A stretch of 64,000 nucleotides of DNA, from positions 3,348,001 through 3,412,000 of the forward strand of contig NZ_CP009285.1 in assembly GCF_000758665.1 (NCBI RefSeq), written 5' to 3'. Below are positions 1 to 64,000 of this stretch, in pieces. The notes under the pieces were generated by a model. It worked only from the letters and a program-made list of their open reading frames with translations, ran no database searches and had not been told where the DNA came from. Both the position numbers and the translations under genes were made by a program. This DNA comes from Paenibacillus borealis. Lineage in GTDB: Bacteria > Bacillota > Bacilli > Paenibacillales > Paenibacillaceae. Every line of letters starts with the position of its first letter. The stretch's first letter is position 1.

Positions 1-16
1 AGGGAGTGTGCGAAGG

Positions 17-763
17 ATGAACAAGCTTGTATGGGAGCAGGATTTCCTGAGCGGAAATGCGGATTTGCAGCGCTGGAATATCCGCCTGGGCAACGACTTA
101 TTAGACAATGACGGCAAACCGGTGTATCCGGGATGGGGCAATGGGGAGCAGCAGTTTTATACGGGGAATCCGGGGAATCTGTCTATCGGAGAGGATGGCC
201 TGCAGCTGTGTGCACGCCGTGAAGCTATAGAACAGGACGGGCGTAGCTTTGCATATACCTCGGCCCGTCTGGACACAAGGGACCAGTTCTCTTTCTGCTA
301 CGGCAGACTGGTCGTGCGTGCCAAGCTGCCGGTAGGGCAGGGAATCTGGCCCGCCATCTGGCTGCTTCCGCAGGATCAGGCTTACGGGCCCTGGCCGGCC
401 TCCGGGGAGATCGATATTCTGGAGGCGAAGGGACGTCTGCCCCGGCAGATTGCGGGCACTCTGCACTATGGAGCGGATCTTGCGCAGAAAGTGGTCGAAG
501 AGTTCACCTATGAACTTGAGAGCGGAACGATTAATGAATTCCGGGAGTATGCGCTGGAATGGGAGGCCGGTTCTATGCGCTGGCTTGTCGACGGGCATTG
601 CTTCGCGGAGCGGAGTCTGGAGCCGGGGGTGATGCCCTTTGATCAGCCTTTTTATCTGCTGCTTAATCTTGCAGTGGGCGGCTGGTATGACAATGTGGCG
701 GTGGACGAAGCTGCGCTGCCGGCGGTGATGACGGTGTCAAGCATCCGGCTGTATCAGAGTTGA
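17..763 (+). CDS. Glycoside hydrolase family 16 beta-glucanase, no signal peptide
   Basis: A 248-residue GH16 enzyme, a retaining endo-beta-glucanase family that includes laminarinases and lichenases. The active-site motif E-I-D-I-L-E is visible: Glu131 (nucleophile), Asp133 and Glu136 (acid/base), and many aromatic residues line the expected beta-jelly-roll. The length equals a bare catalytic domain. The protein begins directly with the fold and has no signal peptide, so it probably works inside the cell on imported oligosaccharides. Start: ATG at 17 is ten bases after AGGGAG; an in-frame GTG at 8 is too close to that site. The gene may be the last of an operon that begins before the window. 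Exact substrate (beta-1,3 or mixed-linkage) cannot be told. Confidence 0.9.
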   Translation: MNKLVWEQDFLSGNADLQRWNIRLGNDLLDNDGKPVYPGWGNGEQQFYTGNPGNLSIGEDGLQLCARREAIEQDGRSFAYTSARLDTRDQFSFCYGRLVVRAKLPVGQGIWPAIWLLPQDQAYGPWPASGEIDILEAKGRLPRQIAGTLHYGADLAQKVVEEFTYELESGTINEFREYALEWEAGSMRWLVDGHCFAERSLEPGVMPFDQPFYLLLNLAVGGWYDNVAVDEAALPAVMTVSSIRLYQS

Positions 764-789
764 GACGGCAGCTTATCTTAGGTACATGC

Positions 790-830
790 AAACAGGAGGA
801 ATGCAGCCAAGGCGGCCATTCCTCCTGTTT
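790..830. terminator. Bidirectional hairpin terminator
   Basis: A perfect 14-bp inverted repeat (AAACAGGAGGAATG / CATTCCTCCTGTTT) with a 13-nt loop lies between the convergent GH16 and phosphotransferase genes. The stem ends in A and T runs on both sides, so it can serve both directions. Confidence 0.85.
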
Positions 831-856
831 GCTGCGATTACTTGTCGCTGAACTCC

Positions 857-1831
857 TCAGATTCCGGCAAACATATCTTTCAGGTTATCCCAGTGGGCGG
901 CAACCCAATTATTTTCGTGGCGGAATCTGATGAGCGGTGTGAATTCATCCTTTTGGGGAACGGCAATCCATTCGGCTTCCTTCCACCAGGTCAATTTAAT
1001 GGAACGGATCAATTTGTCCACGGTTAACGGGTTGTATTCACGGTAGCCTGTCACAAAGGCATGGACCCGGTCCAGCCGGAGCTGGTCGCCTGATAATGCA
1101 CAGGACAAGATGGGGCGTGATATATCGAACTCCGGGTACACGAAATGCAGTCTGTCGAAGTCAAGGATAGCCGCTACCTCATCCGCGCTGAACAGAATAT
1201 TATCCACGAACAAATCCCAGTGCCCCCAGCCCCGCTCGCAGTCTGCAAAAATACCGGTATCCATTCCATCAATAATTCTCCGCTGAATCTCCAGCGCCGC
1301 AACCGTTTCGTCACACTGTGCAGTGGTGGCCTGAAGATATCTTTTATCCCAGTTTCTCCGCATAGCTTCTGTAGTCCGGATATTCCAATGCAGCGGCAGC
1401 GGAGTCAGGTCCGTGTTCAGCAGCTTATGCATCCGGCCGACTACACTCCCAAGCGCATACATTTGCTGTTCATTTGCCGTGCCCGGCCCAATACTGTTTC
1501 CGTCACACAGGTTCATCAGCACATACCGTTCCTGCGAAGGCGTTCTTAAGACATATTTCCCCTGATGCGAAAATAACTTGGGAACCGGGATGCCCTGCAG
1601 CTGCAGCTGATCCTGATGAGTCAAAGAAATCTCAAGTCCGTCCACAAGATGCTCCGGGTAACGTATCTTGCTGTATTGCTTCACGAACAAGGGTCCGTGA
1701 TCACTTTCGAGTCTCCATTTCAGATTCAGGAAACCCTGATCAATCTGCGTAGCTTCAGTAACGTGCACCCCGAAAATCTCTGAAATGGAGTCTAAAATTT
1801 CGTCCCGGATTCTAGCGGCTGTGTCGGACAT
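857..1831 (-). CDS. Aminoglycoside phosphotransferase/CotS-type kinase-like protein
   Basis: A 324-residue protein with the APH/choline-kinase-like fold. The catalytic loop shows His204-Trp-Asp206 followed by Asn211, and the metal-binding D-F-D motif begins at Asp224. This is the pattern of small-molecule phosphotransferases, including the Bacillales CotS/YtaA spore-coat kinases. The substrate is not predictable. Start: ATG at 1831 has GTGAGGAG seven bases upstream; an upstream in-frame GTG at 1846 overlaps that site and is rejected. It is transcribed alone, convergent with the GH16 gene. An APH-like antibiotic-resistance role is possible in principle, but nothing in the context supports it. 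Confidence 0.8.
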   Translation of the reverse strand: MSDTAARIRDEILDSISEIFGVHVTEATQIDQGFLNLKWRLESDHGPLFVKQYSKIRYPEHLVDGLEISLTHQDQLQLQGIPVPKLFSHQGKYVLRTPSQERYVLMNLCDGNSIGPGTANEQQMYALGSVVGRMHKLLNTDLTPLPLHWNIRTTEAMRRNWDKRYLQATTAQCDETVAALEIQRRIIDGMDTGIFADCERGWGHWDLFVDNILFSADEVAAILDFDRLHFVYPEFDISRPILSCALSGDQLRLDRVHAFVTGYREYNPLTVDKLIRSIKLTWWKEAEWIAVPQKDEFTPLIRFRHENNWVAAHWDNLKDMFAGI

Positions 1832-2064
1832 ACAATATCTCCTCACCTGGAAATATAAACGATGAATTTATTCAGGGTTAACACTAGTTTAATCTCTGTA
1901 ATGCTGCTATATGACTTTATTTTCACCGGAGTGAGGGGATAATACAAGATAAATATATGGGGAGAAAACGCAGGGGGGACGCGGCCATTTACTGCCCGGA
2001 TAGTTCAAGTTCATAGACCAGTGAATGCTGAATACAGGTGCTTAAATTTACACTGTAAAAGCTT

Positions 2065-2241
2065 AAATGTTGTACGTATTGCAACTTGGTTTCGCAGAAA
2101 CCTGGGTGTGGGGATAGATTGTTGTATGAAATACAACAATTGTCCTGCTAATCCGCTTGGAGAAGGGGAAATGTTGCATTTCATACAACAAAAGTGGATT
2201 ATTGCCGGATTCATAAGGGAAATGTTGTATTATGGGCATGA
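2065..2241. repeat. Degenerate ~52-bp tandem repeat with short palindromes (four units)
   Basis: The word TGTTGTA (or TGTTGCA) recurs at 2068, 2120, 2172 and 2223, so four units are spaced 52, 52 and 51 bases apart. The two middle units carry a clear palindrome: TGTTGTAT-gaa-ATACAACA at 2120-2138 and a one-mismatch version at 2172-2190; the outer units are decayed. Reading frames are open on both strands because the period is close to 17 codons, but neither has a ribosome binding site. The flanking stretch 1832-2064 shows nothing recognisable. Confidence 0.75.
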
Positions 2242-2347
2242 ATTGTTTGCTCGCTAGTGTGCACTAGGAGAAATGATTCTTAATTGTGCGGTGAGGCTTG
2301 GCTTCAGCAGGTAATAAGCAGCTAAAAAGCAGATGATGAGCAAGCGA

Positions 2348-2393
2348 AAAGAGGTGTCCCAAGCCGCAGAACCGGCTGCCGGGACACCTCTTT
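2348..2393. terminator. Hairpin terminator (bidirectional)
   Basis: A 13-bp perfect stem, AAAGAGGTGTCCC / GGGACACCTCTTT, with an inner AGCCG/CGGCT pairing. It lies beyond the truncated end of the transposase remnant and could end minus-strand transcription there. Confidence 0.75.
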
Positions 2394-2436
2394 ATTGAAA
2401 ATATAATTTATATGTTTCACATGCTAACTTATCCTT

Positions 2437-2869
2437 CTACTTCTCGCTGAAGGTGCCGTCCACAAAGTAATGCTCAAGGGAAATGTATTTTTCGTCAGCT
2501 AGAAACTGAAACACGGAGGTAAATACCGTTTCAAGGACACTCCTCATTCGCTGGGAACGGAAGCGATTCAGCGTACGAAAGTTGGGGCGTTGCCGTCCGG
2601 CCAGCCACATGAAAGGGATGATCTCTCGTACGGTCTTAGCGATTTGACGAGACGAATAGATTCGCTTAGTATAGGCGTAAATAATGACTTTGGTAAGCAT
2701 CTTAGGGTGATAACTGTCACGGCCGCCGCCGGGATAGGCCGCGTCAAAAATGGCGTTGTCCAGCCGATTGACGGCGGTATTCACAAGCGCGATCGAGGTG
2801 ATTTTCCGGGATATCTTCTTTCAGATCCTATGGCAAGCAAAGTTGGTCCATGGACTATTGAATGTACAA
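2437..2869 (-). pseudogene. IS1182-family transposase remnant (N-terminal part, broken)
   Basis: The translated remnant matches the N-terminal third of IS1182-type transposases from memory: an early D-I-P-E-N-H-L stretch, then Y-P-G-G-G-R-D-S-Y-H-P, the S-S-R-Q-I-A motif and W-L-A-G-R-Q-R-P-N-F-R-T-L-N-R-F-R. It is clearly dead. Counting from a TTG at 2869 there are in-frame stops at 2855-2857 and 2828-2830, then a one-base insertion near 2785-2800. The frame ends at a stop right after V-D-G-T, where intact members continue for several hundred residues including the catalytic region. It is a decayed fossil of an insertion, not a working mobile element. Confidence 0.88.
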
Positions 2870-2870
2870 A

Positions 2871-2929
2871 GAAATCGCTCCTTTTGAAATGGTTGGGTGG
2901 TACCTCCATTTTACCAAAAAGGCGATTTC
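2871..2929. repeat. Inverted repeat at the start of the IS1182 remnant
   Basis: GAAATCGC at 2871-2878 pairs with GCGATTTC at 2922-2929, with further imperfect pairing inside (CTTTT / AAAAAGG). On the plus strand it is followed by seven Ts. It lies just upstream of the broken transposase start, where IS1182-type elements often have a hairpin that limits read-through; here it is probably part of the left end of the old insertion. Confidence 0.5.
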
Positions 2930-3035
2930 TTTTTTTGTGTTTGTTGAAAAAGTGTTTTCGTATCCCGCTTAAACAACGGTCCGTTCGCGGAGCGTCCACC
3001 CAAGTGCCCACGTTGATGCTACTACAAAGTAAAGA

Positions 3036-3073
3036 GCTGTCCCAAGCAGCCATTTCATGGCTTTTGGGACAGC
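3036..3073 (-). terminator. Terminator after the beta-galactosidase gene
   Basis: GCTGTCCCAA / TTGGGACAGC with inner AGCCAT / ATGGCT pairing forms a strong hairpin 21 bases past the lacZ stop. On the minus strand it is followed by the T-rich run TCTTTACTTT. Confidence 0.75.
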
Positions 3074-3094
3074 CCCTTCTACTTGTGAGGCAAC

Positions 3095-6220
<3,126 letters not shown>

Positions 6221-6230
6221 TTATATTGTT

Positions 6231-6282
6231 ATATTCATATTATAGAATGGAGAATGTCTGGGGTATATATAATGATATTCAT
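6231..6282. promoter_or_regulatory. lacZ/araC divergent promoter with repeated half-sites
   Basis: On the minus strand TATAAT at 6239-6244 is a good -10 for lacZ but has no matching -35, as expected for an activator-dependent promoter. The word ATATTCAT occurs at 6231-6238 and 6275-6282, 44 bases apart (about four helical turns), and may be bound by the adjacent AraC-type regulator. This is an inference from position and repetition. Confidence 0.45.
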
Positions 6283-6409
6283 CGAATATAACAAAATATG
6301 AAACAAGAATAGACTGGAATTTGAAACGGGAGGCCGTTATGATGGGGAGGTGGAACAGGAATAACGGCGGTTAGAACCAGCCGGGCTTTTTACAGAAAGG
6401 GTGGGGCTT

Positions 6410-7231
6410 GTGAGAAGTACAATGATCTTTTGCGAAATGGAAGAAACGCTTCTGCTGCCGCTCTATGCCACAACCATCGGGTATTGGGAGCATCAGGAAG
6501 AGACTCTCCGGCCTACGGGCTTTCCGGATTACCAGCTGCACCAGGTACTTGGCGGAAAAGGCGAATTGACTATCGGGGATAAACGTTATACTGCAGGTCC
6601 CGGTGATATCATGTTTCTCTATCCTGATGTTCCCCATTCGTATACTCCGCTGAGCCGGGAATGGGAGCTGGCCTGGATTTCCTTTAACGGGAGGGAAGCG
6701 GCCCAGATGCTGCTCTATGCCGGAATACGCGAGTCAGGAATGGGGAGCTTAAGAGCGGAGCCCATCCTGAACCCGCTGGAGGAGATGCTTACCCTTTCAT
6801 ACGGCAATGAGCTTCAGGATAATCTGGAGCGTTCGAAGTTACTGTACTCGCTGCTTCTGGATCTGAAACGCAGCCTGCTCCCCGCCTCGAATGAGGATAA
6901 TGAGCTGGAACGGATGAAGCCGGTGCTGCAATATATAGAGCTCCACCTGCACCGTCCGCTGCTGCTGAAGGAACTGGCCGAGGTGGCTGAAGTGTCACCG
7001 CAGTATCTGTGCCGGCTGTTCCAGCGCACCGTCCGCGAGCGGCCGGTCGCCTATATTAACAAACAGCGGGTGAACCGGAGCAAACAGCTCATGTTCAGCA
7101 GCAGAGGGCAGAGAGTCTATGAAATCGCCCAGAGGGCAGGGTTCGAGAATGTCAGCTATTTCTGTGCTGTGTTTAAGCGGTTGACCGGTATGCAGCCCGA
7201 AGAGTGGAGGCGCCTGCATGGTCTGGATTAG
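6410..7231 (+). CDS. AraC-family transcriptional regulator (beside lacZ)
   Basis: A 273-residue regulator with an N-terminal cupin-like sensor (glycine-rich turns and P-G-D-I-M-F-L-Y-P near residue 65) and a C-terminal double helix-turn-helix of AraC type, with L-A-E-V-A-E-V-S-P-Q-Y-L-C-R-L-F as the first helix pair. It is divergent from lacZ, so it most likely activates that gene in response to a galactoside or related sugar. The start chosen is GTG at 6410, nine bases after AGAAAGG; GTG at 6401 directly follows that site and is unlikely, and ATG at 6422 is another option. Confidence 0.88.
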   Translation: MRSTMIFCEMEETLLLPLYATTIGYWEHQEETLRPTGFPDYQLHQVLGGKGELTIGDKRYTAGPGDIMFLYPDVPHSYTPLSREWELAWISFNGREAAQMLLYAGIRESGMGSLRAEPILNPLEEMLTLSYGNELQDNLERSKLLYSLLLDLKRSLLPASNEDNELERMKPVLQYIELHLHRPLLLKELAEVAEVSPQYLCRLFQRTVRERPVAYINKQRVNRSKQLMFSSRGQRVYEIAQRAGFENVSYFCAVFKRLTGMQPEEWRRLHGLD

Positions 7232-7261
7232 GGGCCGGCAGGCGCCGGATTTGTAGCCGTA

Positions 7262-8152
7262 TCACAGACTCTCCCTCAGCCGGGCGAACATCCAGTCCGC
7301 GATCTGGCGGTAATCTGTAGCCGGCTCAGCAGACTCTGCGGGTTCAACCGGATTATGGCCATGTGCCTGCAGCACCGCCCACATTGCATTCCAGAAGGTG
7401 ACTACGTAAGACATCTGTTCAAGGCTATGCAGGGTATCTGCATCATATTGTCCGAAGTAACAGGACAGAAAGGTTTCCTTCTGTGGCCGCGAATAAGCTG
7501 AGCATACACATGCCAGATCAAACATGATATCGCCCATTCCGGCATATTCCCAGTCGATCAGCCGCACAGACCCGTCATCCAGAAAGTTGTTAGCAAAAGG
7601 ATCATTATGGCACAGCCCCAGCTGCTGCTGTCCGTTTGACGCCCTGTCATGCTGAATGGCAGCAAGCTTCTCCAGCAGTTCGTCCAGATCTCCGGGAAGC
7701 CCGAGCTGGTGCCGGGCGGCAAATTGTATCCGGTCTTTAATATCCTGATAAGGCGAGAATGCATAGGCAACCGGCGGCAGGGCATGCACTTTGCTCATAG
7801 TATCGGCGATCCGCTTCATATTCACATCGGTGCCGGTATCCGCGTCGTTCCATTTCACGCCGTCAATGAACTCTGTGACCATATGACCCGTCTCCGTGGA
7901 GAAATACACTACCTTTGCGCCTACCCCTATGTCTGCCGCTGCCTGCATAGCCGCAAGCTCGGCCTCCCGGGAGATGCCGAGCCTGTCCGCGTTGCCGCCG
8001 CTTATGCGCAGAGCCAGCTTACGGATACCGTTAGTAATAATATAATTCTGATTAGTCAAGCCATCCTGCTGGTATTCAATGGCTGTATCCGCGATATCCC
8101 ACTGCAATTCTTCCTCAATAATCTGCTTCATGTCTTCAGTCCATCCGCTCAT
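7262..8152 (-). CDS. Choline-kinase-like phosphotransferase
   Basis: A 296-residue protein of the choline/ethanolamine kinase and APH superfamily. It shows H-N-D-P (His182, Asp184), a following Asn188-Asn189, and the D-W-E metal motif at Asp200-Glu202, the pattern of LicA/CotS-type kinases. The N-terminal part has the nucleotide-binding Gly-rich region and a Leu-Ala-Leu-Arg-Ile strand. The substrate is unknown. Start: ATG at 8152 follows GGAAGGAAT; an upstream TTG at 8188 has no binding site. The gene lies 39 bases after GH29 in the same direction and may be co-transcribed with it. Confidence 0.78.
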   Translation of the reverse strand: MSGWTEDMKQIIEEELQWDIADTAIEYQQDGLTNQNYIITNGIRKLALRISGGNADRLGISREAELAAMQAAADIGVGAKVVYFSTETGHMVTEFIDGVKWNDADTGTDVNMKRIADTMSKVHALPPVAYAFSPYQDIKDRIQFAARHQLGLPGDLDELLEKLAAIQHDRASNGQQQLGLCHNDPFANNFLDDGSVRLIDWEYAGMGDIMFDLACVCSAYSRPQKETFLSCYFGQYDADTLHSLEQMSYVVTFWNAMWAVLQAHGHNPVEPAESAEPATDYRQIADWMFARLRESL

Positions 8153-8191
8153 GCTGGTTATTCCTTCCGTTGTATAGAGTAAAGGCAAAGA

Positions 8192-9649
8192 TCAGGCAAG
8201 TTCAAGCTTGAACACAACAGGCAGCGCGCTGGCCACCGCTGTGGTGCGGATCGTTAACGCTTCTCCATCCCGTTCCCAGGCAGGCTGCTCATCGAAACCG
8301 AGCACGGACATCCTCTGGATAATTCCCTCGAAATACGGAGATTTCTCCCTAAGCGATTTAATGCGGACCACGCCATCCACAGGGAACACAAGGACGGTTG
8401 CATACAGGCAGTTGCCCTTCACGGTGAAACGGATGTCCTCAGGGGTGAACACCTTGGCGCTGCCGTCGGTGAACTGCCCTTCTTCAATGCGTGTCGGCCC
8501 TTCACCGAATGTGCGCCAGAAGGAGCTCTCATAAATGGCTTCACCATTTGTGCCCAGCCAGCCGCCGATAGCAGCCAGTATCTCCTTATCTTCATCGGCA
8601 AAGCTGCCGTCAGCCCGCGGACCCACATTCAGCAGGAGATTGCCGTTTTTGCTGACGATATCCACCAGATTGCAGATGATTTCTCCGGCCGGCTTGTAGT
8701 CATTATTCTCCGTATAACACCAGGAATTTCGCGCTGCTGCTGTATCCGTCTGCCAGAAGAACGGCTTCAGCTCAGCGAATTGCCCCCGTTCTACATCGGG
8801 AATGGCTGTGCCGAACATGAAGGCATCATGTTTATAATTAATGGCAGCCGTAGTTCCCCGCTGGGCAGCCCGGTTATAGTAATAGGCGGCGAATTTTTTC
8901 AGATACGGTTTGAATACAGCATTCTCAATCCACCAGTCGAAATAGAAAACCTTAGGCTGATACTGGTCGACCAGCTCGCAGCAGCGGATCAGCCAGTCTT
9001 CCAGATACTCTTCAGACGGAGGAGAGCCGTAGAGATCGTGATGATCCGGTTCCGGCATGGACGGCCAGTAGAAATCGCCGCGTTCCAGCGGCTCATGAAT
9101 GTCGGAGTCGAACTCTTTACCGTGGGACATGAAGAACCAGTGCTCCGCGCGGTGGGAGGAGACGCCCAGCTCCAGATCAAGCTTCCCGAAGGCGGCCTTC
9201 AGCTCGCCGAGAATATCCCGCCCGGGCCCCATCTCGTACGTGTTATAATGGGAGACAGCGCTTTTATACATCTGGAAGCCGTCATGATGCTCTGCAACGG
9301 GAATGACATATCTGGCGCCGGAGGCTTTGAATAAGGCCGCCCACTCATCGGGGTTGAACTGCTGCGCTGTGAACAGGGGAATGAAATCCTTGTAACCGAA
9401 GTCCTTGTGGTTCCCGTAGACAGCCAGATGATGCTCATATTCTTTCGTACCTTGAATGTACATATTGCGTGAGTACCACTCATTGCTGAATGCCGGGACA
9501 GAATACAGTCCCCAGTGAATGAAAATGCCGAATTTGGCCTGGCGGTACCACTGCGGCACCTGATAGGCGCTTAGAGAATCCCAATCATCCTTATAGGGGC
9601 CGTTCTTAATGGTCTCGCCGATAAGATGCAAATATTCCGTAGTGTTCAT
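8192..9649 (-). CDS. Alpha-L-fucosidase, GH29
   Basis: A 485-residue GH29 enzyme, retaining alpha-L-fucosidases. Family landmarks are W-Y-R-Q-A-K-F-G-I-F-I-H-W-G near residue 35, A-E-H-H-D-G-F near 120, and the strand V-F-Y-F-D-W-W whose Asp238 fits the catalytic nucleophile. A C-terminal beta-sandwich follows after about residue 360. There is no signal peptide, so the enzyme is probably intracellular. The start is not certain: ATG at 9649 is 14 bases after GGGAGG, while an upstream in-frame ATG at 9691 has no binding site. It is divergent from an AraC regulator. GH29 also includes other alpha-fucosyl specificities. Confidence 0.9.
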   Translation of the reverse strand: MNTTEYLHLIGETIKNGPYKDDWDSLSAYQVPQWYRQAKFGIFIHWGLYSVPAFSNEWYSRNMYIQGTKEYEHHLAVYGNHKDFGYKDFIPLFTAQQFNPDEWAALFKASGARYVIPVAEHHDGFQMYKSAVSHYNTYEMGPGRDILGELKAAFGKLDLELGVSSHRAEHWFFMSHGKEFDSDIHEPLERGDFYWPSMPEPDHHDLYGSPPSEEYLEDWLIRCCELVDQYQPKVFYFDWWIENAVFKPYLKKFAAYYYNRAAQRGTTAAINYKHDAFMFGTAIPDVERGQFAELKPFFWQTDTAAARNSWCYTENNDYKPAGEIICNLVDIVSKNGNLLLNVGPRADGSFADEDKEILAAIGGWLGTNGEAIYESSFWRTFGEGPTRIEEGQFTDGSAKVFTPEDIRFTVKGNCLYATVLVFPVDGVVRIKSLREKSPYFEGIIQRMSVLGFDEQPAWERDGEALTIRTTAVASALPVVFKLELA

Positions 9650-9717
9650 AGTAAGTTTCTCATCCTCCCGCAATTTATATAACGCTTTCATTGTACCGGG
9701 CCGCAGGGGGATTAAGA

Positions 9718-9744
9718 ATGTACGGGACTAACTTTCTGATGTAC
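9718..9744. promoter_or_regulatory. Direct repeat in the GH29/araC intergenic region
   Basis: ATGTAC occurs at 9718-9723 and 9739-9744, exactly 21 bases apart (two helical turns) and in the same orientation. This is the geometry commonly used by AraC-type dimers. The site sits in the 123-base divergent region between the fucosidase and its likely regulator. Confidence 0.4.
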
Positions 9745-9772
9745 AAAAATAACCTTTAAGGCGGTCTGAACG

Positions 9773-10609
9773 ATGGATCATCGCGCATTGCTCACCAGCT
9801 ACTTATCCAATCTGAAGGTCGATCTGCTCATGGCGGACTATAATCAGTGCACCACACGGTGGAGGGATCTGGACTATACTCCGGACTACAGCAAGTTCTA
9901 TTACATCTGCGGCGGTGAAGGTTGGCTGAAGATCGGGGATAAGGAATATTATCCGCAGCCGGGGGAGCTGATCCTGATGCCTGAGGGTGTGAAGCAGTCC
10001 TACTCATGCATCAGCGAACGGCCTTTTCTTAAATACTGGTGTCATTTCAGTGCCAAGGTCGGAGAGATCAACCTGTTCCGTGTCCTGGAGCTGAATCATG
10101 TATGCATTCCGGAGAATCCCGCTGCTGTCGAGGCGGCATTCCAGGGGATTACCGGGAGTACCCAATCGGATGCTGTATATGCCCCGCTGCTGGGCAAGAG
10201 CAGGCTGCTGGAGCTGATCGCCCATTACGTCATGAATCACAAGCTGGATGAAATCTCTTATAAGAATCTGGGCGCTGCCCGGAAGCTGACTGCTGTTCTG
10301 GATTACATCGCCGCGAATATCGAACACAATATTACGATTCATGACCTTGCCGAAATTGCCCATATGCACCCTAATTACTTCATGCGTCTGTTCAAGCAGC
10401 AGATCGGCGTACCCCCCATCCAGTACATCACCCGGCAAAAGATTGATAAAGCCAAAGACCTGCTGGCAACCACCTCCGGCTCGGTCAGCGAGATTGCCGA
10501 CCAGCTCGGCTTCGGCGACCTGTTCTATTTCTCCAGGCAATTCAAGAAGCATGCCGGGCTTGCACCCACGGAATTCAGAAAACAGGAAACAGGAGGAGTT
10601 AAACCATGA
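9773..10609 (+). CDS. AraC-family transcriptional regulator (beside GH29)
   Basis: A 278-residue regulator with an N-terminal cupin-type sensor (K-I-G-D-K-E-Y-Y-P-Q-P-G-E-L-I-L-M-P near residue 62) and a C-terminal AraC helix-turn-helix pair (residues about 170-272, with H-M-H-P-N-Y-F-M-R-L-F and a final G-F-G-D-L-F-Y-F-S-R-Q-F-K-K). It is divergent from the fucosidase gene and probably controls it. ATG at 9773 follows AAGGCGGT. The next gene, an acetyltransferase, starts inside its stop codon (ATGA overlap), so the two are translationally coupled. Confidence 0.9.
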   Translation: MDHRALLTSYLSNLKVDLLMADYNQCTTRWRDLDYTPDYSKFYYICGGEGWLKIGDKEYYPQPGELILMPEGVKQSYSCISERPFLKYWCHFSAKVGEINLFRVLELNHVCIPENPAAVEAAFQGITGSTQSDAVYAPLLGKSRLLELIAHYVMNHKLDEISYKNLGAARKLTAVLDYIAANIEHNITIHDLAEIAHMHPNYFMRLFKQQIGVPPIQYITRQKIDKAKDLLATTSGSVSEIADQLGFGDLFYFSRQFKKHAGLAPTEFRKQETGGVKP

Positions 10610-11127
10610 GCATTGCGCAGTACAATGGATACCAGATCCGGTTAATGGATGAGCCGGCAGCCAGAGAGATTCTGAACTGGAAATACGAACCGCCTTATTC
10701 TCTGTACAATATGCTGGAGGATTCTGCTGAAACGGAGGATATTGAAGAGCTGATGGACGGCTCCTACTTCAGCGTACGCACTGCGGAGGGGGAACTGGCC
10801 GGATTCTTCTGTTACGGGCGGAATGCCCAGGTGGGAGGAGGAGTAGAGCTGGGATATTATCTGGATGGAACAGCGCTGGATATCGGACTGGGATTAAGGC
10901 CGGACCTGACCGGCGCTGGAAAAGGGCTTACTTTTCTGCAGGCGGGTATGAAGTTTGCACGGCGGACCTATGACGCGAAGCGGTTCCGGTTGTCGGTTGC
11001 AGCCTTTAATCTTCGGGCCATTGCCTTATACAAGAAGGCGGGTTTCCTGCCCGGCCAGAGCTTCACGAACCGGTATGGAGACACTGAAACAGAGTTCCTG
11101 CTGATGGAGACTCCTGTCCTGTTCTGA
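10606..11127 (+). CDS. GNAT-family N-acetyltransferase
   Basis: A 173-residue GNAT protein. The acetyl-CoA binding motif A is visible as L-G-L-R-P-D-L-T-G-A-G-K-G near residue 103, followed by the typical A-A-F-N-L-R-A-I-A-L-Y-K-K-A-G-F end of the fold. The acceptor substrate is unknown. Its ATG overlaps the stop of the AraC gene by four bases and has AGGAGG upstream, so it is expressed with that regulator; whether it acts on a sugar or is unrelated to fucoside use cannot be told. Confidence 0.85.
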   Translation: MSIAQYNGYQIRLMDEPAAREILNWKYEPPYSLYNMLEDSAETEDIEELMDGSYFSVRTAEGELAGFFCYGRNAQVGGGVELGYYLDGTALDIGLGLRPDLTGAGKGLTFLQAGMKFARRTYDAKRFRLSVAAFNLRAIALYKKAGFLPGQSFTNRYGDTETEFLLMETPVLF

Positions 11128-11211
11128 CCCTCTTTAGCCAGAGTGGAGAATACAGGGCAAAGTCTGTTAAAATAGAATTATGGCATCATACATATCAAAG
11201 GAGAACTGAAT

Positions 11212-12117
11212 GTGAACGATAACTTGAAGCAAGCGTACGTGCGGCTTGGATTAACTGAAACCGTAACCAGAGAGGAACTGAACAAGCGGTTCGATCTGCT
11301 CTTGAAGCGCAGACGTACCCTTTCAACGGATGAAGAGATCGCGGACTATGAAGCGGATTTCCAGTCGTACAAGCTTATTCTGGATACTTGGGACGAGCAG
11401 GAGATTCAAGAAGCGGAAGACCAGCGTCTGGCCAAATACGGGCGGTTCTCCGGGACTGCAAGCAAATGGGAACGCTTTATGCGGCTGTACAGAACACATG
11501 TTATTCTATCCATCATCGCAGTGCTTGTGCTGATTTTTGGCGGGAAAGCACTGTACGATAACTATCAGCATAGACAGTATCTTGCTTCACTGCCGCCGGT
11601 GGATGCGACCATTATGTTCGTGGGTAATTTCGGGGCTAAGGACAGCAGCGGGGATACAGCGGCATTGGAACAAGCGGTCATTGACGCTTATCCGCAGTGG
11701 AAGCGGGTAGAGGCGACCATTGTGTATCTGCCCAAGACCGGGGAAGGCGCTGATACGCTGGATATGAACCATATGCAGAAAGCTGTGGTCGAGCTGGCGG
11801 CCAACCGGCCGGATATCGTCATTATGGATGATGCCACCATTGAGTGGATCGGGGGACAGGCCGGATTCCAGAATCTCGAATCCATTACGGCGGACGGCAA
11901 GCTGGCTGCTGACGATGCACGTATGAGATGGGGAACGAATGAAGATACCGGCAAGCGCGAGCTGTATGGTGTCGATATTATGGACTCTCCGTTCATATCT
12001 GCACTGCCCATTGACTATAATGTGAAATCGATTATTATCGGTGTGCTTGGCGAAGACAATAAGGACAAGACGATTGAGTTTGTGAAGCATATTGCGGAGG
12101 AACAAGCCGCGAAGTAA
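11212..12117 (+). CDS. Membrane protein with J-domain-like N-terminus and extracytoplasmic domain
   Basis: A 301-residue protein of unknown function. Residues 1-60 look like a helical J-domain-like segment (A-Y-V-R-L-G-L...K-R-F-D-L-L-L-K-R-R-R) but lack the His-Pro-Asp loop, so it should not activate DnaK. One transmembrane helix spans about 96-112. The C-terminal part (about 125-300) is a mixed alpha/beta domain, probably outside the cell, that is vaguely like a solute-binding lobe. GTG at 11212 is eight bases after AAAGGAG; the overlapping ATG one frame away stops at once. It is a single-gene unit ended by the hairpin at 12163. Confidence 0.7.
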   Translation: MNDNLKQAYVRLGLTETVTREELNKRFDLLLKRRRTLSTDEEIADYEADFQSYKLILDTWDEQEIQEAEDQRLAKYGRFSGTASKWERFMRLYRTHVILSIIAVLVLIFGGKALYDNYQHRQYLASLPPVDATIMFVGNFGAKDSSGDTAALEQAVIDAYPQWKRVEATIVYLPKTGEGADTLDMNHMQKAVVELAANRPDIVIMDDATIEWIGGQAGFQNLESITADGKLAADDARMRWGTNEDTGKRELYGVDIMDSPFISALPIDYNVKSIIIGVLGEDNKDKTIEFVKHIAEEQAAK

Positions 12118-12162
12118 ATAGAATACAGAGAACAGCATATCTGAATATCTGAAAATATCAAA

Positions 12163-12210
12163 AAACCTCTCTTTCAATGGATGTTCACATCCATTTCGGA
12201 AGAGAGGTTT
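12163..12210. terminator. Bidirectional terminator
   Basis: AAACCTCTC / GAGAGGTTT with an inner ATGGATG / CATCCAT stem, between convergent genes (J-domain-like membrane protein and pdxK). A and T runs lie on both sides. Confidence 0.85.
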
Positions 12211-12221
12211 ATTTGCTGTTC

Positions 12222-13034
12222 CTATTTCTCCAGGCGATAGCCGCCGTGGAATACAGGGCCGACATACTGATTGAAGGCATAGCCGTTGCGGATGGCTGCG
12301 GACACGAAGTCCTTCGCCTTAACTACGGATTCCTTCACCGATAAACCGTTAGCCAGACCGCCGGTAATAGCGGCGGCGAAGGTGCAGCCGGCTCCATGAT
12401 TGTGGGCGGGTTCGATTTTGGCCGTCTCCAGAACGGTATATTCGCTGCCGTCGAAGAAGATATCGATCGCCTTATCTCCGCCCAGTGCCTTGCCGCCTTT
12501 GACGACAACATTCTTGGTGCCGAGCTGATGGATCAGGCGGGCCGCTTCCTTCATCTCTTCCAGGGTAGTCAGCTTGCCCAGACCCGAGAGGACACCAGCT
12601 TCGAACAGATTCGGTGTAGCTACAGTAGCCAGAGGGAGCAGCAGATCGCGGATTGCATTCGCGCTCTCCGGATTCAGCACTTCATCCTCGCCTTTGCAGA
12701 CCATCACCGGGTCAATAACCACATTAGTCTGCAGATTGTTCTTGATCGCCTGCTCGGCAACCTGCACAATTTCGACACTGCCCAGCATACCCGTCTTCAT
12801 CGCGTCTACGGGACCGCCGGCGAAGATCGTTTTGAGCTGCTCTGCGACGATTGCGGCATCAATCGGATATACATTATGGTGCCAGCCCCGGTCGGGGTCC
12901 ATGGTAACGATTGTAGTCAGTGCACTGAAGCCATAGGTGCCGTATTCCTCAAAGGTTTTGAGGTCAGCCTGAATGCCTGCGCCTCCGCTGGAGTCACTGC
13001 CGGCAATGGTTAAGGTTTTGATGATTTTTGACAA
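12222..13034 (-). CDS. pdxK: Pyridoxine kinase, ThiD-related PdxK type
   Basis: A 270-residue ribokinase-fold enzyme that phosphorylates pyridoxal/pyridoxine (vitamin B6 salvage). It begins with the T-I-A-G-S-D-S-S-G-G-A-G-I-Q-A-D-L-K motif shared with HMP kinase ThiD and has the anion-hole motif H-G-A-G-C at 213-217, including the active-site Cys217. By memory its sequence follows Bacillus subtilis PdxK (YwdB) closely along its whole length, including N-Q-Y-V-G-P near the C-terminus, more than ThiD. The start is TTG at 13034, nine bases after AAGGGG. A ThiD-like activity on hydroxymethylpyrimidine is possible as a side reaction. Confidence 0.9.
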   Translation of the reverse strand: MSKIIKTLTIAGSDSSGGAGIQADLKTFEEYGTYGFSALTTIVTMDPDRGWHHNVYPIDAAIVAEQLKTIFAGGPVDAMKTGMLGSVEIVQVAEQAIKNNLQTNVVIDPVMVCKGEDEVLNPESANAIRDLLLPLATVATPNLFEAGVLSGLGKLTTLEEMKEAARLIHQLGTKNVVVKGGKALGGDKAIDIFFDGSEYTVLETAKIEPAHNHGAGCTFAAAITGGLANGLSVKESVVKAKDFVSAAIRNGYAFNQYVGPVFHGGYRLEK

Positions 13035-13233
13035 AGGTAACGTCCCCTTTTTGTATATGGATGGTATGGTATGGAGCTTATTATAACAAATATCATGGCC
13101 GTAGTCCGCAAAAAAAGTACAAGCTCCCTAATCCGTCCTGTTATCTATGGTTTTGGGTGAGAACAAGGGTTTCAATTCCGTTACACTGCATATCATGGTA
13201 GCAAAACGGATTTTTATTGCTCAGGAGGCTGCC

Positions 13234-14355
13234 ATGATAGAAATCAGCTTATGTATGATTGTCCGCAATGAAGAAAAGAGCCTGCCCCGCTGCCTTACTT
13301 CCATTGGAGCGATTGCGGATGAGATTATCATTGTGGATACAGGCTCGACGGACAAAACGAAGGAAATTGCAGAAACCTTCGGAGCGGTGATTTATGATTT
13401 TACCTGGATAGATGATTTCTCGGCTGCCCGCAATTTCGCCTTCAGCAAGGCGACCAGGGAATACATCTTCTGGCTGGATGCGGATGACTACCTTAAGGAT
13501 GAGGATCATGCGCGGTTCAGGGAGCTGAAGCACGCTCTGCCGGAGAATGTGGACAGTGTGAACATGCAGTATAATCTTGCTTTTGACGGGGAGGGGAATG
13601 TGGTCACTTCCCTGCGGCGCAACCGGCTGGTCCGCCGGTCCTGCGGGTTCAAATGGATCGGCCCGGTGCATGAATACCTCGAGGTATACGGCCCTTCTTA
13701 CAGCAGTGATGTCTGCATTACCCATGAGAAAGACAAAGAGTACACGGACCGCAACCTGCGGATCTACCGCAAGCGGGTGGCTGAGGGAGAAGTCTTCTCT
13801 CCCCGGGATCAATATTATTATGCCAATGAGCTGCGCGATCATGGAATCCATGAGGAAGCTTGCCAATATTACGAGCAGTTTCTGAACGGGGGCCAAGGCT
13901 GGATCGAAGATAATATTCAGGCTTGCCTGCGGCTGGCCGAATGCCGGGAGCGGCTGGGTGACAAGGCAGCAGCGTTTACTGCGATTACCCGGACGCTCCA
14001 GTACGATTCTCCGCGTGCCGAGTTCTGCTGCCGGCTCGGTGCCTGGCATGTGGAGCAGGGCCAGCTTCACCCGGCGATCTACTGGTATGAGCTTGCTGTT
14101 ATGCTGCCGCGGCAGACAGAGTCGATGGGTGTGAAGAATGAGGCCTTCGCCACCTGGATTCCGAATCTGCAGCTTGCACTCTGTTATGACCGGCTGGGCC
14201 AGCATGAACGGGCTAATCATTTCAATGAAACTGCCCTGCTGCATCTTCCCAGCCATCCCAGCATGCTATACAACCGGACCTACTTCCAGAAGCTTCTGGG
14301 GGACAAATATGTTTCGCTGCAGCCGCAGGAGACCGCTGGGGAGAAGAAAGAATAG
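13234..14355 (+). CDS. Glycosyltransferase family 2 with C-terminal TPR region
   Basis: A 373-residue protein. The N-terminal GT-A domain shows C-M-I-V-R-N-E-E near residue 7, V-D-T-G-S-T-D at 34-40 and the metal/nucleotide-sugar D-A-D-D motif at 82-85. Residues about 200-360 are helical repeats of TPR type. This architecture is widespread in Bacillales (often called SunS/YfdH-like or tetratricopeptide GT2) and transfers a sugar to an unknown acceptor. Start: ATG at 13234 lies six bases after CAGGAGG; the frame is open 87 bases further upstream, but without a binding site. Confidence 0.85.
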   Translation: MIEISLCMIVRNEEKSLPRCLTSIGAIADEIIIVDTGSTDKTKEIAETFGAVIYDFTWIDDFSAARNFAFSKATREYIFWLDADDYLKDEDHARFRELKHALPENVDSVNMQYNLAFDGEGNVVTSLRRNRLVRRSCGFKWIGPVHEYLEVYGPSYSSDVCITHEKDKEYTDRNLRIYRKRVAEGEVFSPRDQYYYANELRDHGIHEEACQYYEQFLNGGQGWIEDNIQACLRLAECRERLGDKAAAFTAITRTLQYDSPRAEFCCRLGAWHVEQGQLHPAIYWYELAVMLPRQTESMGVKNEAFATWIPNLQLALCYDRLGQHERANHFNETALLHLPSHPSMLYNRTYFQKLLGDKYVSLQPQETAGEKKE

Positions 14356-14414
14356 CAGGGTTACTTAACAGCGGTACCGAAGCGGCGAATAAATGACAAA
14401 CCGGCCAAATGAAT

Positions 14415-14451
14415 AAAGGCGCTCCTCAAGCCGTAGCTTGGGAGCGCCTTT
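14415..14451. terminator. Bidirectional terminator
   Basis: AAAGGCGCTCC / GGAGCGCCTTT with inner CAAGC / GCTTG pairing, between the convergent glycosyltransferase and GH30 genes. Confidence 0.88.
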
Positions 14452-14459
14452 GTGTGTTT

Positions 14460-15806
14460 TTATTGGAACAGCAGCGTTTGGATGGCATGGGCCGGAATCG
14501 AGCCTTCCGCCAGCTGATCCCGGAAGTGCAGGGTATATGGCAGCTCGCTGTCCGTGCGGTTAAGTACGACCAAGGCATAAGTGCCGTCAGTATTGCGGAA
14601 TGCCGTAGTTTCGAATTTGTCGGTATATCTGGAGCTGCCCACACGAACGGCGCCCGGACGGATGTACTTGCTGAAATGGCCGATGTAATAGAATGAGCTC
14701 TCATAGATTACTTCATCCTTCAGGGTATCGCCGATAACCGGCGCATCGCAGAAGTTGCCTACGTGGTTCGGTCCGCCCTGCTCATCAAGGACGATATTCC
14801 AGTCGGTCCAGCTGGACATCCAGTTGTTCAGGTTGCCGATAATGTCATGGCCGTAACGTTCGCCTGTGTTCCACGAGCCGAGGTGTACGCCGCCTTCCTG
14901 GCAGCCTTCACTGAAGAACAGCTTCTTGTCAGGGAAACGTTCATGTACAGCGCTCAGGGCTTCGAAGTGGTCGCCGGAGTACCAGTGGAAGCAGATGCCC
15001 CAGATATATTTTGCCGCCTCCTGATCATTGAAAGCGGTCTTCGCCCGGTCATATACCCGTTCTTTATTATGATCCCAGATCATGATTTTGACATGGCCTA
15101 AGCCGGCTGCTTCCAGGGCAGGACCGAGATAATCACGTACGAAATCCTTCTCTTCCTCAGCGGTGTAAATGCAGGAATCCCAGATCTGCTTGGCTTTGGC
15201 TTCGTTCTGCACACTGACGGCCCAGATGTCGATGCCGGCTTCCGCATAAGCCTGAATGTATTTCACGAACATATTCGCCCAGGCTTCCCGGTATTCCGGC
15301 TTCAGCTTGCCGCCGTTATTCATTTCGCCGTTCGTCTTCATGAAAGCCGGCGGGCTCCATGGCGAGGAGAACAGCCGGAAGCTCTCACCCACGGAGTCAG
15401 CTGCACGTTTGATTAACGGAAGAATCGACTCCTGATCCCTGGAGATGTTGAACGTGGCCAGCTCCGGGTCAACACCCTCTACATAAGCATAGTTGCCTGT
15501 TGAGAAGTCGCAGCTCTGGATATGTGATCTGCACAGGGTGTAGCCGATGCCATGCTCCGGATGGAAGTAAGCGTCGATAATCTCCTGCTGTCTGGCCGGG
15601 CTGAGCTTGGCCAGCGTAACTGCAGATGCTTCTGTCAGTGCACCGCCGAAGCCTTCGATCTCCTGGTATTCCAGATCCTCATAGATATTAATTAACTCCA
15701 TTTCCTTCTCTTCGGAATCCGGCCGGAAGGACAGGGGCTGTAATTCAGTTAACCGGTCACCGGTTCCCTGGGCTGTCTGGATCACGCGAACTGTAGTGCT
15801 GCTCAT
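14460..15806 (-). CDS. Glycoside hydrolase family 30 (glucosylceramidase/beta-1,6-glucanase type)
   Basis: A 448-residue GH30 protein. It shows the early G-F-G-G-A-L-T-E-A motif, S-S-P-W-S-P-P-A-F-M-K, acid/base Glu202 in V-S-V-Q-N-E, and nucleophile Glu300 in F-F-S-E-G. The C-terminal 80 residues form the usual beta-sandwich. The motif set fits the subfamily containing glucosylceramidases and endo-beta-1,6-glucanases rather than GH30 xylanases, but substrate is not certain. No signal peptide is present. ATG at 15806 follows CAGGAGGT with a slightly long spacer. It is divergent from an AraC regulator. Confidence 0.9.
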   Translation of the reverse strand: MSSTTVRVIQTAQGTGDRLTELQPLSFRPDSEEKEMELINIYEDLEYQEIEGFGGALTEASAVTLAKLSPARQQEIIDAYFHPEHGIGYTLCRSHIQSCDFSTGNYAYVEGVDPELATFNISRDQESILPLIKRAADSVGESFRLFSSPWSPPAFMKTNGEMNNGGKLKPEYREAWANMFVKYIQAYAEAGIDIWAVSVQNEAKAKQIWDSCIYTAEEEKDFVRDYLGPALEAAGLGHVKIMIWDHNKERVYDRAKTAFNDQEAAKYIWGICFHWYSGDHFEALSAVHERFPDKKLFFSEGCQEGGVHLGSWNTGERYGHDIIGNLNNWMSSWTDWNIVLDEQGGPNHVGNFCDAPVIGDTLKDEVIYESSFYYIGHFSKYIRPGAVRVGSSRYTDKFETTAFRNTDGTYALVVLNRTDSELPYTLHFRDQLAEGSIPAHAIQTLLFQ

Positions 15807-15942
15807 AGTATTGTGTTACCTCCTGAAAGTTTGTAGGAATAGTCTCATTATAGAAGGTATTCTGCTGTACTTTGAAGAAACAATATGGTTAAGAACCTCA
15901 ACGATCTGGTCATGAGGCTATAATCAGAAAGGGTGATTTCTG

Positions 15943-16737
15943 GTGGGGACAACCGGTGTAGACATTCATCTCAGCTCATTTTCCCGGCATATCCAGCCGT
16001 TCTGGCATTTATTCCGTGAAGGGCTGGATACCTATATCATACGGCTTCAGGCAGAAGGAGAGTGTGAAGCGCTGATTGACGGGGAGATGGTCCCTGTAAT
16101 GCCCGGTGATCTGCTGCTGTTCCGTCCAGGCGAGCTCTACGATCTGCGGATCGGCGAGAAAGAGAGTCCGCTCGGCTTCAGTGCAGACTATTATGTCATG
16201 TGTACAGGTGATTGGGTGGATGAGTGGTGGAACAAGCAGGTGAGGGCCAAGAAATCCAGAATAGCTGAAGACAGCAAGCTGCACAGCATTTGGCAGCAAT
16301 TAATTCTGGAGAAGCGGAGGATTGACGGCGGCAGCCCGGAAATTCTTGAAGCGTTGTTCAAGGCATTATGCCTGCTGCTGGACCGGGCGATATTCGAAGC
16401 ACCGGCAGCATCGTCTTCTTCGCTCCTGCAGGGACTGAAGATCAAGAACTATGTGGAGGAGCATGCGACTTCGCCGATCCGGCTGGAGGATGTGGCCCGC
16501 CATGCGGGGATCAGCGTCACCCGGACGGTGCATCTGTTCAAGGAACAGTTCGGATATTCGGTGATGCAGTATGCGCTGCAAGTCCGCCTGGCGATGGCGC
16601 TGCGGCTGATGGACAACAGCAACTATACACTGGAGCGCATCGCGGAGGAGACAGGCTTCGGCAGCTATACCTATTTCCACCGGGTATTTCGTGAACGGTA
16701 TGGGGTTGCGCCGGGAGTATACCGGAGGCGTTCATAA
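15943..16737 (+). CDS. AraC-family transcriptional regulator (beside GH30)
   Basis: A 264-residue regulator with an N-terminal cupin-like sensor (V-M-P-G-D-L-L-L-F-R-P-G-E near residue 51) and a C-terminal AraC helix-turn-helix pair (about 165-262, ending G-F-G-S-Y-T-Y-F-H-R-V-F-R-E-R-Y-G-V-A-P). It is divergent from GH30, which it probably controls. The start is GTG at 15943 after AAAGGGTGAT. A possible extended promoter element, TATAAT at 15919-15924, precedes it. A hairpin terminator follows at 16753. Confidence 0.88.
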   Translation: MGTTGVDIHLSSFSRHIQPFWHLFREGLDTYIIRLQAEGECEALIDGEMVPVMPGDLLLFRPGELYDLRIGEKESPLGFSADYYVMCTGDWVDEWWNKQVRAKKSRIAEDSKLHSIWQQLILEKRRIDGGSPEILEALFKALCLLLDRAIFEAPAASSSSLLQGLKIKNYVEEHATSPIRLEDVARHAGISVTRTVHLFKEQFGYSVMQYALQVRLAMALRLMDNSNYTLERIAEETGFGSYTYFHRVFRERYGVAPGVYRRRS

Positions 16738-16752
16738 ATGTGCCGATGAAAA

Positions 16753-16794
16753 GGGGCATCCCAATCAGCCATTACCCGGCTATTGAGATGCCCC
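16753..16794. terminator. Hairpin terminator between convergent genes
   Basis: GGGGCATC / GATGCCCC extended inward by imperfect pairing (CAATCAGCC / GGCTATTG), between the AraC regulator and the SGNH hydrolase. Confidence 0.8.
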
Positions 16795-16814
16795 TATGTA
16801 GGTTTGTCCGGCAA

Positions 16815-17576
16815 TCAGTGTCCCGGCAACGCCGAGTTATCCAGCAGAAGCTGCGGTTCGCTTGTGCGGATGAAGTCCATGACCTTATCATAAATAATCC
16901 GGTGGCCTTCCCGGTTGGGGTGGATTCCATCCCGGCAGATAAACTTGGTGTAGTCCGGCTGCTGGAGGAAAGCGCCCCGTACATCAATGATCTTGGTCTT
17001 GGTGCTCTCGGCGACCTTGATAATTGCTGAATTATATCTCTCCTGCCACCAGTATATCTTAGTAACGCTGCCGAGGAATTTCATGATATTCACTTCCGAA
17101 TCCGGATTATTGCCGCTGACCCATTTGAAATAATTGTCCGCGTTCAGCGGAGGCAGACTCATCAGAATAGGAGTAATTCCCTGATTCTTCAGGAAATCAA
17201 TCATGTCGAGCAGCATCCGCTCGAATGCAGGGAAATCGGTTTTAGGACTATGCTCCGCCTCAGGATTGCTCGCAATCTCTCCCCAGTGATAGTCGCAGTC
17301 ATTGCCTCCGTATTCGATCAGCACCATATCCGGTTTGTCTTTCAGCACATCCCGTTTCAGGTTGCCGAAGCCCTTCATCAGCGTATTGCCGAATCTGGCG
17401 GTATTACGCATGGCTCCCTTAAGCTTGCCCTGCAGCAGGGACACGTAATTGTCCTCCAGAATGACATACTTGCTTCTGGCTTCATCATAGACAACACCCT
17501 TAGAAATAGAGTCTCCGCTTACCATATATTTAAACTCAAGCCCCGTGGCTTCCTTGTGCTCTTCGTTTGTATTCAT
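16815..17576 (-). CDS. SGNH/GDSL-family hydrolase
   Basis: A 253-residue esterase-like protein. Block I (V-S-G-D-S-I-S) holds the nucleophile Ser23, block III is Y-G-G-N-D with Asn92, and block V is D-G-I-H-P-N with the catalytic His. These are the four conserved positions of SGNH hydrolases, which remove acyl or acetyl groups from sugars or lipids. No signal peptide is present, so an intracellular role such as deacetylating imported oligosaccharides is plausible given the neighbouring glycosidases. ATG at 17576 follows GGAGGCGG; the frame is open upstream but lacks a binding site. The 205 bases between this gene and the one at 17782 hold only a weak GC-rich stem near 17700-17740. Confidence 0.85.
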   Translation of the reverse strand: MNTNEEHKEATGLEFKYMVSGDSISKGVVYDEARSKYVILEDNYVSLLQGKLKGAMRNTARFGNTLMKGFGNLKRDVLKDKPDMVLIEYGGNDCDYHWGEIASNPEAEHSPKTDFPAFERMLLDMIDFLKNQGITPILMSLPPLNADNYFKWVSGNNPDSEVNIMKFLGSVTKIYWWQERYNSAIIKVAESTKTKIIDVRGAFLQQPDYTKFICRDGIHPNREGHRIIYDKVMDFIRTSEPQLLLDNSALPGH

Positions 17577-17781
17577 TGTCCCGCCTCCGATAATCCTAGT
17601 GTATATATCTTTAGTGTAAACCATACATGGGGCAGTGCCTATGTACATATGTCATGGTTTCATGCTGCGGGTGCTTAAACGGAACTGCCGGCAGGCTGAA
17701 GAGGCCCGGCTCCGCAAATGCAGAGCTGGACCTCATTTAACTAATCCGCTTCTTGTTCCGCATATCATTTCTCACCGGGGC

Positions 17782-18885
17782 TTATCTCCTGCGCATTCTG
17801 AAGCTGCCGAGTCTTTGCAGGAGCGCTGATTTGGGCGGAGTGTTCACGGAGTTCCCTGTCAGGAAGCCTGCTGTGGTCTGCTCCATGATCCTGACACTAT
17901 TCTCCCAGGTCCAGGCCCGGGAATCGGCTTCTCCCCGGGAGGCAAGGCGGACACGGAGCGCAGGATCCTGAATCAGCCGGATGACATCCTCAGCAATCCG
18001 GTTCTCATACCTGTAGGATAGCAGGCAATTCTCTTCGTGGCGGGCATATTCCAGATTTCCTCCCGAGTATACGGACACAAGCGCAGCACCGCAACGCATG
18101 GCCTCAAGGCCCGGCAAAGATCCGGTGTCGAAAATACTGGAGCTGACAAAAATATCAGCCCCGTTATAGTGATAACAGAGTTCATCGTCATTCAGGGGAG
18201 TGAAAAAGCGGTATTTGCCGCTGGCCTTCATTTTTTGCAGCGAATCCGAACTGTAGAACTCATCCGGCGGACTGATGAAGTTGATATTTACCCCCGGGAC
18301 ATTATGTTTGACGATATCGAGCTGCTTCACCAGATAATCCTGCTCACGGTGCCAGGAGAAGCCGTTCTCCACTTTGCGCAGGATCGCGGTAATGTTCAGC
18401 GGCTCCTGAAGATTATGGCGGATGTGCATATTTTGAAAAGAGGAACTGATCCCTACGGGGACAATGCTTCCGCTAATTCCGTGACCGAGCTCAATTAACT
18501 CCTGCTGCCACTGGGACAGAACAATCAGCTTATCGGTGGTGTGATAGGAGGGAAAGGATACCTCATTCTGCGGCAGAAACAGCGGTTCGTAACAGAGGGA
18601 CAGGCGCACATGGATGCCCTTGCCGTTCTGGCTTGCAGCTTGTGATACCGGGACCGTTGTATAGAAATTCGAAACGATGATATCGCTGACCGGGAAATCA
18701 GATTCACGAAGCAGCGTATAATCGGTAATGTGCAGGGTGGAATGTACCTCATAAGAAACATCGCCTCCAAGCGGCATGAGGATGACCACATGGTGCCCCC
18801 TGGCGGTAAGACCATTCGTGAGCTCCACGAGCATGCGTTGTGCCCCGCCATGGCATAAGGTAAGAATGGGGAAAGTGAATCTCAT
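17782..18885 (-). CDS. Glycosyltransferase, GT-B fold (GT1/GT4-like)
   Basis: A 367-residue protein with the two-Rossmann GT-B plan. The N-terminus has L-C-H-G-G-A-Q-R-M-L-V-E-L-T-N-G-L, typical of GT4 acceptor-side loops. The C-terminal donor site shows G-S-L-P-G-L-E-A-M-R-C-G-A-A-L-V, the E-x7-E-like region of these enzymes. Donor and acceptor are unknown. ATG at 18885 follows GGAAGG; an upstream in-frame start at 18924 has no binding site. It is transcribed alone and divergent from a DinB-type gene. Confidence 0.82.
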   Translation of the reverse strand: MRFTFPILTLCHGGAQRMLVELTNGLTARGHHVVILMPLGGDVSYEVHSTLHITDYTLLRESDFPVSDIIVSNFYTTVPVSQAASQNGKGIHVRLSLCYEPLFLPQNEVSFPSYHTTDKLIVLSQWQQELIELGHGISGSIVPVGISSSFQNMHIRHNLQEPLNITAILRKVENGFSWHREQDYLVKQLDIVKHNVPGVNINFISPPDEFYSSDSLQKMKASGKYRFFTPLNDDELCYHYNGADIFVSSSIFDTGSLPGLEAMRCGAALVSVYSGGNLEYARHEENCLLSYRYENRIAEDVIRLIQDPALRVRLASRGEADSRAWTWENSVRIMEQTTAGFLTGNSVNTPPKSALLQRLGSFRMRRR

Positions 18886-19022
18886 GTATGATCCCTTCCT
18901 TTCTGACTCGAGAATCGCTTGCAAACATGCGATATGTATACTATTTTATTCATTGAATGGCGAAAAGTACCGGTTATACGGTGTTTTTGCAGCAAATGGG
19001 GGTTTGGAGGGAGCGGATCAGA

Positions 19023-19529
19023 TTGAGTGAGATTATCTTAGAATGTATGAGAAGGCTGGATCAGTCACTGGGCTATGTGGAGCTGGCGCTCGCTAAGCTG
19101 ACAGAGGAGAAAGTGTGGCTGCGGCCAAGACCCAAGATGAATGCCATCGGCAACCTCTGTCTTCATGTGGCAGGCAGTGAGTATCAGCATCTGGTCAGCG
19201 GAATCGGGGGCCGTGCAGCAGACAGGGACAGGCCGTCGGAGTTCTTAACACGGGGCGGAATCCCGCCGGAGGGACTGCTTGGAATGATGCGGGAAGTGAG
19301 AGAGGAGAGCTGGTCTGTCATCCGGGGATTGACCGAAGGGGATTTGCAGCGTGTTGTTGCCGTTCATTATCCCGAGAGCTCAGGAATGGAGGGCTACAGC
19401 TGGAGTATTCAAAAAATTCTGATCGGGGCGGCAGAGCATTACGCCTACCACACCGGCCAGATTGTATTCGCTGCAAAGCTGCTGCAGGAGGAAGAAATCC
19501 ATCTCCTGAACTGGCAGCATTATGATTAA
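19023..19529 (+). CDS. DinB-like protein (DUF1572 type)
   Basis: A 168-residue four-helix protein of the DinB/YfiT superfamily. The three metal-binding histidines expected for the fold are plausible at C-L-H-V-A, the mid-protein region, and the E-H-Y-A-Y-H-T-G-Q-I segment near the C-terminus. Members are thiol-dependent transferases or of unknown role. The start chosen is TTG at 19023, since GGAGGGAG precedes it and the family begins at this point; an in-frame ATG at 18957 would add 22 unrelated residues. The last four bases overlap the convergent TIM-barrel gene. Confidence 0.75.
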   Translation: MSEIILECMRRLDQSLGYVELALAKLTEEKVWLRPRPKMNAIGNLCLHVAGSEYQHLVSGIGGRAADRDRPSEFLTRGGIPPEGLLGMMREVREESWSVIRGLTEGDLQRVVAVHYPESSGMEGYSWSIQKILIGAAEHYAYHTGQIVFAAKLLQEEEIHLLNWQHYD

Positions 19530-20362
19530 TTGCGCAGATTGCGCAGCAGGTTAACGGTGTCCTTGATATCCAGCCCTGTCACTTCTTCCAGTGAAACGTC
19601 GATCATCGGCTTATGAGCCTCCAGCTTGTTCAGGAACTCTGTGGTGTGGAACAGCCCGCGTCCTGAAGCGCCGTGACGGATCCGGGAACCATCATCATAG
19701 ATATCTTTGAGATGTGCCAGAATGATCCGGTCACCGAACAGGCTGAAAGAACTGTCTACGATTTCATCCTGCAGATGAACCTCTTCACCAATCAGGTTGC
19801 AAGGGTCCAGTACCACACCAATGGAGCTGGAGGGAACCTCGTCGAGGATGCGGCGCATTTTGCCCGGGGAAGACAGCGTATGGGTGCTTACTCCTTCAAG
19901 CGCCAGGAACACCCCCCATTTCTCCGCTTCCTCTGCCAGCTCCTCGACCGTTGCCTTGAGGGCTTCCCAGCCGATTTCTTCATACCGGTAAGGATCGGAT
20001 TCCAGAAAAGTCGTTAATGCACCGGTCTCCGTAGCGACCATAGGTGCACCGAACTGGCGGGCATAGCGCAAGTGCTCCTTGAAGCGGTCAATCTCTACCC
20101 GCCGGATGGCAGGGTCGGGATGAATCGGATTAATATAGCAGCCCAGCACGCCAATACGGATGCCGGCTTTATCGAACTGCTCACCGATATAGGAAGCCAG
20201 GCCGGGGCTAAGCTTGCCGGGAGACAGATCAATATCCTGAATGGCTTTGGCCAGGGCGAGCTGTACGAAGTCGATATTGTAGGTCTGTAGGGTGGCGGTC
20301 AATTCTTTAAGCGGCAGGCAGCCAGCTGTATGTGCCAAAGTTCCGTAACGAATGATGAACAT
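19526..20362 (-). CDS. Sugar phosphate isomerase/epimerase-like TIM barrel
   Basis: A 278-residue protein of the AP-endonuclease-2/xylose-isomerase-like TIM-barrel superfamily (IolE, IolI, UlaE relatives). Expected metal ligands are visible: Glu in V-A-T-E-T-G, Glu in L-A-L-E-G-V, Asp in V-V-L-D-P-C-N, His in I-L-A-H-L-K-D and Glu in V-S-L-E-E. It likely interconverts a keto sugar or inositol derivative. The start is unusual: the ATG at 20362 directly abuts AAAGGAG with no spacer, so initiation may use a nearby rare codon (ATC/ATT at codons 3-4) or a weaker upstream site. Confidence 0.78.
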   Translation of the reverse strand: MFIIRYGTLAHTAGCLPLKELTATLQTYNIDFVQLALAKAIQDIDLSPGKLSPGLASYIGEQFDKAGIRIGVLGCYINPIHPDPAIRRVEIDRFKEHLRYARQFGAPMVATETGALTTFLESDPYRYEEIGWEALKATVEELAEEAEKWGVFLALEGVSTHTLSSPGKMRRILDEVPSSSIGVVLDPCNLIGEEVHLQDEIVDSSFSLFGDRIILAHLKDIYDDGSRIRHGASGRGLFHTTEFLNKLEAHKPMIDVSLEEVTGLDIKDTVNLLRNLRN

Positions 20363-20461
20363 CTCCTTTGGAATTCTATGGATTTATATTTATAATATTA
20401 AATGCGCTTACAGTGTCTTGCAATGATAAAGAAGTTTATGAGAAACGGGAGGAACCGATTA

Positions 20462-21421
20462 ATGAATGCAATTGAGCAACGCAAACAGGAGCTTGAGAAT
20501 TGCCGCCCAGAACCAACGCTGGACCCGGAAACGATTGATGAATTCTGGAATGATCTGCTCGCAGAAGATGAGGAACTGCCGCTGGATGTTACAATAATCC
20601 CTGAAGAAACTCCATATCCAGGCATGGAGGTTAGCAAAGTAAGCTATACAGGTTATGGGGAAACGACCATCCATGCCTGGTACATCCGGCCTGCTGCTGA
20701 CACAAGTGAGCGGGGAGATCTGCCGTGTATTGTTACGTTTCCCGGTTACACCGGCGACCGGGGGTATCCGGAACGGTATGCTCACTTTCTAATGCTTGGC
20801 TATGCTGTACTCGCCGTGGATGTGCGTGGACAACTGGGAGAGACCGGCAATCTGCTGCCGCAGGAAGAAGGTATAGTCAGAGGCTGGATCACCCAGGGGC
20901 TGCTGGAGAAGGAACGTTCCTATTATGTGGCTGTAGCGATAGATACGGTTCGTGCCATAGAGACCGCAGCACAGCTGCCGGGTGTTGATCACGAGCGCAT
21001 TGCCATCACCGGGGGGAGCCAGGGAGGCGGGATTGCGCTGTTGGCCGGGGCACTGAGCCGCCGGGTTGCTGCAGTGGCTGCAGACATACCGAATCTCTGC
21101 CGCCTGGACTTCGGGGTGCTGAATTCAACCAGCTCACTCACAGAGATTGCCGATTATCTGAAGCGCTATCCGGAGCATCTGGAGCGGGTGCTGCAGAATC
21201 TGGCCTATTTTGACATCGTTAATCTGGCGCACCGGTTTACCGTTCCTGTCTTGATGTCCGCAGGCTGGAAGGACACCGTCTGCATGCCGGAGACCATCTA
21301 TGCTGCCTATAACCGAATTGAGTCACCTAAGCAGATGATGGATTATCCGTTCTCCGGGCATGAGGTCAGCGAATATCAGCGCAGGCAGACGGTACTCTTT
21401 TTCCGGGAGCATCTGGGTTAA
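20462..21421 (+). CDS. Acetylxylan esterase/cephalosporin deacetylase, CE7
   Basis: A 319-residue alpha/beta hydrolase of carbohydrate esterase family 7, which removes acetyl groups from short xylo-oligosaccharides and other small substrates. The triad is visible as Ser186 in G-G-S-Q-G-G, Asp271 in G-W-K-D-T-V and His300 in F-S-G-H-E. The R-G-Q near residue 122 also fits the family. There is no signal peptide, which matches the usual cytoplasmic location of CE7. ATG at 20462 follows GGGAGG; earlier in-frame ATGs lack a site. It is divergent from the TIM-barrel gene. Confidence 0.9.
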   Translation: MNAIEQRKQELENCRPEPTLDPETIDEFWNDLLAEDEELPLDVTIIPEETPYPGMEVSKVSYTGYGETTIHAWYIRPAADTSERGDLPCIVTFPGYTGDRGYPERYAHFLMLGYAVLAVDVRGQLGETGNLLPQEEGIVRGWITQGLLEKERSYYVAVAIDTVRAIETAAQLPGVDHERIAITGGSQGGGIALLAGALSRRVAAVAADIPNLCRLDFGVLNSTSSLTEIADYLKRYPEHLERVLQNLAYFDIVNLAHRFTVPVLMSAGWKDTVCMPETIYAAYNRIESPKQMMDYPFSGHEVSEYQRRQTVLFFREHLG

Positions 21422-21537
21422 AAGATTAATTACTGGAAGGCTGATTAGCGGCGTGTGTTTGGTGTAAAGGTTATAATGAAGCTGCTAAGCTGTTGTCAGA
21501 ATGCGAAGGCAGCCTAAGGAATGGGAGGGAATGGCAG

Positions 21538-21912
21538 ATGAATAAGGATGGAGACAAGCTTCCCGCGGAACTGGTCGTGGAGAATTTCGAATACAGCCAG
21601 AAGAATGAGCAGCTGGTGAAGAAGAGCTTCTGGAGCAAAACGAGGAAAGCGGCGGGCAAAATCCCGTTCACCAAAGATGCGGTTGCCATGTATTACTGCG
21701 CCATTGATGCCAAAACCCCGTTATGGGCCAAAGGCATAGCATTCGGTGCGCTGGCCTATTTCATTTCACCCATTGATGCGATTCCCGATGCGCTGATCGG
21801 ACTCGGGTTCACGGATGATGCAGCGGTTATTGCCGCAGGCATCCGGGCGATTGCCGGACAGGTGAAGGAGGAGCATAAGCAGAAGGCCGAGAATTTTTTC
21901 GAGAAATCGTAA
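21538..21912 (+). CDS. YkvA-family small membrane-associated protein (DUF1232)
   Basis: A 124-residue protein with the DUF1232 core: a hydrophobic helix leading into [18 protein letters not shown]. The function of this family is not known. The N-terminal 45 residues are basic and polar, and the core is near the C-terminus. ATG at 21538 is nine bases after GGGAGG; an in-frame start at 21493 would add 15 residues without a site. Its 3' end faces the HxlR gene, with a terminator between. Confidence 0.82.
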
Positions 21913-21929
21913 GGCCGCGTAAATAGAAC

Positions 21930-21953
21930 AAAAAGTGCAGCTATTAGCTGCAC
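21930..21953 (-). terminator. Terminator after the HxlR regulator gene
   Basis: GTGCAGCT-att-AGCTGCAC is a perfect 8-bp stem; on the minus strand it is followed by TTTTTG, six bases beyond the HxlR stop. Confidence 0.85.
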
Positions 21954-21958
21954 CTGGT

Positions 21959-22360
21959 TCAGGCTTCTTCCTCAATCCTTCCACTTCCAGGGGGGCGGCT
22001 GTCTGCGGACTGCTGCTTCGCCTGGTATTCTGTGCCCCAATCCCTCATCAGCTTAATGATCGGAATCAGCGTCCGGCCAAATTCGGTCAGCGAGTATTCC
22101 ACCTTCGGCGGAACCTGATGATACACCTCGCGGTGAACCACACCATCCTCCTCCAGCTCACGGAGCTGAAGTGTCAGCATACGCTGCGTTATGCCGGGAC
22201 AGATCCGGCGGAACTCGTTAAAGCGTTTCGTTGAATCCATCAAATGGTATAAAAGCACACCCTTCCACTTGCCGCCGATAACGTCGAGAGTGAATTCAAC
22301 CGGACAAGCGGCGCCCTGGCCGTCCGGACAGGCTCCAAAACCGCCTTTGCGGTCACGCAT
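21959..22360 (-). CDS. HxlR-family redox/aldehyde-sensing-type regulator
   Basis: A 133-residue winged-helix regulator of the HxlR family. Conserved family features are C-P-V near residue 19, I-G-G-K-W-K, R-F-N-E-F-R-R, G-I-T-Q-R-M-L-T-L-Q-L-R-E-L-E and V-E-Y-S-L-T-E-F-G. The Cys19-type residue is the redox-active thiol in relatives such as YodB and HypR; an extra Cys11 and Cys54 are present. It is divergent from a nitroreductase-family gene, as in the Bacillus YodB/HypR arrangements, and probably represses it until quinones, aldehydes or disulfide stress arise. ATG at 22360 follows AAGGAG. Confidence 0.88.
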   Translation of the reverse strand: MRDRKGGFGACPDGQGAACPVEFTLDVIGGKWKGVLLYHLMDSTKRFNEFRRICPGITQRMLTLQLRELEEDGVVHREVYHQVPPKVEYSLTEFGRTLIPIIKLMRDWGTEYQAKQQSADSRPPGSGRIEEEA

Positions 22361-22378
22361 GACAGCTCACGCTCCTTA

Positions 22379-22446
22379 AGTATCATTTTGTATACTACAT
22401 AACAAAAATGTGCGTACTTCACGAATAGTAATCTATCCACTACTAT
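22379..22446. promoter_or_regulatory. Two inverted repeats in the HxlR/nitroreductase intergenic region
   Basis: AGTATcattttgtATACT at 22379-22396 lies just before the HxlR start, and ATAGTA-n10-TACTAT at 22425-22446 overlaps the likely -10 (TATAAG, 22444-22449) of the nitroreductase gene. Both share the AGTA/TACT half-site known for YodB/HypR-type operators, so they are likely binding sites of the adjacent HxlR protein. Confidence 0.55.
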
Positions 22447-22510
22447 AAGCATGTGAGCAGGATAACGTCAATTCCAAACGTGAAGGATACACAGAAAGGG
22501 AGTAAGTGAT

Positions 22511-23197
22511 ATGGATACCACAGCAAAAGCAACCGCAACAACCAAGCAGGAAATTCTGGCCGCTTATGAATACAGACATGCTACCAAGGTATTCGATAGC
22601 AGCAGAAAGATCAGCGAAGAGGATTTCGGGTTCATCCTGGAAACGGGACGCCTGTCACCGAGTTCGTTCGGATTCGAGCCCTGGAAATTCGTTATTGTCC
22701 AGAGTATGGATATCCGTGAGAAGCTGCTTCCTTATGCCTGGGGTGCACAGAAGCAGCTGCCGACGGCAAGCCATTTCATGTTGATTCTAGCAAGACTGCC
22801 GCGTGATATGGCTGCGGACTCGGAGTATATTCAGGGCATGATGCGCGATGTGCAGAACCTGCCGCCCGAGATTGCCGGGGGGAAGCAGAAGGTCTATGAT
22901 GTGTTCCTGAAATCCGATTTCGGACTGGAAGGCAATGAGCGGGCGATCTTTGAATGGGGCGCACGGCAGACCTATCTGGCTCTGGGGAATATGATGACTG
23001 CTGCGGCGCAGATTGGCATCGACTCCTGTCCGATTGAAGGCTTCGACAAGGCAAAGATCGAGCAGGTGCTGACAGAGGAAGGGATAATGGACCCGGCACA
23101 TTTCGGAATTGCCTGCATGGCGGCCTTTGGTTACCGGGTTAATGAGCCGCGCGGCAAAACCCGTCAAACGGCCGGCCAAGTAGTGCAGTGGGTCTAA
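22511..23197 (+). CDS. NAD(P)H-dependent nitroreductase-family oxidoreductase
   Basis: A 228-residue FMN-dependent enzyme of the nitroreductase superfamily (relatives: YfkO, YodC, HypO). The R-H-A-T-K-V-F-D near residue 22 (phosphate-binding Arg), S-P-S-S-F-G-F-E-P-W-K-F near 49, and the A-L-G-N-M-M-T-A-A-A-Q-I-G-I-D-S-C-P-I-E-G-F block near 158 are diagnostic. It reduces quinones, nitro compounds or similar electrophiles using NAD(P)H. It is divergent from the HxlR regulator, which supports a role in electrophile stress. The binding site is GGGAGT upstream of ATG at 22511. Confidence 0.9.
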   Translation: MDTTAKATATTKQEILAAYEYRHATKVFDSSRKISEEDFGFILETGRLSPSSFGFEPWKFVIVQSMDIREKLLPYAWGAQKQLPTASHFMLILARLPRDMAADSEYIQGMMRDVQNLPPEIAGGKQKVYDVFLKSDFGLEGNERAIFEWGARQTYLALGNMMTAAAQIGIDSCPIEGFDKAKIEQVLTEEGIMDPAHFGIACMAAFGYRVNEPRGKTRQTAGQVVQWV

Positions 23198-23240
23198 ACG
23201 CAGCGTCTTCAGCAATATATGAGGAAACGCAGGTAATTAA

Positions 23241-23280
23241 AAACCGGATGCCGTCCCGATTAGGATGGCATCCGGTTTTT
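23241..23280 (+). terminator. Rho-independent terminator
   Basis: AAACCGGATGCC / GGCATCCGGTTT, a 12-bp perfect stem followed by TT, closes the nitroreductase transcript. Confidence 0.9.
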
Positions 23281-23321
23281 GTGCTGTGCAAATGAAAATA
23301 CATAGAAGCTTCGAAAAAAGT

Positions 23322-23378
23322 TTGAAAACTTGCTGAAAATTCTGATACTCTTAATAAGTCAGCTTGTTACCTGTAACA
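23322..23378 (+). promoter_or_regulatory. lrgAB-type promoter with downstream palindrome
   Basis: TTGAAA (23322-23327), 16 bases, then GATACT (23344-23349) make a plausible sigma-A promoter. A perfect palindrome, TGTTAC-CT-GTAACA, sits at 23365-23378, between promoter and gene, and could be a repressor site or LysR-type half-site pair. Confidence 0.5.
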
Positions 23379-23423
23379 GGCTGCTTGTGACCGCCATTTC
23401 AAGATTGAAGGGATTCCTGCAAT

Positions 23424-23840
23424 ATGAAAATCATCCGCGTTATCGCTGAAGTCTGCTTGCTGTATGTGTTCTTCCTGGCCGGAGATTACTTGCAAAAACT
23501 GCTGCATCTGCCGGTTCCGGGCAGTATCGTAGGGCTCTTGCTGCTATTCGTCCTGCTGCTGCTCAAGATTGTTCCGGTGAAGCTGATCGAGAACGGCTCA
23601 TCCTTTATTCTGGCTTATCTTCCCATGTTCTTCATCCCGGCAACCGCAGGCATCATGAACCATCTGGATATCTTCAGCGGAAGAGGGCTTCTCCTGATTG
23701 GCATTCTGGTGGTCAGTAGTGTACTGACCATGGTTGTCACGGCACATTCCAGCCAGTGGATTGCCAGCCGCAGCGCCAAGCGGTTGACACGCCGGACGTA
23801 TCGTGCGCGCAGCCTGCAAGGGAAGGGGAAGGAAGCATGA
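23424..23840 (+). CDS. CidA/LrgA-family holin-like membrane protein
   Basis: A 138-residue protein with four predicted membrane helices and the family signatures F-F-L-A-G-D near residue 18, L-P-V-P-G-S-I-V-G near 29 and F-F-I-P-A-T-A-G-I near 70. CidA/LrgA proteins are small membrane proteins tied to murein hydrolase control, overflow metabolism or, in Bacillus LrgAB/PftAB, pyruvate transport. The C-terminal 25 residues are strongly basic. It overlaps the LrgB-type gene by four bases (ATGA), so the two are made together. Which of Cid or Lrg it is cannot be told from sequence alone. Confidence 0.9.
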   Translation: MKIIRVIAEVCLLYVFFLAGDYLQKLLHLPVPGSIVGLLLLFVLLLLKIVPVKLIENGSSFILAYLPMFFIPATAGIMNHLDIFSGRGLLLIGILVVSSVLTMVVTAHSSQWIASRSAKRLTRRTYRARSLQGKGKEA

Positions 23841-24526
23841 GAATTCTGCTGGCCGTTGGTTTTGTCCTGATGAATGTTCTGATCTATCTCTTCATGTCCA
23901 TGTTATACAAACGCTACCGTCTTCCTGTCCTGCTGCCGGCACTGACCGCAACGTTCACTGTAGTCGTGCTGCTCATGGGCTTCCATATCTCTTATGAGAC
24001 TTATATGATCGGCGGCGACTGGATTAACCGCCTGCTTGGGCCAGCGGTTGTATCCCTGGCTTATCCGCTGTACAAACAGCGGCATGTGCTGTGGAAGAAT
24101 CTCCCGGCCGTACTTGGCGGGACGGTCACCGGACTGCTCGTCGGAATGTTCAGCGGGCTGCTGCTGGCAGCCGGACTCGGCTTCTCCAAGCTGTATGTCC
24201 TCTCCATCCTGCCCAAGTCGATCACAACCGCTGTAGCCATCCAGATCTCAAGCAATCTCGGCGGAGATTCCTCGCTTACCTCTGTATTCGTAATGATCGC
24301 CGGATTCACAGGGGCCATCGGCGGGCCGTATATCATCAAGCTGTTCAGAATCCGCGGCGAGTCCGGCATCGGCATCGGCCTGGGAACGGCTTCGCACGCC
24401 CTTGGCACAGCCAAAGCACTGGAGTACGGTGAGCAGTCGGTGTCCATGAGCTCTGTGGCCATGACGGTATGCGCCATTGTCGGCTCCATTGCCGGACCGT
24501 TCGTAGCCTGGATCATGTACCATTAA
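23837..24526 (+). CDS. CidB/LrgB-family membrane protein
   Basis: A 229-residue polytopic protein, the usual partner of CidA/LrgA. The family blocks L-S-I-L-P-K-S-I-T-T-A-V-A-I near residue 120, G-A-I-G-G-P near 157 and G-L-G-T-A-S-H-A-L-G-T-A near 178 are all present. About six membrane helices are predicted by eye. The ATG overlaps the stop of the upstream gene. Only nine bases separate its stop from the convergent GH51 stop and no terminator is visible there, so transcripts may run into each other. Confidence 0.9.
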   Translation: MRILLAVGFVLMNVLIYLFMSMLYKRYRLPVLLPALTATFTVVVLLMGFHISYETYMIGGDWINRLLGPAVVSLAYPLYKQRHVLWKNLPAVLGGTVTGLLVGMFSGLLLAAGLGFSKLYVLSILPKSITTAVAIQISSNLGGDSSLTSVFVMIAGFTGAIGGPYIIKLFRIRGESGIGIGLGTASHALGTAKALEYGEQSVSMSSVAMTVCAIVGSIAGPFVAWIMYH

Positions 24527-24535
24527 TGCAGTGTA

Positions 24536-26185
<1,650 letters not shown>

Positions 26186-26206
26186 AAAGAGCGCGGAGGT
26201 TAGAGG

Positions 26207-27109
26207 ATGTATTTAACAACGGATTCCGAATCGCTGAAGGTGTACGAAGCATTAGCCAGTGAAGTGCGGCTGCGGATCATTGATCTGCTCAGCGTCCGGG
26301 AGATGCATATCAAGGAAATCGCAGCCCGGCTGTATCTAAGCAGCGCCATTGTCAGCTCCCACGTAGCCAAGCTCCAGAAGGCAGGCATCGTCAGCTCCCA
26401 AATGAAGCGGATTGATGGCGGCACGTATAAATACTGCTCGCTCTCCGCTAATTTTCTGCAGATTAAATTGTCTGGTGCCAAAGGCATTGCCCGGAAGGTG
26501 GTGGAGGTCTCCGTACCGGTGGGGCATTATACCGATCTTCAGGCTTCACCGACCTGTGGCATTGCCACCACCGAGAAGCTGATCGGGTATTATGACGACC
26601 CGCGTTATTTCCTGGACCCGGAGCGGGTCGATGCCGGAATTCTCTGGTTCGCCAAAGGCTACGCCGAATACAAGGTGCCCAACTACCTGTTCATGGACCA
26701 GACGGTGCAGGAGATTGAGATTTCGATGGAGATCGGCTCGGAAGCGCCGCATGTCAATGAGAAATGGCCTTCAGACATTGCTTTTACGATGAATGGTATT
26801 CCGCTAGGCAAATGGACCAGCCCAGGTGATTTCGGCGTGCAGCGGGGAAGGTTGACTCCGGCCTGGTGGAATTCCGATGTGAACCAGTATGGGTTGCTGA
26901 AGGTGCTGAGGATTAACACAGGGGGAACTTACATAGACGGCCAGCAGATTTCTGCTGTCACCATTGATGAAGTAGGCTGGCAGCAGGACCAGTGGAGCTT
27001 CCGGTTAACTGCAGAAGACACCACCCGAAGGCGGGGCGGCTTAACCTTGTTCGGACGCGGGTTCGGCAATTACGAGCAGGATATTGTTTTCCGGGTGTAT
27101 TATGAATAG
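26207..27109 (+). CDS. ArsR-type winged-helix regulator with large C-terminal domain
   Basis: A 300-residue protein. Residues about 8-80 form an ArsR-like winged helix (A-L-A-S-E-V-R-L-R-I-I-D-L-L-S..., L-Y-L-S-S-A-I-V-S-S-H-V-A-K-L-Q-K-A-G-I). The metal-binding Cys boxes of true ArsR are absent. Residues about 100-300 form a separate beta-rich domain that contains many Trp and Tyr residues and may bind a sugar. This fusion is three times longer than ordinary ArsR proteins. Placed divergently from abfA, it is a likely arabinoside- or pentose-responsive regulator. ATG at 26207 follows GGAGG. Confidence 0.8.
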   Translation: MYLTTDSESLKVYEALASEVRLRIIDLLSVREMHIKEIAARLYLSSAIVSSHVAKLQKAGIVSSQMKRIDGGTYKYCSLSANFLQIKLSGAKGIARKVVEVSVPVGHYTDLQASPTCGIATTEKLIGYYDDPRYFLDPERVDAGILWFAKGYAEYKVPNYLFMDQTVQEIEISMEIGSEAPHVNEKWPSDIAFTMNGIPLGKWTSPGDFGVQRGRLTPAWWNSDVNQYGLLKVLRINTGGTYIDGQQISAVTIDEVGWQQDQWSFRLTAEDTTRRRGGLTLFGRGFGNYEQDIVFRVYYE

Positions 27110-27226
27110 TGAACCTGTATTGATCGAGAGTATGCTGAGTGTGAAAATATGTTGCCCTCCGCAAAGAGTTTATTTATTGTTAAATAATGGTCTTTGTGAA
27201 GCTTTTTACAGGGGATGTGTGACGGT

Positions 27227-27769
27227 TTGAGACAATTGCTCTACGGCTGTATTGCCGTGCTTGTTCTGGCAGGAATTATTGCTTACGGCTTCTTAAGTGC
27301 ACCCAAGGTGATCCGGCTGGACCGGGAAATGCAGGTGACCGCCTATAAGCTACAGGATGCAAATTATGCGAAGACAGTGACTGTGACCCTGAAGGGTGCT
27401 TATGCCGAAAAAAACCGTTCATACACCGGCAAGCTTGCTGTTAACGGGGTTCAGTACGATTACTGTGAGTTGAATTCGGAGCTGGGATTCCTGTTCTGTG
27501 CCCTGGAGGGCGCGCGGGGTGAAATTAAACCCTTGGGCCAGGTTTATGCAGATTCCCGCAGTAAAACATGGAGTCTTGCCCTGCAGAAGGGGGAGAAGGC
27601 TCCCGGTTATGCAAGTAACAGCTTCTATTATGCAATTTACGGGGAAGATGATCCTGGTGATGACAGCATCATTCTCAGCTATCCGGCGGAAGACAGAGCT
27701 ACAGCGATTCAGCAGTATGAGGCACTGTACTCGGCCTGGCTGGATCAATTGGAGCGCAGGGTGAAATAA
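27227..27769 (+). CDS. Hypothetical protein with N-terminal membrane anchor
   Basis: A 180-residue protein with a single hydrophobic helix at residues about 5-24 and a polar extracytoplasmic remainder; no family recognised. It has repeated Tyr and Lys and no Cys pair that would suggest a disulfide. The start is unclear: TTG at 27227 has AGGGG about 12 bases upstream, while the in-frame ATG at 27215 directly abuts that site. It stands alone after the ArsR-type gene and before the 57-residue gene at 27861. Confidence 0.6.
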   Translation: MRQLLYGCIAVLVLAGIIAYGFLSAPKVIRLDREMQVTAYKLQDANYAKTVTVTLKGAYAEKNRSYTGKLAVNGVQYDYCELNSELGFLFCALEGARGEIKPLGQVYADSRSKTWSLALQKGEKAPGYASNSFYYAIYGEDDPGDDSIILSYPAEDRATAIQQYEALYSAWLDQLERRVK

Positions 27770-27860
27770 CCTCCAGCAATAAATGTTTGCAAAACAGGTC
27801 AACGGGTAACTATAACTAAGTAATCCAAAACCTGCACAGCTTGCATAAGGAGGAGTTCAC

Positions 27861-28034
27861 ATGTCGGATCATATCGAGAATGAAGCAGACATCCGCAACA
27901 AAGAGAATAAAGACGGTGATTCACTCGCGGAACGCAAAAAGATGGAAAATGGTGTGGACATTGAGCCGGAAGCCGATGACTGGATCGCCAAACCGGCCGA
28001 ATCCGCACATCCCGACCCGCTTCCGAAGAATTAG
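27861..28034 (+). CDS. Small acidic hydrophilic protein, 57 residues
   Basis: A 57-codon reading frame that is too short for usual cut-offs. It has a near-perfect AAGGAGGAG binding site seven bases before ATG at 27861 and a strong terminator right after it (28065). The protein is charged and disordered-looking, with no hydrophobic stretch: D-H-I-E-N-E-A-D-I near the start, a W-I-A-K motif near residue 43 and a P-K-N end. Function unknown. The signals on both sides make it a real gene rather than a chance frame. Confidence 0.75.
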   Translation: MSDHIENEADIRNKENKDGDSLAERKKMENGVDIEPEADDWIAKPAESAHPDPLPKN

Positions 28035-28064
28035 AGCGGCAAATACATCGCGCATGGATGCAGC

Positions 28065-28090
28065 AGACTGTTCCTATGGGACAGTCTTTT
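28065..28090 (+). terminator. Terminator after the 57-residue gene
   Basis: AGACTGTTCC / GGGACAGTCT (one G-T pair) with a TAT loop, followed by TTTTTT. Confidence 0.88.
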
Positions 28091-28099
28091 TTCACATAG

Positions 28100-28135
28100 A
28101 CCGGACGCTCTCCTTACGAGGGTATCCGGTTTTTG
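28100..28135 (+). terminator. Second, weaker terminator-like hairpin
   Basis: ACCGGA / TCCGGT with imperfect inner pairing, followed by TTTTT, ten bases beyond the first terminator. Tandem terminators are common; it may be a back-up. Confidence 0.55.
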
Positions 28136-28287
28136 TTTGTTTGCGCTTGCGTAAATGAGCATATTGAGCTTGCATTAGTAAATACTGTATACTAAAGGGA
28201 AGTACAACCTCATCACGTCTTGATTCTCCAGGAGCATCGCAGGTTCACAGGTCTCAGGCAATTCAAGTTGCGGGGAGGAAACCTAAT

Positions 28288-28476
28288 ATGCGTAGTCGGA
28301 ACGAGAACGGCCGGTATCGGCAAAAGCGCGGTGATGCCCTGACAGGCAACCTCGAGAAGAAGTACGGATCGAGCTTCGGTGTGCGAAGCGACATGAAGCT
28401 GGAAACGCTAAGAAGCCAGCGTGAGGAAGGTCCGCCCTTAATGCAGATGCAGAGAGAACATCAGCATAAGGAATGA
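28288..28476 (+). CDS. Small basic hydrophilic protein, 62 residues
   Basis: A 62-residue protein rich in Arg, Lys, Glu and Gln, without a hydrophobic segment. The N-terminus is M-R-S-R-N-E-N-G-R and the middle has L-E-K-K-Y-G-S-S-F-G-V-R-S-D. It has GGGGAGGAAA upstream of ATG at 28288. It is not recognised; its charge resembles small spore or nucleoid-binding proteins, but that is a guess. A plus-strand frame in the downstream repeat region is unrelated. Confidence 0.65.
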   Translation: MRSRNENGRYRQKRGDALTGNLEKKYGSSFGVRSDMKLETLRSQREEGPPLMQMQREHQHKE

Positions 28477-28647
28477 ACCCTGAAGGCAAGTGTGGCCGTT
28501 ATCCGGCCCTAAATCATTAGATCCTATAAATGGCTGCAGTTCCTAAACGGAACCCTGCAGCTTTTTCTTTGTATAGGAAAATTACGATATTCGTTAGTTG
28601 TGATAAGCTTCTCTGGAAATTGGAGCAGGTCCGTCTGAAGGACGAAT

Positions 28648-29048
28648 GTGTTCCTGTATCCGGAATTCCACAGAATCCCCGGAAGTCGGAGGCTTGGAAA
28701 ATCAAAGGGACAAATCCCTCTGATTCCGCCGAAAGCGGGCGGCAGGAGGAAATCAAAGGGATAAATCCCTCTGATTCCGCTGAAAGCGGGCGGTAGGAGG
28801 AAATTAAAGGGATAAATCCCTCTGAATCCGCTGAAAGTGGGCGGCAGGAGGAAATCAAAGGGATAAATCCCTCTGATTCCGGCGAAAGTGGGCGGCAGGA
28901 GGAAATTAAAGGGATAAATCCCTCTGATTCCAGCGAAAGTGGGCGTTAGGAGGAAATTAAAGGGATAAATCCCTCTGATTCCGCTGAAAGTGAGCGGCAG
29001 GCGGGAATGAGGAGCAAAAGTGCCCCTGATTTTACCGGAGGCTGGCCC
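28648..29048. repeat. 51-bp tandem repeat array (six good units, two decayed edge units)
   Basis: Units begin with AAAT(C/T)AAAGGGA at 28699, 28750, 28801, 28852, 28903 and 28954, each exactly 51 bases apart, with decayed units at 28648 and 29005. Every good unit has two palindromes: AGGGAT-aa-ATCCCT (AGGGAC in the first unit) and CCGCT-gaa-AGCGG (G-T pairs in several units). The period of 17 codons leaves a 176-codon minus-strand frame open, with repeats of the form G-I-R-G-I-Y-P-F-N-F-L-L, but no binding site serves it. There are no spacers, so this is not CRISPR. It occupies a gene-free stretch from 28477 to 29254. Confidence 0.92.
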
Positions 29049-29128
29049 AAACAAAGCATTCAGAATAGAGCAATGTGAGATGGCTTAAAATCTACATCAG
29101 CTGTACAGGCTGCATAGCTCGGGCTGAT

Positions 29129-29148
29129 TCACCCGTTAGGGTGATTTT
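29129..29148 (+). terminator. Short hairpin with T tract downstream of the repeat array
   Basis: TCACCC-gtta-GGGTGA followed by TTTTG. It could end a transcript coming through the repeat array. A second GC-rich stem without a T run lies at 29186-29202. Confidence 0.5.
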
Positions 29149-29254
29149 GTTCTTCTTGTGAGGACCGCCAGAAATTACCGTATAACCTCCGTTTTCCGGA
29201 GGCATACTAGCTCCCATTAATGAAATACGGGATTTGGGGGCGGGACTGACTACA

Positions 29255-29839
29255 ATGACAATGGTACTTTTGCAAGATAGTTATAATACACTGGCAGCTG
29301 TAAGCCCGTATTTGTTCTATTTCACCGTATATTCGTTCCTCGGCTGGGTGCTTGAAGGCAGCTATAACCTTTACAGCGCAGGCACCTTTCGCAAAGAAGG
29401 CTTCTTGAAGGGGCCGTTTAAACCCATGTACGGCTGTGCACCTCTGCTGCTGCTTACGGGACAGGATATTGGGCTTCCGTTTCCTATATTCCTGATGCTT
29501 GCCCTGATTATTCCGTCGGCTGTGGAGTTTGTCAGCGGCTGGCTGCTCAAGGGTATTTTTCGTAAGCAGTGGTGGGATTATTCGGGAATGCCCTATCAGC
29601 TGCAGGGACACATCTGCCTGAAATTCTCGTTGTACTGGTGGGGGCTATCCATTGCCTGTATCTACGGTTTGCAGCCGCTGGTCCATTTCCTGTATCTGCA
29701 AGTTGAACGGGTATGGACGCCAGTGATTCCGCTGGCCCTGCTGCTATTCTCGGCAGATCTGCTATGGACTATCCGGACCCGGCGGCGCGGGTTGAGGGAG
29801 CTGGACCCTAGGGAGCAGCTGGAGCTTGGTGAGGGATGA
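29255..29839 (+). CDS. Multi-pass membrane protein of the PF06541 (putative ABC permease) family
   Basis: A 194-residue protein with about five membrane helices. It shows the family blocks Y-S-F-L-G-W-V-L-E-G near residue 26, F-L-K-G-P-F-K-P-M-Y-G near 50, E-F-V-S-G-W near 90 and W-D-Y-S-G-M-P-Y-Q-L-Q-G-H-I-C-L near 106. The family was named after an ABC-transporter-like annotation but its function is not established. ATG at 29255 is the likeliest start; a TTG at 29234 in frame is also possible. A terminator follows at 29890. Confidence 0.82.
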   Translation: MTMVLLQDSYNTLAAVSPYLFYFTVYSFLGWVLEGSYNLYSAGTFRKEGFLKGPFKPMYGCAPLLLLTGQDIGLPFPIFLMLALIIPSAVEFVSGWLLKGIFRKQWWDYSGMPYQLQGHICLKFSLYWWGLSIACIYGLQPLVHFLYLQVERVWTPVIPLALLLFSADLLWTIRTRRRGLRELDPREQLELGEG

Positions 29840-29889
29840 ATCGGCTAGGGAGACATTTCCGGGTGATTCAGCCGGGAATTCTGTGTTAA

Positions 29890-29922
29890 TAGGTCAGCCA
29901 GAGTAATTTGGTTGGCCTATTT
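29890..29922 (+). terminator. Terminator after the PF06541-family gene
   Basis: TAGGTCAGCC / GGTTGGCCTA, ten pairs with two G-T pairs, followed by TTTCTGTT. Confidence 0.65.
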
Positions 29923-29934
29923 CTGTTGATATAA

Positions 29935-29970
29935 AAAAGGACTCACTCTTATCTGTTCTTAAGTCCCTTT
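29935..29970 (-). terminator. Terminator of the 44-residue gene, overlapping its 3' end
   Basis: On the minus strand AAAGGGACT pairs with AGTCCTTTT (nine pairs, one G-T), followed by TTTT. The ascending arm lies within the last codons of the gene at 29949, so the stop codon sits in the loop. Confidence 0.7.
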
Positions 29971-30083
29971 AAAGTTTGATCATATTCATTCATAACCTGA
30001 AACAGATAATCCATGAATTCCAAACTAATGCCGGCGGGTAATGTGGGCTTCTTGTTTGTTTTGATTACAATCTTACGTTTCAT
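29949..30083 (-). CDS. Very small basic protein, 44 residues
   Basis: A 44-codon frame with AAAAGGGTGAT upstream of ATG at 30083 and a terminator overlapping its end. The protein starts M-K-R-K-I-V-I-K-T-N-K-K and then has an amphipathic second half (L-E-F-M-D-Y-L-F-Q-V-M-N-E-Y-D). The basic start and helical end could suit a small DNA-binding or regulatory peptide, but no family is recognised. Signals on both sides support it as a real gene. The 217 bases upstream, to 30300, hold no other clear gene. Confidence 0.65.
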   Translation of the reverse strand: MKRKIVIKTNKKPTLPAGISLEFMDYLFQVMNEYDQTLKGLKNR

Positions 30084-30300
30084 TTAAATCACCCTTTTCC
30101 TCGTCAAATTGATGAATTATTTAGCTGTTAAAGCAATCATACGATAACCTTAAGACTTAAGAAATATTTTCATCCAAAAATGTAGGAAATGGACGCTTTA
30201 CGGATCTGCTCGGATTACGGTCAGACAAGGAATATGTTACAGCGGTGTCAAATATAGAGGTATCCGGGTTGCTCAAATAAACCCTGGAGCGGGAGGGCAA

Positions 30301-30759
30301 ATGAAGAGCATTAAGAAATACAGTCCGTTTATTATCATTCTGGAAATGATGATCATAGCAGTGCTTACAGCTCTGTTGATACGGGAATTCAATAAGCCAG
30401 TCCCTCTGGCCAGAGATCAGCGTAACTTGATTACGCATTTTGATCAGCTGGATTTGGACAGAATTAGAGAAATGATACATAGATTTAAGGAAGGCAAAGG
30501 AGACAATCTTACCATGCTTGAGTGGGGCACTGACAGCGGACCATATATTCATGATTTCTATGATGACGGCAGAGAGCTGCACTGGACGGTGGACAGCACC
30601 CGGGACTGGGCCGGATACGACGGGAAAATTGAATATGTCTGCAGGGCGATCCAGCTTACGGAGGTCGAAGAATTCTACAAGGTAGAACTGTCTGATTGTG
30701 AGAATCAGCCGGAGGACTTCAAATTTAATCCGGTTTCTTTTCGCAAGGATGAGCTTTAG
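30301..30759 (+). CDS. Membrane-anchored DUF4362-like protein
   Basis: A 152-residue protein with a signal-anchor helix at about residues 9-27 and an extracytoplasmic domain. The run R-E-M-I-H-R-F-K-E-G-K-G-D-N-L-T, then Y-D-D-G-R-E-L-H-W-T-V-D-S-T-R-D and a conserved C-R-A-I / S-D-C pair resemble DUF4362 proteins of Bacillales, usually lipoproteins of unknown role. Here there is no lipobox. Start: ATG at 30301 follows GGGAGG closely. Confidence 0.65.
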   Translation: MKSIKKYSPFIIILEMMIIAVLTALLIREFNKPVPLARDQRNLITHFDQLDLDRIREMIHRFKEGKGDNLTMLEWGTDSGPYIHDFYDDGRELHWTVDSTRDWAGYDGKIEYVCRAIQLTEVEEFYKVELSDCENQPEDFKFNPVSFRKDEL

Positions 30760-30813
30760 GCTAGAATTAAGCGGTATATTGTAAATGCTGAATCAAGGTT
30801 AGGAGGAATCTTC

Positions 30814-31290
30814 ATGCCAATATCTGAATATTACCGGGAGCTGCGCGGCAAGACCGGCAGCGGACTATTAATGATGCCGTCGGTAGCGGCAGTGGTGCGG
30901 GATGAACAAGGCAGAATTCTGCTGATCCGCAAGAAAGATGAGACGTCATGGGGCTTGCCGGCAGGAGCGGTCGAGCCTGGAGAAACACCCTCCAGAGCGC
31001 TGCGCAGAGAGGTGTTTGAAGAGACTGGTCTGATGGTGACACCTGAACAGATCATCGGCGTATTTGGCGGCGGGAAATACAGATACGAATATGTTAACGG
31101 TGATCAGGTAGAGTATACGGTGATTGTATTTGAGTGCGTCATCGTCAAAGGCCATCTAAGAAGTGTGGACGGGGAGGCGGAAGAACTGGAATTCTTCAAG
31201 GAAGATGAACTGCCTGAGTTAGCGATCCCGTATCCCGCGAAGCTGTTTCTTCGCGATGCCGCTGATGCACAGAAAGTTATATTTGATTAG
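30814..31290 (+). CDS. Nudix hydrolase
   Basis: A 158-residue Nudix protein. The box G-x5-E-x7-R-E-x2-E-E-x-G-x is complete: G-A-V-E-P-G-E-T...R-R-E-V-F-E-E-T-G-L, residues about 50-72. These enzymes cleave nucleoside diphosphates linked to another group; substrate unknown. ATG at 30814 follows AGGAGG. A plus-strand neighbour (DUF2809) starts 110 bases on, across a small 12-bp repeat. Confidence 0.9.
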   Translation: MPISEYYRELRGKTGSGLLMMPSVAAVVRDEQGRILLIRKKDETSWGLPAGAVEPGETPSRALRREVFEETGLMVTPEQIIGVFGGGKYRYEYVNGDQVEYTVIVFECVIVKGHLRSVDGEAEELEFFKEDELPELAIPYPAKLFLRDAADAQKVIFD

Positions 31291-31326
31291 AGCAATGCAC
31301 TCCGCTGGAACGAAGAAGTTGTTCCC

Positions 31327-31362
31327 GGAGTAATTCCCGCAGTAATTCCCGCAGTAATTCCC
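31327..31362 (+). repeat. Three tandem copies of a 12-bp repeat
   Basis: GGAGTAATTCCC, then GCAGTAATTCCC twice, at 31327-31338, 31339-31350 and 31351-31362. It lies in the gap before the DUF2809 gene, 38 bases before its start. Each unit holds a small GGnnTAATTCC-like partial palindrome. Confidence 0.8.
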
Positions 31363-31399
31363 ATAGGCAGCAGTAGTTCAATACAAAGGAGCAATTTGT

Positions 31400-31789
31400 T
31401 TGCAAATTAGGGATATAAAATCCAAGGTTATCTACTGCAGCGCAGTACTGCTCGCTGTTATGCTGGGCCTTGGGACCAGAGCATACGGTGATCAGCTGCC
31501 GCACTTTGTCAGCGTACACTTTGGGGATGCAATCTGGGCAGGGATGATCTACCTTGCCTTCCGTGTGCTGCTGACCCGGCATCCGTTGTGGCTGTCACTT
31601 GTGCTTAGCCTGTGCTTCAGCTTCGGGATTGAGTTCAGCCAGCTCTATCAGGCAGATTGGATTATACATGTGCGCTCGACAACAGCCGGAGGACTGGTTC
31701 TGGGCCAGGGTTTCCTCTGGATTGATCTGGTCCGGTATACGGCCGGAATCCTGTTCTGCTATGTAATTGATCAAATCTTACAATATTGA
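31400..31789 (+). CDS. DUF2809-family membrane protein
   Basis: A 129-residue protein with about four membrane helices and the DUF2809 features L-G-T-R-A-Y-G near residue 24, G-D-A-I-W-A-G-M near 42 and S-F-G-I-E-F-S-Q-L-Y near 74. Function unknown. The start is TTG at 31400, eight bases after AAAGGAG. No regulator or partner is obvious. Confidence 0.78.
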   Translation: MQIRDIKSKVIYCSAVLLAVMLGLGTRAYGDQLPHFVSVHFGDAIWAGMIYLAFRVLLTRHPLWLSLVLSLCFSFGIEFSQLYQADWIIHVRSTTAGGLVLGQGFLWIDLVRYTAGILFCYVIDQILQY

Positions 31790-31910
31790 TTCTGGATTAT
31801 ACAGGAAGAAGAATATATATTAAGTGAGGCGTTGCCGGTTTGTAATAATTTGGAATGGGACTGCCGGTAATCAGCCGAACGCTGCCTGATTTGGAGATGA
31901 GCAACTGCAA

Positions 31911-32702
31911 ATGACGAACAGTTTAATCGTGGTATGCCTGCTGACCTTGATCATTCACACTGCTGAGACGTTATCGTATTCGGTACGGTTTGCCGGAGTG
32001 AAGCTGAACAAGATAGCAATCGCCTTATCCCTGACCGGAATCATCGTGCTGGTCTCCAGAACGGCCAACATGGTACAGGCTCCCTTAACGGCTAAGTTCG
32101 TAGACTACGGAAAAATAGACGACAGCTTTCCGCTGCTCAACTATCTGCGGATTATTATGCTGGCTTCTTCACTGGGTACCCTAATTGCCATCGCCTTGTT
32201 CCCTACCTTCGTAGGGCTGTTCGGAAGAATCATCTCTAAGCTTGAGATTGAAGGCTCCATTCCGAAGCTCCTGACCAGCGTAACCGTCGGCCAGCTCAAG
32301 AATACGCGGAAATATATCCGCAGGCCGAAGGTGAGGCTGCGCAGCTTCCGCTACCTGGGTATTCCTAAACGGTTCATCGTGATGAATATATTCGTTACGG
32401 CCTTCTATACCGTTGGGGTGTTATCCTCCATGTATGCTGCCAAACTAATGCCTGACTTAAGCACAACTGCATCCCAGGCTTCGGGTCTGATAAACGGGTT
32501 AGCGACGATACTGCTGACAGTGTTCATCGACCCGCAGCTCGGAATCATTACCCATAAGGCGACTGAAAATGTGGAGTACCGTGATCAGCTGGGCAAAATC
32601 TATGTTCTGCTGATGGGTTCACGCTTTCTGGGATCATTGCTCGGTCAAGCACTGCTTGTCCCGGGAGCCTACATCATTTGCTGGCTTGTGAAGCTGCTCT
32701 GA
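31911..32702 (+). CDS. amj: Lipid II flippase, Amj family
   Basis: A 263-residue polytopic membrane protein. It follows the Bacillus subtilis Amj (YdaH) pattern from memory: H-T-A-E-T-L-S-Y-S-V-R-F-A-G-V near residue 16, V-L-V-S-R-T-A-N-M-V-Q-A-P-L near 44 and the late G-S-R-F-L-G-S-L-L-G-Q segment. Amj moves lipid II across the membrane as an alternative to MurJ and in B. subtilis is induced by envelope stress. ATG at 31911 follows GGAGATGAG. It converges on the coiled-coil exported protein gene 14 bases away. Confidence 0.85.
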   Translation: MTNSLIVVCLLTLIIHTAETLSYSVRFAGVKLNKIAIALSLTGIIVLVSRTANMVQAPLTAKFVDYGKIDDSFPLLNYLRIIMLASSLGTLIAIALFPTFVGLFGRIISKLEIEGSIPKLLTSVTVGQLKNTRKYIRRPKVRLRSFRYLGIPKRFIVMNIFVTAFYTVGVLSSMYAAKLMPDLSTTASQASGLINGLATILLTVFIDPQLGIITHKATENVEYRDQLGKIYVLLMGSRFLGSLLGQALLVPGAYIICWLVKLL

Positions 32703-32716
32703 TCCTGCGGGATAAG

Positions 32717-33505
32717 TTACTTTGGCAGCTTCAATTCTGCGGAACGGAGTGCTGTACTGATCTGCTGTTCCCAGCTGTACATACGTCCGGACATTGTCCG
32801 GATTTCACCCATCTTGCTGTAAGACAGCTTCATCGCAGCCGCGGCCTTGGTGGCATCCCCCGCCTTGACGGCGGCTTTGTAGCGTTTGTCGGCTTCGCTT
32901 CTTTCGGCTTGCATGGCTGAGAACAATTTGTTCTGGGCGGTGATCTGTTTCTTGAGATTTGCAATTGGTGCAAGGGCATCCTTAGCAGGCTTGTTTCTTG
33001 CAGCTGTGAGCGCCTTGGCTTCCGCAAGTGCAGAAGTTGTGATCTTCACCTCAGCCCGTGCTGCAGCTGCGTCCGCCTTAAGCTTATTGCGCTTAATCTC
33101 AAGGAGCGTGGCGCTCTTCAGGTTATTGGCCTTGCGAGCAGCTGCGGCCTGCTTGCCGAGTGAAGTGTATTGCTCCAGCACGGGGGCGTGTTTCTTCTGC
33201 ATAGCTTCGGCTGCTGTACGCAGCTTGGCAAGCTGGGCGGCATCTGTGAATTGCAGCTTGGCATTAACCGCCGTGAGCGACGCATTATTCTGCTTGCGCA
33301 GCTCCTGATTCCGCTGGATTTCCGACTTTAACACTACCTGCAGTTCCGTATAAGCCGAATAAAGGTTATGGATCTCATCCAGCGCTGAGTCCCACTCTGA
33401 TGCCGCTGAGACCCGCGGGACAGCACCGGCCCAAAGTGCCAGCAGGATTAGCACAACAATCATTCTCCTTACAAAGTCTCGGGTATAACCTGTGAATTTC
33501 AACAT
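32717..33505 (-). CDS. Exported coiled-coil protein
   Basis: A 262-residue protein with a signal peptide (basic start, hydrophobic stretch near 15-28, V-S-A-A-S cleavage region near 35) followed by an almost wholly helical body rich in Ala, Lys, Gln and Glu. Heptad-like patterns suggest a long coiled coil over about 40-250. No catalytic motif is present. Similar Paenibacillus exported proteins are annotated only as hypothetical; a cell-wall or division-related scaffold is possible. ATG at 33505 follows GGAG at nine bases. Confidence 0.72.
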   Translation of the reverse strand: MLKFTGYTRDFVRRMIVVLILLALWAGAVPRVSAASEWDSALDEIHNLYSAYTELQVVLKSEIQRNQELRKQNNASLTAVNAKLQFTDAAQLAKLRTAAEAMQKKHAPVLEQYTSLGKQAAAARKANNLKSATLLEIKRNKLKADAAAARAEVKITTSALAEAKALTAARNKPAKDALAPIANLKKQITAQNKLFSAMQAERSEADKRYKAAVKAGDATKAAAAMKLSYSKMGEIRTMSGRMYSWEQQISTALRSAELKLPK

Positions 33506-33560
33506 TTCATTCAGCTCCAGTCCTCATTATTCTGCCAATAGACCACCATAGGACACAAAG

Positions 33561-33606
33561 AAGCACCTCCAAGAAAGGCATGATCTGCCTGTCTTGCGAG
33601 GTGCTT
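33561..33606. other. Long hairpin in a divergent intergenic region
   Basis: AAGCACCTC / GAGGTGCTT with inner AAG / CTT and AGGCA / TGCCT pairing forms a 46-base near-complete hairpin. No T tract follows on either strand, so it does not look like a simple terminator. It lies between the exported coiled-coil gene (minus) and the condensing-enzyme operon (plus) and may be a regulatory or small-RNA structure. Confidence 0.5.
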
Positions 33607-33673
33607 CTCCCGCTTAGCGTGTGTTATTGTTAATTTACTATAACTCCGAATTAATGGATAGTCAAGGGAAATA

Positions 33674-33689
33674 AAGAACGTTAGTTCTT
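33674..33689. promoter_or_regulatory. Palindrome upstream of the six-gene operon
   Basis: AAGAAC-gtta-GTTCTT is a perfect 6-bp inverted repeat 118 bases before the first operon gene. A weak promoter (ATGACT, 16 bases, TAGAAT ending at 33740) lies just downstream. It is a candidate operator. Confidence 0.4.
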
Positions 33690-33807
33690 ATTTGTGATTT
33701 GCTTCTTTTTATATGACTTGGCCAGGAAATCTAGTAGAATATATCTATAGTTTACAATAATATATAAAGTTCGACATCTAGGTACTCATAGGAATAGGGG
33801 ATGCAGG

Positions 33808-34809
33808 ATGCAACTTAGACATGTGAAAATAAAGGGTACAGGCAAATATCTGCCGGAGCGCGAGATTAGTGATGCAGAGCTTGATGTGGTACTCGGCACA
33901 CCTGCGGGCTGGGTCAATAAAATTACCGGAGTAGGCGTACGTCACTATGCCGGTGAAGGTGAAACTGCCTCATTCATGGGCGCAAGGGCTGCGGAAGCGG
34001 CATTGGCCGATGCAGGCTTAAGTTTTGAGGACATCGATTGTCTGGTCTGTACAAGCGGGACCAAGGAGCAGCCGCTTCCGAGCACTGCAGTATTCATTCA
34101 ACAAGCGATGGGACAGGCGGATTCCGGTGTTCCGGCTTTTGATATCGATGCGACCTGCCTGAGTTTTCTGGTAGGTCTTGACGTGATGTCATATATGGTA
34201 GAAGCTGGGAGATACAAGAATGTATTGCTGATAGCTACTGAAATTGCATCGGCAGGATTGAATTGGGAGGATAAGGAGAGCTCTGCACTATTCGGAGACG
34301 GGGCAGCAGCAGCCGTTATTGGTCCTGCAGAAGCCGGGGATGCTTCAGGAATTCTTCATGCTTCACTCAAAACCTATAGCAGCGGTGCCCGTTATTCAGA
34401 GATTGCCGGGGGCGGCACAAGGCTGCATGCCCAGAAATTCACTGCGGAGAACGCAGTGCCTTATTTATTCCATATGGACGGGCAGGCCATCTTCCGCAAG
34501 GCTTCGAAGCTGCTTCCGGATTTCCTCAGTGAGATGCTGTCAGCTACCGGGAATCAGATGGACGACTTCAGTCTGGTCATACCCCATCAGGGCAGTGCCA
34601 TGGCCATGCGGCTGCTGCGCAAAAAGCTGGGGATTGCCGAGGACCGGTTCCTCGACAATACAGCAGGCCATGGCAATACTATTGCAGCTTCCATACCGAT
34701 GGGACTGCATGAAGCAATCAGGCAGGGCCGGATTACCCGCGGCGACCGGATCATGCTAATCGGTACAGCGGCAGGGTTGTCTTTGGGAGGCATGATTATT
34801 GACTATTGA
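33808..34809 (+). CDS. KAS III-like condensing enzyme (FabH/OleA-type fold)
   Basis: A 333-residue thiolase-fold enzyme with the Cys-His-Asn triad: Cys117 in D-I-D-A-T-C-L-S-F, His260 in P-H-Q-G-S and Asn290 in H-G-N-T-I-A-A-S. It should use acyl-CoA or acyl-ACP thioesters for carbon-carbon bond formation. The contexts around Cys (T-C-L-S-F instead of A-C-A-G-F) and His differ from housekeeping FabH, and no other fatty-acid genes are near, so a specialised pathway is more likely. It is the first gene of a six-gene operon; the next gene starts inside its 3' end. Confidence 0.88.
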   Translation: MQLRHVKIKGTGKYLPEREISDAELDVVLGTPAGWVNKITGVGVRHYAGEGETASFMGARAAEAALADAGLSFEDIDCLVCTSGTKEQPLPSTAVFIQQAMGQADSGVPAFDIDATCLSFLVGLDVMSYMVEAGRYKNVLLIATEIASAGLNWEDKESSALFGDGAAAAVIGPAEAGDASGILHASLKTYSSGARYSEIAGGGTRLHAQKFTAENAVPYLFHMDGQAIFRKASKLLPDFLSEMLSATGNQMDDFSLVIPHQGSAMAMRLLRKKLGIAEDRFLDNTAGHGNTIAASIPMGLHEAIRQGRITRGDRIMLIGTAAGLSLGGMIIDY

Positions 34810-36007
34810 TCAGAATATTCTGATTACCGGCGGACGTGCCCCGGTAGCGCTGGAGCTGGCAAGGCTGTTCAAGGCGGCAGGCCACCGGGTCTTCGTTGCG
34901 GAAAGCGCCGAATATCATCTGTGCCGGGTGTCCTCCGCTGTTGAGGCCAGCTTCCGGGTGCCTTCTCCCCGGCATCAGCCCCAGGCTTATATTCAGCGGC
35001 TGGCCGGATTAACCGGGGAACTGAATATTAACTGTCTGATTCCCACCTGCGAAGAGATATTCTACATCGCAGCCGGTCTTGAGCATATAACCGGCTGCCG
35101 GGTGCTTGCACCCTGCCGTGAAATTCTGGCGCGGCTGCATCACAAGGGGGATTTCATTGACTGGGCCCGTTCCCTCGGACTTGCGGTCCCGGAGACTACC
35201 TTAATCAAAAGCGCCGCGGAGTGGCGGCGGATAGCAGGCATTGCTGCGGCGGACGGTGAGCAGCGGGTCTATAAACCGGCCTTTTCCCGGTTTGCATCTA
35301 AAGTGATTCTGCCCGGTAAGGATAACGCAGGAACCCGTGGATATAAGCAGGGTCAAACCGCTCCTCCACCCGGAATTTCTGCTGCTGCACCTTGGGTGGC
35401 GCAGCAGTATATCAGGGGCACGGCGGTCTGCACATACAGTATCGTTCATGAAGGTTCGGTAGTGGCGCATGCAGCTTATGACAGCAGGTACCGGACGGGC
35501 CGGAGCGGTGCGAGTGTATATTTCGAGCATCTTGACCATCCCGCGGCACTGGAGTGGGTACAGCGTTTTGCCGGAGCTACCGGCTTCAGCGGCCAAATCG
35601 GATTTGATTTTATTGAGCCGGAGGGTGGAATTCTGTATCCGATAGAATGCAATCCGCGTGCGACCAGCGGGATTCATCTGTTCACCCCGGAGGACGGGCT
35701 GACGGATGCTCTGCTGAACCCCGGTATGCTTGTGCAGACCGGAGAAGTATTGATTCCGCGCTCAGGCCGAAAAGCAATGCTGACTCTGCCCATGCTGGGC
35801 TGCGGACTGAAGCCGGGAGCCGGGGGCTGGAGTAATTGGCGGAGGGCACTGCGCGATGCAGAAGATGTAGTCTACCGGAAGAATGATCCCCGCCCCTTCC
35901 GCGAGCAGTTCCGTGTGGTCTATGCCGCGCAGAAGACGGCTTGGCAGCACCGGATTTCCATTACAGAGGCGCTGACAGAAGATATAGAATGGAATGGTGA
36001 AGCATGA
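34799..36007 (+). CDS. ATP-grasp ligase
   Basis: A 402-residue ATP-grasp protein. It starts with a Rossmann-like preATP-grasp motif, N-I-L-I-T-G-G-R-A-P-V-A-L-E-L-A-R, and has the late metal/ATP site G-F-D-F-I-E-P-E-G-G-I-L-Y-P-I-E-C-N-P-R near residue 280. Such enzymes join a carboxylate (as acyl phosphate) to an amine or thiol. The N-terminal signature is that of the CarB-like group found in biosynthetic clusters. The start is TTG at 34799, eight bases after GGGAGG, overlapping the upstream stop by 11 bases. Confidence 0.88.
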   Translation: MTIDQNILITGGRAPVALELARLFKAAGHRVFVAESAEYHLCRVSSAVEASFRVPSPRHQPQAYIQRLAGLTGELNINCLIPTCEEIFYIAAGLEHITGCRVLAPCREILARLHHKGDFIDWARSLGLAVPETTLIKSAAEWRRIAGIAAADGEQRVYKPAFSRFASKVILPGKDNAGTRGYKQGQTAPPPGISAAAPWVAQQYIRGTAVCTYSIVHEGSVVAHAAYDSRYRTGRSGASVYFEHLDHPAALEWVQRFAGATGFSGQIGFDFIEPEGGILYPIECNPRATSGIHLFTPEDGLTDALLNPGMLVQTGEVLIPRSGRKAMLTLPMLGCGLKPGAGGWSNWRRALRDAEDVVYRKNDPRPFREQFRVVYAAQKTAWQHRISITEALTEDIEWNGEA

Positions 36008-36996
36008 CAAAAGCATTGGTAACGGGTGCTACCGGATTTCTCGGGCAGCATACTGTACGCAGACTGGTTAAGCTGGGCTGGGAGGTCTACGGGCAGGGGC
36101 GCAATCCGGAGCTTGGGAGGCAGCTTGAGAAGGAAGGTGCTGTATTCCTTCCCGGGGATCTGCGCGATGCTGAGACGGCTGACCGCGCCTGTCAGGGGAT
36201 GGATGTTGTATTCCACTGCGCAGCGTTGTCCTCGCCCTGGGGGAAGTACCGGGATTTCTATACATGCAATGTGGAAGCGACAAGCCATATTGCCCGGGGA
36301 TGCAAACGGCATGACGTCGGGCGGCTGATCCATATTTCCACCCCAAGCCTGTATTCCAGCCAGCGGCACCGCTTCGGAATCCGCGAGAGTGATCCGCTGC
36401 CCGGGAAGCCGGCCAATGCCTATGCTGCCACAAAGCTTATGGCCGAGCAGGTAGTGGAGCAGGCAGCGAAAGGCGGGCTTACGGCATTTATGCTCCGGCC
36501 TAGAGCCATCTTCGGTCCGATGGACAATGCCCTCTTCCCGCGGCTGCTGGCAGCGAATAAGACCAAGGGAGTTCCGCTGATGAATGATGGAACAGCAAGG
36601 ATCGATCTCACCTGTGTGGAGAACGTAATCGATGCCATGCTGCTCTGCTGCGAAGCCCCGCTCTCTGCCTCCGGGCGGGCCTATAACATAACCAATGGTG
36701 AGCCGGTCATGTTCAGGGATCTGGTGACCAGATTGTTCTCCCTGCTTGATATTCCTCTGCACACCAGGAGGCTGCCGTATGCTGCCGCTTATGCCGCAGC
36801 GGGGATGATGGAAGCCATACACAGGCTGCTGCCGTTCCTGGGAGAACCGCTGCTCACCCGCTATTCGGCAGCCGCGCTGGGAATCTCCCAGACGCTGGAT
36901 ATTTCGGAGGCCCGGGAGCAGCTTGGCTATCACCCGCGCGTGACATTAGACGAGGGTCTTCGTGCCTTCGCGGAATGGTGGAGGGAACAGCAATGA
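36004..36996 (+). CDS. NAD-dependent epimerase/3-beta-HSD-type reductase
   Basis: A 330-residue extended short-chain dehydrogenase. The NAD site is T-G-A-T-G-F-L-G at residues 7-14 and the catalytic pair is Tyr140 and Lys144 in N-A-Y-A-A-T-K, with Ser/Thr near 112. The whole-protein pattern is like the 3-beta-hydroxysteroid-dehydrogenase/OleD group, which reduce beta-keto acids or open-chain ketones. In this operon it probably reduces the product of the condensing enzyme. ATGA overlap with the ATP-grasp gene. Confidence 0.88.
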   Translation: MTKALVTGATGFLGQHTVRRLVKLGWEVYGQGRNPELGRQLEKEGAVFLPGDLRDAETADRACQGMDVVFHCAALSSPWGKYRDFYTCNVEATSHIARGCKRHDVGRLIHISTPSLYSSQRHRFGIRESDPLPGKPANAYAATKLMAEQVVEQAAKGGLTAFMLRPRAIFGPMDNALFPRLLAANKTKGVPLMNDGTARIDLTCVENVIDAMLLCCEAPLSASGRAYNITNGEPVMFRDLVTRLFSLLDIPLHTRRLPYAAAYAAAGMMEAIHRLLPFLGEPLLTRYSAAALGISQTLDISEAREQLGYHPRVTLDEGLRAFAEWWREQQ

Positions 36997-37847
36997 TTAC
37001 AGAGATACCAGTTGGATTATCTATATTGTCTGCGGGATATTGCCTGCATCCCGAACTGCTGACGCTGCGGGGAGGTTCCCTTAAGCCCGCCCTTTTCCCG
37101 GCAGGCTACGCCTTAATCCGGCATCCGCAGCATGGGCCGATTCTGTTCGATACAGGCTATAGTGCCCGGTTCTTTCAGGAAACGGCGCATATGCCGGCCT
37201 CACTCTACCGCCGGATTACGCCAGTAGTTTATACAGATGAAGAGAGCGCAGTCTCGCGGCTCCAGACCGGCGGGATTGCTCCGGAGGATGTGCGTTATGT
37301 TGTGCTGTCGCATTTCCATGCCGATCATATCGGCGGTGTGCGGGATTTCCCGCAGGCGAAGTTTATCTATTTGCGTAAATCTTACGATGCCGTAAGCAGA
37401 CTCGGTCCGGTCCGGGCGACGAAGGCAGGGTTTCTGCCGGGTCTGCTGCCGGATGATTTCAGCATCCGTTCATTGCCTGTAGATGAATATTCAGCCATGC
37501 GTCCGCTTCCGGAGGGACTTCCGTTCACGGAGGCGTATGATCTGCTTGGCGACGGAAGCCTGCTGGCGGTAGAGATGTCCGGCCATGCCGCCGGTATGAT
37601 TGGATTGTTCGTATCCACAGGGGAACATGATTATTTGCTCTGCGCGGATACGGTCTGGTCCAGCCGGGCTTTCCGGGAGAACCGCGAGCCTCACCCGGCA
37701 GCCGGCCTGATTATGTCCAGCCGCGCGGAGTACAAACAGAATTTCCGCCGTCTGCGTCAGATCCATGAGCGGTTTCCGGACATCCGGATCGTCCCGAGCC
37801 ATTGCCGCGAGGCGCTTGCGCTCTGGGGAACGGGAAGTGTGAAATGA
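36993..37847 (+). CDS. Metallo-beta-lactamase-fold hydrolase
   Basis: A 284-residue MBL-fold protein with the full metal motif H-F-H-A-D-H (His107, His109, Asp111, His112), a later G-H-A-A-G, C-A-D-T-V and P-S-H-C. This set resembles quorum-quenching lactonases and thioester or ester hydrolases. In this operon it may open a lactone or cleave an acyl thioester. It starts at ATG 36993, overlapping the upstream stop by four bases, with GGAGGG upstream. Confidence 0.9.
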   Translation: MITEIPVGLSILSAGYCLHPELLTLRGGSLKPALFPAGYALIRHPQHGPILFDTGYSARFFQETAHMPASLYRRITPVVYTDEESAVSRLQTGGIAPEDVRYVVLSHFHADHIGGVRDFPQAKFIYLRKSYDAVSRLGPVRATKAGFLPGLLPDDFSIRSLPVDEYSAMRPLPEGLPFTEAYDLLGDGSLLAVEMSGHAAGMIGLFVSTGEHDYLLCADTVWSSRAFRENREPHPAAGLIMSSRAEYKQNFRRLRQIHERFPDIRIVPSHCREALALWGTGSVK

Positions 37848-39160
37848 AGCGGATGAGACTAGTCATTACACATTATGTTCTTACCAAATGGGGCAGACGC
37901 TGGAAGAACCGCGCAGTGCTGGAGCAGTGGCAGGAACTGCGCATCCGGCGTCATGTGGACAAGGTAAGGAAGAACTCCCGGTTCTACAGGGAGCTGTGGG
38001 CAGGAATGCCGGCTGCTGAATGGCGGAAGTTTCCTGTGATAGAGAAGTCACTGATGATGGGGAATTTCGATGACCTGAATACAGCGGGTATCACCAAAGA
38101 ACAGGCATTTGCTGAAGCCTATGAGGCGGAGAACAGCAGAGATTTCAAGCCTACCCTTCAAGGCGTCACCGTGGGTTTGTCTTCGGGAACCTCGGGCAGC
38201 CGGGGAATCTTTCTAGTCGGAGAAGACGAACAGGCAGCCTGGACCGGCACCGTGCTGGCCAAGCTTTTGCCCGGGGGACTGTGGAAACGTGCGCGAATTG
38301 CCTTTTTCCTGCGGGCGAACAGCAATTTGTATGAATCTGTGGAGCAGGGCCGGCTGCAGTTCCAGTACTTCGACCTGCTGGAGCCGCTTCCGCAGCTCCT
38401 CGCCCGGATGGAGCAGTACCAGCCGGATATCTGGATTGCACCGCCTTCCATGCTGAGGCTGCTGGCAGATGCTAAGAATTCGGGAAGCCTGAACCTGCTG
38501 CCGCGCAGAATCATCGCTGTCGCAGAAGTGCTGGACCCGCTGGACCGGCAGCATATTGAGCGTACTTTCGGACAGAAGGTGCATCAGGCTTATCAATGCA
38601 CCGAGGGCTTTCTTGGCGCTACCTGCAGTCATGGGACACTGCATCTCAATGAGGACATCGTACATATTGAAAAGGAAGTACTCGATGAGGAATCCCGCCG
38701 GTTCGTACCGGTCGTGACCGATTTCTCCAGATCCGTGCAGCCTATTATCCGCTACCGACTGAATGATATTCTTACTGAAGCGGCTGAGCCTTGTCCCTGC
38801 GGTTCACTGTTTACAGCGATCGAGCGGATTGAAGGGCGGTGCGATGATATCCTGTATCTGCCAAATGTCTCAGACGGGCAGCTGGTCACCGTGTTTCCGG
38901 ATTTCATTACCAGGGCGGTGCTGGCGGCTTCTGCAGATATCGAGCATTACCGGGTTATCCAGCACAGCCCGCTTGAGCTGGAGATTTCGTTCCGCACACG
39001 GCCCGGCAGCGCGGAAGATACGGAGCCGCTGATTGCAAGCGAGCTGTTGCGGCTGTTCACGAGACTGTCATGCATTCCTCCGCAGCTGAAGTTCACAGCG
39101 TACAGCTTCACCCCGGGCAGGCAGAAGCTGCGCCGGGTGGAGAGGGGCTGGAAGCTGTGA
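37844..39160 (+). CDS. Adenylate-forming enzyme, CoF/F390-synthetase-like
   Basis: A 438-residue ANL-superfamily enzyme. The P-loop is S-S-G-T-S-G-S-R-G at residues 113-121; A-Y-Q-C-T-E-G-F near 262 is the A5-type adenine loop, and the C-P-C-G motif near 320 resembles a Cys pair seen in phenylacetate-CoA-ligase-like members. Proteins of this clade (often called F390 synthetase-related) activate a carboxylic acid as acyl adenylate. Coenzyme F420 metabolism is not expected in this organism, so the acid is more likely a pathway intermediate. ATGA overlap with the hydrolase gene. Confidence 0.85.
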   Translation: MKRMRLVITHYVLTKWGRRWKNRAVLEQWQELRIRRHVDKVRKNSRFYRELWAGMPAAEWRKFPVIEKSLMMGNFDDLNTAGITKEQAFAEAYEAENSRDFKPTLQGVTVGLSSGTSGSRGIFLVGEDEQAAWTGTVLAKLLPGGLWKRARIAFFLRANSNLYESVEQGRLQFQYFDLLEPLPQLLARMEQYQPDIWIAPPSMLRLLADAKNSGSLNLLPRRIIAVAEVLDPLDRQHIERTFGQKVHQAYQCTEGFLGATCSHGTLHLNEDIVHIEKEVLDEESRRFVPVVTDFSRSVQPIIRYRLNDILTEAAEPCPCGSLFTAIERIEGRCDDILYLPNVSDGQLVTVFPDFITRAVLAASADIEHYRVIQHSPLELEISFRTRPGSAEDTEPLIASELLRLFTRLSCIPPQLKFTAYSFTPGRQKLRRVERGWKL

Positions 39161-40302
39161 ACAGCAGAGTAATTCAATATGACCGCCATTCCATGGATCA
39201 GCTGGAGTGGCCGGATACGGAATACGGGCGGTATGCCCGCGAGTATCTTACACCGCTGCTGGAGTCAGGAACGGAATATTACATTTCCAACGTCCATACT
39301 ACCGTTAAAGTGCTGACTGTGGACGGGATTCCGGTTCCGGTTACGATCAACGATAGCAATTATGATAATTCCTATGTGTGTTCCCCCTATACGCATTATG
39401 TCAGTTATGCGCGTGAGGAGCTTGCCCTGCTGAACAACCAGATGCTTGAAGGCGCATTATCAATGATGCTGATGGCAATGGGCTGGCTGCTGAGACAAGC
39501 CCGGTTCAACCGGGTAATCCAGGTTAACAACTGGCTGCTGTCCACCAATCTCTATCCAGCGCTCAGTGCCGGACAGCTGACGGAAGTGCTGGAATATCTC
39601 CGGCAGGCATATCCGGGTTATACCATTATGTACCGCTCGCTCAGCATGGAGACTTCGGGAGATCTTATCGCCAGTCTGCGCGGGGTCGGCTGCAAGCTGG
39701 TGCCAAGCCGGCAGATTTACCTGCTGCAGCAGAATAGCTCCGGCTCCAAAGCCAGATGGCTGGTTAAACGCGACCGGAGCCTGCTGGCCAAGCATGGCTA
39801 TACGGAAGTATCCCCCGATGAAATTACACCAGCGGATATCCCCCGGATAGTAGAGCTGTACAGACTGCTGTACATTGACAAATATTCGGTGTATAACCCG
39901 CAGTTTACCGAAGCTTTCATTGCTATGGCGATGGAACGGCGTACGCTGCAGATCTACGGGCTGCGCAGAGAAGGAAGGCTGGACGCGGTACTTGGCTTCT
40001 ATGAGCGGGATGGCGCAATGACAGCGCCGCTCTTCGGCTATGACACGGGTCTGCCCCAGTCTGTCGGACTCTACCGTATGCTGTCCGCTGTTCTGATCGG
40101 GCTGGCCGGAAGCAGCGGTCTATTGCTGCATGAGAGCTCCGGCGTAGGCCAGTTCAAGCGCAACCGGGGTGCGGTGGGGGCCATAGAATATTCTGCAGTG
40201 TACGACCGGGACACTGCCTGGCTGAACCGCTGCGGCTGGTCATTTCTGGAGCTGCTGCTCCGGCGGATCGGCATGCCGCTGATTCAGAAGCTGAAGCTGT
40301 AG
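39157..40302 (+). CDS. Acyltransferase-like protein (GNAT/FemAB-like), operon end
   Basis: A 381-residue protein. The C-terminal half (about 220-370) looks like a GNAT/FemAB-type fold: L-Y-R-L-L-Y-I-D-K-Y, then G-R-L-D-A-V-L-G-F-Y-E, then L-L-L-H-E-S-S-G-V-G-Q-F-K-R-N-R-G. The N-terminal 200 residues show no family. It could transfer an acyl or aminoacyl group onto the pathway product. The start is GTG at 39157, overlapping the previous stop as GTGA with GGAGAGG upstream; an in-frame ATG far upstream is inside the previous gene. No terminator is obvious before the PgsA-like gene 31 bases on. Confidence 0.75.
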   Translation: MNSRVIQYDRHSMDQLEWPDTEYGRYAREYLTPLLESGTEYYISNVHTTVKVLTVDGIPVPVTINDSNYDNSYVCSPYTHYVSYAREELALLNNQMLEGALSMMLMAMGWLLRQARFNRVIQVNNWLLSTNLYPALSAGQLTEVLEYLRQAYPGYTIMYRSLSMETSGDLIASLRGVGCKLVPSRQIYLLQQNSSGSKARWLVKRDRSLLAKHGYTEVSPDEITPADIPRIVELYRLLYIDKYSVYNPQFTEAFIAMAMERRTLQIYGLRREGRLDAVLGFYERDGAMTAPLFGYDTGLPQSVGLYRMLSAVLIGLAGSSGLLLHESSGVGQFKRNRGAVGAIEYSAVYDRDTAWLNRCGWSFLELLLRRIGMPLIQKLKL

Positions 40303-40333
40303 TCTGGATTAATGAATCATTAGGAGGCAAAAG

Positions 40334-40921
40334 ATGAATCTGGCTAACCGTATCACTTTATTCCGGATATTACTGATTCCCTTGTTCATTGCACTCTTTC
40401 CCATTTATCCTGAAGCGTTAATCAGCAAATCGGTGATCCTGCAGCATCTTGAAATACATGGTGTTTTCTATGCAGCAATCGTCTTTATAGCGGCTTCTGT
40501 AACGGACAAGCTGGACGGGTATATCGCAAGAAAATATAATCAGATCACAAATTTGGGGAAATTGCTTGATCCACTGGCAGATAAGCTGCTCATTGCCGCC
40601 GCGCTGATCCTGATGGTAAGCCTGCATTTGATCGCTACTTGGATTGCTTTTCTAATCTTAGCGAGGGAAATAATAATGATGGGCATCCGGATCGCTGCTT
40701 CAGCGCAAAGAATAGCTCTCTCAGCCGACAAATATGGCAAGTATAAAATGGTGCTGCAAGTTGCGGCCATCTCGGCAATTCTGTTGAATAATGCTCCGTT
40801 CAGTCTGTTCACTTCGTTTCCTGTCGGCCAGGCACTGATGTATGGCGCTTTGGTCATGACTGTATACTCGGGTTATAACTATATTAAGAACAACTATCTA
40901 TTACTGCAGCTTGGAGATTGA
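40334..40921 (+). CDS. pgsA: CDP-diacylglycerol-glycerol-3-phosphate phosphatidyltransferase-like enzyme
   Basis: A 195-residue membrane protein of the CDP-alcohol phosphatidyltransferase family, making phosphatidylglycerol phosphate or a related lipid. The motif D-x2-D-G-x2-A-R-x8-G-x3-D-x3-D is complete: D-K-L-D-G-Y-I-A-R...G-K-L-L-D-P-L-A-D-K, residues about 57-82. Four to five membrane helices are seen. The context (no recA/ymfM neighbours) differs from the usual pgsA locus, so it may be a second copy or have a different alcohol substrate. AGGAGG precedes ATG at 40334. It could be read from the six-gene operon promoter. Confidence 0.82.
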   Translation: MNLANRITLFRILLIPLFIALFPIYPEALISKSVILQHLEIHGVFYAAIVFIAASVTDKLDGYIARKYNQITNLGKLLDPLADKLLIAAALILMVSLHLIATWIAFLILAREIIMMGIRIAASAQRIALSADKYGKYKMVLQVAAISAILLNNAPFSLFTSFPVGQALMYGALVMTVYSGYNYIKNNYLLLQLGD

Positions 40922-40951
40922 ACATCACTAATCTATTAAAGGAGCTGCAAT

Positions 40952-41824
40952 ATGAACACTATTCCGAACTTGCCCCACGGTCATGATCCAATCGCGCTGA
41001 TCACCGGCACTTCCAGCGGTTTCGGGCTGCTGACCGCACTTACGCTGGCGCGTAGAGGCTACAAGGTAATCGCTACCATGCGGGATCTCAGCCGTAAAAA
41101 CGAGCTTGTACAGCAAGCTGAGCAAGCCGGTGTTCTGGAATGCATTCATCTGATGACGCTGGATGTGACGGATGAAGCTTCAATTGCTTCAGCGATCCGT
41201 GTGATTATAGAACAGTTCGGCCGAATAGATGTGCTGGTGAACAATGCCGGCTTTGCTGTAGGCGGCTATGTGGAAGAAGTAAGCATGGAAGAGTGGCGGC
41301 GGCAGATGGAGACCAACTTCTTCGGTCTGATTGCGGTGACCAAGGCCGTACTTCCCATTATGCGCATGCAGCGCACAGGACTGATTATCAACGTGAGCAG
41401 TGTCAGCGGGCTGACCGGTTTTCCCGGATATGCACCGTATGCCGCCTCCAAGTTTGCAGTGGAAGGCTTCAGCGAGAGCCTGCGGCAAGAGATGCTTTCT
41501 TTTGGCGTCCGCGTAGTGCTGGTTGAACCCGGCTCATTCCGCACACCTATCTGGGGAAAAGGTATTGCCGGCATACACAGCAGCGAAGGTTCTCCTTACC
41601 AGACGAGGCTGGATGAGGTGCTGCGCTACTCCCGGCGGACCGCTGAGACGGCGCCAGATCCGCAGGAGGTTGCTGAGCTGATCGGGCGGATTACTGAGAA
41701 GCGCGCACCCAAACTGCGCTATCCTGTCGGCAAAGGCTCGCGGGTCCTCATTCTGGGCAAAACGCTGCTTCCCTGGAAGATGCTGGAGGCCATCATCGCA
41801 AGATCATTACGCGCGATGAAATGA
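40952..41824 (+). CDS. Short-chain dehydrogenase/reductase
   Basis: A 290-residue classical SDR. It has T-G-T-S-S-G-F-G at residues 18-25, N-N-A-G, the catalytic Ser in N-V-S-S-V-S-G and the Y-x3-K pair in Y-A-P-Y-A-A-S-K. Substrate unknown; the sequence resembles retinol/sterol-like reductases used widely as general oxidoreductases. AAAGGAG precedes ATG at 40952. It is 30 bases after the PgsA-like gene and may be in the same transcript. A GC-rich stem (GGGCT-ccgc-AGCCC) follows at 41848 without a T tract. Confidence 0.85.
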   Translation: MNTIPNLPHGHDPIALITGTSSGFGLLTALTLARRGYKVIATMRDLSRKNELVQQAEQAGVLECIHLMTLDVTDEASIASAIRVIIEQFGRIDVLVNNAGFAVGGYVEEVSMEEWRRQMETNFFGLIAVTKAVLPIMRMQRTGLIINVSSVSGLTGFPGYAPYAASKFAVEGFSESLRQEMLSFGVRVVLVEPGSFRTPIWGKGIAGIHSSEGSPYQTRLDEVLRYSRRTAETAPDPQEVAELIGRITEKRAPKLRYPVGKGSRVLILGKTLLPWKMLEAIIARSLRAMK

Positions 41825-41967
41825 ACCACAGCATGAAGTGGCCGGGCTCCGCAGCCCAGGGTTGAGGATTGCGTTCTGCTGGAATTTCCCTTACAGTTTA
41901 GATATGGCGCTGACGCCGGGGAGTGTCCGGAAGATCAGATGTTGAACTTGAACAGAGGAGAATAGTT

Positions 41968-42552
41968 ATGCATGAGCTGAATGGAGCTAATCAATGGCAT
42001 ATCAGCATTGGCGGAGATTACGGGTTGAACTTCGCATCGTATGTAGGCTGTTCAGTCGGGGCATTGCGCGGACCTGGAGGGCAGCATGTGTGGCCTGCTT
42101 CCGGCTCTGACCCGGGTCTTCCGGACTCCGATTCGCTGAAGTTGGCTTATGAACAGTGGTGGCTGGAGCTGGTGCGTTATAAAACGGATTGCATCCTTGC
42201 GGGGAAACATCCGCTGCTGCATCAGCCTCCGGGGTTTGAGTCTGTGGCCGATTTGGCACTTCGGCAGACCTGTGCCGGACTGTGGCCGGCTTTTATAGAA
42301 TGGTGGGAGATGGAGGTGGGCGGTCAGACAGCTATGCGCTTTTGGGAGGCTGCACCGGACATCTACAATTATATTAACGAATTTGAGGTGCAGACAGGCA
42401 GAAGCATCAGCACCTTCACACTCCGGATTGATCTGGTCTATGGGATTACGGAACCCGTGAAGCCGGTCCATGGTTATCTTCTGCTGCCGCCCGGTTATAA
42501 GTATCTGGTGAACAAGCAATGGTGGATAACGCTTTTAGAGGAGTATTGTTAG
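41968..42552 (+). CDS. Hypothetical protein, 194 residues
   Basis: A Trp-rich soluble protein (W-W-L-E-L near residue 52, L-W-P-A-F-I-E-W-W-E-M-E near 110, Q-W-W-I-T-L near the end). No family recognised. No signal peptide or membrane segment. ATG at 41968 is seven bases after GAGGAG; an in-frame GTG at 41923 lacks a site. It ends 34 bases before a DUF4265-like gene that reads in the same direction. Confidence 0.7.
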   Translation: MHELNGANQWHISIGGDYGLNFASYVGCSVGALRGPGGQHVWPASGSDPGLPDSDSLKLAYEQWWLELVRYKTDCILAGKHPLLHQPPGFESVADLALRQTCAGLWPAFIEWWEMEVGGQTAMRFWEAAPDIYNYINEFEVQTGRSISTFTLRIDLVYGITEPVKPVHGYLLLPPGYKYLVNKQWWITLLEEYC

Positions 42553-42586
42553 CTGTATTTCTTATCTTTGCAGAAGCAGAACTGGG

Positions 42587-42997
42587 GTGTATGCATTGCC
42601 GGGAACGGTTGGATTACATATATGTTTTGATGAGCGGGGCCGTGAGATTGAGGTCCTGGATGTGACTCCGGTCGCCAAGGACAAATACCGGATTGAAGAA
42701 ACGCCGATTTTTAACCCGGGGATTGCTCTTGGTGACATTATCCGGGTGAGAGAACAAGAGGGCATTGCCTATTATATAGAAACGGTGCAGAAATCCGGGT
42801 TCGTCAGGTATGCCTGGCTGCTCAGCAAAGAGGCGGCGGCTTCGCAGGAGATCCGCAGTTTCATAGAACGGGTTACGGAGCACGAGGGGAGATGGGAGCA
42901 GATCTTCGGCGGTTTGCTTGTGATTCATCTGCCTAAACATTCTGCTGTGGATGCAGAGCTGGAAATGTCACGGATTATCGGACGTTTTGAAGCCTAA
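42587..42997 (+). CDS. DUF4265-like protein
   Basis: A 136-residue protein resembling DUF4265: R-I-E-E-T-P-I-F-N-P-G-I-A-L-G-D-I-I near residue 35 and S-G-F-V-R-Y-A near 70. Members are of unknown function. No ribosome site is clear for GTG at 42587; TTG at 42596 has GGGGTG eight bases upstream and may be the true start. It directly precedes signal peptidase I. Confidence 0.65.
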   Translation: MYALPGTVGLHICFDERGREIEVLDVTPVAKDKYRIEETPIFNPGIALGDIIRVREQEGIAYYIETVQKSGFVRYAWLLSKEAAASQEIRSFIERVTEHEGRWEQIFGGLLVIHLPKHSAVDAELEMSRIIGRFEA

Positions 42998-43023
42998 TTA
43001 TACTAATTCGAGGTGGCAGTAAT

Positions 43024-43521
43024 ATGAAGAAATTCTTGAGACAATGGGTGCCCAGTATTGTAATCGGCATTATTCTATCCTTATTTATCCGGACTTACGT
43101 AGCTGAAGCGATGAGAGTACCGACCGGCTCCATGATTCCGACCATTGAGATTAACGACCGCCTGGTTGTGGACAAAATGCTCTGGAACTCCTCGCTTAAG
43201 CATGGCGACATCGTGGTGTTCTATCCCCCGGTAGCCGGAGATGAGCACAAAAGATATGTGAAACGGCTGATTGGACTGCCGGGAGACGAGATTGAGATTA
43301 AGGACGGTACCCTGTACCGTAACAATGAGGCCGTTGCCGAGCCGTATCTCCAGGAAGCGATGACCTACACCTTCGGACCGGTCACCGTTCCCGCAGACCA
43401 CTATTTCTTCCTTGGCGATAACCGGAATGTCAGCTATGACGCTCATTTATGGAGTACTCCCTTTGTAGACAAAGACAAACTGATTGGTAAAGTGCTGTTT
43501 GATGTGAATGATCTTTTCTAA
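43024..43521 (+). CDS. lepB: Type I signal peptidase, SipS-like
   Basis: A 165-residue signal peptidase I that removes signal peptides at the outer face of the membrane. It has one N-terminal membrane helix (about 9-25), Ser36 in P-T-G-S-M and the general base Lys80 in Y-V-K-R-L-I-G-L-P-G-D, followed by G-D-N-R-N-V-S-Y-D. This is the compact Gram-positive form with one anchor. GAGGTGG precedes ATG at 43024. Bacillales commonly have several such paralogues. Confidence 0.93.
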   Translation: MKKFLRQWVPSIVIGIILSLFIRTYVAEAMRVPTGSMIPTIEINDRLVVDKMLWNSSLKHGDIVVFYPPVAGDEHKRYVKRLIGLPGDEIEIKDGTLYRNNEAVAEPYLQEAMTYTFGPVTVPADHYFFLGDNRNVSYDAHLWSTPFVDKDKLIGKVLFDVNDLF

Positions 43522-43527
43522 AAAAGG

Positions 43528-43833
43528 CTACGGGTGAACCGGGTAATCTACCACGACCACATTCTCAATAATCCCCTCCAGCAATGCCACAAAAGCACAG
43601 TGCGCCGGATGCGGCCCGTATTGACGCAGGGCTTCCTGATCTGTAAAGGTCACGCGAAGCCCCAGCGTATAGCCGTGGATATTCTCCGTTTCCTCCGTCG
43701 TGTTCACCCCTGCCGTAATCTCAACAATTCCCGGAATTTGCCCCTTCAGTGCCAGTAGTGCCGCAATCAGCCCTTCTTCACTACCCGGCTCGAAATGCTC
43801 ATTAAATCTGAAAGCTACCAGATGCTCGTACAT
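43528..43833 (-). CDS. Dabb-family stress-responsive A/B barrel protein
   Basis: A 101-residue Dabb domain protein: H-L-V-A-F-R-F-N near the start, L-L-A-L-K-G-Q-I-P-G-I near 28, G-Y-T-L-G-L-R-V-T-F near 52 and Y-G-P-H-P-A-H near 72. These small dimeric barrels have varied or unknown roles. AGGAGGATCATT precedes ATG at 43833. It faces the signal peptidase gene with a six-base gap. Confidence 0.85.
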   Translation of the reverse strand: MYEHLVAFRFNEHFEPGSEEGLIAALLALKGQIPGIVEITAGVNTTEETENIHGYTLGLRVTFTDQEALRQYGPHPAHCAFVALLEGIIENVVVVDYPVHP

Positions 43834-43968
43834 AATGATCCTCCTAAAAGTTTTGTAAGCCTAAGCTCCCTGCGATCACTTCGTCAAAACTGACTTCGGA
43901 AGCATGGGCACAGTTTTGTAAGTGTAAAGAGATTATACTATAAATTTGTTCAATGAAAGGGGAACAGT

Positions 43969-44421
43969 ATGCCTGAAAACTCCACCAACAGCAGAATCAA
44001 GGCCCCCTTATCCATTCAAACATTGGTGGCTGTCCTCGTTCCGGCCATCATTATGTCAGCTTCACCTCACATCGACCCGGATAGGCATCCCTTTGGTTAT
44101 TATTTCCGGATTATATGGATAGGAGTCTGCCTTGCGGGGTTCCTCTCCATTCTACTCAACACACTGCGGAAGGCCGGCAGTCTCAAATGGGGGACAGATA
44201 CGCTTGTGGTTCGCAGCCGCCGTGTATCCGGTAAAGAGATTAAGACCATTTGCATAGATGGTCCGTTAGTAGGGATATTGCCCCAAGGAAAATGGATTGT
44301 CCCGGTTAATCTGTGCTTCAGATTTATGGGAGACCGGGAACAGGCAATGAAAAGACTGATAAACTGGGCGGAAGCCAACGGAATTCAGCTGAAATACAAG
44401 AGATTTGTCAAGTGGCTGTGA
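43969..44421 (+). CDS. Hypothetical two-helix membrane protein
   Basis: A 150-residue protein with two membrane helices (about 17-31 and 45-61) and a cytoplasmic C-terminal domain that shows a PH-like beta pattern (L-V-V-R-S-R-R-V-S-G-K-E-I-K-T-I-C-I). No family assigned. ATG at 43969 follows AAAGGGG. A gap of 153 bases to the HD-GYP gene holds no further reading frame. Confidence 0.6.
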   Translation: MPENSTNSRIKAPLSIQTLVAVLVPAIIMSASPHIDPDRHPFGYYFRIIWIGVCLAGFLSILLNTLRKAGSLKWGTDTLVVRSRRVSGKEIKTICIDGPLVGILPQGKWIVPVNLCFRFMGDREQAMKRLINWAEANGIQLKYKRFVKWL

Positions 44422-44574
44422 GTAATTGTTGGAAAAGCGGCTAAAGACAGGGATTCATTTGAACTAGATTTGCGGCAGTTTGTGACTTTCACCGGATTGT
44501 TACTTTGAGGCCGATTGACTATGATCAAGTGGAGCATAACGGAATATTCCTATAAACTAAAGGGGTGCTGAAAC

Positions 44575-45609
44575 TTGAAAGTACATGTCACGGATCTCAA
44601 ACACGGCGATTGTCTTATGACAGACACTTTCAACGGTGTAGGTCTGCATGTTCTCCCCAAAGGGACGCATGTTGAACGGGAGGAGATCAGTATCCTCATC
44701 CGGCACAAAATTCATTATGTGGATATTGAGCCGCGCAGTATGCAGCAAACGGGCAGTGAAGAAGAGCAAAGTCACGGATTGCATGATGATTTCGATCACG
44801 CTATCCTGAATTATGAATCTATTTTTCTGGAAGCATTGACCCAGGGGAGCTTCTCGCAGTCCATGGTCGATGATACATTGAAACCGCTTTTGGAAACATT
44901 GGATGGGCAAAAGGACGTAGTCTCCCTGCTGCTTCTGCTGGACCGGGATGACATTGATACATATCATCATTCTTTACAGGTTGGCTTACTATCATATTAT
45001 ATTGCATCATGGATGGGCTACTCCAAGGAGGAGCGTTATCTGATCAGCCGCGCCGGCTACCTTCATGATATCGGCAAAAGCCAGGTTCCCCTGTCGATCC
45101 TGAACAAACCGGGTATTCTAACCGGTTCTGAAATAGAGGAACTGGCACGCCACACCTCCTATGGTTATGATCTGATCCGCGGCTCCAAGCTGGATGAGGT
45201 TACAGCACTCGTAGCGCTGCAGCACCATGAATACGAGGATGGCTCTGGATATCCGAAGCAGCTGCTCAAAAATAATATTCACCCGTACACTCAAATTGTT
45301 ACCGTAGCCAACATATATATGTCCTTGACTACTTCAACCTTGAACCGTCCGAAGCAAGGACTGGTTACAGTATTGCGCAAGGTACATGAGATGGGCTTCG
45401 GCCAGTTGAACGGAACGGTTGTACAGGCACTTACCGGACATTTGCTGCCAAGCTTCGTAGGTAAGAATGTTCAGCTCAGCAACGGCGAAATGGGCATGAT
45501 TGTAATGAATAACCCGCTGGATCTGTTCAAGCCGCTGGTAAAGGTGGACGAGGGCTTCAGAGATTTGTCCCGTGAGCGCAGCCTGTCTGTAGTTGAAGTC
45601 TTTAATTGA
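44575..45609 (+). CDS. HD-GYP cyclic-di-GMP phosphodiesterase
   Basis: A 344-residue protein. The HD-GYP catalytic set is complete: His131-His132, H-D at 164-165 with I-G-K after it, H-H at 217-218 and G-S-G-Y-P at 223-227 (the GYP triad preserved). It should hydrolyse c-di-GMP to GMP. The N-terminal 100 residues lack a receiver or PAS fold, resembling other short HD-GYP proteins of Bacillales. The start is TTG at 44575 after AAAGGGG. A c-di-GMP synthase gene lies 5 kb away at 51038. Confidence 0.92.
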   Translation: MKVHVTDLKHGDCLMTDTFNGVGLHVLPKGTHVEREEISILIRHKIHYVDIEPRSMQQTGSEEEQSHGLHDDFDHAILNYESIFLEALTQGSFSQSMVDDTLKPLLETLDGQKDVVSLLLLLDRDDIDTYHHSLQVGLLSYYIASWMGYSKEERYLISRAGYLHDIGKSQVPLSILNKPGILTGSEIEELARHTSYGYDLIRGSKLDEVTALVALQHHEYEDGSGYPKQLLKNNIHPYTQIVTVANIYMSLTTSTLNRPKQGLVTVLRKVHEMGFGQLNGTVVQALTGHLLPSFVGKNVQLSNGEMGMIVMNNPLDLFKPLVKVDEGFRDLSRERSLSVVEVFN

Positions 45610-45655
45610 TACGCCGGATAAGCGGCCTCTCTGGAGAGCGCAACGGTTCTTATGA

Positions 45656-45694
45656 ACGGATATACCGTCCCCCGGGATGGTGTATCCGTTTTTT
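45656..45694 (+). terminator. Rho-independent terminator after HD-GYP
   Basis: A 15-pair stem (ACGGATATACCGTCC / GGATGGTGTATCCGT, two G-T pairs), CCCG loop and six Ts. Confidence 0.93.
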
Positions 45695-45808
45695 GCGCAA
45701 CTAGAAGGAGGTATAAGCTTGCCGGTTTGTATTCCGGGAATAGATTGGCTATGATTAATGAGAGATTACTATAGCAATTCTGTGCAGCAGCATAAAGGAG
45801 AAATTACA

Positions 45809-46549
45809 ATGAATGCCGACAATCAATTAGAGAAATTCAAGCAGATTAAATACGAGCTTACCCGGTTTATGATGATTTACAAATTCGCCCTCGCCGAAAT
45901 GGAGACCAAGATTGAGATTCTCAAAGAGGAATTTCAGCTGCTCCATGACTACAGTCCGATCGAGCATACCAAATCGCGGATTAAATCCCCGGAGAGCATT
46001 ATGAATAAAATGCTGCGCAAGAACAGCGAGCTGTCACTCACACAGATCAGATCCAGCATCAAGGATATTGCCGGGCTGCGCATCACCTGCTCGTTCATTT
46101 CGGATATCTATCAGGTCAGTGCCATGCTGCAGAAGCAGGACGATCTCAAGGTGCTGGCGGTCAAGGATTATATCAAGAACCCGAAGCCGAACGGATACCA
46201 GAGTCTGCATCTGCTCATAGAGGTTCCGGTGTTTATGTCTGACTGCCAGGAGCATGTCTGTGTAGAGGTCCAGATCCGTACGATTGCCATGGACTTCTGG
46301 GCCAGTCTGGAGCATAAAATTTTCTATAAATACAGCCAGGCGGTTCCCGAGCATCTGACCCGTGAACTCAAGAATGCGGCAGACAAAGCGAATGCACTCG
46401 ATCTGCAGATGGAGCGGCTGCACCGTGAGATTCAGGAAATCAAGGATGCCCAGGAGGACGAGGATTCCTTCTCCGGACTGCGGGAGATTATCATCAATAA
46501 TCAGCAGTTTAACCTGCCGGCAAACTTTATTAAGCTGCTAGGGGAATAG
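45809..46549 (+). CDS. relP: Small alarmone synthetase, RelP/YwaC type
   Basis: A 246-residue synthetase-only RelA/SpoT homologue that makes (p)ppGpp from GTP/GDP and ATP. It has H-T-K-S-R-I-K-S, M-L-R-K, D-I-A-G-L-R-I, the P-K-P-N-G-Y-Q-S-L-H-L segment and Q-I-R-T-I-A-M-D-F-W-A-S-L-E-H-K, matching SAS2 (YwaC/RelP) rather than SAS1 (YjbM/RelQ), as recalled. No hydrolase or regulatory domains are present. In Bacillus the YwaC gene responds to cell-wall stress. ATG at 45809 follows AAAGGAG; an in-frame start at 45758 lacks a site. Confidence 0.92.
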   Translation: MNADNQLEKFKQIKYELTRFMMIYKFALAEMETKIEILKEEFQLLHDYSPIEHTKSRIKSPESIMNKMLRKNSELSLTQIRSSIKDIAGLRITCSFISDIYQVSAMLQKQDDLKVLAVKDYIKNPKPNGYQSLHLLIEVPVFMSDCQEHVCVEVQIRTIAMDFWASLEHKIFYKYSQAVPEHLTRELKNAADKANALDLQMERLHREIQEIKDAQEDEDSFSGLREIIINNQQFNLPANFIKLLGE

Positions 46550-46585
46550 CCGGACGACATACGTAAGGTGGAGGATGAAAGGCTC

Positions 46586-47443
46586 ATGTACAGAAAGGCC
46601 TATGTTACGGATCTGGATGGAACCCTGCTGAACTCGGAACAGAAGCTTACTGACTACACAGTGCAGGTAATTACAGAAGCGATGGAACGGGGAATCATAA
46701 TCAGCTTCGCTACAGCGAGAGGATTCATCAGTGCAGACAGCGTAGTAGCGGATATTTCCTGGAAATATCCGCTTATTCTTTATAATGGGGCACTTATCTA
46801 TGACAGCATGACGCACAAAGTGATTGCCGGTTACTGGCTGGACCCCGTTATTTCCGGGGAAATCATCACGATAGGGCGAACCTGCGGAATAACTCCGTTT
46901 CATTTCCTGCTGGATGCAGCGGACGGCGAGCGGGTGCTTTATGAAGCGCCTATCCGCACAGGAGATGTGGAGTTTTACAAGTCCCGTATGAATGATGTAC
47001 GTTTCCGTGAGGTGAAGCGGCTTGATTGTCCGCCAGATCACCGGACGGTGGTGATAACTTACATCGGAAGGCTGGAGGAGTTGGCACCGTTGCATCAGAA
47101 AGTGCTTGACCGCTTCGGTTCAGAGGTACATATTCATTTCATGAAGGATATATACATAAAAGATCATTATTTCCTGGAATTCAGCCATCCGGATGCGAAT
47201 AAAAGTCAGGGGCTGAAGCTATGGGCACAGCACATGGGGCTGGATACAGCGGATGTTGTTGTCTTCGGCGACCATTTGAATGATCTGGGGCTGTTTGCTG
47301 CAGCGGGAACAGGTGTCGCGGTGGAGAATGCCCATGAGGATCTCAAAGCTGTCGCACATCGGATTACCGCATCCAACAATGAGAATGGTGTTGCAGTGTT
47401 TCTGGCAGAAACTATGAACAAGGGAGAGATGACAGGTGAGTGA
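46586..47443 (+). CDS. Cof-type HAD hydrolase
   Basis: A 285-residue haloacid-dehalogenase-superfamily protein of the Cof/YxeH group (cap type IIB), a phosphatase of sugar phosphates or similar. Motif I is V-T-D-L-D-G-T-L-L (Asp9 and Asp11), motif III and IV are the late K-S-Q-G and F-G-D-H-L-N-D. Start: ATG at 46586; GTG at 46568 is in frame but overlaps the site. GH9 begins inside its 3' end (GTG at 47436). Confidence 0.88.
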   Translation: MYRKAYVTDLDGTLLNSEQKLTDYTVQVITEAMERGIIISFATARGFISADSVVADISWKYPLILYNGALIYDSMTHKVIAGYWLDPVISGEIITIGRTCGITPFHFLLDAADGERVLYEAPIRTGDVEFYKSRMNDVRFREVKRLDCPPDHRTVVITYIGRLEELAPLHQKVLDRFGSEVHIHFMKDIYIKDHYFLEFSHPDANKSQGLKLWAQHMGLDTADVVVFGDHLNDLGLFAAAGTGVAVENAHEDLKAVAHRITASNNENGVAVFLAETMNKGEMTGE

Positions 47444-49061
47444 ACAGCGTCTTCGTACCATTACAGTGAACCAGGCGGGTTATTCCAGTGCAGGGGAGAA
47501 GCTTGCCCTATTTACCGGAGAGGTGTCCCGTTTCCGTGTTGTTAATCTGCAGACTGGAAGCGTTGTATTTACCGGAGAGACAGGGGAGGGAGTGGAGGAT
47601 AAGCCAAGCGGGAGCCGTGTGCATACCGGTATATTCTCCGCCGTAACGACTCCCAGGCAATACCGGATCGAAGATGAGGATGGACAGGCTTCGCCTGCGT
47701 TTGTAATTGCAGACAAGCCTTACGGGGATCTGCAGCAGGGGTTATTGAAAGCCTTCTATTATTACCGCTGCGGAGTGGAGCTGAGCGGAGAGTACGCCGG
47801 ACCCTGGGGACATGAGGCCTGTCATCTGGCAGCAGGAACGGTAATCGGCCAGCCGGAGCTGAAGCTGGATAGCTGCGGAGGCTGGCATGATGCAGGCGAT
47901 TACGGGAAATATTCCGGGCCCGGTGCCAAGGCCGTTGCTGATCTGCTGCTGGCCTGGGAGCTGTATCCTGCAGCATTTGCCGGTGCCTTCACACTGCCGG
48001 AGAGTGACGGCCTGATGCCGGATGTACTGCTGGAATGCAAAGTCGAGCTGGACTGGCTGTTCAAGATGCAGGAGACCGGCAGCGGGGCTGTGTACCACAA
48101 GCTGACCACACAGAATTTTCCGGGGCTTGAAGTGATGCCGGAAGAGGATACGGCGGAGCTGTATTTCTCCCCGGTGTCCGCTGCGGCTACAGGTGACTTC
48201 GCCGGTGTGATGGCGATGGCGGCGCGGGTCTATAAGCCGTTCGATGAAGCGTATGCTGCCCGGTGCCTTGAAGCTGCAGTCACAGCCTGGAACTGGCTGG
48301 AGGCGCATCCAGAGGAGCCGGGCTTCACTAATCCACCGGGCATTACGACCGGAGAATACGGTGATGAGGAAGATCGCGATGAGCGCTTCTGGGCAGCGGC
48401 GGAGCTGTTCCGGACTACAGGCGGTGAACAATACCATAGCGCAGCCAGAGAATTGGCGAAGCTTCCATTCCCGAAATACAGCCTCGGCTGGGCCGATATG
48501 GGCGGCTATGGCACACTGGCCTATCTGCTGAACGGGGAGGCGCAATCCGAGCCATACCTGTATGCGGAGCTTAAGCAAGGTTTGCTGGCTGAAGCCGCAC
48601 GCCTTCTCCGGCAGAGCCGTAAGGACGGTTACAGAATTTCGCTGCTGGAAGAGGACTATATCTGGGGCAGCAACATGCTGGTCATGAACAATGCTATGCT
48701 GCTGCTGGCGGCAGAGCATTTCAGCGGAAATGCTGAATATGCAGATTGTGCACTGGATCATCTGCATTATTTGCTCGGCCGCAATGTGCTGGGCATCAGC
48801 TATGTGACCGGCTTCGGTGAACATGCGGTTATGCATCCGCATCACCGCCCGTCAGTCGGAGACAATGTAGCCGAACCCGTTCCGGGTCTCGTATCAGGCG
48901 GGCCCGACCGCGGGCTTCATGATGAATATGTGCAGGAGCATCTGCAAGGCAAGCCGGCAGCCCAGTGTTTCGTGGATCATGAAGCCAGCTACTCGACGAA
49001 TGAGGTCACCATTTATTGGAATTCACCTGCGGTATTCGTGACGGCAAGATTCAATTCCTGA
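47436..49061 (+). CDS. GH9 cellulase-type hydrolase, no signal peptide
   Basis: A 541-residue GH9 protein with an N-terminal Ig-like domain (about 1-95) and an alpha/alpha barrel. It has G-G-W-H-D-A-G-D with Asp152 and Asp155 (general base) and Glu523 (proton donor) in T-N-E-V-T-I-Y-W-N, plus H-H-R-P-S. Enzymes of this build include endoglucanases and exo-beta-glucosaminidase-like ones. It lacks a signal peptide, so it acts on imported oligosaccharides. It starts at GTG 47436, overlapping the HAD gene by eight bases. Being downstream of an alarmone synthetase and sugar-phosphatase is unusual. Confidence 0.9.
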   Translation: MSEQRLRTITVNQAGYSSAGEKLALFTGEVSRFRVVNLQTGSVVFTGETGEGVEDKPSGSRVHTGIFSAVTTPRQYRIEDEDGQASPAFVIADKPYGDLQQGLLKAFYYYRCGVELSGEYAGPWGHEACHLAAGTVIGQPELKLDSCGGWHDAGDYGKYSGPGAKAVADLLLAWELYPAAFAGAFTLPESDGLMPDVLLECKVELDWLFKMQETGSGAVYHKLTTQNFPGLEVMPEEDTAELYFSPVSAAATGDFAGVMAMAARVYKPFDEAYAARCLEAAVTAWNWLEAHPEEPGFTNPPGITTGEYGDEEDRDERFWAAAELFRTTGGEQYHSAARELAKLPFPKYSLGWADMGGYGTLAYLLNGEAQSEPYLYAELKQGLLAEAARLLRQSRKDGYRISLLEEDYIWGSNMLVMNNAMLLLAAEHFSGNAEYADCALDHLHYLLGRNVLGISYVTGFGEHAVMHPHHRPSVGDNVAEPVPGLVSGGPDRGLHDEYVQEHLQGKPAAQCFVDHEASYSTNEVTIYWNSPAVFVTARFNS

Positions 49062-49081
49062 TCAGATGAGGAGACGGGACC

Positions 49082-49786
49082 ATGCAGTCTTTCAGGGTCA
49101 TTAGTCTGGATATGTTCCAGACTCTGGTGAATATTCAGGGCAGGAGAGCTGAAGTCTGGAAGCCGATCCTTAATCAGGAGTTCAGCGAAGACAAGTCCCG
49201 GGAGCTGGGCAGCCAGCTGCTCAGTCACTATTTCGCCGTATCAACCGAAGCCCGGGAGAACGGCAGCTTCATCAGCAGTAAGGAGATTTACAGCAGAGGA
49301 TTTCAGAAAGTATTCCTGCAGCACGGCTTGGACTATGATTGCTTGCAGGCTGTAGATAACCTGTTTGCCCAGCATCGGCTGTCCGCAATGTATGCGGACA
49401 CCGAAGCCTTCTTACAGCGCATATGCGGGGAATATCCGGTCTGCATTGTCAGTGATACAGATGAGCTTATGCTGCCTGACTTCTACCGGAATTATCAGAT
49501 GACCCTGTTCACTTCAGAGACTTACCGGTCTTATAAGAATGACAGTCATAACCGGATGTTCGCTGAGGTAATTGCCCATTATGGTGTGGAGCCGGAGCAG
49601 ATTATCCATATCGGAGATTCAGCCTCGGATATTCTGGGTGCAGCCAGAGCGGGAATTAAGTCCTGCTGGATGAACCGGGATCAGCTCGCCTGGGAGCATG
49701 AAGTGAAGCCGGATTATACCGTGGGAACACTGGATGAGGTCTATGACCTTTTATCACCAGTCCGTCCCTTACCCACAGATGAATAA
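49082..49786 (+). CDS. HAD-family hydrolase (dehalogenase-like cap)
   Basis: A 234-residue HAD hydrolase. Motif I is D-M-F-Q-T-L-V (Asp10), with Phe where phosphatases have the second Asp, as in L-2-haloacid dehalogenase-like members (D-x-Y-G-T). The C-terminal half has H-I-G-D-S-A-S-D-I-L-G-A and A-G-I-K-S-C-W-M-N. Thus phosphatase activity is not certain. It follows GH9 after 20 bases and precedes a DinB-type gene. Confidence 0.85.
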   Translation: MQSFRVISLDMFQTLVNIQGRRAEVWKPILNQEFSEDKSRELGSQLLSHYFAVSTEARENGSFISSKEIYSRGFQKVFLQHGLDYDCLQAVDNLFAQHRLSAMYADTEAFLQRICGEYPVCIVSDTDELMLPDFYRNYQMTLFTSETYRSYKNDSHNRMFAEVIAHYGVEPEQIIHIGDSASDILGAARAGIKSCWMNRDQLAWEHEVKPDYTVGTLDEVYDLLSPVRPLPTDE

Positions 49787-49805
49787 TGAAGGAGCCGGGA
49801 GTGAA

Positions 49806-50357
49806 ATGAACAATAACCTGACAGAGCAGGACTTGGAGTTATTGAAGTATCCGATCGGGAAATTTACAGCGGTAGAGAACCGGACGGAGGAAGCGCGGCA
49901 GGAATCCCTTCAGATCATGAAGCAGCTGGCGGCTGAGCTTAGGGATGCTGTAGCGCCGCTTACAGCAGAGCAGCTGGATACTCCTTACCGTCCGGGCGGC
50001 TGGACAGTGAGTCAGGTCGTGCATCATCTGGCGGATACCGGCATGTATGCCTATCTGCGGTTCAAGCGGGGGCTGACGGAAGAAGCACCGCAGGTTCCGA
50101 GCTACAGGCAGGATCTGTGGGCGGAGCAGAGCGATTATAGGGATGAACCGGCGGCGTCCTCACTTCAGCTGGTGGAGCTGCTCAACCGGAGATTCGCGAC
50201 CCTGCTGGCTTCACTGAAGCCGGCTGATTATGAACGGGTCTTCGTAAGCGGCGGCCTGGGCACAATGACGCTGGATGCCGCAGTTCAAAGATATATCTGG
50301 CATAGCCGCCATCATCTGGCCCAGATTACTTCACTAATCCGGCGGAACGGCTGGTAA
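49806..50357 (+). CDS. YfiT-like DinB-superfamily metal-dependent protein
   Basis: A 183-residue four-helix protein that closely follows Bacillus subtilis YfiT from memory: L-D-T-P-Y-R-P-G-G-W-T-V-S-Q-V-V-H-H-L-A-D near residue 57 and Y-I-W-H-S-R-H-H-L-A-Q-I-T near 165, giving the three metal histidines. YfiT is described as a putative metal-dependent hydrolase or transferase. ATG at 49806 follows GGGAG; earlier in-frame ATGs at 49734 and 49779 lie in the previous gene and have no site. Confidence 0.88.
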   Translation: MNNNLTEQDLELLKYPIGKFTAVENRTEEARQESLQIMKQLAAELRDAVAPLTAEQLDTPYRPGGWTVSQVVHHLADTGMYAYLRFKRGLTEEAPQVPSYRQDLWAEQSDYRDEPAASSLQLVELLNRRFATLLASLKPADYERVFVSGGLGTMTLDAAVQRYIWHSRHHLAQITSLIRRNGW

Positions 50358-50381
50358 GTCATATTCATATTCATCAAAAAA

Positions 50382-50424
50382 AGAGCAGATGGAACGGGGT
50401 ATCCCCCTTCCGTCTGCTCTTTTT
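50382..50424 (+). terminator. Rho-independent terminator
   Basis: AGAGCAGA / TCTGCTCT with further imperfect inner pairing, followed by TTTTT; closes the relP-to-DinB unit. Confidence 0.92.
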
Positions 50425-50467
50425 CAGTTGTTCGTTATCTCTGCATCATACGGTATTCTAATGAAAT

Positions 50468-50887
50468 CTACTCCCGGCTGGCTTGAACGATTCTGCCGGC
50501 AATGGCTGCAGGCCCGGTATGCACAGTAGTCATATGATACCCGGTTCCCTCTATATAGCGGAACATACCCAGGTGGCCGGATTGACCCGGAAGCCAGCCG
50601 CCCGCAGCACCCTGCGGCAGGACCATGTCCTTGGTCAGAAACAGATAGCTTTTAGGGAGATCGAGACTGTAGAATTTCTTCAGATCCAGCTTCTGAAAAG
50701 CCGGACCGGCAGGCTCGGGAATGACTTTTTTATACAAATACATTGCTTCGTCAGTCGTTGCTGTATTCACAAACACATCGCGGAATAAGGGGTAAGGGAG
50801 CATAATCGTATTGTTTCCGGAGGCAAAATGGGCCATACCGTCTATACTCCGGAATATGCGGGTCACGGCGACTCTGGCCTCCTGCAA
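50468..50887 (-). pseudogene. C-terminal fragment of an alpha/beta hydrolase
   Basis: A 139-codon frame that matches only the C-terminal half of EstC/salicylate-esterase-like alpha/beta hydrolases: D-L-P-K-S-Y-L-F-L-T-K-D-M-V-L-P (acid strand) and a late G-T-G-Y-H-M-T-T (catalytic-His loop). The oxyanion loop and nucleophile Ser, which should precede it, are absent. No binding site is present at the first usable codon (TTG at 50887). The upstream 150 bases hold a short open stretch and then the promoter side of the cyclase gene. It is most likely a decayed gene. Confidence 0.65.
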
Positions 50888-51037
50888 TGTGATCGAATCT
50901 AATAGACAGGATGCCCGGATCCATGCGTAAAGATGTAATTTCAGGGAAGAAAATGGAACTTAAACTGATTGTGTACTCCAATTCCCAATCGTATATAATT
51001 AGACAATACGGGCTCAGGCAGACAAGGAGGTTGAGGA

Positions 51038-52630
51038 ATGCCTACACCAAAGAGAGCAGAACATAAACCCAAAAGGAAACTCAGTCTTACTTTGCTGCTC
51101 ATGGCCCTGGTGACCATGGTGTTTCTGCTCACAACAACGATTCTGCTCGTTGGTTCTTACCAATCCAAGAAGAAATCCCTGATGGCTACCACGCTTAATC
51201 TGAATTACTCCAATGCGGACAGAATGAGCAAAACGGTGGATTCACTGTTCCGTTCGATGCGCAGCAGCCTGTTATACGGTGCTGAGAAAATATCCGCTAT
51301 GGATTCCGCTGAGCCGGAAGCTATAGATGAATACCTTGAGTTAATGCGCAACAGCAGCAATTACTTCAATTCAATCATCCGGGTGGATGCCGGGGGGAAA
51401 GTGCTGAATAATTCACCCGCTGCCCTTGGAATGGTAGGCAAGCAGATTATGTCTCCTCCGGTGCTGGAAGCGCTGCGGTTGAAGAACGCATACCTGTCTC
51501 CTTCGTATACTTCATCCACGACCGGAAGAATACTTTTTTTCATGAGTGAACCGCTGTATAACAAAGACAAACAATATCTTGGCCAGCTCGGAGGTACGGT
51601 CTATCTCCAGGATTACAATATCCTGAACATGATATTCGGGAACAATACCGTCGATGAGTCGGGTTCCTATTACTATATCGTCAGCTCGGAAGGGCATCTG
51701 CTATTCCATCCCGACAAAGCACGAATGAATGAGGATGTAAGTGACAACGAGGTTGTGCAGCGGATGATGCAAGGGCAGAGCGGGGAAATGATGGGGCGCA
51801 ATACCAAGGGTGTGTTGATGCTCGCTGGTTATTCGGCAGTTCCGGCTAACGGCTGGGGTGTTGTTGTGGTGTCACCGGTCAAAGTCATCAAGGATCAGCT
51901 GCTGGCTCATCTGCGCAAAATCGTATCGTATACTGTGATTCCATTTGTGATCCTGCTGCTGTGCGTATTTGTGCTGGCTCACCGGCTGGCGAAGCCGTTT
52001 GTGGTGCTTGCTGACCTAGTGAACCGAATCGGCAAAGAGAATGTTGAGCTTCCCGATCTGAAGCCTCACTGGAACCGGGAGGTGGACCTGCTGACCAAAG
52101 CGGTGGTCATTGCCTGGACGGATATCCAGAAGCAGACAAACCAGCTTACTCAAGAGGCCATGACGGACCTGCTGACAGGACTTACGAACCGCAGATCCCT
52201 GGACCTGAGCATGAGCCAATGGATTGCGGCGCGGGTGCCTTTTTCTGTAATCGTTCTGGATGTGGATAAATTCAAATTCGTTAACGATACATACGGCCAT
52301 CTGGCCGGGGATGAGGTGCTGAGACAGGTCGCTGAAGTTCTTACCGCAAATATCCGCCCGGGTGATGTGTGTGCCCGTTACGGGGGAGAGGAATTTGTGC
52401 TGCTGCTCCCGCGGACCAGACCTGAGGATGCTTACAATGTGGCCGAACGGATCCGCCAGACGCTTGAGAAAAGCAAGGTACCCTTGCCGATGCAAGTCAC
52501 CTCCTCCCAAGGGATTGCCCATTATCCTACGAATGGCCGTACGCGCGAAGAGCTGCTGGGGAAGGCGGATGAAGCTTTATATACTGCGAAGCATACCGGC
52601 CGGAACCGGACCGTGATTGCCCGCGAATAG
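51038..52630 (+). CDS. Membrane-bound diguanylate cyclase with dCache-like sensor
   Basis: A 530-residue protein: short cytoplasmic tail, membrane helix (about 15-40), an extracytoplasmic Cache-like sensor (about 45-285), second membrane helix (about 287-310), HAMP-like linker and a GGDEF domain. The signature G-G-E-E-F is at 449-453, and an intact inhibitory site R-P-G-D sits five residues before it. It should make c-di-GMP in response to an external small molecule. AGGAGGTTGAG precedes ATG at 51038. A phosphodiesterase for the same messenger is encoded at 44575. Confidence 0.92.
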   Translation: MPTPKRAEHKPKRKLSLTLLLMALVTMVFLLTTTILLVGSYQSKKKSLMATTLNLNYSNADRMSKTVDSLFRSMRSSLLYGAEKISAMDSAEPEAIDEYLELMRNSSNYFNSIIRVDAGGKVLNNSPAALGMVGKQIMSPPVLEALRLKNAYLSPSYTSSTTGRILFFMSEPLYNKDKQYLGQLGGTVYLQDYNILNMIFGNNTVDESGSYYYIVSSEGHLLFHPDKARMNEDVSDNEVVQRMMQGQSGEMMGRNTKGVLMLAGYSAVPANGWGVVVVSPVKVIKDQLLAHLRKIVSYTVIPFVILLLCVFVLAHRLAKPFVVLADLVNRIGKENVELPDLKPHWNREVDLLTKAVVIAWTDIQKQTNQLTQEAMTDLLTGLTNRRSLDLSMSQWIAARVPFSVIVLDVDKFKFVNDTYGHLAGDEVLRQVAEVLTANIRPGDVCARYGGEEFVLLLPRTRPEDAYNVAERIRQTLEKSKVPLPMQVTSSQGIAHYPTNGRTREELLGKADEALYTAKHTGRNRTVIARE

Positions 52631-52638
52631 GGAACAGG

Positions 52639-52667
52639 AGCATCTCCGTATGGGGGTGCTTTTTTTC
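52639..52667 (+). terminator. Rho-independent terminator
   Basis: AGCATCTCC / GGGGGTGCT (two G-T pairs) with GTAT loop and seven Ts. Confidence 0.9.
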
Positions 52668-52761
52668 TGCTGCGGTTGAAATTAATCGTCACCTGGGCAT
52701 TGGCGGATACATATCCTACCTCAGAACGATAAAAACGGCCCCGATGAAAGGAAGGATCTGC

Positions 52762-53577
52762 GTGACCTCTTATATGGATTACACGTCACCTAATACACAA
52801 TTTACGTTTGACATGAATTGCAACACATTATTTAAGAAGGATGACTGCAATTACATCAATGTGCTGGGTATTAAGAATTTGAACACCCTGGAGAATACTT
52901 CGCTGCTTGATATTTATCTCAGCAAATCCAATGTGGTTGAACCGCATTATCATCAGAATGCAGCAGAGCTGGTGTATTGTATATCCGGCAGTGCGGTGGT
53001 ATCTCTGATCAACCCGTTCACCAATGAACTGCTGCATTTCCCGCTTACGCCGGGCCAGGTAGCCAATGTGCCGCAGGGCTGGTGGCATTATGAAGTGGCA
53101 ACGGTGGATTGTACCCATCTGCTGGCTATCTTCGATGCACCGACGCCGGAAGTCATTCTGGGATCAGATATTCTGAGCAAGACACCGGCCAATGTCCTGG
53201 CTCATACTTACTGTTTGAATGAAGCGCTAGTTAAGGAAGCACTTGCTCCCGTTAAGCCCCAGACCTTCATTGGTCCGCCTGCGGATTGCTGTAATCCCTC
53301 GCAGGTCGCTGCCGAGAATATGAAAGGCACCAAAATGGCTCCCGCCAATATGGCGCCTATGATGGCCAATGCGAATATGGCGCCTTATAGTTATCAGCCG
53401 GCTCCGCAGCCTTTTGGATACCAGCCTATGCCGGTTCATGGCTACTACGCCCAGCCATACTCCCAGCCATACTCCCAGCCATACTCCCAGCCGTATGCCC
53501 AGCCTTACCGCCAGCTGCCATATGTTCAGGTCAACCCAAATGCGGCGAATGCTGTGAATGAGACTGGAATCGAATAG
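52762..53577 (+). CDS. Cupin-domain protein with Tyr-Pro-Gln repeat tail
   Basis: A 271-residue protein. Residues about 30-135 form a cupin (E-P-H-Y-H-Q-N-A-A-E near 60, P-G-Q-V-A-N-V-P-Q-G-W-W-H near 97). The C-terminal 90 residues are low complexity, first Met-Ala-Pro-Asn rich, then four or more units of P-Y-S-Q encoded by a 12-base repeat (about 53454-53510). Such tails are common in Bacillales spore coat or exosporium proteins. GTG at 52762, six bases after AAAGGAAGG, is preferred to ATG at 52744. Confidence 0.75.
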   Translation: MTSYMDYTSPNTQFTFDMNCNTLFKKDDCNYINVLGIKNLNTLENTSLLDIYLSKSNVVEPHYHQNAAELVYCISGSAVVSLINPFTNELLHFPLTPGQVANVPQGWWHYEVATVDCTHLLAIFDAPTPEVILGSDILSKTPANVLAHTYCLNEALVKEALAPVKPQTFIGPPADCCNPSQVAAENMKGTKMAPANMAPMMANANMAPYSYQPAPQPFGYQPMPVHGYYAQPYSQPYSQPYSQPYAQPYRQLPYVQVNPNAANAVNETGIE

Positions 53578-53594
53578 CAGAAGGGAATTGATAA

Positions 53595-53638
53595 AAGACG
53601 GCGGTGTATTCTGTGGATTCAGAATAAACTGCCGTCTT
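53595..53638. terminator. Bidirectional terminator
   Basis: AAGACGGC / GCCGTCTT with inner TATTCTG / CAGAATA, between the convergent cupin and MerR genes. Confidence 0.88.
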
Positions 53639-53675
53639 CTTATTTGCCGTCTGCCTCAAGTGATCGATTCTTCAA

Positions 53676-54071
53676 TCAGCGGTTATCCGTGAGCTGGAAC
53701 GATTGCAGGTAATCCTGGATATCATCTTGAGGTGTCTTGAGCAGGCCTGCCAGCATGCTCTGAATAGAGCGCAGTGCTGCAATCTTCTCATCGATCTCGG
53801 TGATTTTATCGCGTACTCTTTCCTTTAACGCTTGGGCATCCATCTCGGAGCCGAGCAGCGCGAGCGCCGCCTGGATTTCTTTCAGCGAATAGCCCAGTGA
53901 TTTGGCATCCTTGATGAATTTCAGCTTCACCAGATAATCATCGGAGTAGATCCGGTATCCATTCGCGGTTCGCCCGGGGACAGGCAGGACGCCGCTGTCT
54001 TCGTAGTAGCGGATGGCAGCCGCACTCAGTCCCGCCCGCCGGGCCAGCTCGCCGCGGGTCATTCCTTCCAT
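53676..54071 (-). CDS. MerR-family regulator
   Basis: A 131-residue MerR protein: helix-turn-helix R-G-E-L-A-R-R-A-G-L-S-A-A-A-I-R-Y-Y-E, wing R-T-A-N-G-Y-R-I-Y, then a dimerisation helix from about 80. No Cys is present, so metal sensing is not expected; the group senses electrophiles or drugs. It follows an alpha/beta hydrolase gene in the same direction (37-base gap), and the promoter of that unit has a MerR-type layout, so it probably controls its own operon. Confidence 0.9.
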   Translation of the reverse strand: MEGMTRGELARRAGLSAAAIRYYEDSGVLPVPGRTANGYRIYSDDYLVKLKFIKDAKSLGYSLKEIQAALALLGSEMDAQALKERVRDKITEIDEKIAALRSIQSMLAGLLKTPQDDIQDYLQSFQLTDNR

Positions 54072-54108
54072 CGGTCAGTCACTCCTTTGATTCGAAATTC
54101 ATATACCG

Positions 54109-55563
54109 CTATTGTCTCTTTTGAGTATACGTCTGGTCAAATTTCACTTCCGGGAACTGGGCTGCAGGGCCTGCCAGAAGAGGCTGCGGCTCGCTTTTGA
54201 AATACTGATCGAAGAATGCCCGCACGTAGGATCTGGTAATATCTACAGTATGCACCGGATCGATGCCGTTTGCGAACAATGCGGGTGACAACAGGGCAAT
54301 GTCAGTAAAGCTCTGGTGGATGAAGTGATCAACCGTGAGATAGTAGGTATCCCCGGTGCTGCGGGTCATTACAGAATTCAGATCGGGAGCGAACTCTTCA
54401 TAGAAGACTTTGTCCTTCTTCGTTACTGACGGATCCAGACTCTGCGCAGTGTTGCCGGACATCACATACATAAACGGCTGCTGCAGTCCGGTATGGGCGA
54501 CCTCCCCCCAGAAGCCGCCTTCCAGACTGACTCCTGCCTTGAACCGCTTATCCCGGGCAAGCGTCTCAGCGGTTGTCGCTCCGCCATAGGAATGTCCGAA
54601 GATTCCTGCCCGGCTCAGATCCAGCTTGCCCTGGAACAGCCCGTTCGGGTCCTGTGTGTTCCATTCAGTCAGAGTATCCAGCACAAAGCTGGCATCAGCT
54701 GCACGGATAGCAACCCCTGTGACATTGTGCGCGTAGAGCTCGGCAGAAGTATCAAATTCGGGATCGGGGTCGTAATACACGGAATGTCCATCAGGATAAG
54801 TTACCTTGGCGGATGTATAGGGATGATCCATCCCCACTACAATATAGCCTTGGCTAACCAATTCCTCAATCACTGACATACTCTGAAACCGGGTAGAGCG
54901 GATTCCCGGAGAGAACAGTAGCACCGGATAGCTGGCTTCTCCGGTGGACAGCTTCGCCCCGTCAACTACATGGGTAGGAATCTCCGTGAGATAGCTGAAC
55001 AGCTGTTTCGGCAATCCGAACACCAGGCTGACCGCTTCCCCTAAGGCGGAAGGATAATGCTCTTTCTTAAGATCTTGGGCATCTTCCGGGTCGACCGGGT
55101 ACCAGACATTGATCATGAGCTCCCGCTTGTCGCCATCTTCAGCACTGAGTGTCTCGTCACGGGATTCATCCGTAAGCTGCCGGGCAATTGTGCCGATTGC
55201 ATAGTTTCCCGTAGGTTCAGGTAGAGTGAATAAGGGCAGCAGTTCACTTAAATATACGGAAACACCTGACACGATCAGGACTATAATCAGCTGCAGGCCT
55301 TTAATCAGCCTACTGAATTTCTTGGGACGGATGCTCCGCTCTTGCTTCACCAGTCTTAGGGTCAGAACGATCAGGACTCCCAACACTGCAGCATAGGCCG
55401 GTGCCATCTGGATACGGTAATGCTCTATGAATCCATGCAGTCCCATAGCTATAATTACGGCCAGCAGCATGACAGTATCCAGCCTGCGGTCCTTCTTCAT
55501 CAATACAATTCCCGCTGTAGCAGCCAGAATCACAATAATAACTACAATCTCTAACCCTCTCAT
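54109..55563 (-). CDS. Membrane-anchored alpha/beta hydrolase (PAF-acetylhydrolase-like)
   Basis: A 484-residue protein with three or four N-terminal membrane helices (within 1-115) and a C-terminal alpha/beta hydrolase domain. The nucleophile elbow is F-G-H-S-Y-G-G near 320, and the region P-V-L-L-F-S-P-G and H-P-Y-T-S match platelet-activating-factor acetylhydrolase-like esterases. The active site should face outside or the membrane surface. First gene of a hydrolase-MerR operon. ATG at 55563 follows GGAGGT. Confidence 0.82.
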   Translation of the reverse strand: MRGLEIVVIIVILAATAGIVLMKKDRRLDTVMLLAVIIAMGLHGFIEHYRIQMAPAYAAVLGVLIVLTLRLVKQERSIRPKKFSRLIKGLQLIIVLIVSGVSVYLSELLPLFTLPEPTGNYAIGTIARQLTDESRDETLSAEDGDKRELMINVWYPVDPEDAQDLKKEHYPSALGEAVSLVFGLPKQLFSYLTEIPTHVVDGAKLSTGEASYPVLLFSPGIRSTRFQSMSVIEELVSQGYIVVGMDHPYTSAKVTYPDGHSVYYDPDPEFDTSAELYAHNVTGVAIRAADASFVLDTLTEWNTQDPNGLFQGKLDLSRAGIFGHSYGGATTAETLARDKRFKAGVSLEGGFWGEVAHTGLQQPFMYVMSGNTAQSLDPSVTKKDKVFYEEFAPDLNSVMTRSTGDTYYLTVDHFIHQSFTDIALLSPALFANGIDPVHTVDITRSYVRAFFDQYFKSEPQPLLAGPAAQFPEVKFDQTYTQKRQ

Positions 55564-55601
55564 TTACAATACCTCCATGAATAAATGTCTATTACATTTA
55601 C

Positions 55602-55633
55602 AGCATAAAGGTTGAGGTATACTTCAAGGTCAA
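55602..55633 (-). promoter_or_regulatory. MerR-type promoter with 20-bp spacer and operator
   Basis: On the minus strand -35 TTGACC and -10 TATGCT are separated by 20 bases instead of 17. The spacer holds the near-palindrome TTGAGGTATACTTCAA (plus-strand reading, 55612-55627). Over-long spacers with a central operator are the hallmark of MerR-activated promoters. Confidence 0.75.
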
Positions 55634-55694
55634 GTCTGGATTTGCCGGAATAATATAAAGGGGATGGAGAACATGTAAGGTAGAGGACAAAAAA

Positions 55695-55730
55695 CGGCAG
55701 TGTGTTCTGAATTCACAGAGCACACTGCCG
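55695..55730 (-). terminator. Terminator after the quinone-oxidoreductase-like gene
   Basis: CGGCAGTGTG / CACACTGCCG with inner TTCTG / CAGAG-type pairing; on the minus strand it runs into TTTTTTG. Confidence 0.85.
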
Positions 55731-55807
55731 CTTATTTTATATAAGGATGTATAGACTAAACTGATAACTTATGCGGCCCCGGGAGTAGCACCGGGGGAAG
55801 CTGGAAC

Positions 55808-56800
55808 TTAGGACAGGCGGACAAGCACGCGGCCCCGGGTATTCGACTTCAGAATATCCTGAAGTGCAGTAGGCAGCTCATTCAGGGTAATCTCGCGGTC
55901 CACCAGCTCCTCCAGTACAGCAGGCTTCATGTCGCCGGCCATACGCTGCCACAGCTTCGCCCGTTTCTCCGCAGGGCAGGAGACGGAATCGATGCCTAGC
56001 AGGCTGACTCCGCGCAGGATGAACGGCAATACCGTTGTGGGAACTGCGGTTCCTGCTGTTAAGCCGCTGGCGGCAACTGCACCACCGTAAGCGATCTTGC
56101 TCAGTACAGCCGCGAGCGGGGTGCCTCCTACAGAATCAACAGCAGCCTGCCACAGCTGCTTGTCGAGCGGCTTAACCGCGCTGCCGGCTACATCCTCGCG
56201 GGAGATCACTTCAGCTGCGCCCAAGGCTTGCAGATATCCTGCTTCGTCTGTTCTGCCGGTGCTGGCGGTTACCTGGTAGCCTTGCTTCGCCAGAATGGCC
56301 ACAGCAGCACCTCCGACACCGCCGGTTGCCCCGGTGACGAGCACTTTTCCGTTATCCGGAGCTAGTCCGTGTGCTTCCAGCGCTTCAACAGACATTGCAG
56401 CCGTGAATCCGGCTGTTCCATAGATCATCGCTTCCCTTAAAGTTAAGCCTTCAGGCAAGGGAACAACCCAATCCGCCGGAATGCGCGCATATTCACTGAA
56501 GCCGCCAAAGTGCGATACGCCGATGCCATAGCTGGTGGCGATAACGGACTGGCCTTCCTGGAACCGGCTGTCTGTAGAGGAAACTACGGTTCCTGACAGA
56601 TCAATGCCGGGGATAAACGGATAATTTCGCACAATGTTGCCATTCGGAATGCCCGCTAGTCCATCTTTATAGTTTACACTGGAATAGGCTACCTTAATTA
56701 GGACTTCACCGGCTGGCAGGTCTTCCAGTGACACCGGTTTGACCTTAACGGAGAAAGGCTCTGTATTGTCTACCACCAAAGCTTGAAAAGGGTTAGTCAT
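55808..56800 (-). CDS. Zinc-free MDR oxidoreductase, AcuI/YhdH family
   Basis: A 330-residue medium-chain reductase. The NADPH site is V-T-G-A-T-G-G-V-G-G-A-A-V near residue 154, and Y-K-D-G-L-A-G-I-P-N-G near 47 and F-I-P-G-I-D-L-S-G-T-V near 64 are typical for acrylyl-CoA reductase AcuI/YhdH. Zinc ligands are missing. It probably reduces an unsaturated acyl-CoA or quinone. It is divergent from a TetR-type gene, whose likely operator covers its -35. Confidence 0.88.
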   Translation of the reverse strand: MTNPFQALVVDNTEPFSVKVKPVSLEDLPAGEVLIKVAYSSVNYKDGLAGIPNGNIVRNYPFIPGIDLSGTVVSSTDSRFQEGQSVIATSYGIGVSHFGGFSEYARIPADWVVPLPEGLTLREAMIYGTAGFTAAMSVEALEAHGLAPDNGKVLVTGATGGVGGAAVAILAKQGYQVTASTGRTDEAGYLQALGAAEVISREDVAGSAVKPLDKQLWQAAVDSVGGTPLAAVLSKIAYGGAVAASGLTAGTAVPTTVLPFILRGVSLLGIDSVSCPAEKRAKLWQRMAGDMKPAVLEELVDREITLNELPTALQDILKSNTRGRVLVRLS

Positions 56801-56838
56801 GCGATATCTCTCCTTAACCGAACTCTATTTGTACATCT

Positions 56839-56890
56839 GTTATATAATATTTATTCTGACCGGTCAACTTTTTATTATCTATGATATAAT
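56839..56890. promoter_or_regulatory. Overlapping divergent promoters with a TetR-type operator
   Basis: On the minus strand TTGACC (56862-56867), 17 bases and TATAAC (56839-56844) form a strong promoter for the AcuI-like gene. The perfect palindrome TGACCGGTCA (56857-56866) covers its -35. An extended -10, TGATATAAT, for the TetR gene lies at 56882-56890. One bound repressor could shut off both. Confidence 0.78.
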
Positions 56891-56919
56891 ACACATTATT
56901 CCTAATTCGCGGAGGTCTT

Positions 56920-57516
56920 ATGGTACGCTACAAGAAATCTGAAGAGAAACGCAAGCAGATCCTGCACGCTGCGTTTCGGGCATTGTCCGAGCGGGGCTAC
57001 GATGCTGTAACCCTGCAGACGATCGCTGATCAAGCGGAGGTCAGCAAGGGAGTCGTCCATTATTATTTTGAGAGCAAGGAAGCGGTGCTGGTTGAGCTTC
57101 TGGAATGGCTGACCGGCCGGATCTCTGCCAAGGAGCAGGCCGCAGTAGAGGAGCAGCATACCGCAACGGGGAAATTGACCGCATACATCGGGTCTGCATT
57201 TCCGGGTCCGGAGCAGAACCGTGCCTTTTACCGTGTGTATCTGGATTTCCTGGCGCGGGCCAGCCGTATTCCGGTGTACCGGGATATCAATCAGCGCTTC
57301 TATGACAGCTGCGCGGGAATCAGTAAGGAAGTGCTGATGCTGGGACAGCAGGAAGGTATTTTCTCCAAAGAACTGTCGCCAGAGAAGACTGGACCTGTGA
57401 TCCGGGCGATCATTGACGGCTGCCTGATCCAGTGGCTGATGGCCGATAATGACGAGCTGCATGAGGTGTTCAAGGATTCCTGTTACACGGCAATTATGAA
57501 GGTGCTCAGTGTGTAG
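56920..57516 (+). CDS. TetR-family regulator
   Basis: A 198-residue TetR protein with the N-terminal helix-turn-helix (K-R-K-Q-I-L-H-A-A-F-R-A-L-S-E-R-G-Y, then T-I-A-D-Q-A-E-V-S-K-G-V-V-H-Y-Y-F) and a ligand domain like BetI/FadR-type C-termini. It likely represses itself and the divergent AcuI-like gene through the operator at 56857. GGAGG precedes ATG at 56920 at a short distance. Confidence 0.9.
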   Translation: MVRYKKSEEKRKQILHAAFRALSERGYDAVTLQTIADQAEVSKGVVHYYFESKEAVLVELLEWLTGRISAKEQAAVEEQHTATGKLTAYIGSAFPGPEQNRAFYRVYLDFLARASRIPVYRDINQRFYDSCAGISKEVLMLGQQEGIFSKELSPEKTGPVIRAIIDGCLIQWLMADNDELHEVFKDSCYTAIMKVLSV

Positions 57517-57554
57517 ATGAGAGTATGCAGAAAACTGGGAAAGGTTGATAGCAT

Positions 57555-58046
57555 TTGGGGAGAAAATGGCGGAATATCGTACTTATAGCTGTGGTCTGTC
57601 TTGTTCTTGGCGGGGGAGTGTTGTATCTGTATGGGGGTTCTGATTCTGGCTCTGCAGTACACAGGCTGCGGCTTGACAATGAAGAACCGGCGAAATATTT
57701 GCAGGGAATGGACGTGCTAACTCTGGATCAAATGGAGTTGTCGCTTGGCCATCAGAGCCAGCCTGACGGGTACATCAGTATCCATAATCATTCGGAGATC
57801 TTGTGGAAGAAACCGGTTACGATTCCGGCTGGAGATGGACAGCTGATCAAATTTACACAGGGAGGGAGTGCTGTATTTCCGGCTCCTGAGGTTATTTATT
57901 ATTGGCTGTGTATTCAGCGTCCAGGCAAGCATACGGAGGATGAACTGGTAACTTACTATATTGAAGCCAAAGTACTTGGAGAAGATGAAGATGCTGCGGA
58001 AGACAAGCTGCTGAAGCTTGCGGAGAACTGGGAGGTTCCGGATTGA
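57555..58046 (+). CDS. Hypothetical membrane-anchored protein
   Basis: A 163-residue protein with a signal-anchor helix at about 7-27 and a polar extracytoplasmic domain; no family recognised. The start is TTG at 57555 with GGGAAAGG about ten bases upstream. It is the last gene with the ordinary base composition before the AT-rich island begins near 58060. Confidence 0.6.
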   Translation: MGRKWRNIVLIAVVCLVLGGGVLYLYGGSDSGSAVHRLRLDNEEPAKYLQGMDVLTLDQMELSLGHQSQPDGYISIHNHSEILWKKPVTIPAGDGQLIKFTQGGSAVFPAPEVIYYWLCIQRPGKHTEDELVTYYIEAKVLGEDEDAAEDKLLKLAENWEVPD

Positions 58047-58219
58047 GCAATATACGTTGTCTGGTCTAGAAATATCTGAGTGGTGAAGATAAGTCAAATT
58101 AGTTAATTTTTTGTCGGTAATTGTTGTATTTCCATGGATTATTTTAAGAATTGAGGAGGATGGTGGGAATGAGGTGGCGAATATGTAGTTTTGAAAATGA
58201 GTCTGGTTCATGTTTGAAG

Positions 58220-58247
58220 TTGGTTTGGACTGTTTGTTTCTTATAAA
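58220..58247 (+). promoter_or_regulatory. Possible promoter left of the invertible cassette
   Basis: TTGGTT (58220-58225), 16 bases, TATAAA (58242-58247), reading toward the left core site and the SHMT-like gene. The match is moderate. The rest of 58047-58299 shows no reading frame; a partial arm copy, CCTCCTAAATAACT, lies at 58277-58290. Confidence 0.4.
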
Positions 58248-58299
58248 TCCCTAGTTTGAATAGATTTGTAGAATGTCCTCCTAAATAACTTATTCATGA

Positions 58300-58326
58300 C
58301 CAAATAACTACGAATTATTTGGAGGT
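58300..58326 (+). repeat. Left core site (27 nt), inverted relative to right copy
   Basis: Built as CCAAATAA - CTACGAA - TTATTTGGAGGT: 8 bases of outer arm, 7-base asymmetric spacer, 12 bases of inner arm. All 27 bases match the reverse complement of the right copy. The inner arm's GGAGG is also the ribosome binding site of the SHMT-like gene. Arms around a short spacer are the layout of a tyrosine-recombinase crossover site. Confidence 0.9.
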
Positions 58327-58331
58327 AAATG

Positions 58332-59570
58332 ATGTATTTATTAAATGGATTTCTTGGAGAAAAGTATCAACGAGTAAACAAAATAATTGATTCCTATCAT
58401 TCTGTTCAAAATAATTACATAAATATGGAGGCTTGCTGTAGTTATCCTTTCGAAAGTGTCATAGACGCACAAAGATATCCCATTTTCACATTGCCAACAG
58501 AAGGCGTAAGTGGATCAAGATTTTTTCCAGCATTTGAATGTATCGAGGATATTGATATTTATTCCGAAGAACTTGTAAGAACACTCTTCGATTTAGATAC
58601 TAATTATAATGTTACAACTCAACCTCATTCCGGTACTCAAGCCAATCAAATTGTGTATAACGCGGTTTTATCAGAAAATGATGTTGTTCTGAGTTTAAGC
58701 CCTAAAGATGGCGGTCACATCTCTCACAATAAAATATCAAAAAATCAAAATAAAGTAATAAATTATCACCTCACTCCTGAATTTGAATTTAATTATGATG
58801 AAATTGAAGAGCTAACTCAAAAAAACAAGCCTAAACTAATAATTGTTGGAGCTTCCTCCTATCCATTACAAATTGATTACAATAGAATTGCTCTAATAGC
58901 CCATAAGTATAATGCCTTCTTATTAGCCGATATATGTCACACTGCTTTATATGTTCTTGGGAAGACTTATCCTGATGTATTTCCCCATGCTGACTTTGTA
59001 ACATTCACTATGGATAAAACCTTAAGAGGACCACAAGGTGGAATCCTTATATATAAATGTGAATTTAGCAAATTAATAGCATATTCAATTTTCCCTATTT
59101 CACAAGGGGGGCCCCTTCAATCCCTTCAATTTGCAAAAATGATTGCACTGGTTGAACTAAGCTCAATTAATCTGGAAAATTATGCAAAATTGGTACAAGA
59201 CAATTCTAAAATTATATGCAAAAAATTAGTTGAAAGAAATATAACTGTTGTAACTGGGACTTCAAATACTCACTTAATCCTAATTGATGTCAGAGCTTTA
59301 AAAACAACAGGGAATTTAGTAGAATCAAGATTTTATGAAAATAATGTTCTCGTAAATAAGAATTTAATACCCGGCGATCAAACCTCTCCTGATATAACTT
59401 CAGGTATTCGATTAGGCACTGTTTGTATAAGCAACCTAAACTATTCTAATGAAGATGTGACTCTTCTCGCGGAAATAATTGCAAACATACTTCTCAATCC
59501 AGCAATTCAAAATGAAGGAATACATTATTTAGTTGAAAAATATCATAAAACCATTAATATCTCCAATTAG
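58332..59570 (+). CDS. Divergent serine hydroxymethyltransferase-like PLP enzyme
   Basis: A 412-residue fold-type I PLP enzyme aligned over its full length with SHMT. It keeps Q-P-H-S-G-T-Q-A-N, G-G-H, G-A-S-S-Y-P, A-D-I-C-H, the PLP lysine Lys229 in D-K-T-L-R-G-P-Q-G-G, S-Q-G-G-P-L and S-G-I-R-L-G-T. It differs at key places: the residue before the lysine is Asp (His in SHMT), and the Y-A-E-G-Y-P-G-R-R-Y-Y loop reads L-P-T-E-G-V-S-G-S-R-F-F, losing tyrosines used in catalysis and folate binding. Thus a folate-linked serine/glycine role is doubtful; an aldolase- or other PLP reaction is possible. Codon use is AT-rich, unlike the flanks. ATG at 58332 is six bases after GGAGG (ATG at 58329 is only three). 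Confidence 0.82.
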   Translation: MYLLNGFLGEKYQRVNKIIDSYHSVQNNYINMEACCSYPFESVIDAQRYPIFTLPTEGVSGSRFFPAFECIEDIDIYSEELVRTLFDLDTNYNVTTQPHSGTQANQIVYNAVLSENDVVLSLSPKDGGHISHNKISKNQNKVINYHLTPEFEFNYDEIEELTQKNKPKLIIVGASSYPLQIDYNRIALIAHKYNAFLLADICHTALYVLGKTYPDVFPHADFVTFTMDKTLRGPQGGILIYKCEFSKLIAYSIFPISQGGPLQSLQFAKMIALVELSSINLENYAKLVQDNSKIICKKLVERNITVVTGTSNTHLILIDVRALKTTGNLVESRFYENNVLVNKNLIPGDQTSPDITSGIRLGTVCISNLNYSNEDVTLLAEIIANILLNPAIQNEGIHYLVEKYHKTINISN

Positions 59571-61911
59571 GAGATAAACTTAGTGACATTGGTAAGTCTA
59601 AACCGTCCAAATGAACATTTACAAAAATCTCAAAACAGGTTAAATTTCTTTCGAGATTCTTGTCAATATAGTATTCTCTGGGATATTCAGTAATACTAAG
59701 ATTTAAAGCTAATTCTATGCTATACAGATTGTAAACGACTTGAAATCTCACCCAAGGATCTTTAGTTATTATCGAATTATTATACATTTGCAAAATTTCT
59801 TGATAAACAACTTGAAGGGGAATTACTTTAGAATTCAAGTCAATTATTAGTCGATTGAGTTGTAAAATAATATGGTCTAAAGAAAGGCTCTGAGGTACTG
59901 TCTCTAGAGCCTTATTGGTATAAGTTTTGGCTCCTTCAAGATTTCTTCTTAAGAATTCAAGCACACCCAAATTACAGAAAACTTCAAAAATTTCGTTTGA
60001 ATTTATTGTTTTATGTATATTTAGTGCCTCAGTTAGATAATATATAGCTTCTGAAAACTCTTGATTCCAGATAGTTATCACACCAAGGTTATTCAGAACA
60101 GTTGCTCTTTCAAATAATGTCCCGGAATTAATAAAAAACTTAAGTGTCCGTTTTAAATTGTAAACCGCCTCATCATAGGAAAAATAGTGCGCTGAATTCC
60201 TTAAAATTAAATAAAACCATTTATCGAAATCTTCCGCATCTAGGATCCCTCTTACCAATTGTTGGGCTTCAATATCCTTACCAACATGCTGTAATATATT
60301 TAGCTGATAAAGTAGAGTTTCGTTATTAGAAGGAATGTATGTTAGTTCTTCTAAAGCCATTTCGAAATCATAGGATTGAGTTAAAAATTTCACTTCGTAA
60401 ATTCTGTATTTATTATATATACTAGGTTTTTTTTGCTTTAATATATTCAATAAATTTATTCCTAAAGAAAATTCCGAAGTTTTTTGAATTGAATCCAGTA
60501 TTTTTCTCAAACATATTTCAGGAAGATGTTCAATCAAATCCAACGTCTGCTTATATATACTCACTATGTAGTAGTAAGCACATCGTTCATATTCAATTTT
60601 AATAAGATCTATTAAATAATCCATCTTTTCTAAAAGTTGCTTACTATTATATAAACCAATAACACAATGTAAAATGTAAACATAATCCTTATCGTGAATC
60701 TTATGAGCAATTAGATTTTCTAGAGTAGCTTTTATACTGTTATAAAATTCAACAAATTCATCCTCGTTAGCAATTTTATTCAAAGACAAGGTTATTTTTT
60801 CATGAGCGGGTTTTAAGAGATCATGATTAACACTGTTTACAACAATATAACCAAGTGCAATAAGTTTTTGTAATTCATGTAATAATAGATCATCACTATT
60901 TAATACTAAAATATCATTTAATATTTTTGATACATATTCAATTTTTAAGCCTGCAGGAAACATAGCAGAAATTAATACCAAATATCTTTGAATTTCAGGC
61001 ATTAAAAGTAAAACTTGTTTCATTGAACGTGTTTTACTAATACTTAAAGTGCCTTCAATTATAGATTTATGGTTATCTTTTAAGTACAATTCAATTTCTT
61101 TCAAATTCCCTGAAGTTTTACTGTAGCAATCGTTGGCTATAGTTTCATTTGAAGTATTACTGATGTACATCTTGTCTAACAATTTAAGGATCTCTTCAGC
61201 TTTGAATTTAGATAATTCAATAGATTTTCGATCATTCCCAAAGCATAACGGCAGATTGAGTTGTATGTTGTCAGTCCTATAAATTGAAATAAATGAAATA
61301 TTTTTTTTGATTCTCTGAAGATAAGTTTCAAAAAGAACCTTAATATTATTTTGCATAAATTGATAATTATCAATTGATAAAATAATTTTTTTTGTTTTAG
61401 AAACAAAGCTTAGATATTCCCCAATGTTATCTGCCATATCGATAACGTTATTATTTTCATTTTTCTCACTATTTTCTCCCTTTAAAAGAGTGCTCAGTGT
61501 CGAGCCGTACGTAGGGATCGCTGAAATACTTTCAACTACTACTTGAAAAAGTCTTTTGGCAGCCCCTTTTCTCCACATTTTTCTAGTCATAAATGATTTA
61601 AATGATTGTTTTTCACCTATGCTCATTAATGGATCTTCATTAGATACAATTGGATTCCAAACATTGAATAAGAATATTTCAAAAAAAGAAGAAGTTGATA
61701 ATAAATCAGCATTTAAGTCTAAATAAATCACATAAAATTCCGAATTAGAAACATATTCTTTTAAAATTTTCTTTATTAAGGATGTTTTCCCACAGCCCGA
61801 ATCACCACTTACGATAATATTATTGCTTTGTAAATTACAATGATCTATTTTCTCTTTTATTTTTCTTTCTTCATCTGCACGTAATATAAATGGAATAGTT
61901 AATTCTGTCAT
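59554..61911 (-). CDS. STAND-type ATPase with C-terminal TPR region
   Basis: A 785-residue protein. Walker A is G-D-S-G-C-G-K-T-S (36-44, Lys42), Walker B is I-I-L-S-I-D (Asp181), followed by a winged-helix-like region (about 290-400) and a long helical repeat part (about 400-760), with clear TPRs near 600-670 (N-N-L-G-V-I-T-I-W...N-L-G-V-L-E-F-L). This is the order of STAND switches such as regulators and some anti-phage sensors. No effector domain is evident at the N-terminus. It starts at ATG 61911, five bases after AGAGGTG, 32 bases after the recombinase stop, so both are probably one transcript. Its end overlaps the SHMT-like gene by 17 bases. AT-rich. Confidence 0.8.
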   Translation of the reverse strand: MTELTIPFILRADEERKIKEKIDHCNLQSNNIIVSGDSGCGKTSLIKKILKEYVSNSEFYVIYLDLNADLLSTSSFFEIFLFNVWNPIVSNEDPLMSIGEKQSFKSFMTRKMWRKGAAKRLFQVVVESISAIPTYGSTLSTLLKGENSEKNENNNVIDMADNIGEYLSFVSKTKKIILSIDNYQFMQNNIKVLFETYLQRIKKNISFISIYRTDNIQLNLPLCFGNDRKSIELSKFKAEEILKLLDKMYISNTSNETIANDCYSKTSGNLKEIELYLKDNHKSIIEGTLSISKTRSMKQVLLLMPEIQRYLVLISAMFPAGLKIEYVSKILNDILVLNSDDLLLHELQKLIALGYIVVNSVNHDLLKPAHEKITLSLNKIANEDEFVEFYNSIKATLENLIAHKIHDKDYVYILHCVIGLYNSKQLLEKMDYLIDLIKIEYERCAYYYIVSIYKQTLDLIEHLPEICLRKILDSIQKTSEFSLGINLLNILKQKKPSIYNKYRIYEVKFLTQSYDFEMALEELTYIPSNNETLLYQLNILQHVGKDIEAQQLVRGILDAEDFDKWFYLILRNSAHYFSYDEAVYNLKRTLKFFINSGTLFERATVLNNLGVITIWNQEFSEAIYYLTEALNIHKTINSNEIFEVFCNLGVLEFLRRNLEGAKTYTNKALETVPQSLSLDHIILQLNRLIIDLNSKVIPLQVVYQEILQMYNNSIITKDPWVRFQVVYNLYSIELALNLSITEYPREYYIDKNLERNLTCFEIFVNVHLDGLDLPMSLSLSPNWRY

Positions 61912-61922
61912 GACACCTCTTT

Positions 61923-61957
61923 AGACCTCCAAATAATTCGTAGTTATTTGGAGGTCT
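61923..61957 (-). repeat. Right core site, 14-7-14 palindrome
   Basis: Arms AGACCTCCAAATAA and TTATTTGGAGGTCT around the 7-base spacer TTCGTAG (plus-strand reading), perfect over 14 pairs. Its central 27 bases equal the left site in inverted orientation. The recombinase stop codon (61944-61946) lies in the outer arm, so inversion within the spacer would leave that gene intact. Confidence 0.92.
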
Positions 61958-62888
61958 CAAGCCGGTTGCGCGGATTAAATTGAGAAAGTACATCTTTCTT
62001 TCGTTTTACTGATACTTCGGTATATATTTCTGTGGTACTCACGCTAGAATGACCTAAGATTTCCTGGACAGCTCGTAGGTCAGCTCCATTCTCCAGTAGC
62101 TGGGTAGCAAATGAATGACGGAGATAGTGTGGGGTTGATTTTTCATTAATACAGGCCAGCTTTCTGTACTTAGCAAATATATCTTCAACACCATAAATGG
62201 ATAGAGCTTGACCATATTTGTTAAGAAAAAGAGTATCGCTTTGTGGACGGAATAACTCCCTTACAGCTAACCAATTGTTGAGTTTGTCAATGAGCTCAGT
62301 GCTGGATAAATATAACAACCTCTCTTTGCGTCCCTTTCCAAATATAATAACTACTTGACTTTTTAAATCAATATCTTCCAGTTGAATTTGTGCAAGTTCA
62401 CCAATCCGGATTCCAGTTGAAAATAACAAATCGATAATGGCATCATTACGAATAGATAAGCGGGTACGGAAAGGGGAAGCAAAATGTTCTCTGTCCTTCA
62501 GAGGTGATTGCAATAATCGTTCTATTTCTTCAACTGCTAGCGTTTTTGGAATTCGTTTTGCAGTTTTGAATTTTCTTCCGAAGTTGTTGAGTGGGGATTG
62601 GTCAATCCAGCTTTTCTGGACTAAGAATAAAAAGAAAGCTTTAAACGTTATGTATTTTCTCTTAATTGTGGAATCCTTAAGGGTTCCTGTGCTGTTGAAG
62701 CTGTGAAAGTAGCTATGCAGAATATCGCTTGTAATTGCCTCTACTTTATTTTCTTTCAGCCAGTTATGAAGTCTATTTAAGTCTGATACATAAGCCTTGA
62801 TAGATTTAGGTGAAAGGTTTTTTTCAATAATTAGAAAAGATATGTATTTTTCAATATATTCATCTAATGCTGAAACGGAAATTGCCAA
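61944..62888 (-). CDS. XerC/XerD-like tyrosine recombinase
   Basis: A 314-residue tyrosine recombinase with an N-terminal SAM-like core-binding domain (about 7-95) and a catalytic domain. The active-site set is complete: Arg161 in G-I-R-I-G-E-L, Lys185 in G-K-G-R-K-E-R, His254 and Arg257 in H-Y-L-R-H-S-F-A, His280 in L-G-H-S-S and nucleophile Tyr289 in E-I-Y-T. No arm-binding domain is present, so it is a simple Xer-like type. The start is TTG at 62888, eight bases after AGGAGG. Its last codons form the outer arm of the right core site. The site-recombinase closeness suggests it acts on these sites. Confidence 0.92.
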   Translation of the reverse strand: MAISVSALDEYIEKYISFLIIEKNLSPKSIKAYVSDLNRLHNWLKENKVEAITSDILHSYFHSFNSTGTLKDSTIKRKYITFKAFFLFLVQKSWIDQSPLNNFGRKFKTAKRIPKTLAVEEIERLLQSPLKDREHFASPFRTRLSIRNDAIIDLLFSTGIRIGELAQIQLEDIDLKSQVVIIFGKGRKERLLYLSSTELIDKLNNWLAVRELFRPQSDTLFLNKYGQALSIYGVEDIFAKYRKLACINEKSTPHYLRHSFATQLLENGADLRAVQEILGHSSVSTTEIYTEVSVKRKKDVLSQFNPRNRLETSK

Positions 62889-63118
62889 TGATATTCCTCC
62901 TGATGTTTAAGTATCTTTAAAATGGATGTTCAAAGTATAACAAAGCCTTTCAGTAAAGGGGGAAATAAGAAATATATATTTCAATAATCTAATAGACGAA
63001 TATGAATGTTGCAGCATTTAAGTCTTCCATCCCTTATGTATGATTGGATTTTATTATGTACAATCTGTGAACTGTAGTATATTGGACTTAGATTCGTCTG
63101 ATGAGGGAGGCATATTCT

Positions 63119-64000
63119 ATGTCAATTGCAACAACGATGATTATCCGGCTGGAAATCCGCAAGTCCGAAGCGTCTTTTGGGGATGTGGCAGCAAGGCTTG
63201 CATCTGCGGGCGGCGATATCGTGGCGATAGACGTCATCCGTGGCGGTAAGGACGTGACAACCCGGGACATTACAGTAAATGTGCAGGATGCAGCGAATGA
63301 AGAGATTATAAGCGTATTAAAGAATATGCCGGGTATAAAAGTCATTAACGTCTCCGACCGGACCTTCCTCGCACACCTGGGAGGTAAAATTGAGATTACT
63401 CCGAAGATGCCGATCAAGAACCGGGAGGATCTGTCCCTGGTCTACACGCCTGGTGTGGCCCGTGTCTGCATGGCGATTGCCGAAGATCCCGCGAAGGCCT
63501 ATTCCCTGACCATGAAAAGAAATACGGTAGCTGTCGTCACCGACGGCACCGCAGTGCTCGGGCTTGGTGATATCGGACCGGAGGCGGCGATGCCGGTGAT
63601 GGAAGGGAAGGCGATGCTGTTCAAGCAGCTGGCGGACATCGATGCATTCCCGCTGTGTCTGGACACGAAGGACCCGGACGAAATCATCCGGATTGTGAAA
63701 GCGGTTGCTCCCGGCTTCGGCGGAATCAATCTGGAGGATATCAGCTCTCCGCGCTGCTTCGAGATTGAGCGGAGGCTGTCAGCCGAGCTGGACATCCCGG
63801 TCTTCCATGATGATCAACACGGCACCGCAGTGGTAGCACTGGCCGGGCTGCTGAATGCGCTCCAAGTAGTGGACAAGGCTATAGCCGATTGCAGAATTGT
63901 GGTCATCGGCATCGGCGCGGCGGGTGTGTCGATCTGCCGGCTGCTGCTGGCGGCGGGGGCGAAGCAGATTTATGCTGTGGACCGGGCAGGGATTCTGAAT
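63119..64000 (+). CDS. NAD-dependent malic enzyme with N-terminal ACT domain (partial at window end)
   Basis: The first 294 codons of a malic enzyme that decarboxylates malate to pyruvate. An ACT-like regulatory domain covers about residues 1-80. Then come P-I-K-N-R-E-D-L-S-L-V-Y-T-P-G-V-A-R, V-V-T-D-G-T-A-V-L-G-L-G-D-I-G-P and F-H-D-D-Q-H-G-T-A-V-V, all typical. The NAD-binding fold has begun (V-V-I-G-I-G-A-A-G). GGGAGG precedes ATG at 63119. Base composition here is again like the main chromosome, so the island has ended. Confidence 0.92.
   Translation, partial: MSIATTMIIRLEIRKSEASFGDVAARLASAGGDIVAIDVIRGGKDVTTRDITVNVQDAANEEIISVLKNMPGIKVINVSDRTFLAHLGGKIEITPKMPIKNREDLSLVYTPGVARVCMAIAEDPAKAYSLTMKRNTVAVVTDGTAVLGLGDIGPEAAMPVMEGKAMLFKQLADIDAFPLCLDTKDPDEIIRIVKAVAPGFGGINLEDISSPRCFEIERRLSAELDIPVFHDDQHGTAVVALAGLLNALQVVDKAIADCRIVVIGIGAAGVSICRLLLAAGAKQIYAVDRAGILN

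Follow-up and report, generated by a model that had tools for sequence, protein, structure and literature searches.

The locus analysed here raises the question of what a tyrosine recombinase does when it lies beside two complete genes that are enclosed by inverted copies of one short sequence. The window, i.e., the whole stretch of 64,000 nucleotides from Paenibacillus borealis that was analysed, contains the following features:

58155..58182, + strand: putative SigH-like promoter element in the left flank (core AGGA at 58157, GAAT ending at 58182), in a block conserved in relatives
58300..58326, + strand: left recombination site, a 23-nt dyad (58300-58322) followed by AGGT; its inner arm holds GGAGGT, the ribosome-binding sequence of the SHMT-like gene
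58329..59570, + strand: SHMT-like PLP enzyme of 413 aa in the left position (PF00464, E 6.8e-75; PDB 4mso, E 1.2e-73)
59554..61911, - strand: STAND-type P-loop ATPase with TPR repeats, 785 aa, in the right position (weak, sub-cut-off AAA/TPR Pfam matches; weak PADLOC match to mad8, E 1.1e-6)
61925..61951, - strand: right recombination site, the 27-nt core with near-perfect 18-nt arms (61919-61961); ACCTCC in the outer arm is complementary to the GGAGGT that serves the downstream gene
61944..62888, - strand: XerC/XerD-like tyrosine recombinase of 314 aa with a TTG start (PF00589, E 5.8e-43; PDB XerD 1a0p, E 3e-39)
62934..62939, - strand: possible -10 element of the recombinase transcript, TATACT after TGT, the top site by a home-made SigA score that 17% of shuffles equal

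The initial annotation had described a 27-nt core present twice in opposite orientation, and its coordinates were right: the copies (58300-58326 and 61925-61951) form a perfect inverted pair, are separated by 3598 nt and consist of CCAAATAA, a 7-nt asymmetric spacer and TTATTTGG. The gene layout that it proposed likewise agrees with the open reading frames. The SHMT-like (58329-59570, +) and STAND (59554-61911, -) genes begin 3 and 13 nt inside the sites, read inward and stand tail to tail with their 3' ends overlapping by 17 nt, and the recombinase gene (61944-62888, -) reads toward the right site, with its stop codon located within the outer arm. At the right site the dyad is wider, with arms of 18 nt (61919-61936 and 61944-61961) and a complementarity of 94%; the match of the left outer arm is limited to 8 nt. 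When up to two mismatches are allowed, the 23-nt dyad occurs at two places in the whole 8.16-Mb genome, both of them these sites, and therefore the core is not a common translation leader, the explanation that the annotation had named as its refutation. With up to three mismatches, the window holds 2 matches (shuffle mean, 0.27), a number reached by 3 of 100 shuffles. The dyad by itself is thus moderately rare, and the case rests on the 27-nt identity together with the genome-wide uniqueness. An inverted site pair adjoining a recombinase gene is what an invertible phase-variation element would have. A search of the region for known RNA families gave one sub-threshold chance match, and the same search in five relatives gave only a tRNA.

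The recombinase matches the tyrosine recombinase catalytic domain with 147.1 bits (PF00589; cut-off, 27.1), and the R-H-x-x-R-H-Y motifs of these enzymes fall in invariant columns of a 13-row alignment. It scores below the NCBIfam cut-offs for the housekeeping enzymes XerC (250.7 of 335.15 bits) and XerD (242.5 of 329.6 bits) as well as for the integron integrase (TIGR02249, 115 of 265 bits). The gene is present in 34 of 394 sampled Paenibacillaceae genomes, and in a class-wide sample it was found in 8 of 398 genomes, all within its own family. Viral contigs contained 14 relatives at 23-35% identity, the best phage match had 37% identity, and on plasmids one match reached 81.5% (a misfiled contig of genome G060), the remainder being at or below 37%. 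A site follows the 3' end of the recombinase gene in all 34 genomes; an inverted partner site lies at 1.8-4.8 kb in 25 of them, and in the other 9 the contig ends 16-237 nt past the recombinase match.

That the recombinase inverts a block holding two whole genes, as the annotation proposed, was borne out in relatives. Both orientations occur within single assemblies of G060, G386 and G388; in G060, 3596 bp are identical and inverted between flanks that are 99.9-100% identical. Sister species also carry shared cassettes in opposite orientation between the sites, i.e., G245/G227 (99.1% identity inside, 94.8 and 93.0% outside), G192/G217 (96.2% inside, 85.7 and 85.0% outside), and G228/G227 (85.9% inside, 80.5 and 91.7% outside). 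Among 24 platforms with a single resolved orientation, the enzyme gene is at the right in 17 and its partner in 7. Assembly errors around the 30-nt inverted repeat could in principle produce such copies, and the second G060 copy is indeed filed as a plasmid (NZ_CP010977.1), while the G386 scaffold contains a gap of 100 N. This explanation is nevertheless highly improbable, given that contigs break independently at the sites in nine drafts, five of which (G162, G234, G325, G390, and G008) have the left flank, the whole stand-alone cassette and the right flank on separate contigs, and that opposite orientations are seen in sister species whose flanks have diverged. Moreover, a unique 30-nt repeat alone should not break an assembly that uses longer words. 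The window's own genome, a single contig, displays one orientation, and it is very likely that the block flips in this isolate as well.

In relatives, cassettes are replaced whole, with the breakpoints at the sites. Recombinase-side flanks are similar in 36 species pairs, of which 31 have no blastn similarity between their cassettes, and in these unrelated-cassette pairs homology ends between -7 and +32 nt from the site end on the recombinase side and between -33 and +8 nt on the far side. On the recombinase tree, cargo types require as many changes as labels assigned at random (26 versus a shuffled mean of 26.0); the AGc and Thoeris labels cluster slightly (values as low in 18 and 48, respectively, of 500 shuffles), and the tree carries a program warning about long branches. 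Cargo can also be closer than the adjoining recombinases, e.g., in G008/G073 (cargo 82 and 72%, recombinases 59%) and G383/G386 (cargo 82 and 76%, recombinases 57%). Ordinary homologous recombination in similar flanks, with the recombinase serving only to invert the block, would fit the flanks, whose identity often exceeds 90% in species with different cargo. However, homology in the unrelated pairs ends at the sites and not inside the flanks, and KamA-like and Thoeris cargo families recur beside recombinases that are only 57-59% identical. Replacement by this route is therefore unlikely, and site-specific recombination is the probable mechanism of exchange.

The cargo usually comprises an enzyme and a larger partner, often of the STAND/TPR type. 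Pairs include ATP-grasp with STAND, KamA-like with STAND, aminotransferase with pentapeptide protein, and prenyl synthase or methyltransferase with a membrane protein. In four genomes (G193, G383, G386, and G388) the cargo is Thoeris, an anti-phage system composed of ThsA and a TIR protein, whose function needs both genes. ThsA with SIR2 and STALD/SLOG domains and a TIR partner is encoded in G193 and G383 (ThsA E 4.9e-145 and 3.3e-97), and Thoeris was assigned by homology in G386 and G388. The cargo, an enzyme with a partner, is most likely immune in function.

In the cassette of the window, the cargo is the SHMT-like/STAND pair and not Thoeris. The SHMT-like protein belongs to its Pfam family (252.6 bits; cut-off, 27), and its PLP lysine motif FVTFTMDKTLRGPQGG aligns with FVTTTTHKSLRGPRGG of 4mso; at 305.6 of 335 bits it stays below the NCBIfam cut-off for housekeeping GlyA (PRK00011). 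PADLOC gave no match for this protein, and for the STAND protein it gave only the weak mad8 match and none to Avs-type defence proteins. The P-loop of the STAND protein is near residue 38, which leaves no space for an N-terminal effector. Its structure prediction, from one sequence, had a mean pLDDT of 38, too low for a usable model; the model of the relative in G245 resembles the folds of the STAND-TPR protein 6mfv, Apaf-1, and Avs3/4/5. With few candidates scored per genome, only the window's own copy was recovered in 388 family genomes, both for the STAND protein and, at E 1e-95, for the SHMT-like protein. The STAND alignment had no matches in 299 phylum genomes, a sample without a known positive, or in viral contigs. 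An immune role for this particular pair is somewhat favoured.

Taken together, the locus is best read, with a probability of about 0.7, as a platform for inversion and exchange, i.e., an invertible and exchangeable immune module. The XerC/D-like recombinase, dedicated to this locus, would act on one site present twice in inverted orientation. Intramolecular recombination would flip the block so that the tail-to-tail genes trade places, and recombination between an incoming and a resident cassette would use the same site pair to replace the two-gene block, leaving the recombinase and both flanks in place. The site itself would provide the GGAGGT ribosome-binding sequence to the gene behind it. 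At the right, the outer arm, which carries ACCTCC and does not move on flipping, could hide GGAGGT in a hairpin just past the recombinase stop codon, and translation of the right gene would then probably depend on ribosomes that open this hairpin as they complete the recombinase. In the left position GGAGGT would be less occluded, and a SigH-like promoter often precedes the gene. Since the two positions differ in hairpin and promoter, flipping would alter which partner is freely made and which one is coupled to the recombinase.

A fixed difference between the two sites runs through nearly all of the 25 platforms with paired sites. The spacer is identical between paired sites in all 25, and the outer arm ends in ACCT in 25 of 25 right sites versus 1 of 25 left sites. 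Predicted SD accessibility is 0.01 at the right and 0.41 at the left, and it is lower at the right in all 25, although the left sites of G060 and G358 also have near-zero values; the right site of G064 lacks GGAGGT. The recombinase stop codon takes four offsets from the site, namely, -10 (17 platforms), +8 (6), +5 (1), and -12 (1). The odds for a translational gate at the right position are about even. Translational fusion through the site was rejected, because each cargo gene has its own start codon and these occupy all three frames relative to the site (22, 16, and 12 of 50).

Promoters may be present at both positions. Two SigH patterns were used, the core AGGA-N14,15-RNNGAAT and the strict RNAGGAWWW-N11,12-RNNGAAT, the latter being the SigH consensus. 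The left flank of the window has the core pattern and lacks the strict consensus. Among 33 left flanks the core is present in 23 and absent from 10, and the strict pattern in 20 (shuffle mean, 0.12), versus 0 of 34 regions upstream of recombinases; these counts come from a motif applied after the conserved block had been noticed, and the matching flanks represent a few related clades. The pattern recovers spoVG in this genome. SigH control of the left position is slightly favoured. SigA scoring told little for the most part: upstream of the recombinases, TTCACA-17-AATAAT is shared by 12 of 25 sequences, with scores equalled in 3-18% of shuffles. A promoter scan of the region, in which a promoter between the sites was also sought, found 22 candidates (shuffle mean, 27.3), which is not above chance.

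The annotation had inferred a plain two-state switch in which transcription covers only the gene that follows the recombinase, the other being silent. The order of the genes relative to the recombinase does swap in relatives, and left flanks mostly yield little SigA signal, with G386 and G094 as the two exceptions. On the other hand, the left leader is conserved with its SigH-like element in 23 of 33 flanks, every cargo gene has a start codon of its own, with all three frames relative to the site in use, and the buried ribosome-binding site is the right one. Strictly exclusive expression would also disable Thoeris, which argues against it. A switch of this kind is quite unlikely. Alternatively, the locus could serve acquisition only, inversion being a neutral by-product of inverted sites and both genes working either way round. 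Frequent whole-cassette turnover and the commonness of both orientations (17 versus 7 of 24) fit this explanation; it is rather unlikely in view of the consistent difference between right and left outer arms, present in 24 of 25 platforms, and of the near-constant distance between recombinase stop and hairpin, which suggests that position matters. The weaker left arm could, however, serve recombinase binding instead.

The inversion-and-exchange reading can be set beside several known systems. Switches of the RecV, Mpi, and FimB/E types share a tyrosine recombinase gene adjoining the block, short inverted sites and reversible inversion. The platform differs in that two whole genes are flipped with no evident promoter inside, the promoters and flanks being outside, and in that the cargo is replaced as a block. 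Integrons, of which some cassettes carry phage defence, likewise combine a chromosomally fixed tyrosine recombinase with interchangeable cargo, but the platform has one two-gene cassette of reversible orientation between two inverted sites and no attC array. Shufflons and hsdS inversions also rearrange coding DNA by a recombinase; they change protein ends or specificity domains, whereas complete genes are moved here without frame fusion. The platform version of Thoeris has convergent, overlapping genes inside an invertible block. In laboratory recombinase-mediated cassette exchange, two inverted sites also permit inversion and replacement of the enclosed DNA, and the platform would be a natural version. 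It is quite possible, at slightly less than even odds, that these loci form a distinct class of element in Paenibacillaceae, a chromosomal socket whose recombinase and inverted sites carry out natural cassette exchange and inversion of an interchangeable, phase-variable two-gene immune slot, and whose site also acts as ribosome-binding sequence and as translational gate.

If this holds true, a recombinase-run slot for changeable genes, able to flip and swap, exists outside integrons, and the DNA between the sites offers a simple way to candidate immune systems. The SHMT/STAND, ATP-grasp/STAND, KamA-like/STAND, and remaining unnamed cargo pairs would then be candidate new defence systems. One could then also ask by experiment whether bacteria maintain defence systems in two states with unequal sensor/effector balance, and whether that balance is linked with growth phase or with translation of the recombinase itself. 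Whole-cassette exchange, the diversity of the cargo, the occurrence of Thoeris in relatives and the constant difference between the two sites are observations beyond those of the initial annotation.

The window's genome, a single contig of 8,156,808 bases, carries at this locus a platform consisting of a XerC/D-like recombinase gene, two inverted sites and, enclosed by these, a two-gene cassette (the cargo):

58329-59570, + strand, SHMT-like gene, between the sites
59554-61911, - strand, STAND/TPR gene, between the sites
61944-62888, - strand, XerC/D-like tyrosine recombinase gene

The 27-nt core reported twice in inverted orientation in the initial annotation was recovered as exact copies at 58300-58326 (left site, at the far end of the cassette) and 61925-61951 (right site, at the recombinase gene 3' end), each composed of CCAAATAA, a spacer of 7 nt, TTATTTGG, and AGGT on the inner (cassette-facing) side. 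As had also been described, the cassette genes lie tail to tail, and the recombinase gene points to the right site, within which it ends. The cassette genes were found to overlap by 17 nt. The core was checked as a possible common leader sequence, and no further site was found in the whole genome at up to 2 mismatches. A 163-aa ORF without a family match (57555-58046, + strand) lies between a TetR gene and the left flank, and has a counterpart at the same place in one relative (G073, 53% identical).

In a sample of one genome per species, the recombinase is present at genus level in 11 of 100 genomes (E <= 1e-60), at family level in 34 of 394 genomes and five of 19 genera (searched with a 13-row alignment), and class-wide in 8 of 398 genomes, all 8 from the window's own family. 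A site follows the recombinase gene 3' in 34/34 genomes (two cut by a contig end), with an inverted partner 1.8-4.8 kb away in 25; the remaining nine are drafts with contigs stopping 16-237 nt past the recombinase match. Drafts of at least 10 contigs make up 21 of the 34, and nine of these 21 break at the right site. Four spacer types occur, and both sites of one platform agree in 25/25.

The proposal that the cassette inverts was followed up in relatives, and the same cassette was found inverted both between species and within assemblies. Between species, inverted cassettes are 99.1% identical in G245/G227 (flanks 94.8 and 93.0%), 96.2% in G192/G217 (85.7 and 85.0%), and 85.9% in G228/G227 (80.5 and 91.7%). 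The assembly of Paenibacillus sp. IHBB 10380 (G060) includes, besides the chromosome, a 17,061-base record labelled 'plasmid unnamed' (NZ_CP010977.1, 1-17061; L033, L117), which duplicates a chromosomal region. The two copies agree at 99.9-100% in the flanks and at 100% over the 3596-bp cassette, which lies in the opposite orientation; since the record repeats this region with an inverted cassette, it is probably an assembly by-product rather than a plasmid. A G386 scaffold (L084) holds a 2263-bp Thoeris cassette in both orientations, joined across 100 N, along with repeats of the recombinase 3' end (134 nt) and left flank (126 nt); this apparent inverted duplication looks like a scaffolding artefact recording both orientations. 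On one G388 contig a TIR gene comes after the recombinase; a second contig joins the left flank both to the TIR gene and to the ThsA gene. In five drafts (G162, G234, G325, G390, and G008), left flank, cassette, and right flank are on separate contigs cut at the site, the cassette being an entire contig of 3569-3870 bp, as expected of a mixed population. Judged by sequence, inversion is established for the platform family, in relatives of the window's isolate. Of 24 singly resolved platforms, 17 have the enzyme at the right and 7 have its partner there; both states are therefore common.

Whole cassettes are also exchanged. Among 24 resolved loci (G386 and the second G060 copy excluded), 36 pairs had a recombinase-side flank identity of at least 78%; these pairs are non-independent. 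The same cassette was found in the same orientation in 2 and inverted in 3, and in 31 blastn (E 1e-20, >200 nt) matched nothing between the two cassettes; some 'unrelated' cassettes have protein families in common. In the unmatched pairs, recombinase-side homology stops -7 to +32 nt from the site end, and far-side homology starts -33 to +8 nt from the other site's start in 29/31, with no far-side blastn match in two. Examples are G246/G228 (flanks 97.4 and 95.9%), G217/G227 (96.6 and 96.3%), and G192/G193 (95.7 and 92.4%; ATP-grasp vs Thoeris). On a tree of 34 recombinases, for which the tree tool gave a long-branch warning, 14 cargo labels need 26 changes (minimum possible 13) vs a mean of 26.0 for shuffled labels, with 132/200 shuffles as low as the real labels; two labels, AGc and Thoeris, cluster slightly. 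Three platforms were labelled unknown in this run, of which G384 was later seen to start with TIR, and G026 and G210 with ATP-grasp. Related cargo is also found beside distant recombinases, e.g., in G008/G073 (KamA-like 82%, STAND 72%, recombinases 59% identical) and G383/G386 (TIR 82%, ThsA 76%, recombinases 57%). Cassette exchange is established as a pattern, behind which we infer an exchange mechanism.

The inner arm of each site supplies the ribosome-binding sequence of the adjoining cargo gene. The outer (flank-facing) arm ends in ACCT, hence ACCTCC, at the right in 25/25 platforms measured vs 1/25 at the left (G358); nine other right sites, in contig-end drafts, also read ACCTCC, and the G064 right site is without GGAGGT. 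Mean predicted accessibility of the ribosome-binding sequence is 0.01 at the right vs 0.41 at the left, lower at the right in 25/25, and near 0 on both sides in G060 and G358. Relative to the site, the recombinase stop lies at +8 nt (6), +5 (1), -10 (17), or -12 (1), in every case at the hairpin or shortly ahead of it. These features suggest that the right gene may be translationally coupled to the recombinase; a rival reading gives the weaker left arm a role in tuning recombinase binding. Thoeris requires both genes, and for this reason we think that flipping tips the balance of the two partners and does not switch one off.

Cargo of the 34 platforms (radical-SAM, GNAT, and membrane descriptions partly by reading sequences)
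ATP-grasp + large partner: 19 platforms, two from the gene start only
Thoeris: 5 platforms, G384 from the TIR start only
KamA-like radical SAM + STAND: 2 platforms
SHMT-like + STAND-like: 2 platforms, G000 (the window's genome) and G234
Prenyl synthase + membrane protein: 2 platforms
Methyltransferase + GNAT/membrane-like protein: 2 platforms
Aminotransferase + pentapeptide protein: 2 platforms

An immune role is established only as the presence of Thoeris genes, and may extend to other cargo. ThsA has PADLOC matches in G193 (E 4.9e-145) and G383 (3.3e-97), with SIR2 and STALD domains; their TIR partners match ThsB weakly (4.3e-6, 3.1e-8) and PDC-S66 better (1.6e-12, 2.5e-18). A model of the G245 STAND protein (mean pLDDT 76.4) is nearest to the STAND-TPR protein 6mfv (E 1.4e-10), with further matches including Cdc6/ORC, Apaf-1 (4.6e-6), Avs3 (1.2e-5), Avs5 (5.2e-5), and the plant NLR RPP1 (9.9e-4); TM-scores are low. 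In PADLOC, the window STAND protein has only a weak match (mad8, 1.1e-6) and the SHMT-like protein none; in the family search, some large partners, e.g., that of G192, were without any match. The second SHMT-like + STAND-like cassette (G234; L091, 17-3840) is from a different genus; its SHMT-like protein is only ~25% identical to that of the window, and relatedness of the large partners was not detected in whole-protein comparison. In the G182 cassette (L071), the ATP-grasp partner is whole and the large partner, in three pieces of 212, 555, and 83 codons, looks broken.

A conserved block in the left flanks fits the SigH consensus strictly in 20/33 (shuffle mean 0.12) and its core pattern in 23/33 (0.62), the motif having been picked after the block was seen and the carriers being related clades; upstream of the recombinases the pattern occurs in 0/34. 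The window left flank has the core pattern and not the strict one. The strict pattern with 11-nt spacing, run as a control over the window's genome, has 17 occurrences vs 6 for the reversed pattern; one occurrence lies 90 nt before spoVG, a classic SigH target, and most of the other 16 lie inside reading frames or were unlinked to a gene by the filter used. In several platforms (left flanks of L028, L030, L032, and L034) the SigH-like element is followed by short SD-bearing leader frames, e.g., MEVEDEYIF... in G073; these frames are not conserved in the window.
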